From: a virus
IMG/VR virus record: IMGVR_UViG_3300024332_000004
Span: 1 to 35,869 of that record
Reading direction: 5' to 3' (one strand)
Length of the DNA: 35,869 nucleotides
The first letter of the stretch is position 1, and each line of letters starts with the position of its first letter. The notes below the pieces were generated by a model, which was not told the DNA's origin, did not search any database, and was given only the letters and a program-made list of their open reading frames with translations. The translations under genes and the position numbers were made by a program. Shown here one piece after another: positions 1 through 35,869 of this stretch.

Positions 1-155
1 TGTTGGAGGACTTCAGAGACTAGACCAGAAAGTCTTTAACAAATTTGCTCAACTGGTATCATAAGCAAACCAACCAATCGCTAATGCCTTGCACAGAAAT
101 GTGCGAGGTTTTGGTGGTAAAGGGCATTATTGCCACATTATTTAAACTATATAAT
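1..155 (+). other. Structured non-coding leader, possible small RNA
   Basis: No convincing coding frame covers this left-edge stretch; an open frame runs through it, but the real start downstream is better placed at 156. Several stems can be drawn. GTTGG (2-6) pairs with CCAAC (70-74) and encloses AGACT/AGTCT (17-21/31-35) and TTTGCT/AGCAAA (44-49/64-69). A 9-bp stem with one wobble (82-90/121-129) encloses a perfect GCACA-GAAA-TGTGC hairpin (91-104) stacked directly on it, plus a 16-nt G/T-rich single strand (105-120). GGCA/TGCC (123-126/131-134) is an alternative 3' hairpin just before the ATTTAAAC element. I could not fit a tRNA cloverleaf, and there is no GTTCGA T-loop. It may be a structured 5' leader or a small RNA. 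Confidence 0.35.
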
Positions 156-158
156 ATG
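140..158 (+). promoter_or_regulatory. 19-nt start-codon element, copy 1
   Basis: The sequence ATTTAAACTATATAATATG ends in the ATG at 156-158. Identical 19-mers end in the start codons at 420 and 1241, and near copies at 1865 and 2185. Because the TATAAT-like string touches the ATG, it cannot be a -10 box for the gene it precedes. It is more likely a translation-start or RNA-level signal. Phages and hosts of the Bacteroidota commonly initiate without Shine-Dalgarno sequences, using A-rich leaders. Confidence 0.6.
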
Positions 159-404
159 TTAACACTTAGAAAATTTTACCAGAAAACCTACCCAACAGAT
201 GAATTGGGACAACACATCAATTTAACGACTTTTGTAGCATTAATAGATTGCTTACATAGAGGTGGTGATGTTTACCAATACATTGGTGTACACGACAGCC
301 TAGTTAGAGAAAGACTATTTGAAGAACTAGCAAAAATGTTAGGCTCTAATTACGACTACATTTACGATTTATGGATGCAAGGTCTTTACACAACTAATCA
401 TTAA
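156..404 (+). CDS. Hypothetical early protein, 82 aa
   Basis: This is an uncharacterised protein, the first of the early + strand cluster. The open frame extends upstream to 45. I chose the ATG at 156 because it carries the 19-nt element shared with the genes at 420 and 1241, and because the upstream codons would merely translate that element and the structured leader. The product is a soluble-looking, probably helical polypeptide with an aromatic, acidic C-terminal third (YDYIYDLWMQ) and no signal peptide or membrane segment. Its stop codon is followed at once by the next copy of the element, so genes and leaders are packed with almost no spare sequence. I recognise no family. Its early position suggests a role in host interaction, which is inference only. 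Confidence 0.6.
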   Translation: MLTLRKFYQKTYPTDELGQHINLTTFVALIDCLHRGGDVYQYIGVHDSLVRERLFEELAKMLGSNYDYIYDLWMQGLYTTNH

Positions 405-422
405 TTTAAACTATATAATATG
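404..422 (+). promoter_or_regulatory. 19-nt start-codon element, copy 2
   Basis: An identical copy of ATTTAAACTATATAATATG begins on the last base of the preceding stop codon and ends in the ATG at 420. The whole intergenic gap consists of this element, so it must work without any extra leader sequence. Confidence 0.65.
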
Positions 423-1124
423 TATTTAAAAAAAGCACTAAACGGAATTAACGTACAACTATTGAACTCGCTAGAATATGGCGATGAAATTCAATTAAAT
501 GATCTATACTCTTTATATCATTATTCAGAAGATGATTGTGTAGTAGTAAACAGAACAGATGATTGGACGGAACTGGTTCAAGTCCTATGGGACGAAGATG
601 ACAACAGCATTTTGTTTGAGGTAATAGACAATGACCAGTATCATATTGAGATAGGTAAACCATACAAGGACGAGAGTCATGAAAATGGTCTAAAATACTA
701 TGACAACTTAGAGGCTGTAAAAGTCATAGAGGAATGCTTCAAAACAGATGATGATATGCAAGTACATCATCCAGACTTTCACTCGTATAAAGATGAGGAT
801 ATATTGGAACTTGGTAGTAAGTGGTATGGTATACATCACATAGGTAATCTTAATATAAATAGACTAGGCAATTTAGAGGTCACCCCAGATTACGAATCTA
901 AGTACAAGTCTTTAAAACTTCAATTTACCCAGTTATTCAAATACATGGAGGAGAACACAACATATCTCTGGAGAGATGATTTAGAATGCACTCATGAATG
1001 TGTTGTTCTGGAGGATGTTGAAGATGGTGTAAAGATGGATGAATGTGACGAGCCTACAATGGCTTGTACTGGTAGCAATGTAGTTACTATGATAGAGGAG
1101 ATTAAAAAAACACACTTAGCATAG
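420..1124 (+). CDS. Acidic hypothetical early protein, 234 aa
   Basis: This is an uncharacterised, strongly acidic protein. By eye about 51 of 234 residues are Asp or Glu against about 19 Lys or Arg, with acidic runs such as DEDD and DDD. The C-terminal part has spaced Cys and His residues (ECTHEC near 189-194, then further Cys), which could bind metal but match no pattern I can name. No membrane segment is visible. The start is supported by the 19-nt element touching the ATG. The gene lies directly upstream of the tRNA-Arg gene. Small acidic early phage proteins are sometimes DNA mimics that inhibit host nucleases or RNA polymerase. That is a possibility from composition and position only. 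Confidence 0.65.
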   Translation: MYLKKALNGINVQLLNSLEYGDEIQLNDLYSLYHYSEDDCVVVNRTDDWTELVQVLWDEDDNSILFEVIDNDQYHIEIGKPYKDESHENGLKYYDNLEAVKVIEECFKTDDDMQVHHPDFHSYKDEDILELGSKWYGIHHIGNLNINRLGNLEVTPDYESKYKSLKLQFTQLFKYMEENTTYLWRDDLECTHECVVLEDVEDGVKMDECDEPTMACTGSNVVTMIEEIKKTHLA

Positions 1125-1131
1125 GCTAGGA

Positions 1132-1205
1132 GGCTCAGTAGCACAACTGGATAGTGCAATACCCTTCTAAGGTATCGGTTATAGGTTCGAGTCCTATCTG
1201 AGTCA
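1132..1205 (+). tRNA. tRNA-Arg (anticodon UCU)
   Basis: A complete cloverleaf can be drawn. The acceptor GGCTCAG pairs with CTGAGTC (one G-U pair). The D stem is GCAC/GTGC and the anticodon stem ATACC/GGTAT, with loop CTTCTAA and anticodon TCT at 1166-1168. The variable loop is CGGTT, and the T arm is ATAGG-TTCGAGT-CCTAT. The discriminator is A and no CCA is encoded. It reads AGA, which is the prevalent arginine codon in the AT-rich phage genes here. It lies 7 nt after the acidic protein gene and is followed by a short hairpin, so it is probably processed from the early transcript. Confidence 0.95.
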
Positions 1206-1206
1206 C

Positions 1207-1224
1207 AAAGGCAATTAAGCCTTT
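1207..1224 (+). terminator. Short hairpin after tRNA (processing site or weak terminator)
   Basis: AAAGGC pairs with GCCTTT across the 6-nt loop AATTAA. It sits directly between the tRNA 3' end and the ATTTAAAC element of the next gene. Only a few T residues follow, so RNA processing or protection is as likely as termination. Similar stems precede the ATTTAAA string near 123-134 and 7083-7159. Confidence 0.45.
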
Positions 1225-1243
1225 ATTTAAACTATATAATATG
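1225..1243 (+). promoter_or_regulatory. 19-nt start-codon element, copy 3
   Basis: An identical copy of ATTTAAACTATATAATATG runs from the hairpin after the tRNA to the ATG at 1241. Confidence 0.65.
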
Positions 1244-1582
1244 AAACAGATTACCAGAAAAAAAGACATCCCATTAAATTTGGAGTCCAGAGAATGTACA
1301 ATCTATGAAGTAAAACACATCTGGCATCAGCCGTCAGACCGATGGATATACATTGAAAAACACGAAAATGGTCGGCTACTTCTAAACTTTATGCAAGGTG
1401 ATGACTATAAACTATTCAAGGAAGAATACTGCTGTGAGGATCATGCGTTAAGTAATTTTTATTATGAAATGATCCAAGACAAAATTATTTATTATGAAAT
1501 CAAAGAATTTGAAGACATCGAATTGATAGACAAAATCATATGGATATTCTACAAGGCAAAAGCAAGTATTTTTAATTCCTAA
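1241..1582 (+). CDS. Hypothetical early protein, 113 aa
   Basis: This is an uncharacterised soluble protein, first gene after the tRNA. The start is fixed by the 19-nt element touching the ATG. The N-terminal part alternates charged and hydrophobic residues in a strand-like way (TIYEVKHIWHQ, DRWIYIEKHENGRLLLNFM). The second half is rich in Glu, Asp, Ile and Tyr and probably helical. There is no signal peptide, membrane segment or catalytic motif that I can name. The next gene follows after an 11-nt gap carrying a degenerate version of the element (AAAACCATACAACATG). Role unknown. Confidence 0.65.
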   Translation: MKQITRKKDIPLNLESRECTIYEVKHIWHQPSDRWIYIEKHENGRLLLNFMQGDDYKLFKEEYCCEDHALSNFYYEMIQDKIIYYEIKEFEDIELIDKIIWIFYKAKASIFNS

Positions 1583-1593
1583 AACCATACAAC

Positions 1594-1875
1594 ATGAAAA
1601 GCAATAAACTTATAGCAGAATTTATGGGGTACGAGGTAAATCATAACAAATGCTACTCACCTAAATACAATGATGGTACGATTGCACCAATGCAATTTCA
1701 CAAATCTTGGGATTGGCTTATGCCAGTAGTAAAGAAGATTGAAGATTATTTAAGTGATAATGTAGGTAAAGTAGGGTACTTTGATGAATGTCTAAGCAGT
1801 AACGATTTAAACACAAGATACCAAGCAGTAGTAGAATTTATTAAAAACTTAAAAACTATACAATATGAAAATTGA
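1594..1875 (+). CDS. Hypothetical protein of a recurrent phage family, 93 aa
   Basis: The start (KLIAEFMGYEV), a central HKSWDWLMPVVKKIEDY segment (about 36-52) and an AVVEFIKNL end form a pattern I associate with a small uncharacterised protein common in phages of flavobacteria. No biochemical role is known to me. The protein is probably globular and alpha-helical, with no membrane segment. The ATG follows a degenerate form of the start element. Its end overlaps the next start by 11 nt, and that next start carries a better copy of the element inside this reading frame, encoding the KTIQYEN tail. Family recognition is from memory and should be treated as tentative. Confidence 0.7.
   Translation: MKSNKLIAEFMGYEVNHNKCYSPKYNDGTIAPMQFHKSWDWLMPVVKKIEDYLSDNVGKVGYFDECLSSNDLNTRYQAVVEFIKNLKTIQYEN
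1852..1867 (+). promoter_or_regulatory. Start-codon element variant inside upstream gene
   Basis: AAAACTATACAATATG differs from the core AAACTATATAATATG by one base. It lies within the coding sequence of the preceding gene and ends in the ATG at 1865. Its retention inside a coding region suggests it is selected for at the nucleotide level. Confidence 0.5.
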
Positions 1876-2173
1876 CGAAAGAGAAATACACAACATAATA
1901 TTGATTCATGTTGCCAGAACTTGGGAAAGAATAAGGTTAGAACAACCTCATCAAGAAATGCCATCTGATAACATAGAAAGTGCAAATTCTGTGATCCCAG
2001 AAATAGCATATGTTATTTACAAAACAAAAGTGATCCAGAAACTGATTAATTACGATAAGGATGATTGGAACTGGAGAACGATGACAAATGGATATGCTGA
2101 TTTTTCAGATACTTACATTGAGCAATATGCTCATGAGATAATACATGACCACTATTTAGGAACTCACAATTAA
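1865..2173 (+). CDS. Hypothetical early protein, 102 aa
   Basis: This is an uncharacterised protein that starts 11 nt inside the preceding gene, with the start element directly before its ATG. It is probably all-helical. An N-terminal amphipathic stretch (IHNIILIHVARTWERI) is followed by a central hydrophobic helix (VIPEIAYVIYKTKVIQKLI) and an acidic, His-rich C-terminal part (YEQYAHEIIHDHY-like). No membrane segment or enzyme motif was recognised. The next gene follows after 11 nt that consist of another copy of the start element. Role unknown. Confidence 0.65.
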   Translation: MKIDEREIHNIILIHVARTWERIRLEQPHQEMPSDNIESANSVIPEIAYVIYKTKVIQKLINYDKDDWNWRTMTNGYADFSDTYIEQYAHEIIHDHYLGTHN

Positions 2174-2187
2174 AACTATATAATATG
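2168..2187 (+). promoter_or_regulatory. Start-codon element, copy 4
   Basis: AATTAAAACTATATAATATG contains the full AAACTATATAATATG core and ends in the ATG at 2185. The preceding stop codon lies inside the element. Confidence 0.6.
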
Positions 2188-2730
2188 AAAACAAATTTAG
2201 AGGGTAGATATACATCTACTTATGGTTTCGTTGCAAAAAACGACCTAGAAAAACAAGCAGAAACAACATTTGGTAAAGACTGGGAAGCAGAATCAGATGT
2301 AGAACAAATTCAAGAACTCTGTGATATCATCTATAAGGGAAGATATCTTGTAGATTGTATTGATACCAGAGGTGATGAAGATATTGTAGTAAGAGAGGTT
2401 GATAACTGGGAGGCTTTTATACGACTTGCCACAGATTTAGAATGTGCAAGAATAGAAAATGAAAGACTACAAGACTTGTCCAATGCTCAACACTTAAAAG
2501 ATATTTCATCTGACTTACTAAAAGAAGAACTTGAAAAACGAGGCTATTGTACTAATAATTTATGGGGTACATGGGATGTTCAACAAACTTATGTTTGTGA
2601 CGATGATCAAGCGATGGAAGTTTTAGAAACGGTATTACAAAATGAATACATAGTAAGCCAAACATTTGAGGCTATAGATATGTGGATTGAATGTAATGCA
2701 GAACAAGGAGAGTTTAAAACTAAAGATTAA
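2185..2730 (+). CDS. Acidic hypothetical early protein, 181 aa
   Basis: This is an uncharacterised acidic protein with many Glu and Asp and few basic residues. The middle (about 85-120: WEAFIRLATDLECARIENE and on) looks helical and possibly coiled. Five Cys are spread along the chain without a clear zinc-site pattern. No membrane segment is visible. The start is supported by the start element. The last base of the stop codon is the first base of the next ATG (TAATG), a sign of translational coupling. With the 234-aa gene it is the other large acidic protein of the early cluster. A host-takeover or anti-defence role is possible but unproven. Confidence 0.65.
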   Translation: MKTNLEGRYTSTYGFVAKNDLEKQAETTFGKDWEAESDVEQIQELCDIIYKGRYLVDCIDTRGDEDIVVREVDNWEAFIRLATDLECARIENERLQDLSNAQHLKDISSDLLKEELEKRGYCTNNLWGTWDVQQTYVCDDDQAMEVLETVLQNEYIVSQTFEAIDMWIECNAEQGEFKTKD

Positions 2731-2825
2731 TGAAATACCAGACACAAGAAAACATATTTCAAGCCATCATAATCACATGGGCAATTGGAGTAATAGTATT
2801 AATATCTTATAACATATTTCTATGA
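2730..2825 (+). CDS. Tiny membrane protein, 31 aa
   Basis: This short ORF begins in a TAATG overlap with the preceding stop and ends in an ATGA overlap with the next start, so it fits the coupling pattern of the surrounding genes exactly. After about seven polar residues (MKYQTQE) the rest is one hydrophobic helix, roughly residues 8-29 (Ile, Ala, Val, Leu, with a Trp), long enough to cross the membrane once. It may be a single-pass inner-membrane peptide. Its size gives little statistical support, and the call rests on the tight coupling and the continuous hydrophobic segment. Confidence 0.5.
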   Translation: MKYQTQENIFQAIIITWAIGVIVLISYNIFL

Positions 2826-2974
2826 TCAAAAACTTTCTAAAAGCATTCAAGAAATCTAAGGGTAGGTTGTTCTGGCAACCTTGCCCTTTGTATGCATCCA
2901 GTCCAGAACAAAAGCAAGAATTTATAGCAGAGATTCTTGAAATACTAAACAATAAAATAAAAATCAAAAAATGA
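2822..2974 (+). CDS. Small basic hypothetical protein, 50 aa
   Basis: The start overlaps the preceding stop as ATGA, and the stop overlaps the next start the same way. The N-terminal third is basic (MIKNFLKAFKKSKGR), the middle carries FWQPCPLYASSPEQK, and the C-terminal half is a likely amphipathic helix ending in a lysine-rich tail. There is no membrane segment and no recognised family. The double ATGA coupling is the main reason to believe it is translated. Confidence 0.55.
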   Translation: MIKNFLKAFKKSKGRLFWQPCPLYASSPEQKQEFIAEILEILNNKIKIKK

Positions 2975-3330
2975 CAAACAACGAAACTTACATATCAATA
3001 GTAAAAGCGACATTCTACGCACAACTATTATTAGAATCTCTTGATGAGGTAAGCACAACATCTGTATTTAAACACTCTTTAAAGTACAAGGTGAAACAAG
3101 CAGAGCAAGAACTTGAAAAAGCAACCAACAAACTGCTAGACACAATGTATGGCAATGACCAAGAATTTCTGGTAAACTTACAAAAGCATACAGACGAACT
3201 AATTACTAGACTATCTAAATTAGGAATAGATGAGTTACCTCTGGTAAACAAAATTCTTGATGAGTACCAGAAAGATGCTGATCATTGGAAAGAAAATTTA
3301 ACAATACAATTCACTAAATTAAACACATAA
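2971..3330 (+). CDS. Hypothetical coiled-coil protein, 119 aa
   Basis: This is an uncharacterised protein that is almost wholly helical, with heptad-like spacing of Leu, Val and Ile through the middle (LKYKVKQAEQELEKATNKLL, about 36-55) and again near 70-85. It is probably an oligomeric coiled-coil protein in the cytoplasm. It has no Cys and no membrane segment. The ATG overlaps the preceding stop as ATGA, and one base separates its stop from the next gene. The adjacent genes are also small and uncharacterised, so the context gives no functional clue beyond early expression. Confidence 0.65.
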   Translation: MTNNETYISIVKATFYAQLLLESLDEVSTTSVFKHSLKYKVKQAEQELEKATNKLLDTMYGNDQEFLVNLQKHTDELITRLSKLGIDELPLVNKILDEYQKDADHWKENLTIQFTKLNT

Positions 3331-3331
3331 A

Positions 3332-3757
3332 ATGGAACAAGTAAAAATGGAAGAGTTTATCAAATCAAACATATTGGACACAGTATCAAAAAAATATAAA
3401 TATGATCCAGAATCGATAGAGTATTTAATGAATATTAAAGGACAACTAGTAAATGTATTAAAAACTGTTGATGAAACTATCGAATACATGATAAACGTAA
3501 AGAAAATCAAAGACAAACGTAATGGTGTAGTGTATCCTTTTGATGAGGGTGATGATTACTGGACTATTGAAGAAATGATGGATTACGGAGAATATAAATT
3601 ACTGGTAAACAATAATGAAAACCCAGAAAGATATAAAGTAGTCTGGTCATGTTGGGATTACGAAAGCGAACAGATGCACGATGAAAATCCAAACCAAGAA
3701 TATTTTATGTCAGAAAAATCAGCAATTCAAAAATTAGTAAAACTACAATCAAGATGA
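3332..3757 (+). CDS. Hypothetical protein, 141 aa
   Basis: This is an uncharacterised protein with two visibly different halves. Residues 1-60 are helical and lysine-rich (VSKKYKYDPESIEYLM, LKTVDETIEYMINVKKI). Residues 65-141 are richer in aromatic and acidic residues (YPFDEGDDYWTIEEMMDYG; VVWSCWDYESEQ), like a small beta-containing domain. No membrane segment or catalytic motif is recognised. It starts one base after the preceding stop, and its stop overlaps the next ATG as ATGA. Role unknown. Confidence 0.65.
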   Translation: MEQVKMEEFIKSNILDTVSKKYKYDPESIEYLMNIKGQLVNVLKTVDETIEYMINVKKIKDKRNGVVYPFDEGDDYWTIEEMMDYGEYKLLVNNNENPERYKVVWSCWDYESEQMHDENPNQEYFMSEKSAIQKLVKLQSR

Positions 3758-3909
3758 TAGAAAACGATCCAATATTTAACAAAGTAAAAGATATGTTCCC
3801 AGATGCACCAGACTTTTTTATTAAGGCTATGTATCACAATATCAAGGGAAAACAACACCTCTGGAGAGAAAATACAATGAACGATAATTCAATTCCAGAG
3901 GCAGAATAA
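3754..3909 (+). CDS. Small hypothetical protein, 51 aa
   Basis: This short ORF is coupled to the preceding gene by an ATGA overlap and is the last gene of the first early cluster, before a 72-nt regulatory gap. It begins MIENDPIFNKVKDMFPDAPDFF, then a basic middle (NIKGKQHLWREN) and an acidic end. No family is recognised. Coupling and codon use like its neighbours are the only support. Confidence 0.5.
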   Translation: MIENDPIFNKVKDMFPDAPDFFIKAMYHNIKGKQHLWRENTMNDNSIPEAE

Positions 3910-3940
3910 TTTGTTTTATTAACATAATATGTTAATTTAG
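3910..3940 (+). promoter_or_regulatory. Candidate Bacteroidota-type promoter overlapping an operator
   Basis: TTTG at 3910-3913 is followed after 19 nt by TAATTTAG (3933-3940). That is one mismatch from the Bacteroidota -7 consensus TAnnTTTG, and the spacing is plausible for the -33/-7 pair. It lies in the only sizeable gap (3910-3981) between the first gene cluster and the DnaA-like/integrase section, so a new transcript may start here. The -7 box overlaps the 3' arm of a perfect palindrome, which would allow repression. Confidence 0.4.
3918..3936. promoter_or_regulatory. Perfect 9-bp-arm palindrome, probable operator
   Basis: ATTAACATAATATGTTAAT is an inverted repeat with 9-bp arms around one central A. 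Short perfect palindromes of this kind are typical binding sites for dimeric repressors. A short A/T stem of this type, with no room for a loop, is a poor RNA terminator. It sits between the candidate -33 and -7 elements and 45 nt before the next gene. Confidence 0.5.
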
Positions 3941-3981
3941 CACTCAGAGTAAGTATATAAACTAAAAAAAAAACTGAAATA

Positions 3982-4293
3982 ATGAACGAAAGTAAAATTA
4001 GAAGACTGCAAAAGCAGTATGGATTAAAGGTCTACCAAGACTTAATTGACTCTGGAGAAGCATGGAAAATAGGTGGTGAAACCACTAAGATGTGCCAGAA
4101 ATTAATTAGAGATGGTGCTTGTTTCTTAGCATATTCATCTTATCAACCAAATATTTTTATATCAATTCCATCCAGATACCAAGTATCTAGAGGTGCTGTG
4201 GGATCTATTGAAAGATCTAAAAAATATTGGTCAGATGAATGGAACATCTCACACTTAATAGGAGAGTCAGTAAGACAGAGTACCTCAGTCTAA
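3982..4293 (+). CDS. Conserved small phage protein, 103 aa
   Basis: The N-terminal half (KIRRLQKQYGLKVYQDLIDSG, then EAWKIGG and a second helix with LIRDGACFLA) and the ISIPSRYQVSRGAVGS turn match a pattern I have seen in small uncharacterised proteins of many tailed phages. I know of no assigned function. The protein has no membrane segment. It is the first gene after the palindrome/promoter region, which suggests it is regulated separately from the upstream cluster. An A-rich leader without a Shine-Dalgarno sequence precedes the ATG. Family recognition is from memory. Confidence 0.65.
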   Translation: MNESKIRRLQKQYGLKVYQDLIDSGEAWKIGGETTKMCQKLIRDGACFLAYSSYQPNIFISIPSRYQVSRGAVGSIERSKKYWSDEWNISHLIGESVRQSTSV

Positions 4294-4370
4294 AACAAAC
4301 AAAAAAAACAAACCCTAAAAACTTTGTGATTCACAGAGGTAGGAAACTAATCTTAAAAAACTACAGCAAA

Positions 4371-4937
4371 ATGACAGATCAGACAAAACTAAAACTAGAT
4401 GCAATTATTAAGGTAATTGATAAAACCACAAGAGCAAACGTAAAAACTGGTAACAGAGAAAGACATAATGTAGATGCCAGACAGATTTACTTTAAAATTG
4501 TTCATGACCATTTAAGAATACCTATATCACACTCTGCTAGATATATTAATAAAAATCACGCAACTGGTATCCATAACTTAAAACAATTTAAGAACTACAT
4601 GGAAACCGATAAACATCTTAGAAATAAATATCAAAGTGTAATTGCTCTACTAGATGACTTTGACTTTGAGGTAGACAAAACAGACACAAAAGATATTCTG
4701 GAGGATTATGTATCTCTAATGAAAGAACATAAACAGACAAAAGAGAAGTTGGAAGAGGTCACCCAAAATCAGAATAATACAATAACAGATTTTATAGAGG
4801 CTAATTTTAATAGATTGGATAAAGAAGTTTTGTCTAACATATTATTAGATAGAACAATTGGTACTATTCTATATCAAAACCTTTATAAAATTTTGGAAAA
4901 AAGAAATACATCAATTAATTTAAATACAGATTTTTAA
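4371..4937 (+). CDS. DnaA domain IV-like DNA-binding protein, 188 aa
   Basis: Residues about 34-75 resemble the DNA-binding domain IV of DnaA: an ARQIYFKIVHDHL helix, then the ISHSARYINKNHATGIHNL segment, whose NHATGIH corresponds to the DHTTVLH signature that contacts the DnaA box. No AAA+ ATPase domain is present; the remainder is helical and charged and may be a partner-binding or oligomerisation tail. The frame is open from 4239, but I chose the ATG at 4371 because the earlier codons overlap the preceding gene and give a low-quality sequence, and because ACAGCAAAATG is a typical A-rich start here. It may recognise an origin or compete with host DnaA (inference). Domain call fairly sure, role unsure. 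Confidence 0.7.
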   Translation: MTDQTKLKLDAIIKVIDKTTRANVKTGNRERHNVDARQIYFKIVHDHLRIPISHSARYINKNHATGIHNLKQFKNYMETDKHLRNKYQSVIALLDDFDFEVDKTDTKDILEDYVSLMKEHKQTKEKLEEVTQNQNNTITDFIEANFNRLDKEVLSNILLDRTIGTILYQNLYKILEKRNTSINLNTDF

Positions 4938-4954
4938 CCTTAAATAAACTATAT

Positions 4955-5182
4955 ATGAAAACTCATACTTTATACAAACGAAGAGCCAGAAGACTTTTAC
5001 AACTACAAGGAATAACGCACACAGATGTATGTGAGTATGTTTATGGATCTAAAACTAAAAAAAGTAAACTATGTCAAAAGATTCAAGGAAAAACAGAATT
5101 GTTTTTTAATGAGTCCAGTAAAATAATAGAATACTACGGAGTTTTAGCACAAGAAATAGATGATATAATTACTGAAAGGTAG
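4955..5182 (+). CDS. Possible HTH DNA-binding protein, 75 aa
   Basis: This is a small basic protein just upstream of the integrase. The arrangement RRLLQLQGITHTDVCEYVYG (about 12-31), a basic linker and a second helix ending EYYGV is reminiscent of Cro/XRE-type helix-turn-helix proteins that phages use as switches, but key positions are not clear enough for a firm call. An AAACTATATATG leader, a shortened form of the early start element, precedes the ATG. Candidates are a Cro-like regulator, an excisionase-like factor or an unrelated small protein. Confidence 0.55.
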   Translation: MKTHTLYKRRARRLLQLQGITHTDVCEYVYGSKTKKSKLCQKIQGKTELFFNESSKIIEYYGVLAQEIDDIITER

Positions 5183-5278
5183 AGATTCCCCTAGGGACTA
5201 CAAACTATCAGCCTCTACTGATCATGGAGAGGCATTTCAGACTCATTATAAAACCTATTTAACCTATAAACCTATAAC
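5183..5278 (+). other. 96-nt regulatory gap before integrase
   Basis: No ORF is present. Three structures are visible: the palindrome CCCTAGGG (5189-5196); a stem GCCTCT/AGAGGC (5211-5216/5228-5233) with an 11-nt loop; and three direct ACCTAT repeats starting at 5253, 5262 and 5270, just before the integrase ATG. Direct repeats next to an integrase gene can be arm-type binding sites, and the stem could terminate upstream transcription. No attachment core can be identified from one sequence. Confidence 0.4.
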
Positions 5279-6241
5279 ATGGCACAAGACACATTTATGT
5301 CCTTACTAAAGGACACTATAAACAAATTAGAAGATGGGACACTATTGAATAACGGAAAAAGATTCTCTTATTCAACGATCAAATCTTACAAGGGAGTCTA
5401 CAACACTATGAAGAAATATAAATTTAATTTTGATCTAGATGTTTTAGACTTGAATTCCGTAACAGACAGAAGACAAAGAGTAAAGGCTAAAAAATTACTA
5501 CAAGGTAAAGTCAATAAATACATCACCATGCTTCTGGATGATATGAAACATCCTAACACCAGGAAATCACATTTGAAAACAATAAGAACTACACTACGCA
5601 AAGGTGAGGAGGAGTACGGATACTGGTTTCCAAAACTTAAATCTATACCAGAAGTAAACGGAGAGGTTATAGCAATGACACCAGAACAAGTTGAAATATT
5701 CCATTCTACTATGCCAGTTAACAAAGAACTGCATCATACATATTATTATACTAGGATGATGTTGTACTCATGCATGAGAGTAAGTGATCTGGTTAGGTTT
5801 GAATGTAATATAGATGGAGATGCTGTATCAATAATAACAACTAAAGGTATGGGATCTGTGAGTACGTTTTATTTACCACAAGATGTGAAAGAATATATTA
5901 GTAAAAACCCATTCACCTTTTGTATAAAAACATTTAGAGAGCAACTAAAAAAACTACTAATGCAATACGATGAATTCTGTAAAGAAAAGATTGTGTATTA
6001 TTTTGATCATGAGGGTAACCCAGTAAAGGAAAGAAAAAAACTATACGATTTGTTTACTCCACATAAACTTAGGAGTAGTGGAATAACATATCATTTAAGT
6101 AAAGGACTGTCTGAGTTAGAGGTAAGAAACATAAGTGGTCATAAAAACGGATCAACTGCTTTTTATCGATATGTTCAGCACAGCGAAACCAAGTCAATAG
6201 AAAAACAAAAAGACAATGTTAATATGTTCATAAATATTTAA
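5279..6241 (+). CDS. int: Tyrosine recombinase / phage integrase, 320 aa
   Basis: This is a site-specific recombinase expected to integrate and excise phage DNA. The catalytic set is visible: R167 in SCMRVSDL, K189 in TTKGMG, H262 and R265 in TPHKLRSSG, H288 in SGHKNGS, and the nucleophile most likely Y298 in FYRYVQ. Residues about 1-120 fit the N-terminal core-binding (SAM-like) domain, with YSTIKSYKGVYNTM typical of that fold. Length is normal for the family. All catalytic residues are present, so it is probably active. An HTH-like gene and a repeat-rich gap precede it, and a palindrome-containing gap follows it, consistent with an integration/regulation module placed within the early genes. 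Confidence 0.92.
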   Translation: MAQDTFMSLLKDTINKLEDGTLLNNGKRFSYSTIKSYKGVYNTMKKYKFNFDLDVLDLNSVTDRRQRVKAKKLLQGKVNKYITMLLDDMKHPNTRKSHLKTIRTTLRKGEEEYGYWFPKLKSIPEVNGEVIAMTPEQVEIFHSTMPVNKELHHTYYYTRMMLYSCMRVSDLVRFECNIDGDAVSIITTKGMGSVSTFYLPQDVKEYISKNPFTFCIKTFREQLKKLLMQYDEFCKEKIVYYFDHEGNPVKERKKLYDLFTPHKLRSSGITYHLSKGLSELEVRNISGHKNGSTAFYRYVQHSETKSIEKQKDNVNMFINI

Positions 6242-6328
6242 CACTTTTTAACTTAACTTTTGTTCAAAACTCTTTTATTTTTTTAACTTCGAGCAAAACT
6301 ACCACGACATGATTAATTCCATAAAAAT
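6242..6328 (+). promoter_or_regulatory. Post-integrase gap with palindrome and candidate promoter
   Basis: TTTTGTTCAAAA (6258-6269) is an inverted repeat with 5-bp arms. Its 5' part is also an imperfect inverted partner of GAGCAAAA (6291-6298). A TTTG (6259-6262) lies 21 nt before TAACTTCG (6284-6291), one mismatch from the Bacteroidota TAnnTTTG -7 box. This could be the promoter of the recombination/replication operon, or integrase binding sites, or both. No protein gene of useful length is seen here. Confidence 0.35.
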
Positions 6329-6583
6329 ATGGTCAGATTTGACTACGACAATAGGGAAATTATACATGACCGTAAGCGTTTCTCTCTTAGGGATTTCAAA
6401 CTTTATCTGCTAGACAATTTTGAGGAATTGTGTATGCAGAGAAGAATTAAGGGATGGATATTTGACTGGGAAAGTATCTTGTTTCACACAAGAAAGTATT
6501 ATATAGTAAACATTTATTTAAACAATTTAATAAAAAATAACGATGGCAAAACTGAAAAGAAAACTAAAAAAAACAAAAATTAG
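6329..6583 (+). CDS. Hypothetical protein, 84 aa
   Basis: This is an uncharacterised basic protein. The body is rich in aromatic and charged residues (FDYDNREIIHDRKRFSLRDF, KGWIFDWESILF) and the C-terminal tail is a lysine-rich run (EKKTKKNKN). It overlaps the next gene by 41 nt, and the lysine tail is the part read in a second frame by that gene's also lysine-rich start. An alternative start at 6309 in another frame would give only 34 residues and looks less natural. No family or membrane segment is recognised. Confidence 0.5.
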   Translation: MVRFDYDNREIIHDRKRFSLRDFKLYLLDNFEELCMQRRIKGWIFDWESILFHTRKYYIVNIYLNNLIKNNDGKTEKKTKKNKN

Positions 6584-7079
6584 TGGAGGTAAAGAAATAG
6601 TCCCATGGACTGAAAGACTTTCATACTTCAACGATTACTTCCGAAGCGAAGGATTCTACACACAAACTGAAATCTTAGACATGAACGAAAGTTTAATCAT
6701 GATGAGAGGATCAGTTTTAAATTCAGACGGAGTCATTATAGCAGATGGTATTGCACACAAAAGAGCAAATGAACCATTCGCATCTCAAAAATGTCAGTCT
6801 GGAGCACTCAATAGAGCATTATTTATTTTTGGCATTGCTGATGGTGGAGAGGACACTATCATGGATGAAGACGAGGCTAGGGAACTAGCAACCATAAAAG
6901 ATAATAGCAAAAATGAGATCTTCGAGAATATGTTGGCACACATTTCAAAAGATTACACAGCAGTAGAGAAAAAACTACCTGCTTACAAAAACCAGTTGTC
7001 TAAAGAACAAATGGATCTTTTGAAAAAACAAATCAATGTATTAAAAGCAAAAAAAGCAGTAGCACAAGCAAGTAAATAA
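6543..7079 (+). CDS. Putative single-strand annealing recombination protein, 178 aa
   Basis: This protein may bind and anneal single-stranded DNA, as partner of the YqaJ-type exonuclease encoded next. Residues about 20-115 (VPWTERLSYFNDYF, then NESLIMMRGSVLNSDGVIIADG and SQKCQSGALNRALFIFGIADG) resemble the Rad52/ERF-type core, where a conserved SGALNRAL-FG helix is typical. The C-terminal third is lysine-rich and helical. The N-terminus is basic. Gene order (annealing protein then exonuclease) matches the common phage two-component recombination arrangement and strengthens the call. It could instead be another ssDNA-binding protein. Confidence 0.6.
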   Translation: MAKLKRKLKKTKISGGKEIVPWTERLSYFNDYFRSEGFYTQTEILDMNESLIMMRGSVLNSDGVIIADGIAHKRANEPFASQKCQSGALNRALFIFGIADGGEDTIMDEDEARELATIKDNSKNEIFENMLAHISKDYTAVEKKLPAYKNQLSKEQMDLLKKQINVLKAKKAVAQASK

Positions 7080-7082
7080 TCT

Positions 7083-7159
7083 AAGGGGAGGTTGACAAAC
7101 CAACAACAAAAAGAAAAGCACCCCAGAAGTGTTTTACTTTCATGTACAGACCTCCCCTT
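7083..7159 (+). promoter_or_regulatory. Long stem-loop leader before the exonuclease gene
   Basis: AAGGGGAGGT (7083-7092) pairs perfectly over 10 bp with ACCTCCCCTT (7150-7159). The 57-nt loop contains an inner hairpin (AAGCAC 7116-7121 with GTGTTT 7129-7134, one G-U pair). CCCC at 7121-7124 could instead pair with GGGG at 7085-7088, giving a mutually exclusive fold. The element is followed by the T-rich TTTATTTAAAT and then by the start codon at 7178. It may be a terminator, an attenuator or another cis-acting RNA. Such a G/C-rich stem stands out in this AT-rich genome. Confidence 0.6.
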
Positions 7160-7177
7160 TATTTAAATCAAAACTCA

Positions 7178-8200
7178 ATGAAAATAAAACGAATTCCAAC
7201 AGCAAATCTAACTTATGAAGAATGGGTAGAATTAAGAAAAACTTTAGTTTATAAAGGAATGGTCGGAGGATCTGATGCCTCTACACTATTAGGACTAAAC
7301 CCATGGACATCTAAAATCACTAGATGGAATCAATCAGTAGGAACTGCCAACATGAAAAACATAGATAATGAGGTTATGTTTCATGGAAGACTACTTGAAG
7401 ACTATGTTGCTGACTTATGGCAATACTGGACTGGAGATCCAGTAGAGATGATAAACAACTACCAGTCAAAAACAAAACTTAGAAAGTCAATTAGAAGAAA
7501 TTCTATATTTGTAAACCCAAAGTATCCATTCTTGTTTGCTAATATTGACAGACAAATAACCATGCATGATGAAATGAATGGTAAAGGAGTCTTAGAAATC
7601 AAAACAATATCTGGATACAATGCAGACAAATGGTCTGGAGGAATCCCACCATACTACATTGCACAAATACAATTGTATATGCTTGTGCTAGGATATCACT
7701 ATGGTCAATTTGCTTTTCTAAAAGACGGTAGACATATGGATGTTTTTACTGTTGAGGCAAACCAAAACATTCAAGAAACAATATTAGTGGAAGCAGAAAA
7801 ATTCTACAATAGTGTTCAAGAAGCAAGAGAAATCATTGACACAGACTTCAGAACATTAAACAACAATGAAGCCTATAGACTTGTTTCACACTTAGAGCCA
7901 AATGTAGAGGACGAATATAAAGTAGATCTTGATCAGTTTTTATCTGAAAAGCATAAAGCAATGGTTGATAGGGTTTCTGTTGATTCAAATGACGAAATGG
8001 AACGACTAACTAAAGACTACATCCAGTATAGAGATGAAGAAAAATTAGCAAAGTCAAACAAACAACTAACCCAACAACTTATAAAACAAATGATGCTTCA
8101 TCGTGGAGCACAAGAGATAGACTTTGGACACAAGGGGAAAATTATCTGGGGTAAAACTTTCAATGTAAGATATAAGGACATTGATAAAACAAATTTTTAA
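7178..8200 (+). CDS. YqaJ-family exonuclease (lambda-exonuclease-like), 340 aa
   Basis: This is predicted to be a 5'-3' double-strand DNA exonuclease that makes single-stranded tails for the annealing protein encoded upstream. Motifs, numbered from the ATG at 7178: GGSDASTLLGLNPW (about 30-43), E74 in FHGRLLED, D124 in ANIDRQI, E140 and K142 in LEIKT, and Q163 in IAQIQLYM. These correspond to the PD-(D/E)XK core of YqaJ/lambda Exo. The frame is open from an ATG at 7142, but that start lies inside the stem-loop, so 7178 with its A-rich leader is preferred. The C-terminal third is helical and charged. The motif set is complete. Confidence 0.85.
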   Translation: MKIKRIPTANLTYEEWVELRKTLVYKGMVGGSDASTLLGLNPWTSKITRWNQSVGTANMKNIDNEVMFHGRLLEDYVADLWQYWTGDPVEMINNYQSKTKLRKSIRRNSIFVNPKYPFLFANIDRQITMHDEMNGKGVLEIKTISGYNADKWSGGIPPYYIAQIQLYMLVLGYHYGQFAFLKDGRHMDVFTVEANQNIQETILVEAEKFYNSVQEAREIIDTDFRTLNNNEAYRLVSHLEPNVEDEYKVDLDQFLSEKHKAMVDRVSVDSNDEMERLTKDYIQYRDEEKLAKSNKQLTQQLIKQMMLHRGAQEIDFGHKGKIIWGKTFNVRYKDIDKTNF

Positions 8201-8566
8201 ATGAAACTAAGTGATATAAAAAAAGGGATCATAGCAAATCTGGCTGTTAGAAACCCACACACATTAGAAGTAAATTCTGTAATAGAAGGAAACTCGTATT
8301 TTGGGTTGTGCATATTTACTGGGGTATCTCTAATGTTTGGACATACAATAGATGACATAGCAGAATACCAGTCAGATGATAAAGAAAACATAGAGTTCAT
8401 GGAAAAGAAATTTTTACAAATCATGGATGAGTTTTATAATACTAAAGAGCCAGGTGTAACAGCCATTGGGTTTCATACAAAAACCAGTTTAATACTAAAC
8501 TTTATAAAGCATAACTACGGAAAAACTATTTCACTTGCTGAAATTATAAAAGAAAACATTAAATGA
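8201..8566 (+). CDS. Hypothetical protein, 121 aa
   Basis: This is an uncharacterised soluble protein that begins at the base after the exonuclease stop codon and ends with an ATGA overlap into the next gene, so it is part of the recombination operon. A hydrophobic, glycine-containing middle (SYFGLCIFTGVSLMFGHT, about 32-50) is probably a buried strand-turn-strand. The rest is helical with acidic stretches. There is no signal peptide and no known motif. The context suggests a role linked to DNA recombination or replication, but nothing in the sequence shows what. Confidence 0.6.
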   Translation: MKLSDIKKGIIANLAVRNPHTLEVNSVIEGNSYFGLCIFTGVSLMFGHTIDDIAEYQSDDKENIEFMEKKFLQIMDEFYNTKEPGVTAIGFHTKTSLILNFIKHNYGKTISLAEIIKENIK

Positions 8567-8823
8567 ATATAAAAGTAAACGGACAAGTAAGGTATATCGG
8601 AAGCGAGAACGCTGTAAAAGGTGATAAAGGAACTCACTCATTCAAGATACTTATAGTAGAAACTTTAGATAATTCATATTTAGCAATACATTGTTGGGAT
8701 GAATTACAAGACAAGATAAAAGAATTTAAACTTAATCAAATCATAGAGGTAGAATGCAGATTAGAATCTCATAGAAACAAAAAAAATAGAGACCTCTGGT
8801 ATCATAAACTATTATTAAAATGA
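8563..8823 (+). CDS. Small OB-fold (DUF3127-like) protein, 86 aa
   Basis: The alternation of short strands, the central HCWDELQDKIKEF segment (about 43-55) and the VECRLESHRNKKNRDLWYH end (about 63-81) follow the pattern of small Bacteroidota OB-fold proteins of the DUF3127 type, in which a W-D stretch precedes an ESR...W-Y strand pair. Such proteins are thought to bind single-stranded DNA. A second, longer protein of the same type is encoded at 12026. It is coupled to both neighbours by ATGA overlaps, inside the replication block. The family call is by pattern only. Confidence 0.6.
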   Translation: MNIKVNGQVRYIGSENAVKGDKGTHSFKILIVETLDNSYLAIHCWDELQDKIKEFKLNQIIEVECRLESHRNKKNRDLWYHKLLLK

Positions 8824-9434
8824 TAAGAAGCACAACTGTAATTTATGAAGTCTTACGCAAACACGATCTTTCACCACTATCATATATGTTATGTGATTTA
8901 ATATACAAATACACAAGTGTAGATAATTATTGTGATAAAAATTTAGGTGACTTAGGTATTGAATTAAACACCTCTACCAGAACAATGAGTAGATATGTGA
9001 GTGAACTAACTGAAAAAGGACTAATTGATAATATAGGAACTAAATCTCATCCAAAATATAGGACAACTCCATTATGGTTTAGAGTGGCAGTTGCAGAGAC
9101 TGATCAAGTAATATCTTTAGAGTACCAAAAAGTATGTGCTGATGTAATAGAATACATTAATAATAGGTATAAGAAAAAATACCAACCAAGAACATACGAA
9201 AAAAGGTTTAAAAGCATTCTATCAAAAAAGTTTGATGGTGAACCAATTACTGGTGAAACAATGGCAAACGTATTTGATTACTGCAAAGATCAATGGAGTG
9301 AAAAGTATCAGTCTTCTGTAACACCAGAAGTGATATTTGGAAATAAATTTATAGAGAAATACCTAATACAATATAAAGAGTGGATGACATCTAATAAGGT
9401 CACCCCCAACAGAAAAAGAGTAGCAATAATATGA
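8820..9434 (+). CDS. Winged-helix phage replication protein, 204 aa
   Basis: This is probably a replication initiation or helicase-loading factor. Residues about 38-70 form a helix-turn-helix (LGDLGIELNTSTRTMSRYV then SELTEKGLID) typical of winged-helix domains. Residues about 106-190 resemble the conserved C-terminal domain of phage replisome organiser-like proteins, with VIEYINNRY, a KRFKSILSKKF helix, an FDYCKDQW segment and TPEVIFGNKFIEKYL. The gene is coupled by ATGA to the OB-fold gene before it and to the primase-helicase after it, which fits loading of that helicase at an origin. No AAA+ motif is present. Confidence 0.72.
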   Translation: MIRSTTVIYEVLRKHDLSPLSYMLCDLIYKYTSVDNYCDKNLGDLGIELNTSTRTMSRYVSELTEKGLIDNIGTKSHPKYRTTPLWFRVAVAETDQVISLEYQKVCADVIEYINNRYKKKYQPRTYEKRFKSILSKKFDGEPITGETMANVFDYCKDQWSEKYQSSVTPEVIFGNKFIEKYLIQYKEWMTSNKVTPNRKRVAII

Positions 9435-11149
9435 CAGACTATTTATCAAAACTACAATCACTTGGCATAGATGTTAAGGGAAATACTGGCACTGAACCAC
9501 AAAAAACTAAGTGCCCTAAATGTTCACATACCAGAAGAAAAAACAAAAACGAAAAATGTTTAAGAGTCTGGGTAGAAACTGGAACTTACTATTGTCATCA
9601 TTGTGGTGACAACGGATCAGTTGTAGAATACAAAAGTGATTACGAGATGCCAACTGTAAAAGCATCTCCACTATCTTCAAAAATTCAAAAGTTTTTCAAA
9701 GACAGAGGAATAAGCGATAGCACTATTGAATACTTTGGAGTAACCGAGGGAATCGAATATATGCCTCAAGTACAATGTGAAAAGCCAGTAATTCAATTTA
9801 ATTATATTAGAAAAGGGAGAAGAATAAATATAAAGTTTAGGGATTCTCAAAAAAACTTTAAACTAAACAAAGGATCAGAAATGATCATGTATGGTTTAGA
9901 CTTAATAAATCCTGCTTCATGGTGCGTAATAACTGAGGGAGAGTTTGATGCTATGGCTTTCTATGAGGCTGGTTTACAGACAGATAAGTTAATATTTGCT
10001 TGTTCTGTACCTAATGGAGCATCTACTGGAAATCAAAACTTGACATATTTAGACAACAGCATTGATGAGTTTGAAAATAAAGAAAAAGTTTATTTAGCAC
10101 TTGACAATGATGCACCAGGAATAAAACTAAGAGATGAATTATCTAGAAGACTAGGTAAAGAAAGGATATGGTTAGTAAATTTTCCAGAGGGATGTAAAGA
10201 TGCAAATGATGTTTTACTTAAACATGGAGCAGAGGAACTCGTAAAATGTTTAGACAACGCAAAGCCATTTCCATTAGAGGGAGTGAGTAAAGCATCAGAT
10301 TCTAGAAACGAAATACACAACCTCTATAATTATGGGATGCCACAAGGTGACATGATCGGTTATAGAGAGTTTGATAAATTAATGTCTTGGAGACCTAGTG
10401 AGTTTACTTTAGTAACTGGAGTTCCAGGACATGGTAAATCTTCTTTTGTTGATCAAGTAATTGTTGAGTTAGCAAAGAAACATGGATGGAAATTTGGTAT
10501 ATTTTCAGCAGAGAAACAACCAATTAAAGTTCATGTTGCTGAACTAATAGAAAAATTTTCTGGTAAAAAGTTTGGAAGAGGTGGGGTAGACAGCCTACAA
10601 CCAGAAGAATTAGATCCTGCAATTGATTTCGTGAATAATCACTTTTACTTTATTAATTTAAAAGACAACGATCTTACTGTTGAAGGTATATTGAATAAAG
10701 GAAAAGAGTTAGTTAAAAAAATGGGTATAAACTGTTTAATAATTGACAACTGGGCATTTGTTGAGCACAAGATAGAAAGAGGAATGAATGAGCACCAGTA
10801 TACTGGACTACAACTATCTAAAATAAAAATATTTAAAGAGGCTTATGATTGTGGAGTAATATTAGTTGCACACCCACAAAAGTTAAAGAAAGAAAATGGG
10901 AAGGTGGAGGTCGCTTCAGGTTACAGCGTAAGTGGATCTTCACACTTCTTCAATAAAGTAGATAACGGAATTACAGTTTATAGAGACTTTGAAAGAGAAT
11001 TAGTTGAGGTTCATGTATGGAAAGTAAGATGGAGGTTTACTGGTAAAACTGGTATGCAAGAATTTAAATATAACCTTGATACAACTTGCTATAATGAGTA
11101 CGAAGACACTACTCATGATGGACAATATTCAAAATTCAATGGACAATAA
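9431..11149 (+). CDS. Bifunctional primase-helicase (T7 gp4-like), 572 aa
   Basis: This protein unwinds the replication fork and makes RNA primers. Domains in order: zinc ribbon with C28/C31 (CPKC) and C55/C58 (CHHC); TOPRIM primase domain with E169 in ITEGEFDAMAF and D225/D227 in ALDNDAPG; then a DnaB/RecA-like helicase domain with the Walker A motif GVPGHGKSS (330-338), the Walker B aspartate D439 in LIIDN, and H481 in ILVAHPQK. Length matches T7 gp4 (566 aa). All key residues are present. It overlaps the upstream replication gene as ATGA. No DNA polymerase gene is seen near it, so a host polymerase may be recruited, or the gene lies outside the window. Confidence 0.93.
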   Translation: MTDYLSKLQSLGIDVKGNTGTEPQKTKCPKCSHTRRKNKNEKCLRVWVETGTYYCHHCGDNGSVVEYKSDYEMPTVKASPLSSKIQKFFKDRGISDSTIEYFGVTEGIEYMPQVQCEKPVIQFNYIRKGRRINIKFRDSQKNFKLNKGSEMIMYGLDLINPASWCVITEGEFDAMAFYEAGLQTDKLIFACSVPNGASTGNQNLTYLDNSIDEFENKEKVYLALDNDAPGIKLRDELSRRLGKERIWLVNFPEGCKDANDVLLKHGAEELVKCLDNAKPFPLEGVSKASDSRNEIHNLYNYGMPQGDMIGYREFDKLMSWRPSEFTLVTGVPGHGKSSFVDQVIVELAKKHGWKFGIFSAEKQPIKVHVAELIEKFSGKKFGRGGVDSLQPEELDPAIDFVNNHFYFINLKDNDLTVEGILNKGKELVKKMGINCLIIDNWAFVEHKIERGMNEHQYTGLQLSKIKIFKEAYDCGVILVAHPQKLKKENGKVEVASGYSVSGSSHFFNKVDNGITVYRDFERELVEVHVWKVRWRFTGKTGMQEFKYNLDTTCYNEYEDTTHDGQYSKFNGQ

Positions 11150-11423
11150 ATTACAAATATTACATAGAACCGAATGGGAAACCAATAAATGGGGAGGTAA
11201 AATAGGAAAATCAAAGCCATACGAGAAAGGTGAAGACTTAGTAAGATTAGCAGAACTAAATGAAATAGTTCCAGGAATTGAAAAGTATTACATAAGACCA
11301 AATGGAATGGGACATGACTATTATTTACTATATAAAGGCTTTCATAAAACTGTGGAATATTCTGGAATAAAAAGTATGGTAAATGCAAACAGCATTTATG
11401 TAAATAAAGATTTTAAACTATAA
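11139..11423 (+). CDS. Hypothetical protein, 94 aa
   Basis: This is an uncharacterised basic protein in the replication operon. The frame is open upstream to 11076, but the earlier codons lie inside the primase-helicase gene. I prefer the ATG at 11139 with its A-rich leader (CAAAATTCA), which overlaps the helicase stop by 11 nt; 11115 and 11118 are alternatives. The chain includes a Gly/Lys-rich turn (KWGGKIGKSKPYEKGED), a short helix (LVRLAELNEIV) and aromatic strands (KYYIRPNG, HDYYLLYKGFHKTVEYSG). No motif was recognised. The next start carries a shortened form of the AT-rich start element. Confidence 0.55.
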   Translation: MDNKLQILHRTEWETNKWGGKIGKSKPYEKGEDLVRLAELNEIVPGIEKYYIRPNGMGHDYYLLYKGFHKTVEYSGIKSMVNANSIYVNKDFKL

Positions 11424-11424
11424 T

Positions 11425-11772
11425 ATGGCAAACACAAATAGGAATAAAGGACACAATTATGAGAGACAACTAGTAAAAGATTTTAAAAAACTAGGCTTTA
11501 CAGATTGTGTAACCTCAAGGTATGGATCTAAAATGTTAGATGACCAGGGAATTGATTTAATGAATACAGGAGATTTTGCAGTACAGGCAAAGTGCTACAA
11601 GAGAAATCCCCAATACAAAAAAGTATTAGCAGACATGGTAGTCAAACCCACAGATGTTCCTATTGTGTTTCATAAAGCACCAGGTGGTAAAGAGTATTGT
11701 ATATTGTATAAAGAAGATATGATGGAGTTAATAGAGATGCTTATAAAAAATCAAATTATTAATACACCTTAA
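11425..11772 (+). CDS. PD-(D/E)XK nuclease, Holliday-junction-resolvase-like, 115 aa
   Basis: This is likely a small nuclease that resolves branched DNA formed during recombination or replication. It has the layout of archaeal-Hjc/VRR-type nucleases: NKGHNYERQLVKDFKKLGF with E13, then TSRYGS, D44 in QGIDLM, and Q54-A-K56 in the FAVQAKCYK strand, so the set E13/D44/Q54/K56 is in place with glutamine where many members have glutamate. C-terminal strands and a helix complete the fold. The length is typical. The ATG follows AAACTATAATATG, two bases shorter than the early start element. The neighbours are replication genes, consistent with this role. Exact substrate unknown. Confidence 0.72.
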   Translation: MANTNRNKGHNYERQLVKDFKKLGFTDCVTSRYGSKMLDDQGIDLMNTGDFAVQAKCYKRNPQYKKVLADMVVKPTDVPIVFHKAPGGKEYCILYKEDMMELIEMLIKNQIINTP

Positions 11773-11781
11773 TGTATAAGT

Positions 11782-12006
11782 ATGGTAAACTACAAGATAA
11801 GAATACCAGAGGTAGATAGATTACTACTGAAGCATAATACAGATCATGTCAACATTGTGCACAAAGACAATACTGTAAAAGAAAAAAGAAAACTGAAAGC
11901 ATTAAATAAAGAACTTTCAGATAAGATAAATTATGTAAACTGTATAACAGAAGAAGTCCTTGAATATCTCAAGGCGAGAGGCTGTAAGGTCTCTGAATAT
12001 ATATAA
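11782..12006 (+). CDS. Hypothetical protein, 74 aa
   Basis: This is a small basic, mainly helical protein with a lysine-rich middle (VKEKRKLKALNKELSDK, about 32-48) and a last helix (TEEVLEYLKARG). No membrane segment or known motif is seen. It sits between the resolvase-like nuclease and the ssDNA-binding protein gene, so a role in DNA metabolism is possible from context only. Confidence 0.55.
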   Translation: MVNYKIRIPEVDRLLLKHNTDHVNIVHKDNTVKEKRKLKALNKELSDKINYVNCITEEVLEYLKARGCKVSEYI

Positions 12007-12025
12007 CACTTTTAAATAATTAAAA

Positions 12026-12403
12026 ATGAGTAATTCAATTGAACTACAAGGACGTATCAAAGCAATCTCTGATGCGTTAACGATCCAAACAAAAAACGGA
12101 GATTTGGAAAAAAGAACACTAACACTTACACTAGGAGGAGAATACCCAGTAGACTATCCTATTGAAGCAATTGGTGCTAAAGCAAACTTGTTTAATGCCT
12201 ACAAGGTAGAGGACGAGGTAAAAGTATCTGTTAACCTAAGAAGTTATTCAGATCGAAATGGAGAGTTAAGAACTGCAAACGCTAACGCTTGGAAAGTGAC
12301 TTACGCTGATGGTAATATTCCATCTGGTAACTCAGCAAAAGCACACGCTAAAAAAGTTGATCAGTTTGTGAACCAGGAAGAAGGCACAGACTTACCATTC
12401 TAA
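12026..12403 (+). CDS. DUF3127-type OB-fold, probable ssDNA-binding protein, 125 aa
   Basis: This protein probably binds single-stranded DNA at the replication fork. It shows the Bacteroidota DUF3127 pattern: an N-terminal ELQGRIKAISD strand, a KRTLTLTLGGEYPVDYPIE stretch (about 29-47), then NAYKVEDEVKVSVNLRSY (about 56-73) and a NANAWKV strand (about 86-92). The C-terminal part is a flexible linker ending in an acidic tail with a hydrophobic tip (QEEGTDLPF), very like the protein-docking tail of bacterial SSBs (DDDIPF). Operon position with helicase and nuclease agrees. The 86-aa OB-fold protein at 8563 is a shorter relative without this tail. Confidence 0.78.
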   Translation: MSNSIELQGRIKAISDALTIQTKNGDLEKRTLTLTLGGEYPVDYPIEAIGAKANLFNAYKVEDEVKVSVNLRSYSDRNGELRTANANAWKVTYADGNIPSGNSAKAHAKKVDQFVNQEEGTDLPF

Positions 12404-12404
12404 T

Positions 12405-12740
12405 ATGGATACTAGAGAAAAAATTGAGAGGGTTGGTGCTGAAATCATCAGCCTTCTCATCTCTAAAAACACTGATTACGGTGATAGTGCAACGTCACCT
12501 ATTAATGTTTTTAGTGAGGGGAACGCAGTAGTATCACTATGTGCTAGGATAGATGATAAGTTATCTAGAATAAAACAAAAAGGGATTTACGATAAGACTG
12601 AGGACACAGTAAAAGATCTTACAGGATACCTTATCCTTTTGTTGATTGCTTTAAAAAATGAACAGCAACCAGAAATAGAAGAACAAAATAGAAACAAACC
12701 TTTCAGAGATCATTCTGGATGGTTTTCAAATCACACATAA
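12405..12740 (+). CDS. Nmad1 / DUF1599-like protein, 111 aa
   Basis: KNTDYGDS (about 21-28), the ARIDDKLSRIKQ helix (about 47-58) and EDTVKDLTGYLILLLIAL (about 66-83) form the pattern of the nucleotide modification associated domain 1 (DUF1599) family, small helical proteins related to all-alpha nucleotide pyrophosphatases. They are common in phages, where a link to modified nucleotides or nucleotide-pool control has been proposed. It starts one base after the SSB stop codon. No base-modification enzyme is seen elsewhere in the window, so any modification role would need a partner gene outside it. Confidence 0.65.
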   Translation: MDTREKIERVGAEIISLLISKNTDYGDSATSPINVFSEGNAVVSLCARIDDKLSRIKQKGIYDKTEDTVKDLTGYLILLLIALKNEQQPEIEEQNRNKPFRDHSGWFSNHT

Positions 12741-12743
12741 ACC

Positions 12744-12905
12744 ATGAATACTAAACCAAACGCAATTGAGAGTGAAACTTTTAATCACCATAGAATACAA
12801 GAGCAAAGAAAAACTGAAGCAATTAAACTATTAAAGGATGATGGGTATATTATCTATAAAAGGTCTACAAAAAGTCCTAGGATATACAACACATTAGGTA
12901 TTTAG
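12744..12905 (+). CDS. Small hypothetical protein, 53 aa
   Basis: This short ORF is the last gene on the + strand, starting 3 nt after the Nmad1-like gene. It is polar and basic (HHRIQEQRKTEAIKLL, then DDGYIIYKRSTKSPRI), with a probable helix followed by a strand. Its stop overlaps the stop region of the convergent holin gene by 4 nt. It has an in-frame, uninterrupted body and the codon use of its neighbours. No family is recognised. Confidence 0.5.
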   Translation: MNTKPNAIESETFNHHRIQEQRKTEAIKLLKDDGYIIYKRSTKSPRIYNTLGI

Positions 12906-13366
12906 TTTTTCTTTATTGATGAATATTTTTCAAATCCTCTTGATCCGAAATATGCAACGTATATCGTAACTAAGAGGGTTTTTAAAAGTTCTACCCAACT
13001 TTCGTCAATATCAAACGCTATGTCTAATGCATCTAATGTGATGTAAAGAGACGTAACTACAGTTAAATATATTAATGTTAGAGGTCTCGTATTTTTCGAG
13101 AGCCATGAATCACTTTTCATGTCTGAGTCCCAACGCTTACTCACCTCTTGTAATTCGATTTGATCTAGTTCTAAGAGTTTTAAAGCCTTTTCTTTATCTT
13201 CTGGAGGAAGTAGTTTTGGATCTTCCTTTTCTATTAAATTTTTAACTATCCCAAGAACACCAGAATTAGGCAATAGATCTCCAACTACATCTACGATTTT
13301 AGATCCACTACCAAGCAGGAATTTACCTACTTTAGTATCCTTAAATTTTTTCTTTGGTTTGCTCAT
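12902..13366 (-). CDS. Holin of the 3TM (GTA-like) type, 154 aa
   Basis: This protein likely makes the membrane lesions that release the amidase at the end of infection. The N-terminal half is basic then helical; a RWDSDMKSDSWLSKNTRPL segment (about 78-96) precedes two clear hydrophobic segments (about 96-116 and 125-141), separated by an acidic Asp-rich loop. This layout, with a W-S-x-N-x-RP stretch before the membrane helices and a GFEKY end, is the signature of the 3TM holin family. It is the last gene of the late - strand operon, following the amidase and small lysis-region genes. The stop overlaps the convergent + strand gene by 4 nt. Confidence 0.78.
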   Translation of the reverse strand: MSKPKKKFKDTKVGKFLLGSGSKIVDVVGDLLPNSGVLGIVKNLIEKEDPKLLPPEDKEKALKLLELDQIELQEVSKRWDSDMKSDSWLSKNTRPLTLIYLTVVTSLYITLDALDIAFDIDESWVELLKTLLVTIYVAYFGSRGFEKYSSIKKN

Positions 13367-13372
13367 GACTTT

Positions 13373-13624
13373 TTATTTTTTTTTACCTTCTAGGTATCCT
13401 TTTTCGTATTGCAATTCTTTTTCGATACCAACTATCCTGTCTTCTAATCCGTTAATGACTTTAATTTTCTTGTCTAACCTCTCATGTACAGTTGTTAACT
13501 CCACTTTTAAAGCAGTAAACTGAGCAAAAATAGTTCCTGCTGTAAATATAGCAGCCAACAAACCGACCACAATTGACCAATTGTTTGCTAAAAACTTATT
13601 TATGTTTACATCCTCCTTAGACAT
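13373..13624 (-). CDS. Membrane-anchored coiled-coil protein in lysis cassette, 83 aa
   Basis: There is one hydrophobic segment (about residues 14-37, WSIVVGLLAAIFTAGTIFAQF), followed by a charged heptad-patterned helix to the end (VHERLDKKIKVINGLEDRI and on). This is the shape of an inner-membrane anchor with a coiled coil outside, as in i-spanins and some accessory holins. The frame continues upstream only to a TTG at 13642; the ATG at 13624 is preferred and lies 4 nt after the preceding stop. It sits between two tiny ORFs and the 3TM holin. No lipoprotein partner was found, so the spanin idea stays tentative. Confidence 0.65.
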   Translation of the reverse strand: MSKEDVNINKFLANNWSIVVGLLAAIFTAGTIFAQFTALKVELTTVHERLDKKIKVINGLEDRIVGIEKELQYEKGYLEGKKK

Positions 13625-13628
13625 TGGA

Positions 13629-13769
13629 TTAGATATTACCAAATCTTCTTTTAGATTCCCATTGTACTTTTTTACTTTTAGATAAGTAAAGTTTTTTAGA
13701 AACTAATTTATTATAATTACTGCGTAAGGCATTTAATTGTGGCCCACTATTGCTGCTTGTATCACTCAT
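13629..13769 (-). CDS. Tiny basic hypothetical protein, 46 aa
   Basis: This short ORF was found by hand reading of the - strand. It starts MSDTSSNSGPQLNAL and continues into a strongly basic helix (NKLVSKKLYLSKSKK, KRRFGNI). Its ATG overlaps the preceding ORF's stop by 8 nt, and 4 nt separate its stop from the next ATG, which fits the tight packing of the operon. No family is recognised. The coupling and the lack of other content in this stretch are the evidence. Confidence 0.45.
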   Translation of the reverse strand: MSDTSSNSGPQLNALRSNYNKLVSKKLYLSKSKKVQWESKRRFGNI

Positions 13770-13929
13770 TACCTTCCCACCATTTAATGTGAATCATTAT
13801 AAATATTAAATAAATATTTAACTCATAACTATTATCTATTTCGTCTGGTTGATAGAATGCCCACCCCAACATAGGGCCGATTCTAAACCGTTCTGAAATA
13901 GCAACTACATAACCACTATTATCTTCCAT
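13762..13929 (-). CDS. Small conserved-looking phage protein, 55 aa
   Basis: This short ORF was found by hand. The ATG lies 11 nt inside the end of the amidase gene. The sequence VVAISERFRIGPMLGWAFYQ, then an acidic turn (PDEIDNSYE) and ELNIYLIFIMIHIKWW, recalls a small uncharacterised protein often found near lysis genes in phages of flavobacteria. It looks like a small beta sheet or a hydrophobic hairpin rather than a clear membrane helix. Family recognition is from memory. It is probably real because of its pattern and coupling. Confidence 0.55.
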   Translation of the reverse strand: MEDNSGYVVAISERFRIGPMLGWAFYQPDEIDNSYELNIYLIFIMIHIKWWEGNE

Positions 13930-14362
13930 ATTTATCTGCTATAGGTTTATATTCTATTTTAGCATCGAAGCAAGGACAAGCCTTGGTTGAGAAATCTCTA
14001 TGACCATAAACCTCAGCACCTGGATAACTAGCACAAAGATAACCAATTAGGTATTCTAAACTATCTTTTTGTGCATCCGTCCTTGTATCTTTTGCAATCC
14101 ATTTACCGTCTTCACCTCTTTCAGACTCTACTCCTCCTACATATGTAATACCGATACTACTTTTATTTTTATTCTTGACATGAGCACCTTGCTTTTCAAT
14201 TGGTCTCCCCTGATTTATTGTACCATCTAATTGCACAACATAATGATACCCAATTCCTGACCAACCTCTTTTCTTATGCCATTTATCAATGGTGCTAACT
14301 GATATCGGCTTACCTTCTTGTGTCGCTGTGCAATGCACAATTATTTCTTTAATTTGTCTCAT
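13919..14362 (-). CDS. N-acetylmuramoyl-L-alanine amidase (T7-lysozyme-like endolysin), 147 aa
   Basis: This is a zinc amidase that cuts peptidoglycan between N-acetylmuramic acid and L-alanine to lyse the cell. It has the Amidase_2 fold of T7 gp3.5: zinc ligands H10 (IIVHCTATQ), H121 (YGHRDFS) and C129 (KACPCF), with catalytic Y39 in GIGYHYVVQ and K127 corresponding to T7 Y46 and K128. Length is near T7 lysozyme (151 aa). There is no signal peptide, so export should depend on the holin encoded downstream. Its ATG follows the stop of the 2815-aa gene with no gap. In T7 this enzyme also inhibits the phage RNA polymerase; no such polymerase is seen here. Confidence 0.92.
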   Translation of the reverse strand: MRQIKEIIVHCTATQEGKPISVSTIDKWHKKRGWSGIGYHYVVQLDGTINQGRPIEKQGAHVKNKNKSSIGITYVGGVESERGEDGKWIAKDTRTDAQKDSLEYLIGYLCASYPGAEVYGHRDFSTKACPCFDAKIEYKPIADKYGR

Positions 14363-17300
14363 CTATCGCTTTTTCTTGGTTAGTTTTTTGTATTTACCGT
14401 AATAAAATAATTCATAAAGTGCTGTGTTTCTAGCCTCTATTTTTAATGCCCTTACTGCTTCACCTAGTTCTTCACCTTTTAAGCCATATAAGTAATCTCT
14501 GTTCTCTCTTAAAACTTTACCTACCTCTTTAGCAGATTCCATTTTGTAAACTTGATACTCATCTCCATCCAGATATCTTGACTCTCCTAAATCGAAGTCT
14601 TCAATTTTTCTATTACTTGCACTACCTACAAAGACTCCTTCACCTACAAGATGTTTTGTTAAAGGATCACCGTTGTCTCCTAGTTTTATATCTAATGGCA
14701 TAAATTTTTGACCTTGGTGTGGTATAACAGGATCTCCGTAATTATCTACCATGTCATAAAGACCAGAATTTGCAAGTGGAATATCTCTATACAATTGATC
14801 AAGTGCTCCAGTTAGTGTACCTGTTCTTCTTGCTTTTATTGGATCACCCATTATTTCCATAGACTGTCTTACTAATTGTTTATGGAAATTAGGCAAGGCA
14901 ATTGAACTTGCTACACCAAACACCTTATTTGCTACTGCCTTAGCAGGATCGTTAGAATTTAATATTCTACCAAGATCTGATAAACCTTGTAACCAAGACT
15001 GTTGCAACATACTCATACTTGTTGTTAGTGCTACATAACTAAATAAATCTGCTGCACCTTCTCCTTCAATAGAGTTTCCATACTTATCACTTTCATATAA
15101 TGTTCCTGCTGCTGCTAAAATAAAATACAAAGGATGATCAGCATACGAAAAACTTAAATCACCAACAGTAACCGTAAAAGGTTTCCATCCTGCTTTTTGT
15201 AATTCATACTTTTTATTAAAGTCTTTAGGCCCTGCTGCTGAGATTTTTAATACACTATCATCATCATCTGCGTGAGACATTAGATATCCTACCAGACCTG
15301 TTAATGTACTTAACCCAATAGTTGCCTTGATATAAAGATCTGCTTTCTCTTCTTTAGAAAGTATTCTTGTTTTCCCACTTGCAACCCTTACTTTACCTCT
15401 TGCTGCTGTAACATATCCTACAGGTGTATAATGTAAGAACCTATTAAACACATTTGTTAATACTCTTGCAAATGGAATAAAGGTTGTCATAATTGGCCCA
15501 ACACCTTTCATCTGTCTAGACTGTACGATAAAGTTATATAAATAACTTAGTGCACCTTCTGGCTCATAATTAAATGTTGTTTTTGCAGCAAACTCTTCAG
15601 ACGTTCCTTGAATGGTCATGTCTCTATTACCCTCCATTATTTCATGAACTCGAATCTTGAACTGAGTTGTTCCGTCTTTATATCCATCATCTCTTGCTTC
15701 TGCTTTAGCCTTTTCTTGAGCCTCTTTAGAAGGATTTAAAATTGATTCTGCTCTTTTAATATCTTCTGGTGTTACATCTTTTCCTTTTTTCAGTCTGTTT
15801 GCTAATGCTCTTGATTGCATTTCTTTAGCAGAATGAAAAAACATTTGATCACCTGCTACCATTGCTCTTTGAACATACTTTAAAAAGTTTGGAGACCATG
15901 GTAATAGTTTAGAGTTTAATAGTTTATTTAGCACCTTGCTATTTGTATTAAACCTCCACCATTCTAACAAGACAGGACTATCAAATTTATCTGACCTATC
16001 AGACTTTACACCTGTCTCTAAGATGTGTTTTGCATTTAGCCACCCTTTACTTAGACCTTTAATAAGTCCTTCTGTTGCGTGAAATATTGCAGCAGGGTTT
16101 CCTAAAAACGCTTCTCTAATTGATGTAACCAGTAGTTCGTTACCAATTGACATGACATTTGCCATGATGTTTCTTATTTGTGTAGTTGTTCCAGACAATA
16201 TACTTGCATAGAAATACGCTTCAAATAATGATTTAAAATCAGTACCTACTAATGATGCAGTGTATTTATATTGATTTGCTAAAGCAGTTGACTTAGGCAA
16301 TCCTTCACTCGCATTATCTGACTCTTCTTTTAATCTTCTTACCTCAGCCTCTTGTTCTTTTGTTAAGGGATCTTTACCTGCTTCTTTAAGTTTTTTATTT
16401 ATCAAACCTATAGTTCTATCAACACTTAGTGCATCTAGTAGTTTGAATGCTTGAATAAACCTACCTGCTTTAGTCCCTTCCTTTGCCATCATTTCTACAA
16501 TTCCATTTATAGATGTAGATATTACATTTGCTTCAGCGACTTTTCCTTCTGCTCTTAATTTACTTGCTTCAGCCTCAAGGCCTTTAACAACTTTATTTGT
16601 AAGTGCTATTCTTACTTCTGGTAATAACCAGTCAGGATTAGATTTAATTATATTTATAGACTCTTCAAGACCTATGTTATCAAACATAAACTGAGCCTCT
16701 GCTTCAGTTATACTGTTTCTTTTTGGAATATAAGTTTTAGCCTCTTCTGAGATCTCTTCAAAAGTTTCTTGACTTAATACTTGTTCAAGTCTACTTGTGT
16801 ATTTTCTTTTTTCAGATCTTGGTGAGTCTTCTGGAACTTTACCATTGTACATTTCACCTAGTTCTTTTATAGAAATATCAGGGAATCTTCTATTAAAGTA
16901 TTCTACTAGTTGTTGTTCAGTAAAATTACCTTGGTCTTTTAACCTTTGTATACTTTCAGAGACTTGTTTTTTGTTTGTATCCCCTTCAAGTTGGAAAGAC
17001 ATTCCTGGATTTTCAGACTCGTTTAGAACTCTTACTGGTGCATACGTCAATCCTACTGTGGTTGGTAGTATCTGAATATGAGATCTTGGTTTACCATCTT
17101 TGTTTCTTGGTCGCCCAATTTCAATATTTGTATCAGTATCTGGATCAGCGAAATTATCCCTCCAATCGTTTCTGTCTTTTAGTATATGTAATTTAGTTCT
17201 AGCATCATTTGTTTTTGTATCAACCCCTATTGCTTTAGGATATGACTCATGTGCATCTGATTCAAACGTATCTAACTTACCACTGATTTCTAGTACAGCA

Positions 17301-20300
17301 TAAACTTTATTAGTTTCTGACTCGCTTCTCAACAATGGTTCACCTAGCATATATGATACAGCACTAGTCAAGTTGGCTTTGGAAATTCTTCCTCCTGTAC
17401 CAGTCATTTGTTCATATCCAATAGTCTCCTTAAAGAACTTAAATATTTGTTCGTTAGTTTTAGTTATTTTATCTGACTTAACATACTTCATTTTACCTTT
17501 AGCATCTAATGCTTTAGGGTTTACATTTGATGCAAGTAAGTTTAAAAAACTCTGGACAAAGAATTTTCTGTCTTCAAAAGAAGATTTATCATTTGCCAGT
17601 TTAGTTCTTATCAACTTTAAATTATTCTCAACTGAGAATCTTTTCTTTGTATTGGCTCTTAGTCCTGTAACTTTATCGATCATTACATTTTTGCCATTTA
17701 CAATTATAGGCTTGTTGTTCTTATCTAACTTTTTAGTTTTTTTAGTTTCTGTCTCATTAGCAGCCTCTACTAATGCATTGTTTACTTGTGCTTTTTTTAA
17801 ACCTAATCCTTTTATAAATGAGTCAGTAGTAAATATATCTACTACAGCGTTTGATGCTGTTGTAGAAGACAGTAGTTTGCTTGGTGTAGCAGTTACTAAT
17901 CCCATGTATATTTTACCGTCTGGATTCTTTTGAAGAGATTCATTTAAGGTTTTTACAAGAGAGTCAGCACCTGATTCTGTTGATGCCCAGAAGAATCCTT
18001 TTTCATGAAACTTGATAGGGTAGTACATACCACCTTTACCTTCTACAATTAGTTCACCATCTTTACTTATCTGACCAGAGAACGCAAAATCTGGGGTATG
18101 CAAAACCATATGTTTGTCTGCAAAATCCCTAAGAGTTTTATTCTTGGTAACGTAACCTGAGTCTTCTAATACCTTAAACTTGTTTCCGTTCTTATCATAA
18201 CTATAAGTTAATCCTGTAATTGGATCTTTAAAGTTTGCTTGGAAAGATAACTGGAATGGTATTTCACCATCATCATTTTGTATATCTTGATCAAGAAAGT
18301 CTTCATCATAAACCTCATCTAACTTAGAATTAGAGTCTGTTATCTTGTCTTTAATTGCTTCAGCATTTTTCAATGTTGGGTACATACCTGTAACCTCCAT
18401 GAAATTATCTTTTGCATCTTTAACATCTTGTGGTACTGCTAAATAGTTGCCTGGATTTTTAAGCATGATATCTACTAGATCCTGAACCTCAACTCTAGGT
18501 TGACTAGCGTTGTATTCACCTCCGTAAACCATGCCTTCAATTTCCATAGCAATAACATCTAACGCTTGACCTTCGCTGTTAGAGAACCATGCTCTTCCTA
18601 AAGTATTATTTATATTGTTTACATCTGAGTTGTCTATAAAAGATTGTCTCTTTACTTTGTAACCAATAAACGCTGCTTCTACAGGATCATAGAAACCTTC
18701 TCTGTTAGTTTTGTCTTCTTGTAGTGCCTCATATAAAGTTGTTCCTGCATCAATCCATTCAGCAGGTAATTCATTCATCTCTATAATTTGCTTCTCTACC
18801 TTTCTTCTTGTAGGTTTTGATACAGGCTTACCTGTCTTTGTGTTTATAATTTCAAGGTCACCCTCTTTATTATATCTTACTTCAATGTTACTATTGAGGG
18901 TTTTAAGTTTTGATCTTACAGGAACTATTTTTTCGCCAGTAAGAATCTCTGTACTTGCAATCTCTATAAATTCTCTTAGTGTTAAATCCTCTATACCTTG
19001 GTTTGTGTTTACCCCAAACTTTTGTTTAATAAAGTCAAAGAACTCTTTGATCCAATTATCCCAGATACCTTGTTCTTCTTGACTCTCAAATATTTTTGCT
19101 CCTCTTTGACCTATAGCAATTGCTAATGCCTCGTCTAATATTTTGTCTTCAGTGTATACTTTTTGTAAGTCAGGGTTTTTTGCTATCTGTGCTCTAAGAT
19201 TTTTAACTAAGTCACTACCTGCAATTAAAGACATCCCTTTATCCCAAAGTTCTTTTCTTTCTTCTTTAGCCAGTCTTGTCCATACATGACCAAACTCATG
19301 GATAGGTGTATCTTTGTTTGCTGTTTTAGGATTTATTAATACCCTGTTATTTACAGCATCGTATACACCCCTGGCTGCTTTCGCTCCTTCAGGTGTAACA
19401 TTTTGAGATAATGCTAACTCTTCAACTGCTTTAGCATCTACAACTATTTCAACACCAGGGAAATTTTCTTTCAACCTTTTTATTAAAGGACTTAGATAAT
19501 CATTATTTGCTTTTGCTGTAGTTACTTCGTCTTTTGTAAATAAAGGTTTAGGTTTAGATTTAGAATCTTTTTTAACAACTAATTCAGACCACAACTTTGG
19601 ATCTATACCAAGTCTTTTAAACTCTCTGGAATAATAATCTTTATTGTTCTCACTAACTTTTACACCGTTCTCAATACTTTGTATGTAATACTCTTTAACT
19701 TCCTCATCGGTATTAATATCAGCAACTTGTCGAAGAATAGAATTAAACCATGGGTAACCATAACTACTATGCTCAATACCAGTTACAGTATTTATAGTAC
19801 CGTTAGATGCTATTTTAACTCTTTCTTCTATTTCTTCCTTTAATGGTCTTTTAGGATCTTTAGGTTTTACTTTACCTCTTTTCTTTTGTAACCCTTTAAT
19901 ACCACCTTCACCTACTATGATTCGACCTTGTTCGTTTCTTTCATATTCAGGTTCAGGTTCAACTTCGGTTTCAGAGTTATTTTCTGTTTCCAGGTTTTGG
20001 TCACCCTCAACATTTGCTCCAGTGTTGATGGCTTGTTGTTTTTGTCCTTCTTTAACTGCTTCATTTGCTATGTTATCTACTTCTTCTTCTGTTGTATTTT
20101 CATTTACTTCAGGAATAACATTCTCTCTACCATCTAATACGTTGTCAGGATCATTGTTTAATGCTGCATCTATTTCATTGTCAGTTGATACTGCTTGTTC
20201 TGTAGAGACTGGTGTTGTACCATTACCGTCCACAGGAGGATTCTTAGGTTCTTGTTTGGTTTTTGGTTTAGACTTTTTATTATCTTGTAATTCTTTTGCA

Positions 20301-22810
20301 ATTGCATCATTAGTTAATGAGTATTGTGCCTGTAACACAGCCAATAGAGCAGGGTTTTTTTCTGCTTGATCCATTAACCTTTGTATGTTATTAGCATTCT
20401 GAAATAAACTAAGTAACTTAGTTTCTGACTCTTCACTTAATTTACCTGTAGATAATTTAGCAGCATCTAATTGCTTAAACAAATTACTAAACTGTGTCTT
20501 CTTGTAATCTGCTTGTTCTTTTGTATAGTAATATGTGTTACCATCTTCAGGATCTATGTATTGCTTTCCAACTAAATCATCAAGCCTTCCAAAAAATTTA
20601 TCTTTTGCTTTATAGGCAGCATATGTTGCTTGTTGTTGTAGTCCAGATTGAGTTGTTATATTCATAGGCCCTGTTGCAGTTCCTGCTGCAAGACCAAATA
20701 TTGCTGACTCTTCTATCTCACCTCTTGACCATTCTATTTCAAATGATTTTTCTGGTGACATTACTTGGTTAAAAGTACCACGAACTGCATTAAGAGCAGG
20801 TATTTCTGCTAATTCTTCGAGCATTTCTCTTTTTCCTGCACCAAACACTTCTTTCATGGCATACTTAAATGCTGTGCTTTTAGATTCTTTACCTCCTTGT
20901 GCTAAATACGCAATGTATCTTTCTGTTAATTTTGAGGCTGCTTTCTTTTCACCGATCAAATAGAACTGTGGATTTATCTGAGCCACTGCTGCAACAGCAA
21001 GAGATCCAGTGACTGCAAAAGCAGATGCTTCGGTAGGTGTCATACCTTGTCTTATTGCCTCGCCATAAAGTTGATTGTGAGTCTGTCCAGTAACAGCACC
21101 AGTTAATCCAATTCTGTTTGCTACAGTAGATTTACTTAAATAGTTACCTGCTCTTGTTAAGCCTTTACCTTTTGCAAGTGCACCTGTTAATTTTACTCCA
21201 GTACCTAGGCCTTTTGTTCCAAACATTAATACACCTAGATCAGCCATCACTCCAACAAATTTTGGTAATGCTCCTTCTAAATTGTATTGTTGTTCAGATT
21301 TATACTCTTCAGGGTTTGCTTCGTACTTTTCTATTACTTGTTTTACTATTTCATTGTCTTGTACTAAATATCCATCTTTATCTCTTACAGTTTTTGCTGA
21401 TCTAAATTCAGCACCTATGTTATCATCAACAACTAATTGATAGTCATCAACCATAGCAACCCTTTCAGATAACCCTCTATCCTTATTACTTGATTGGCCA
21501 AGTTCACGAACCATGTTCGGATTTTTTTCCTTACTAAATATTCTCTCTGATGCCTCTGCTAAAGCATCTGTCCAACCATATTCGTCATTAAAGGAAAGTG
21601 TTCTAGGAAGAGATAGTATATCATTTACTCCCTTTGCAAGAGATGATACAATTGGTTTTGATATATTGTCTTTAAACCATTTTGGTTGATACTGACCAGG
21701 TATAGGTACGTCTGGAATATCATACTTATCTTTTATGTCTACATATGCTTGAGCATCTTTTAGGTTTTTTTGATTTTCAACCCACTCAGGGTTTCTAGTA
21801 TCAAAGTTTTCACTAACATCCCTTACTTTACCTAATATATTTATTGCTCTTTGATAGTTCTTAAATTCAGGTAAACTGTTTAATTTACCGAACCTTTCTT
21901 GCATATCTTCATATGATCCAAACTTGTATGTTTTATTTGATACACCTGTTTCTGTAGGTCTATTAGACTGGTAGTCAGCACCTTCAGACATTATATCATT
22001 TATTTCATCTATAAGGTATTGTTTCTTTGTTGGATCTTTTTCTACTGCAAGTTGATTTTGTAGAGTTTTAATTTCTTTCCCTTGAGAATTAAGTTGGTTT
22101 ATTAGAAACCCATACTCTTCTCCATGTTCTTTCCAGACCTGACTATTTTCAGTGTCTTCTACAACAGCAAACATATCTTCTGAAAGAAAGTTGATTGCCT
22201 TCTGTTCAAAGTCTCCTTTTTCAACACCAGTTAATTTATTGTCATTATAATCTAATTGACTAGCAAATAAGTCATTCCCTGATGCACTGGAATAGTTTCT
22301 TAAAACATCATAAAAATCTGCATTTTGAGTTACTAGGTCAGAGGTAGTTGCTGCTGCGATCTTTGCTCTTTCTAGTGCTACTTGTTTTTTAGCCTCCTCT
22401 TTCTTTGCTTTGTTAGAGTCTATTATTGCTTGGGTTCTAGGACTTATTCTTCTTGAGTTTCCACCAGGGCCACTACCACCAGACAATTTAGGATTGCTTG
22501 AGTTTCTTGCAACATCTGTTGATTGGTCTACAAAAGTTGAAGAGGCTGCATTAAATCTAGGTAGATTGTCAGCACCTTCTGGAATATTATTTATATTTAA
22601 GGCAGGTGCAGGTAGAAATTTATCAGCGTTAAACTGTTCAAAATTATCATATCCCCAAACCGTTTTTGCGTTGCTACCTAATTTTTTAAAAGTATCTTTT
22701 CTATAGTCATTAGATTGCATTTGAAATTTAAACTCATCAAATGTTCTTTTTTGTGGGCCATAGATTTCTCCTATTTTTTCCCAGGCTGCAAGTAACTCTT
22801 TATCTTCCAT
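14363..22810 (-). CDS. Giant ejection/internal virion protein with metallopeptidase motif, 2815 aa
   Basis: This is probably carried in the virion and injected, in the gp16 position of a T7-like ejection set. Approximate order: helical N-terminus; hydrophobic stretches near 510-543 and 590-607; acidic low-complexity linker 843-964; gluzincin-like metallopeptidase with H1171-E-F-G-H1175 and a probable third ligand E1227 in DEALAIA; a module around 1540-1830 (GGMYYPIKFHEKGFFW near 1590) resembling associated domains of large polyvalent phage proteins; repeated SFQL linkers; a long helical region; a hydrophobic segment near 2494-2513 before an acidic DDDD stretch; and a basic C-terminus. It is more than twice the size of T7 gp16. 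No lysozyme/transglycosylase motif was recognised. The peptidase call is motif-based, the ejection role from gene order. Confidence 0.75.
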   Translation of the reverse strand: MEDKELLAAWEKIGEIYGPQKRTFDEFKFQMQSNDYRKDTFKKLGSNAKTVWGYDNFEQFNADKFLPAPALNINNIPEGADNLPRFNAASSTFVDQSTDVARNSSNPKLSGGSGPGGNSRRISPRTQAIIDSNKAKKEEAKKQVALERAKIAAATTSDLVTQNADFYDVLRNYSSASGNDLFASQLDYNDNKLTGVEKGDFEQKAINFLSEDMFAVVEDTENSQVWKEHGEEYGFLINQLNSQGKEIKTLQNQLAVEKDPTKKQYLIDEINDIMSEGADYQSNRPTETGVSNKTYKFGSYEDMQERFGKLNSLPEFKNYQRAINILGKVRDVSENFDTRNPEWVENQKNLKDAQAYVDIKDKYDIPDVPIPGQYQPKWFKDNISKPIVSSLAKGVNDILSLPRTLSFNDEYGWTDALAEASERIFSKEKNPNMVRELGQSSNKDRGLSERVAMVDDYQLVVDDNIGAEFRSAKTVRDKDGYLVQDNEIVKQVIEKYEANPEEYKSEQQYNLEGALPKFVGVMADLGVLMFGTKGLGTGVKLTGALAKGKGLTRAGNYLSKSTVANRIGLTGAVTGQTHNQLYGEAIRQGMTPTEASAFAVTGSLAVAAVAQINPQFYLIGEKKAASKLTERYIAYLAQGGKESKSTAFKYAMKEVFGAGKREMLEELAEIPALNAVRGTFNQVMSPEKSFEIEWSRGEIEESAIFGLAAGTATGPMNITTQSGLQQQATYAAYKAKDKFFGRLDDLVGKQYIDPEDGNTYYYTKEQADYKKTQFSNLFKQLDAAKLSTGKLSEESETKLLSLFQNANNIQRLMDQAEKNPALLAVLQAQYSLTNDAIAKELQDNKKSKPKTKQEPKNPPVDGNGTTPVSTEQAVSTDNEIDAALNNDPDNVLDGRENVIPEVNENTTEEEVDNIANEAVKEGQKQQAINTGANVEGDQNLETENNSETEVEPEPEYERNEQGRIIVGEGGIKGLQKKRGKVKPKDPKRPLKEEIEERVKIASNGTINTVTGIEHSSYGYPWFNSILRQVADINTDEEVKEYYIQSIENGVKVSENNKDYYSREFKRLGIDPKLWSELVVKKDSKSKPKPLFTKDEVTTAKANNDYLSPLIKRLKENFPGVEIVVDAKAVEELALSQNVTPEGAKAARGVYDAVNNRVLINPKTANKDTPIHEFGHVWTRLAKEERKELWDKGMSLIAGSDLVKNLRAQIAKNPDLQKVYTEDKILDEALAIAIGQRGAKIFESQEEQGIWDNWIKEFFDFIKQKFGVNTNQGIEDLTLREFIEIASTEILTGEKIVPVRSKLKTLNSNIEVRYNKEGDLEIINTKTGKPVSKPTRRKVEKQIIEMNELPAEWIDAGTTLYEALQEDKTNREGFYDPVEAAFIGYKVKRQSFIDNSDVNNINNTLGRAWFSNSEGQALDVIAMEIEGMVYGGEYNASQPRVEVQDLVDIMLKNPGNYLAVPQDVKDAKDNFMEVTGMYPTLKNAEAIKDKITDSNSKLDEVYDEDFLDQDIQNDDGEIPFQLSFQANFKDPITGLTYSYDKNGNKFKVLEDSGYVTKNKTLRDFADKHMVLHTPDFAFSGQISKDGELIVEGKGGMYYPIKFHEKGFFWASTESGADSLVKTLNESLQKNPDGKIYMGLVTATPSKLLSSTTASNAVVDIFTTDSFIKGLGLKKAQVNNALVEAANETETKKTKKLDKNNKPIIVNGKNVMIDKVTGLRANTKKRFSVENNLKLIRTKLANDKSSFEDRKFFVQSFLNLLASNVNPKALDAKGKMKYVKSDKITKTNEQIFKFFKETIGYEQMTGTGGRISKANLTSAVSYMLGEPLLRSESETNKVYAVLEISGKLDTFESDAHESYPKAIGVDTKTNDARTKLHILKDRNDWRDNFADPDTDTNIEIGRPRNKDGKPRSHIQILPTTVGLTYAPVRVLNESENPGMSFQLEGDTNKKQVSESIQRLKDQGNFTEQQLVEYFNRRFPDISIKELGEMYNGKVPEDSPRSEKRKYTSRLEQVLSQETFEEISEEAKTYIPKRNSITEAEAQFMFDNIGLEESINIIKSNPDWLLPEVRIALTNKVVKGLEAEASKLRAEGKVAEANVISTSINGIVEMMAKEGTKAGRFIQAFKLLDALSVDRTIGLINKKLKEAGKDPLTKEQEAEVRRLKEESDNASEGLPKSTALANQYKYTASLVGTDFKSLFEAYFYASILSGTTTQIRNIMANVMSIGNELLVTSIREAFLGNPAAIFHATEGLIKGLSKGWLNAKHILETGVKSDRSDKFDSPVLLEWWRFNTNSKVLNKLLNSKLLPWSPNFLKYVQRAMVAGDQMFFHSAKEMQSRALANRLKKGKDVTPEDIKRAESILNPSKEAQEKAKAEARDDGYKDGTTQFKIRVHEIMEGNRDMTIQGTSEEFAAKTTFNYEPEGALSYLYNFIVQSRQMKGVGPIMTTFIPFARVLTNVFNRFLHYTPVGYVTAARGKVRVASGKTRILSKEEKADLYIKATIGLSTLTGLVGYLMSHADDDDSVLKISAAGPKDFNKKYELQKAGWKPFTVTVGDLSFSYADHPLYFILAAAGTLYESDKYGNSIEGEGAADLFSYVALTTSMSMLQQSWLQGLSDLGRILNSNDPAKAVANKVFGVASSIALPNFHKQLVRQSMEIMGDPIKARRTGTLTGALDQLYRDIPLANSGLYDMVDNYGDPVIPHQGQKFMPLDIKLGDNGDPLTKHLVGEGVFVGSASNRKIEDFDLGESRYLDGDEYQVYKMESAKEVGKVLRENRDYLYGLKGEELGEAVRALKIEARNTALYELFYYGKYKKLTKKKR

Positions 22811-22827
22811 TCTGTTATTTTGATTTA

Positions 22828-24618
22828 TTAAAACTGAGTTTCCTGCAAGGCGAATTTCATTGCTGATTGTGTAACATATTTCTCTGAACCATCTTCAAAA
22901 GTTACAAGGTATTTATCTCTACCTCTGTCTGGATTAGCAGACATTCCTGCTCTTTCAACCTTCCTAATTACTCTAGTCGCATCTAAAGATGTAACTAAAT
23001 TCCCTGCCCATGCAGAGTTTATAGCCTTAGCCATTTCTTTATTAAGATCATAGTTTGTACTGCTGTCATCCATTAGGTCATAACTAAAACCATCAATCGC
23101 TGCTAAAGCATTTCCTGCTGCTTGTTGGTGAAACAATACTTTACTCTTGTTATCGTCACTCATTGAATACTTCTGATACTTAGTACCTGCTAATGATTGG
23201 TTTGCAGGTGACCATTTTCCAGACTGTGCTTCAGCAGGTGTCAACTCAGAAATATTCTTAGTTGTTGTACCGTCTGTAACCGTTTGTCTTATGTTAAATG
23301 CTTTAGATGTATTGTCGTATTCAGGTAGACTATTAGCATCTTTCATTGTGAAACCATTACCTGCACTTGAAGCCATAATCATCAAGTCATTAAATTGAGA
23401 TTCGTCATATTTAACAACTCCACGACCTGTGTCTATGTAAAGTACATCTTCGTTTGCAGGTCTAAATATTTTAGCAGCAGGTCTTCCTGGTGATTTACCA
23501 ATACCTGGAATAAGTTTAATATCCTTAAATTGATTAGTTACGTCAAACCCATCTATTGTTTCATTTCCAACAACTAATTCACTCATAGGACTATTTCCAA
23601 TAATTGATTGATCACCTAGTAATGCTCTACTAAGTTGTGTTGCCACAAGCGAAGAAGGATTTGGTGTGTTATTATTATTACCACTGCCACTACCTTGACC
23701 TGGTTGGAAACTTTCTCTTGTTTTAGAAACACTTGCGTAATCAGGAATTACTTGTTTCATTTGTTCTAAAACAAATTCTTGACCTGCTGCCATTTCTAAG
23801 GCTTCCATCTCTTCTGGTGTTCCTGATTGTCCTTCTGTTTTCTTATCAACGTAAGCATCTAGCATTGCCATGTGTGCTTTACTTGATGTTCCCCATTTCT
23901 CAACTAGGTCTGTTGGTACATCTTTAGAGTCTGTAAAAACAGGAACAGATCTTCCGTTTTTCAGTTTATACATTTGAGTTTTTTCTCCTGAATACTCTCC
24001 TTGTTTTAAGGTCGAAAATTCACCAATCTTACCTTCTCCAGATTTAGTTGATCCACCAAACTTATATTTGCCTAGTAACTCTACAAAGTCTTCTCTTACA
24101 ACGTCTTGATTTATATTATCTACACCTTTAAGGTATGACTTATATGCACCCTGCATATCTTGTGACGTTAACTCTAAGTTTGTGTTATCCTCTAGTAATG
24201 CAAAAAATCCTTCTTTATCGTAATATTTTTTATCTTCATCACCTTCAAACGCAGCACTAGTTCTTTCTAGTAGTTTAGTAACCTGATTTTGTTTGGCTAC
24301 GGTCATCCCCAACTCTGCGTTAGATTGATTTAACACCTTAGAATAGTTACTCCCATTTGGATTCAACTTAGCCAGTCTTTCAATTGATGCTTCGACTTGT
24401 GTTACCATATCGTCAGAAAAATGACCTGATACAATTCCATCTCTTAACGATGCTGCCTGTTGAAATCTTTGTGCTTTGTTAGATTTGTTTTGTGCAAGAC
24501 TTTGACTCAATGCCGATTGCAGTTGATTCATTCCTTTGTCTATGTAACCACCAAACATATCTTTCTCTAAGGTTGGAGTTGTTTTTGCTCCCATCAACCC
24601 TGGTGTGAATTTTGCCAT
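22828..24618 (-). CDS. Probable internal virion protein (T7 gp15-position), 596 aa
   Basis: This is a large, mostly helical N-terminal protein (QSALSQSLAQNKSNKAQRFQQ region; helices to about 165) with mixed, more polar middle and C-terminal parts and a glycine/asparagine-rich linker near 325 (GSGSGNNNN). There is no membrane segment. It lies between a gp14-like small protein and the giant gp16-like protein, matching the T7 inner-core order gp14-gp15-gp16. The frame extends upstream, but I chose the ATG at 24618, 4 nt after the preceding stop, since the longer version overlaps that gene. It is predicted to be part of the ejection conduit. No sequence motif proves this; position and size do the work. 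Confidence 0.65.
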   Translation of the reverse strand: MAKFTPGLMGAKTTPTLEKDMFGGYIDKGMNQLQSALSQSLAQNKSNKAQRFQQAASLRDGIVSGHFSDDMVTQVEASIERLAKLNPNGSNYSKVLNQSNAELGMTVAKQNQVTKLLERTSAAFEGDEDKKYYDKEGFFALLEDNTNLELTSQDMQGAYKSYLKGVDNINQDVVREDFVELLGKYKFGGSTKSGEGKIGEFSTLKQGEYSGEKTQMYKLKNGRSVPVFTDSKDVPTDLVEKWGTSSKAHMAMLDAYVDKKTEGQSGTPEEMEALEMAAGQEFVLEQMKQVIPDYASVSKTRESFQPGQGSGSGNNNNTPNPSSLVATQLSRALLGDQSIIGNSPMSELVVGNETIDGFDVTNQFKDIKLIPGIGKSPGRPAAKIFRPANEDVLYIDTGRGVVKYDESQFNDLMIMASSAGNGFTMKDANSLPEYDNTSKAFNIRQTVTDGTTTKNISELTPAEAQSGKWSPANQSLAGTKYQKYSMSDDNKSKVLFHQQAAGNALAAIDGFSYDLMDDSSTNYDLNKEMAKAINSAWAGNLVTSLDATRVIRKVERAGMSANPDRGRDKYLVTFEDGSEKYVTQSAMKFALQETQF

Positions 24619-24622
24619 AATC

Positions 24623-25237
24623 TTATCCGTTTTTAAAGAAGCCTCCTTCAAAACCTGCTGCATTACCTGCTGTTTGTAAGGATGTCATTCCTGCTGCTGC
24701 TTGATTTAAACCTCCAAAAGTCATCTCTCTAGATGCTTTATTATTTGCCATTGTCATTTCAGTCTTCATATTGTATGGATCAAGTTCATTTAATTTAAAT
24801 GCTTGATCTCTAAAACTAGAAAGGTTACTTAAAGACTGTGAGAAATCATTTCTTCTTTGTGCTTTTACAGCACCTATCCTGTCATTTGCTTTTATTAGTG
24901 ATTCTTGAGATTGAGCATCTGCACCAACACCTACTGCTAACATATCCTCAAGTGAACCTGATGATGATTGCACTCTATTTAAAGCGTTTGCTTTATCTGT
25001 GTTAATGCTATCAACTAATTCTTGTTGTCCATCAACCTGTGCATTTACTAAGTTTCTTCTCATAGCAAGATCTTCTCCTACTTCTTTTGGAATTTCATAC
25101 TTAGGACGTTGAGCAATCATTGCATCGATTTCTCTTTGTCTTTTCTTTTTACCAAATATACCTGAAGCCATTTGTGCGATACCACCAACTGCCGATAGAC
25201 CTGCTCCGATCATTCCTGCTGTTACTATTCCTGCCAT
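24623..25237 (-). CDS. Probable small internal virion protein (T7 gp14-like), 204 aa
   Basis: The N-terminus is a glycine/alanine-rich hydrophobic segment (about 3-29, GMIGAGLSAVGGIAQMASGI), followed by KKKRQREID and a long helical region rich in Gln, Asn and Ala (about 60-150), ending in a Gly/Ala tail (GGLNQAAAGM, GFEGGFF). A hydrophobic Gly/Ala start plus a polar helical body of about 200 residues is the form of T7 gp14-type ejection proteins, which insert in the outer membrane. It is followed by the gp15- and gp16-position genes and overlaps the preceding cupin-like gene by 13 nt. Function inferred from order and composition. Confidence 0.65.
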   Translation of the reverse strand: MAGIVTAGMIGAGLSAVGGIAQMASGIFGKKKRQREIDAMIAQRPKYEIPKEVGEDLAMRRNLVNAQVDGQQELVDSINTDKANALNRVQSSSGSLEDMLAVGVGADAQSQESLIKANDRIGAVKAQRRNDFSQSLSNLSSFRDQAFKLNELDPYNMKTEMTMANNKASREMTFGGLNQAAAGMTSLQTAGNAAGFEGGFFKNG

Positions 25238-25710
25238 GATTTTTCTTTTTTATTATATTCTTCTATTGTGAATGAGTACAATTCTTCTTGCACCTCTTCT
25301 ATGTTTTTATTGTTTGTTGGGTTTTTGTGTACGTTTATAAACAAACACTCTTCCGTACAAACTATAAATCTTTTTGCTCCTTTTATTGACTTTGCATAAC
25401 ATGGAGCAATATGTTCTACAGTTTCGTCATCAGTTGTAACAAGTATTCTGCCAGATAATAAAAACCAAAAATGATCAGTATGATGTATCGCACTGATCAC
25501 AAAAGAGCCTTCAGGCATTCTCATTTTCCTCATGTATAATTGATCTGAAAACTCATGGGTTATTGTAAACTCTTCATTATTTACTAAAGTTTTACCATCA
25601 CCATAAATCCCTTCAATATCATTATTAGCAATCATAACATTTTGTAACTCTTCAAGCCTCTGTTTGTAATTACTTACACCAGTTTCTTTTTTGTTTGTTA
25701 CGTTTGCCAT
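25225..25710 (-). CDS. Cupin-like protein in the tail operon, 161 aa
   Basis: Residues about 45-130 look like a small double-stranded beta-helix: FVISAIHHTDHFWFLLSGRIL with H76, H77 and H80, then TTDDETVEHIAPCYAKSI and a KRFIVCTEECLFINVHKN strand. LLSGRILV is typical of the cupin core. It could bind metal through the His cluster, but no enzyme family can be assigned. It lies between the lectin-like tail protein and the gp14-like protein, so it may be a virion component or an assembly factor rather than a metabolic enzyme. The start lies one base after the preceding stop. Confidence 0.6.
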   Translation of the reverse strand: MANVTNKKETGVSNYKQRLEELQNVMIANNDIEGIYGDGKTLVNNEEFTITHEFSDQLYMRKMRMPEGSFVISAIHHTDHFWFLLSGRILVTTDDETVEHIAPCYAKSIKGAKRFIVCTEECLFINVHKNPTNNKNIEEVQEELYSFTIEEYNKKEKSWQE

Positions 25711-25711
25711 A

Positions 25712-27157
25712 TTAGGTTGTATGTCCTTTACTTGTTATATATCCTATATTAGAATGTTTCACTTCTAAATCCTTATCAGTAAAAGTCATCCCAACTTTTA
25801 TGTATTGTCCTCTCAGTTTAGTACCTCTTCTTAGTTTGTCACCGTAAGTAGCATTATCACTTACGTTAGGATCATTAACATCCCCAAACATTTCAGAGTA
25901 ATATGTACCCTCTCTTCTAATATAATCCTCTCTCACTAAGTCCGAGTTCATAATCCAACTCTCTTCAGTTTGTAATGTTGTATAGTTTGGTTTAGTGTTG
26001 CCTTCTACTGCATGATTCATATACACTTTTGGCTGACTTGGACTTACGTTTTCGATATATGTAACTTTCGTTGGGTAATATCCACCGTAAAAATAATTTT
26101 TATTTACCGTATCATCATGAATAAATAGGTCTCCGTTTGTAAAGGTAGCGATTCCTGTCTTAAAAGTTGTCATGTATTCAGGAATGTAAGAGTATCTAGA
26201 AACCCATCTTTTTGAGTTGTCACTCCAGGCTAAAGTTGTTTTAGATCCTGCTTGTATTTCAGTTATTAATTCATTCTCTTTTTTAAATATTCTAACATTA
26301 GTAACCCAAGCGTATTCTTGAGTATTACTATTAGAAAAATCAAATTTTATTTCAGGACTTTGCCTATCTAATTCTGTTATAGTATGCTCTATAAAATTTG
26401 TATATGCATTCGGTAAGTTATTTTGAGAAAATATATTTGTTCCTTGAGCACCAAAGTTTATATCTAAATCTGTTTTAGGAGCAGGGTATTCAGATTCGGC
26501 CTCTACTACCTTATAAACTATTCCTCCTCCAAAAATATCTCCAACAGAAACACTTACAGTCGGATCTACAACTTGTTCTCTAAATGCTCTAGTTCTAAAC
26601 CTGTAAGATTTTGGTCGCCCAAATCCTCCACCACCACCAGAATTTGGATTGAAAGACATTGAGAAAACTGGACTTGGGTTTGTGGGATTTTGAGATTCAG
26701 TAGACATCCAGTAACCCTTTTGTTGATAATGAGTTTGAGTCTTCCTAAGTTTTTTGCCACCATTTGATAAAATTATAGGATCTAAAACATCCATCAAATG
26801 ATACACTCTTCCTAATTGACCAAGGCTTGGTAAATACCAATCATCATATGTAACACCAGATACCACTCTAACTACATCTGTTACTAGTTGTGCTGCTGAG
26901 TCTGTATGACCTGTCTGATTTATAATGTTTTGTGTATTTATTTTCCCACTCCAATTATTACAAGTTCCTATATTTTCATTAACATTACTCCATCTTGGTA
27001 GTTCTCCATTTGGATTACTTTCAATATCCTGCATTTCTTGCAAATCAACTATGTATACAGTTTTGTCTGAACCTAAAGGTGCATTGTTTTGAATATCAAA
27101 AACTATTTTGATTTCATCACCTACTTGAAAATTTGTATTTAAACTAAAGTCACTCAT
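25712..27157 (-). CDS. Tail protein: DUF1566 lectin-like domain plus nozzle-type C-terminus, 481 aa
   Basis: Residues about 60-200 resemble the DUF1566 domain (C-type-lectin-like): CNNWSGK, DDWYLPSLGQL (105-115), KGYWMSTE (148-154), a Gly-rich loop (174-178) and RFRTRAFRE (186-194). A VGDIFGGGIVYKV strand follows. The C-terminal half (about 240-481), with VYMNHAVEGN, WIMNSDLVREDYIRREGTYYSEMFGD and KLRRGTKLRGQYIKVGM, recalls the C-terminal part of nozzle/muzzle proteins of crAss-like podoviruses. It is likely at the tail tip and may bind the host surface. The first part of the presumed nozzle is encoded just upstream in the operon. The domain call is fairly good, the split-nozzle idea tentative. 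Confidence 0.6.
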   Translation of the reverse strand: MSDFSLNTNFQVGDEIKIVFDIQNNAPLGSDKTVYIVDLQEMQDIESNPNGELPRWSNVNENIGTCNNWSGKINTQNIINQTGHTDSAAQLVTDVVRVVSGVTYDDWYLPSLGQLGRVYHLMDVLDPIILSNGGKKLRKTQTHYQQKGYWMSTESQNPTNPSPVFSMSFNPNSGGGGGFGRPKSYRFRTRAFREQVVDPTVSVSVGDIFGGGIVYKVVEAESEYPAPKTDLDINFGAQGTNIFSQNNLPNAYTNFIEHTITELDRQSPEIKFDFSNSNTQEYAWVTNVRIFKKENELITEIQAGSKTTLAWSDNSKRWVSRYSYIPEYMTTFKTGIATFTNGDLFIHDDTVNKNYFYGGYYPTKVTYIENVSPSQPKVYMNHAVEGNTKPNYTTLQTEESWIMNSDLVREDYIRREGTYYSEMFGDVNDPNVSDNATYGDKLRRGTKLRGQYIKVGMTFTDKDLEVKHSNIGYITSKGHTT

Positions 27158-27168
27158 GTCTTATTATG

Positions 27169-30100
27169 TTATTTTGTGCCCTCGGATAAAAATGGATCAC
27201 CATCTTGACCATTTTGAGATACAGTGCTCTTTATTAATATTGGTACATTTTGACCTGTACCATTCATATTCTCAGGTTCAAAGTTTTGTATACTAAAACC
27301 GATGTTTCTAGTTCTTCCAGTATTTTCAGGTATTGGATAAACGACTACACCTGTTGGTTCTTCTTCAGGTATTTCAACAATTAATGTTTTACTGTTACCA
27401 ATAGTATCTGAAACTAATATTGATCCTGAAACCTCACCAGAGTCAAATGTTTTTTCTAGTGTTATGTATACATCACCTCCATCTCTAGGAACTGTACTAG
27501 TTGTTACATTTATAATTGCAATTTTACCATCATTTGTTTTTTCGGTTTTAAATTGACTTACTGCACCGTAAACGATCCCTGCATTGTTTTCTGCAAATGC
27601 CTTATAGTAATAGGTTGTATCATCTGCAAATGCTTTAGGACTTATAGGGTATATAAATGAATGTGGTATTTCATTAATTGTACCTGTCACTCTCCTTTCT
27701 ACAACATTTGTGTCGCCTATTTCTGGATCGTTATTTTCAGCCGATGTAACAAAACCATATTTAGTTATAGGTGATCCACCGTCTGCATTAATTATACCCT
27801 CAATCTTGTCAGTTGAATCATAAACTATCGTATCAACATCTGGAGGATTTGTACCTTGCTCACCTGTTTGTGTTGTAATATTATTTGCATATGCAGTACC
27901 TAAAGACGTAATTACATAAAGTCTTATGTGGTAGGATGTTCCAGGTGTTAAGGTTTCTATAACTGCTTGTATTGTTCCTACATCACTTCCTCCTAAAACT
28001 GTAACTTTTGTTGTATTTGACTGACCAATAGCAGGAATGGAATTTACAGATGATATTACAAAACCTTTTTCTGATAATGATCCTTCTCCTATATCTTCTA
28101 TTTCACCTTTTGCTGTTAAAGAAACCTTTGTTATATCTGTCGATTCAAAAGTTGAGATAACAGGTATAGATAATTTTTTTGATAGTATATCTACTCTTGT
28201 AGTTGTATCTTCAATTCCTTGTATGTTTAAGTTCCAATTACCAGGTTGATAATAATGTAGACTACTATCTGATCCTATTGCAGTAGCATTTGTAGATATG
28301 TTTTCAATTGGTATTTGAGTTTTCACTCCGTTGTTGTAGTAACTAAATCCATATTCTGGACTACTATTGCCAAGTTTAAATTTAAAATTAGACGTAATAG
28401 GAATTACTAAAACTCCAGTTTCTGACTCTATTGTTTTTTGTTCCTCTTGAACACCTACATAATCAGGCTCTACTAATCTTACTGGAGTAAAGTCAAATGG
28501 TACTGGGTTTTCTTTAGTACCTGAAATACCTAAAGGATTATTTACAAGGATATCTTGTTTTGGTGCAACAGTTTTTATACGCTTTAGTTTTAACTCTATT
28601 CTTGTAGCAGTTGCAGGGACTTTATCAATAGTCAATTTTCCGTTACCTGATAGATAATCTGAACTGTTTTGAACTTCAAACCCACCACTAGATGCGTTTA
28701 CTACAGTTATCTGTGATCCAGTAGGTAATTGAACAACATCGGATTCAATGTTAAAACTATAAGGACTATTAAAACTAAAATGACCTAAACCATCTACAAA
28801 GTCTACAACTGCATAAGACTCCCATGGGGATTGTACACTTACTGGTAGTTTTCCACTAAAGAATCCTGGCTCTTGTATTACTGGTGTATTAGTATGTGTT
28901 TGTACAGGGTTGTCTCCATATTTACCAGGGCCTTGTAATATTACTTCGGTCTCCCCAGTTTCTGGCATGGTAATAAGATATTCATTGTTATATGCATCGT
29001 AAGTACCTGGAATAAAACCACTTGAACTATCTGATACAATTATGTCAGATTTTTCTTTAAAGTAAGTTTTCATCTTAACATCACCAATAGGCATAAGTCC
29101 ATTAGTGTCATACTTTATTACTGTTGCATTTTTTACATCGTACCAATATGCCTTTCCTTCATTAACTGCTAGTGACTCAGGATGCAAAGTTCCAAAAGAT
29201 CCTTGTAAAGAGTTTTTAGTTCCTATAACACCTTTTGATACAGCAAGAAATTGACTACCACTAGAAGCCTGTTGGAGTTGTTGTTCTCCTAAGTATATGC
29301 TTGTAGTTTCGTTTTCTGATACTGCTAACATTACTGTACCTGTAGACTGTGTTTTAGATGTCATAGCCAAGACTCTTAATGGGCCTGTTGCATCATCTAA
29401 TCTATCTTCATCTAAGGCACTAAACTTAGACAAGCCATTAACTTTACTTCCTGGTATTTTAGTTTCACTAAATGCAATACCAGTTACTTTGTTCTGACTG
29501 CTTACGTCTTTCGGTATTAAATTTGGTCTTCCTGTTATTTGTACCCAGTTTAAAAAATAATCATCACTTGGATTCATTGATTCTGCTGAATAAGAATATT
29601 CATCTGGCTGATCAACTCTGATATCGTGATGTGTTTCCACTTTTGCCTCGGCATCATTGTTTTGTGTCAACTGACTTCTTATAGTCATATTTACAAGAGT
29701 TCCATCTGATTGACTTACTGACTGTTGAGAAGGTTCTGACTCCTCGTCTAGTATAAACATTTGATTACGACCACCGTCAGATGCAGGATCTATTGTACTT
29801 CTTCTAAAGAATATGTGATTATCCCCATGCACTGCACATATCTTTTGTCCTAGATCACTCTCCCAGTACATCTCCTCAATAGTTGCAAAGTTTTTAGTGA
29901 CTTCATTCGGATTCATTGTAACAGTCCACTCATGATGATCATCACCAAAAAGTTTATTCTGGTGCTCTTTATGGTGAATTTTAACTTCACTGTTTGCAAA
30001 AATAACTCCGTTTGGAGGAGACTGGTAATGACTATATGTTTTACTGTTTAGATTACCTAATCCAGTGTTGGGATGTTTGGCATTTACTGCCCATTTATCA

Positions 30101-32391
30101 CCAACGGTATGTCCTGTTGTGCTATCAAATTTCACCTGCACACCATCTGATAATGTTTGTAAATTTCCAGTTATAGTGGTTGTATTACCCCAGGCATGAT
30201 TTACCATCCTCTGACTGTATATTCTTTTTCTCCACTGAAACTGATCAGCATTCCCAGATGTTGATGTTATTTTTATTTCAAATCTATGATCGTTACCATT
30301 ATTATAACTTCCTGTTCCTGTGTTGGCTGACATATCATTTAATCCCTCACCATGGAAATATGGAAATCCAATGTAAGCGATTTGTCCCTTAAACGGATCA
30401 CTAGATGCATTTTCAGATCTTGCTGATGCCTCAAAAAAGTGTGGTTCAATATTAGACGTATCTGCTATTCTAGCCTTCATATAAACATCACCTATAAGTT
30501 TTCCTTGTAGGTTATCATAAGTTCTATCATTAGAACCTGGATTCATTATTTTACCCCTAACTGATTCGTAATAAAATTCGTTGGGTTGTATTTTATGTGG
30601 ACTAAATATTTCATATACAACAGAATAATCAGCATTTGCTAAAGACGTTTGCCCTAAATAATCACCACTATTAAGATCTACAAGATTTGCTAATACATAC
30701 CTACCTTGTGTTCCTGTTATAGCAAACTCCATTACATTAGAGTCTGTTATTAGTTTTATACGGTCACCCTCTTGATAACTATACCCTTGCTTATACGATG
30801 TTAAATCACCTAATCCTATTGCAATTCCTTCGTGTTCTTGAGAAAAAGAGGTGAATTCGTTTGCAGAAAATTTACCTGTTGGATCACCTTCGTCATCAAC
30901 TTTTTCTACTCTAACAGTAAAAGATTCATTACTGTCAAACTGGTAGTATCTTATCTTTGATGCTAAGTTTCCTATAGTAAAATCTTTAATTAGATTTTTA
31001 GTTCTTAATATTGAATAATGTGTTGCCCATTCAGGTATAAGACTTTTTGATGTCTCACCACTAAGATCATATGATACAAAACTATTATATGTTGTGTATG
31101 CTAAGTTTCTTTCGTTTGTAATAACCTTCATTGAGTCGTCAGTTAAAACACCTGCTGTCCTACCTGCAAAATCAAAAAACGCTAAACCAACTTGATATGC
31201 CGATGAACAAGCAAACCCTACAATACCACCTCTATCTCTAATCTCTTGATTAAATAATCCTGAGTTAAATGGTGTTACATCTACAGAAACCTGCATATCT
31301 TCAGATACCATTTTTCTTGTATTTAATAACCCCTCCTTAAAGTTTCCTAGGAATAACCTATTTCTACCTATCTCTAGTGCTTGTGCCTCGTATGGTACTG
31401 TATCATACAATTTGATACTATTAGAATCGTCTACAGAAGATCCTAATACATCATTGTAATAATCACCTTTTATTACGTTTGGAACATAACTAGTTTGTGA
31501 AATAAATTCAGACGGATGGGAGTTTCTAGTAAACTCTTTCCATACAAAATATGATGTATCTTTATCAAACTTTACAGCAAATTGTATTTTTTCTATATCA
31601 TCAGATATCCCTGTTGGTGTTGCCTCATCTAGTGGGTATCCAACTACAATTTTCTTTGACTCTTCATGGTCAGTATTGTCCATGTCCTGGTTTGGGTAGT
31701 GAGGAGTTGTAGGTGAAAAAACACTAATCTCTCCATCTCTATAAACATACCTGTAAGCAAAAGTTAAACTTCTAGATTTTAAAAAACTTGTATCTCTATC
31801 TGCATCCTCAACGACTCTTATTGTAAGAGGCATCATAGGAGGTTTTCTAATAACCGTTACTATGTTTTTTTTAATAGGCGACTCGTAAGCCTCTTCATCT
31901 GTAGAATATAATGGGTGATTTAATTTTATTCCCCTGTCTACATTTATTCTGCATGGCTCTCTATCTTTAACACCTGTCCAATAAAGCAAACCATCTATAA
32001 ATGTAATTCCAGTGATTGCCTCTGTAGGTTGAAAATTTAAACTGTAATCACTATTTAAATTAGCATCTTCTAAAACGGTGTATACAATTTCTTCATCTGA
32101 TTTATACATAAAGATGTATGAGTAACCAGATGGTTTAGTAACAAAGTAAAAAATATTATTTGTTGTAGGATCTTCGTAAGTTCCAATAACCTTATTGTTA
32201 CCACCTCCATATAATAAGCCAGAGTTTGTTACCTCTCTGTTTCCTGTTATATTTGATAGTGATCCTGACTTTCCTTCAGAAGAAGATACAACTCTAACAT
32301 TAAGAGCATCTACATTATCATCTTGCTTATGTGCAAAGTATGAATCATCAGTGTTTAAGCCTGATATAAATGTTTTTTTACTATTTTGCAT
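27169..32391 (-). CDS. Nozzle/stabilisation-like tail protein with fibronectin-type repeats, 1740 aa
   Basis: The start (SKKTFISGLNTDDSYFAHKQ, followed by NVDALNVRV and a GSLSNITGN strand) matches the opening typical of tail stabilisation/muzzle proteins of crAss-like and related podoviruses, equivalent to T7 gp12. The body is beta-rich and probably a propeller. The last ~330 residues contain two fibronectin-type-III-like repeats of the Bacteroidota style (roughly 1415-1515 and 1515-1618: SEKGFVISS..., TKYGFVTSA..., TYYYKAFAENNAGI), then a further beta domain. It has no signal peptide or membrane segment. It follows three ring-type genes, the usual order. Usual nozzle proteins are much shorter, so this one carries extra domains. 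Confidence 0.7.
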   Translation of the reverse strand: MQNSKKTFISGLNTDDSYFAHKQDDNVDALNVRVVSSSEGKSGSLSNITGNREVTNSGLLYGGGNNKVIGTYEDPTTNNIFYFVTKPSGYSYIFMYKSDEEIVYTVLEDANLNSDYSLNFQPTEAITGITFIDGLLYWTGVKDREPCRINVDRGIKLNHPLYSTDEEAYESPIKKNIVTVIRKPPMMPLTIRVVEDADRDTSFLKSRSLTFAYRYVYRDGEISVFSPTTPHYPNQDMDNTDHEESKKIVVGYPLDEATPTGISDDIEKIQFAVKFDKDTSYFVWKEFTRNSHPSEFISQTSYVPNVIKGDYYNDVLGSSVDDSNSIKLYDTVPYEAQALEIGRNRLFLGNFKEGLLNTRKMVSEDMQVSVDVTPFNSGLFNQEIRDRGGIVGFACSSAYQVGLAFFDFAGRTAGVLTDDSMKVITNERNLAYTTYNSFVSYDLSGETSKSLIPEWATHYSILRTKNLIKDFTIGNLASKIRYYQFDSNESFTVRVEKVDDEGDPTGKFSANEFTSFSQEHEGIAIGLGDLTSYKQGYSYQEGDRIKLITDSNVMEFAITGTQGRYVLANLVDLNSGDYLGQTSLANADYSVVYEIFSPHKIQPNEFYYESVRGKIMNPGSNDRTYDNLQGKLIGDVYMKARIADTSNIEPHFFEASARSENASSDPFKGQIAYIGFPYFHGEGLNDMSANTGTGSYNNGNDHRFEIKITSTSGNADQFQWRKRIYSQRMVNHAWGNTTTITGNLQTLSDGVQVKFDSTTGHTVGDKWAVNAKHPNTGLGNLNSKTYSHYQSPPNGVIFANSEVKIHHKEHQNKLFGDDHHEWTVTMNPNEVTKNFATIEEMYWESDLGQKICAVHGDNHIFFRRSTIDPASDGGRNQMFILDEESEPSQQSVSQSDGTLVNMTIRSQLTQNNDAEAKVETHHDIRVDQPDEYSYSAESMNPSDDYFLNWVQITGRPNLIPKDVSSQNKVTGIAFSETKIPGSKVNGLSKFSALDEDRLDDATGPLRVLAMTSKTQSTGTVMLAVSENETTSIYLGEQQLQQASSGSQFLAVSKGVIGTKNSLQGSFGTLHPESLAVNEGKAYWYDVKNATVIKYDTNGLMPIGDVKMKTYFKEKSDIIVSDSSSGFIPGTYDAYNNEYLITMPETGETEVILQGPGKYGDNPVQTHTNTPVIQEPGFFSGKLPVSVQSPWESYAVVDFVDGLGHFSFNSPYSFNIESDVVQLPTGSQITVVNASSGGFEVQNSSDYLSGNGKLTIDKVPATATRIELKLKRIKTVAPKQDILVNNPLGISGTKENPVPFDFTPVRLVEPDYVGVQEEQKTIESETGVLVIPITSNFKFKLGNSSPEYGFSYYNNGVKTQIPIENISTNATAIGSDSSLHYYQPGNWNLNIQGIEDTTTRVDILSKKLSIPVISTFESTDITKVSLTAKGEIEDIGEGSLSEKGFVISSVNSIPAIGQSNTTKVTVLGGSDVGTIQAVIETLTPGTSYHIRLYVITSLGTAYANNITTQTGEQGTNPPDVDTIVYDSTDKIEGIINADGGSPITKYGFVTSAENNDPEIGDTNVVERRVTGTINEIPHSFIYPISPKAFADDTTYYYKAFAENNAGIVYGAVSQFKTEKTNDGKIAIINVTTSTVPRDGGDVYITLEKTFDSGEVSGSILVSDTIGNSKTLIVEIPEEEPTGVVVYPIPENTGRTRNIGFSIQNFEPENMNGTGQNVPILIKSTVSQNGQDGDPFLSEGTK

Positions 32392-32393
32392 TC

Positions 32394-33152
32394 TTACGAT
32401 TTAATGGCAGCAAAAGTGTGAGAACGTAAAGACTTCAGTATATCATTGATTGTTAACTGATAGTTTCTACTTCTGTATCTTTTATGTGCCTGAATAAACT
32501 CTTCTTTTGCTAATTGTTTTAGGTTCATGGGAGTCATTCTATCATGCTCTGTCATTCTCCATAAAATATATCTTTCTATTGCTTCGGCAGCGTAAGCAGG
32601 TAATGTAGTACCTGTAGTTGTTTCTGTTAACCCTGTAGTAATATAATCTATCACAATATGTTTAGCCATATGTAATGAGGGATCTAACATTATTTTATTT
32701 CTTTCTGGTATAACCATAAAAGAATTTTTATATGTAGGCTTATGTCCAAAGTGCCTACCTAAGTGTTCACTTTTATCATTAGCATGAGATGCATAGTAGT
32801 ATGAATCTGATCCACCTACACCTGCACTAGACTCTACATCTGGATAAGGTATTTGATTTCCGTCAGCATCTAAATTAATTAGTCTATTGAAAGAGTCTTT
32901 CTCTATTAGTTCACTTACATATTGACCATTTTCATAACCCACTCTTATGTAGTCTACAAAATCATCTGGTATGGTCACCTCAAGATTTGCATCTACAGTT
33001 AGTTTTACAGATTTAATATTAAAAGGTGAATCGTAATTAATTTCTTTCACACCCTTTATTGCATAATGTAAAAACTGCATATAATAATGCAAAGGTCTAC
33101 TCGCTGTAAGTAAAGACGATCTAACTATTTCATCTAGTTTGTATACTTTCAT
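32394..33152 (-). CDS. Tail ring/adaptor protein (T7 gp11-like), 252 aa
   Basis: This is predicted to be a component of the ring joining head and tail. The N-terminal helices (KLDEIVRSSLLTASRPLHYY; MQFLHYAIKGVKEI) followed by IPDDFVDYIRVGYENGQ, a long beta-containing insertion and C-terminal helices (EAIERYILWRMTEHDRM; KEEFIQAHKRYRSR) follow the pattern of tail tubular/adaptor proteins in crAss-like phages and T7 gp11. It overlaps its upstream neighbour as ATGA and is followed directly by the nozzle-like gene. No catalytic function is expected. Confidence 0.65.
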   Translation of the reverse strand: MKVYKLDEIVRSSLLTASRPLHYYMQFLHYAIKGVKEINYDSPFNIKSVKLTVDANLEVTIPDDFVDYIRVGYENGQYVSELIEKDSFNRLINLDADGNQIPYPDVESSAGVGGSDSYYYASHANDKSEHLGRHFGHKPTYKNSFMVIPERNKIMLDPSLHMAKHIVIDYITTGLTETTTGTTLPAYAAEAIERYILWRMTEHDRMTPMNLKQLAKEEFIQAHKRYRSRNYQLTINDILKSLRSHTFAAIKS

Positions 33153-33778
33153 AATTGATTATTTGAATCAGAAACTTTATCTACCTGTTTTGGTAGTGCT
33201 CCTAGAATAGTTAAACACTCTTTTATTACTCCTTCTTCTAAATCAGCAGGTAGTGCTAAGTAATCATATTCTCCTATTACTGTAGGATCAACAATTAATA
33301 GTTTTAATTTTACTTGTTCTTGCTTTATGTTTACGTCCTGCACACCAAAATGAATTATACTTCCTTCTACCCAATAACCAACTTGGCCCTCAAGAAATCT
33401 TAATTGATCCTGTCTGCTGTATAAAAACCCTTGTCCTGATTGTAACGGAATAAACGCTACATCACTTTTTAATGTTTCTACAGACCAGACTCCCATATTT
33501 CTAGGTAGGTTAATTGGATGCACAGGAAGATATGCTACTGGAAGACCTGTTATTTTATCTTCCTCTATTTTTACAATATAAGTGGATATTAATGTATGAG
33601 GAGGAAATAATTCTCCTGTACCCATGTTGCCACTTACATGATCTGTTTTTAATAATCTATTTATTACCTGACCAACTAAAATGTTTATATCTTCTCTTGA
33701 TATTTCTTTATCATCAGAAGGGTTACCACCAGAGTATAGTCTAAGTATTTGGTCTGTTAACTTTCCTTTTGTTATCAT
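33149..33778 (-). CDS. Ring/head-tail connector protein, 209 aa
   Basis: This probable structural ring protein has an N-terminal helical segment (TKGKLTDQILRLYSGGNPSDD; REDINILVGQVINRLLK), then a beta-rich body with PPHTLISTYIVKI and a C-terminal helix (DLEEGVIKECLTILGAL). The KGKLTDQILRLYSGG opening is one I associate with connector proteins of Cellulophaga and crAss-like podoviruses. It overlaps both neighbours as ATGA, forming a three-gene ring cassette with the 292- and 252-aa proteins. No enzyme motif is present; the call relies on pattern memory and order. Confidence 0.6.
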   Translation of the reverse strand: MITKGKLTDQILRLYSGGNPSDDKEISREDINILVGQVINRLLKTDHVSGNMGTGELFPPHTLISTYIVKIEEDKITGLPVAYLPVHPINLPRNMGVWSVETLKSDVAFIPLQSGQGFLYSRQDQLRFLEGQVGYWVEGSIIHFGVQDVNIKQEQVKLKLLIVDPTVIGEYDYLALPADLEEGVIKECLTILGALPKQVDKVSDSNNQL

Positions 33779-34653
33779 AATCCTTCTTTGTTTTTAACCT
33801 CTGTGTACTGATAAACATTAGTGTCTTCTAAATGCACACCTAAAGATGTTAATGCTCTATTTATGACATCATTAATACAATCTTCTGGCCACCCCAAATC
33901 CTTAGATGATGACAAAGTATAAGTAGCACCTGCTGCCACTACTGTGCCATCTGCTAGAGTTAGACTATTATCTGCTGTGAAGGTTGCTGATGATGTAGTT
34001 GAACTATTATGAACAACTTTTCTTCCATCAATGACATGACTAAACTTAGGTTTAGTTGGTCTTGACAAATACATTATGTGTCCTGAATGGGTTACCTCTG
34101 GGAATATTTGAATTTTATCCCCAGAGTCCCCTAAGATACCTATTGGTGCTGTGGTTGAAGGAGAAGCAACCTGAGAAATTAATCGGTCTGCTAATTGATC
34201 TTCACTTACTATTTTTATAGATTTTTGAAAAGTTCTACTTGACGTTCCTCTATTATAAAATATAATATTATCTGTAACAGTATAGTCATCGTTTCTTGTG
34301 TTATTTAAAGTCCCAACAACATACAAGCCTAATAAGTGTAAATATTTAGGATTTTGCACACCTACTACACCTGGAGTAAAATTATTTAAATCTAATACAC
34401 CATTACTAGTTGTAGTAAATTGTTTACGAAATTTAAAATACCTAAGATCATCACTTATTTTTTGTGTTTGACCGTATGCAATAGGAGGAATAGGTCTTCC
34501 TGGTTGATGCATTTTAGGATTACTATACAACTCAACAAATTTAGACATCTGTGCTCTATCTAAAGCAGCATCAATATCTATGTGAGAGACATAACCAGTA
34601 GCCTCTTTATTAAGTATAAATACTATAAAATCATGAATCTCCTTTATTGTCAT
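33775..34653 (-). CDS. Ring/head-tail connector protein, 292 aa
   Basis: This is the first gene of the three-gene ring cassette. The start (MTIKEIHDFIVFILNKEATG, then HIDIDAALDRAQMSKFVELYSNP) and the PIPPIAYGQTQKISDDLRYFKF segment correspond to a recurrent structural protein of Bacteroidota podoviruses. The middle is beta-rich (YLHLLGLYVVG, DKIQIFPEVTHSGHIMYLSRP), and a last helix (EDCINDVINRALTSLGVHLED) resembles the end of other ring proteins. It overlaps the upstream coiled-coil gene by 23 nt and the next gene by 4 nt. Its exact position in the connector is unknown. Confidence 0.6.
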   Translation of the reverse strand: MTIKEIHDFIVFILNKEATGYVSHIDIDAALDRAQMSKFVELYSNPKMHQPGRPIPPIAYGQTQKISDDLRYFKFRKQFTTTSNGVLDLNNFTPGVVGVQNPKYLHLLGLYVVGTLNNTRNDDYTVTDNIIFYNRGTSSRTFQKSIKIVSEDQLADRLISQVASPSTTAPIGILGDSGDKIQIFPEVTHSGHIMYLSRPTKPKFSHVIDGRKVVHNSSTTSSATFTADNSLTLADGTVVAAGATYTLSSSKDLGWPEDCINDVINRALTSLGVHLEDTNVYQYTEVKNKEGL

Positions 34654-34915
34654 CTTTCTCTACATTTGTAGAAGACTGTTCAACAATTTCTCCTGTCATT
34701 ACATCAATTTGGCAATCTCCATAACTTTCTTTTAAATCTTCAGATAATTTTTTCATCTCTTCGCTTACATCTGTAAACTCTACTTTTAAGTCTGAAACTC
34801 TTTTATCTAAATCTCCTTGCATTAATTGTGTATCTCCAAGAGCAATCTTAATGTCAATCTGCTTCTTGTTTAATTCTTGAATTTGTTCTAGGTGTTTTTT
34901 ACTAACTTTTTTCAT
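34631..34915 (-). CDS. Coiled-coil virion-region protein, 94 aa
   Basis: This is an almost entirely helical protein: MKKVSKKHLEQIQELNKKQ continuing into DLKVEFTDVSEEMKKLSEDL with heptad spacing, then an acidic tail (DGEIVEQ-like, ending DDNKGDS). It has no membrane segment. It overlaps the ring gene by 23 nt, so it is translated with it. Small coiled-coil proteins occur at this position in related phages, possibly as chaperone or scaffold, but I recognise no family. Confidence 0.55.
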   Translation of the reverse strand: MKKVSKKHLEQIQELNKKQIDIKIALGDTQLMQGDLDKRVSDLKVEFTDVSEEMKKLSEDLKESYGDCQIDVMTGEIVEQSSTNVEKDDNKGDS

Positions 34916-34957
34916 TTTAAAATAATTTAATTGTTACTTATTGTTTGCTCTACAAAT

Positions 34958-34975
34958 AAAAGAATTTATTCTTTT
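34958..34975. terminator. Perfect 8-bp hairpin in late-operon gap
   Basis: AAAAGAAT and ATTCTTTT flank a 2-nt spacer in the 105-nt gap between two - strand genes. Read on either strand it gives an A/T-rich stem with T residues on the 3' arm. It is weak in G/C, so attenuation, RNA processing or a protein-binding site are alternatives. Confidence 0.4.
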
Positions 34976-35011
34976 AGAGTGATTATTATTTATACTTGGT
35001 TGTTGAATTAA

Positions 35012-35028
35012 GAAAGTGTTTTACTTTC
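35012..35028 (-). terminator. Hairpin overlapping stop codon of virion gene
   Basis: GAAAGT and ACTTTC pair across a 5-nt loop. On the - strand the TAA stop of the gene ending at 35021 lies in the loop, and the stem is followed by a short T/A stretch. It may terminate part of the late transcript after an abundant virion protein, or stabilise the mRNA end. Confidence 0.4.
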
Positions 35029-35683
35029 TAGGTTGACAGTAGATATTTGAAACCTCAAAACTTGTATATGTTTTACCACCGTTGTACATAGTAAAGTAAA
35101 CGTACATACCTTTAGATCCATTAATAGTTAATGTGCTTTCTCCACCTTTTTCTACTTCAGCATAAAGTGTCCATTCTTTTGCTACAGTGGGATTGTATCT
35201 GGGATCTCCTTCTGGATCTATATAAACTTTAAGACTACCTAGTTCACTTTTTGCAACATCTATTAGCATTTGATCAAAAGTGTCGTCCAGAAATTGTAAC
35301 CTAAAGTAATTGTGTTGAATTTTATCAAAGCCTGATAATTGAAAAGATTTACCACTAAGTTTAGATTCTGACGTACCAGTGCCATCCGTAAACTCCTGCA
35401 TACTATAATTAATTAAATCAATATACTCAGCAGGTGATGCATCGTGATCATAACTAAACCATTGACTAAAACGGTCTACATTAGCACCAGTATCTCCAGG
35501 ATAATGTTCGCTATTTGTGTTAGTCACATCGTAAGAAATAACACTTCCATAGTCTTTACCACCATTTATTAGATCTTGTAATGATATAGCACCTGGAATA
35601 TCTACACTAGCATTATAGTTATTTTCTGATTTCTCTTTAGATAACCCTGATAAACTTATTTCTCCGTCTGATGGTACTGCCAT
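35021..35683 (-). CDS. Putative virion structural protein, 220 aa
   Basis: The opening MAVPSDGEISLSGLSKEKSE followed by SVDIPGAISLQDLINGG is a pattern I associate with small virion proteins of phages infecting flavobacteria, where SG-x-ISL-x-DL strings recur. The rest is beta-rich and acidic, with a C-terminal strand region (GMYVYFTMYNGGKTYTSFEV) and a terminal CQPRK. It has no signal peptide. Its ATG overlaps the stop of the truncated gene on the right (TAATG). A 105-nt gap with two hairpins follows, so it may be expressed at a different level from the tail genes. A head decoration or tail-associated protein are options. Confidence 0.55.
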   Translation of the reverse strand: MAVPSDGEISLSGLSKEKSENNYNASVDIPGAISLQDLINGGKDYGSVISYDVTNTNSEHYPGDTGANVDRFSQWFSYDHDASPAEYIDLINYSMQEFTDGTGTSESKLSGKSFQLSGFDKIQHNYFRLQFLDDTFDQMLIDVAKSELGSLKVYIDPEGDPRYNPTVAKEWTLYAEVEKGGESTLTINGSKGMYVYFTMYNGGKTYTSFEVSNIYCQPRK

Positions 35684-35869
35684 TATTCTGATATTTCATT
35701 CCATGGTAATGGAGTTTCTACAAATTTCTCGGCTTCTTCTAGTTCTATTTGTTCATCTAAAATTAGAATCGCTGTGTTTCTTTCATCGTCCTGGTTTACC
35801 CAATTTTGAACCTCACCTTTATCTATATCTATGAACTGCTTAAAATCTTCTGTAGGAGGCTCTAGGTCT
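35683..35869 (-). CDS. C-terminal end of a truncated late gene
   Basis: An open - strand frame enters from the right edge and stops at 35683-35685 (TAA, sharing a base with the next ATG). The visible 61 residues are acidic, with FIDIDKGEVQNWVNQDDE, then ILILDEQIELEEAEKFVE and a terminal PLPWNEISE. It is probably a late or virion gene from its position. No family can be assigned from this fragment. Confidence 0.55.
   Translation of the reverse strand, partial: DLEPPTEDFKQFIDIDKGEVQNWVNQDDERNTAILILDEQIELEEAEKFVETPLPWNEISE

Follow-up and report, generated by a model that had tools for sequence, protein, structure and literature searches.

Most mRNAs of Bacteroidota lack Shine-Dalgarno signals and, to our knowledge, how ribosomes find strong starts on them is an open question, one that the phage DNA analysed here (the window, 35,869 nucleotides) raises through a short repeat placed on the start codons of its early genes. 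The initial annotation had described an identical 19-mer at the ATGs at 156, 420 and 1241, near copies at 2185 and 1865 and shortened forms at 4955 and 11425, and all of these were recovered (Table 1), with ATTTAAACTATATAATATG exact at the first three, one mismatch at 2185 and AAACTATACAATATG at 1865. Allowing up to 3 mismatches to ATTTAAACTATATAATATG, we found 4 matches in the window, all on the plus strand, against a mean of 0.14 in shuffled sequence, and these shuffles together with a bimodal mismatch histogram exclude chance or plain AT-richness as the source. The start-codon repeat is real, then, and its conserved unit is a 12-nt core, AAACTATATAAT, followed by ATG, with a 5′ part that varies between copies (ATTT in some, TTAA in others).

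The copies sit tightly among the genes. As had been claimed, the element occupies the whole intergenic gap at 420 and 2185, the copy at 420 sharing the last base of the upstream stop codon and spanning the entire 15-nt gap, and the copy at 2185 holding the stop of gene 1865-2173 internally. It is also kept inside an upstream coding region, with the copy at 1865 lying within ORF 1594-1875, where a T-to-C change at -4 abolishes the internal TAA and the upstream ORF thus continues 11 nt beyond the 1865 start. The copy at 1241 is placed 3′ of a tRNA-Arg and a small hairpin. The joint equivalent to the degenerate copy at 1594 reads AAACTATACAAT in relatives L046 and L054 but leads into a different gene, and the gene family of 4955-5182 has near-full element forms in L202, L209 and L075. 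None of the six early genes between 156 and 2730 had a Pfam match above cut-off; they belong to a hypervariable block of cassettes, preceded in relatives by a DUF932 gene.

Table 1. Element copies and neighbouring features, in window positions.
Feature	Position	Strand	Details
Element copy 1, ATTTAAACTATATAATATG	140..158	+	Exact 19-mer; ends in ATG of gene 156-404
Element copy 2	404..422	+	Exact 19-mer; ends in ATG of gene 420-1124
Element copy 3	1225..1243	+	Exact 19-mer; ends in ATG of gene 1241-1582
Degenerate element, AAACCATACAAC-ATG	1582..1596	+	3 mismatches; start of gene 1594-1875
Element core, AAACTATACAAT-ATG	1853..1867	+	Start of gene 1865-2173
Element copy, ATTAAAACTATATAATATG	2169..2187	+	One mismatch; ends in ATG of gene 2185-2730
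Shortened form, AAACTATAT-ATG	4946..4957	+	Gene 4955-5182
Shortened form, AAACTATAAT-ATG	11415..11427	+	Gene 11425-11772
Six early genes with element	156..2730	+	Function not assigned; from gene orders
Long hairpin with GNRA tetraloop	77..118	+	Sequence-conserved; upstream of copy 1; fold z-score -5.6
Small hairpin, GGCATTATTGCC	123..134	+	Between long hairpin and copy 1
tRNA-Arg(TCT)	1132..1206	+	ARAGORN; Rfam RF00005, 66.4 bits; upstream of copy 3
Small hairpin, AAAGGCAATTAAGCCTTT	1207..1224	+	Between tRNA and copy 3

The relatives of this phage, whose marine lineage most likely has a Bacteroidota host, add far more. Evaluating the pooled early loci, we found 39 exact 12-mers, every one directly before an ATG, with none elsewhere on the early strand and none at all on the opposite strand (mismatch histogram before ATG: 39, 15, 9, 29). 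Downstream of the 78 distinct element joints lie proteins of 39 clusters and upstream of them sequences of 43 clusters, which excludes gene duplication carrying its leader along. By gene order, the element is concentrated in the hypervariable early block and largely missing from the conserved replication core, and the late minus-strand genes have no element. When the first 8 kb were compared by blastn with cultured phages, only tRNA matches came back, and no cultured member of the lineage was found; nor did the literature searched describe any start motif for Bacteroidota phages. As the initial annotation had argued, AAACTATATAAT-ATG greatly exceeds a generic A-rich leader in length; it is a start-associated sequence specific to this lineage. 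Two statements of that annotation need narrowing: zero spacing to the ATG does not hold for all relatives, L202 and L204 carrying AAACTATACAAT-ATT-ATG, and absence of the element from relatives, named as evidence against the reading, was found in part, with homologous starts in more distant relatives lacking the exact element and several showing the sister form ATTTAAACTGAAAAC(T/A)-ATG.

TATAAT and ACTATA within the element are similar to -10 and single-subunit polymerase motifs. They could mark a promoter, used by a phage polymerase or by the host enzyme in altered form, from which transcription would begin at the edge of the gene or just within it. A usual host promoter is excluded, in line with the initial annotation, since at none of the 78 joints does the host -7 box TAHHTTTG occur within 80 nt. 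Beyond this, a -10 ending at -1 would place the transcription start inside the adjoining gene, and the element is anchored on the ATG rather than at variable distance and sits among tightly packed genes and in the coding sequence of upstream genes. No RNA polymerase gene came up among the proteins searched, although one of them, of 2815 aa, matches nothing at all. We see only a faint chance that the element is a promoter.

We assessed the element for features of a translation start. It lacks a Shine-Dalgarno motif, with no GGAG, and its complementarity to one Flavobacteriaceae 16S rRNA with an unusual 3′ tail (7 nt Watson-Crick, 11 with wobble) falls within the shuffled range, so no pairing mechanism is visible. 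Element starts are 0.61 unpaired versus 0.60 for core starts of the same phages; being no less structured, they have no accessibility advantage, and unusual openness of the start region was rejected. In Flavobacterium johnsoniae, A-3, A-12 and A-13 are positive determinants of initiation (PMC6847099). Checked against a Kozak-like pattern of A at -3, -6, -12 and -13, the element has invariant A-3 and A-12, and A-13 in 68% and in its TTAAAAC form, which favour a translation tag, while T, not A, at -6 (95%) speaks against one. So does its restriction to only part of the early genes: core replication genes manage without it, so phage translation does not require the element.

Also invariant are C-9 and T-8, and identity of this kind, far above what a ribosome needs, might instead reflect the operator of a phage RNA-binding regulator that covers early start codons for joint shut-off, T4 RegA-like, or the target of a T4 RegB-like nuclease. 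The element resembles RegA sites in being A+U-rich, including the AUG and occurring on early genes only (PMC3014915), but T4 RegA sites are not tightly conserved in sequence whereas the elements are near identical, and Pfam and PHROGs gave no candidate regulator among the early proteins searched. We consider such an operator unlikely; it is in any case compatible with a translation tag and not exclusive of it.

At element joints the commonest gaps are 11 nt (21 cases) and 1 nt (16 cases). The upstream gene's stop often lies inside the element, and of the 16 upstream proteins in the 1-nt register, 14 terminate in -KTI. This bears on whether we see a common Bacteroidota-phage leader made uniform by cassette recombination, with a function no more than that of an ordinary A-rich leader, as related leaders in other lineages could suggest (ATTTAAACTGAAAACT-ATG; AAATTATATACT-ATG in L016 and L043; AAACTAAACAAC-ATG in Cellulophaga phage phi10:1). 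We find this improbable, as no such word occurs at starts in two host-like genomes, core genes in the same phages do without the element, and it is kept although the last residues of upstream proteins become fixed.

The element is also the joint where early gene cassettes are exchanged between phages, a role that the initial annotation had missed. Homology between relatives ends at element edges 12-21 times as often as expected versus 4-5 times at non-element starts, an excess that is somewhat inflated as alignments extend through the shared element. This breakpoint test replaced a count of next-gene variety, which failed to separate the junction types (35/39 at element versus 79/96 at non-element junctions) because relatives without the element also shuffle. 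Positions 158, 422, 1867 and 2169 are exact end or start points of similarity between the window and relatives: it terminates at 158 for L200, L202 and L204 and at 422 for L044 (98%), a 97% identical cassette of L203 covers 1580-1867 from joint to joint, and identity of 100% to L050 and 79% to L200 sets in at 2169. Where a pair has the upstream side in common, identity is 91-96% as far as the ATG and 31-36% past codon 4; where it has the gene in common, identity is 30-39% upstream and 94% within the element. The phage encodes a RecE-like/YqaJ exonuclease, and the tag itself may guide recombination rather than merely survive exchange.

Exchanges that break at element edges, and many copies in a single orientation, might also mark a DNA site, be it stoperator-like repressor binding or a site-specific recombination core, with the start-codon position as a by-product; L200 even has a palindrome, CTATATA-N4-TATATAG, upstream of its early block. 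We hold this very unlikely. All exact copies are tied to an ATG and none is free, a tie that a DNA site does not need, length variants retain ATG adjacency, and the phage integrase is a single one of ordinary tyrosine type.

Where the DNA before the element is non-coding, it carries RNA modules: tRNA-Arg, tRNA-like minihelices, a GNRA hairpin or hammerhead ribozymes, the last found only in relatives, L202 and L200 among them, and not in the window. The long GNRA hairpin before copy 1 (consensus of 6 sequences, 2 pairs changed on both sides) is a possible RNA-processing module. Small hairpins stand on 13 of 25 non-coding leaders versus 0.14 in shuffles and have an RNA-like form rather than that of 17-bp repeats; Rfam at gathering score reported tRNA only. 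These modules suggest processed early mRNAs. Since the candidate cutting modules sit upstream of the element and not within it, the element as the processing site itself was rejected. Among the three functions first proposed, the phage translation-start signal is the best and RNA processing applies only in part, leaving the initial interpretation partly supported.

Drawing on location, start anchoring, strand, lineage restriction, shared stop registers and exchange breakpoints, we think it probable that AAACTATATAAT-ATG is a translation-initiation tag that doubles as a cassette joint, the translational activity being putative. Its RNA would sit where ribosomes land on each early gene and would most likely act as a strong initiation tag without Shine-Dalgarno pairing; at tight joints it would also carry the upstream stop, making translation coupling possible. 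At non-coding joints, a tRNA, tRNA-like minihelix, hammerhead or long hairpin, often then a small hairpin, would precede it and probably let the early transcript be cut just 5′ of the tag. As every cassette begins with the same tag, the element can serve as exchange joint, and phage recombination would swap early genes there with frame, stop and start intact. More tentatively, the element is possibly a universal 12-nt connector kept for a purpose in an exchangeable cassette platform, providing the upstream last codons and stop, the downstream start signal and a fixed joint for an annealing recombinase, with interchangeable RNA-cutting modules (tRNA, tRNA-like minihelix, hammerhead, hairpin) releasing each mRNA in front.

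By fixing one 12-nt leader on dozens of unrelated early genes, this lineage provides a natural case in which a candidate strong start signal can be tested. In the same repeat a recombination joint coincides with a putative translation signal, and this would account for the ability of unrelated early genes to be swapped and to work at once. The element could also be used to search for new early phage proteins, among which counter-defence and takeover functions are frequent.

Among known systems, T4-type phages reportedly have mobile regulatory cassettes (Arbiol et al. 2010), small repeats between early genes of a hyperplastic region where genes are exchanged, said to carry an early promoter and a stem-loop. 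The element likewise shows gene exchange at the repeat (12-21x vs 4-5x) and a stem-loop but is fused to the start codon and has no host -7 box promoter, although a phage-specific promoter at its joints still has to be allowed for. T4 RegA operators, A+U-rich, unstructured and degenerate, overlap the AUG of many early genes (PMC3014915), as the element does, but Pfam and PHROGs revealed no RegA-like protein among those searched here. Kozak-like leaders of Flavobacterium share with the element the lack of Shine-Dalgarno and A at -3 and -12, but show weak base preference (PMC6847099), whereas in the element 12 bases are fixed, among them C-9, T-8 and T-6. Hammerhead ribozymes flank prophage genes (PMC3088659), and those of the relatives, just 5′ of early genes, are consistent with cutting long transcripts into gene-length mRNAs but alternate here with tRNA, tRNA-like minihelices and hairpins before the same start tag. 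The closest known system is the start-associated sequences (SAS) of Cluster K mycobacteriophages, short asymmetric repeats in one orientation and many copies, lineage-restricted and not in hosts, that adjoin starts of non-structural genes of different families, favour ATG, may hold an upstream stop and in about half of cases have an extra upstream inverted repeat (ESAS), with function unproven (PMC3203893, PMC12699233). The element is likewise an asymmetric one-orientation repeat at starts of 39 unrelated protein clusters, limited to non-structural genes of the early block. SAS, however, are GGGATAGGAGCCC, a Shine-Dalgarno core 3-7 bp before the start (PMC3203893, PMC12699233), whereas AAACTATATAAT has no Shine-Dalgarno motif; lacking GGGATAGGAGCCC/GGAG and abutting or including the ATG, the element is SAS-like in working but not a member and, unlike SAS, is an exchange joint of early gene cassettes.

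The initial annotation had described an AT-rich repeat ending in the start codons of early genes, and this was borne out, the first 2.2 kb holding the exact 19-mer three times and a further copy with one mismatch, all on the plus strand, against 0.14 matches expected in the window at up to three mismatches. Truncated versions do occur at 4955 and 11425, though they are weaker than the full copies. Evaluating the close relatives (64 metagenomic loci retrieved via the primase-helicase), we found the conserved unit to be AAACTATATAAT-ATG, with up to 12 copies in single relatives. Across pooled non-redundant loci, all 39 early-strand copies of the exact 12-mer precede an ATG, and neither the rest of that strand nor the opposite strand contains one. 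Counts before ATG in rising mismatch classes (39, 15, 9, 29, 65) identify the element as a discrete class rather than the tail of a composition bias. The pattern read backwards gave a few matches at most, and five Bacteroidota genomes held no exact copy. Over 62 joints (element sites between upstream sequence and gene), and counting upstream from the ATG, A-12, A-11, C-9, A-7 and A-3 are invariant, there is almost no variation at A-10, T-8, T-6 and A-5, and conservation is about 90% at T-4 and T-1.

The copies sit in a hypervariable block flanked on one side by a DUF932 gene and on the other by the gene at window position 2971. They are largely missing from the conserved stretch downstream of it, which holds integrase, exonuclease and primase-helicase. 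More broadly, the left, plus-strand part of the window, a virus record of 35,869 bases, carries small early genes, integrase, a RecE-like/YqaJ exonuclease and primase-helicase, and the minus strand the late genes (amidase, holin, virion proteins). Among the latter, one gene product (25712-27157, minus strand) bears a crAss muzzle C-terminal domain and adjoins very large virion proteins (2815 and 1740 aa); this suggests a distant tie to crAss-like phages. Because the best cellular and cultured-phage relatives (31-45% identity) are mostly Bacteroidota and their phages, the predicted host most likely lies in Bacteroidota.

To what extent genes are exchanged at the element is seen by comparing relatives, where one upstream sequence leads into different genes and one gene stands behind different upstream sequences, the switch falling at the element. 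Where two loci share the upstream side, identity is 91-96% as far as the ATG and 31-36% past codon 4; where they share the gene, it is 30-39% upstream and 94% inside the element. Over the blocks, element joints coincide with 38 of 96 right ends of homology (21 times expectation) and with 24 of 84 left ends (12 times), factors that are upper estimates because alignments run on through the shared element; non-element starts show 5 (right) and 4 (left) times expectation. Even with inflated factors, element joints clearly differ from other starts.

The marked genes form 39 clusters, mostly of small proteins of unknown function, and two spacings from upstream stop to ATG dominate, 11 nt (21 cases) and 1 nt (16 cases). 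In the 1-nt register the element provides the final upstream codons AAA-ACT-ATA-TAA, so that -KTI is the C-terminus of 14 of the 16 upstream proteins and -QTI that of one more, on 14 different tails. In the window's copy at 1853, T-to-C at -4 destroys this stop, and ORF 1594-1875 therefore overruns into the next gene. Several unrelated element genes (in loci L206, L210, L075, L204 and L200) share the first codons ATG-NNA-CAG-AAT, as if the repeat unit reached into coding sequence in one sublineage.

Homologous starts in relatives lacking the exact element carry ATTTAAACTGAAAAC(T/A)-ATG, and two other phage groups use AAATTATATACT-ATG and AAACTAAACAAC-ATG, so the element amounts to the uniform variant, in one lineage, of an AAACT leader with a wider distribution; this uniformity was perhaps produced by the exchanges themselves. 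The AAATTATATACT-ATG leader recurs in L016, L024, L041 and L043 (contigs mostly over 100 kb), with as many as 7 copies when up to 2 mismatches are allowed. In the cultured Cellulophaga phage phi10:1 (L213), 6 start leaders differ from AAACTAAACAAC at no more than 2 positions, making this phage a possible laboratory model for such elements. A palindrome-like, element-resembling AAACTATATAGTCTTATATAG lies upstream of the early block and not at a start (L200, 8477 region; L202, flipped, 280).

As to function, a putative role in translation initiation is favoured by the element's place where ribosomes land, by its attachment to ATG across length variants, and by A-3 and A-12, which are known to act as positive determinants in Flavobacterium (PMC6847099); the usual host promoter is an unlikely reading. 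The identity exceeds the Flavobacterium determinants and is explained neither by pairing with the one Flavobacteriaceae 16S rRNA compared nor by openness of the start region, so a dedicated reader, e.g., a phage RNA-binding protein, is possible. In Flavobacteriaceae bacterium Ap0902 (L212), the 16S rRNA gene ends in GGAACATCTCTTTT, and its anti-Shine-Dalgarno core thus looks altered.

Non-coding leaders before the element hold four recurring kinds of RNA-like module in the phage group, with a small hairpin after the module in 13 of 25 leaders against 0.14 in shuffles. In relatives, hammerhead cores, absent from the reversed-sequence control, lie in sense orientation a short distance before early gene starts. 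Their stems II and III differ in sequence while keeping pairing, two score only weakly in Rfam, and cores fall below gathering score where tested. Neither ARAGORN nor Rfam at gathering score detected the tRNA-like minihelices, which lie directly before the small hairpin and start element. The GNRA hairpin has a strongly conserved 3' arm (GCGAGGTTTTGGTGGTAAAG) and occurs ahead of the DUF932 gene as well as of the gene that follows it. Since the presence of several hammerheads around prophage genes has been interpreted as a means of cutting transcripts (PMC3088659), early transcripts here may likewise be cleaved directly ahead of the start tag.

Exchange joints and RNA-like leaders in the window and in relatives' loci (L-numbers)
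Feature	Locus	Position	Detail
Similarity end	window	158	vs L200, L202, L204
Similarity end	window	422	vs L044
Cassette (exchangeable early gene unit)	window	1580-1867	97%, shared with L203
Start of identity	window	2169	100% to L050
Leader kind 1			tRNA-Arg(TCT)
Leader kind 2, minihelices	L010; L036; L037; L045; L096; L107; L203	minus 1865; 4504, 5694; 8677, 9418, 10735; 2886; 159, 933, 2152; 29; minus 4152	acceptor stem and T arm only; 9-12 nt between two 5' strands vs 42
Leader kind 3, GNRA-loop hairpin	window	77-118	42 nt; also L044 (two), L045, L037, L200
Leader kind 4, hammerhead ribozymes	L022; L038; L063; L076; L077; L079; L086; L097; L103	minus 783, 1006; 6252; 1458, 2916; 1784, 2167; 2931; 1444; 1889; 3332; 2884	11 distinct

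Among known kinds, the element comes closest to the start-associated sequence of Cluster K mycobacteriophages (PMC3203893; survey PMC12699233), which likewise has one orientation, marks non-structural genes of many families and has no copies in hosts. The element differs from it in sequence, spacing and Shine-Dalgarno core and is thus not a member; what is new is a start-associated form that lacks Shine-Dalgarno and includes the ATG, together with evidence that a start tag is an exchange joint.
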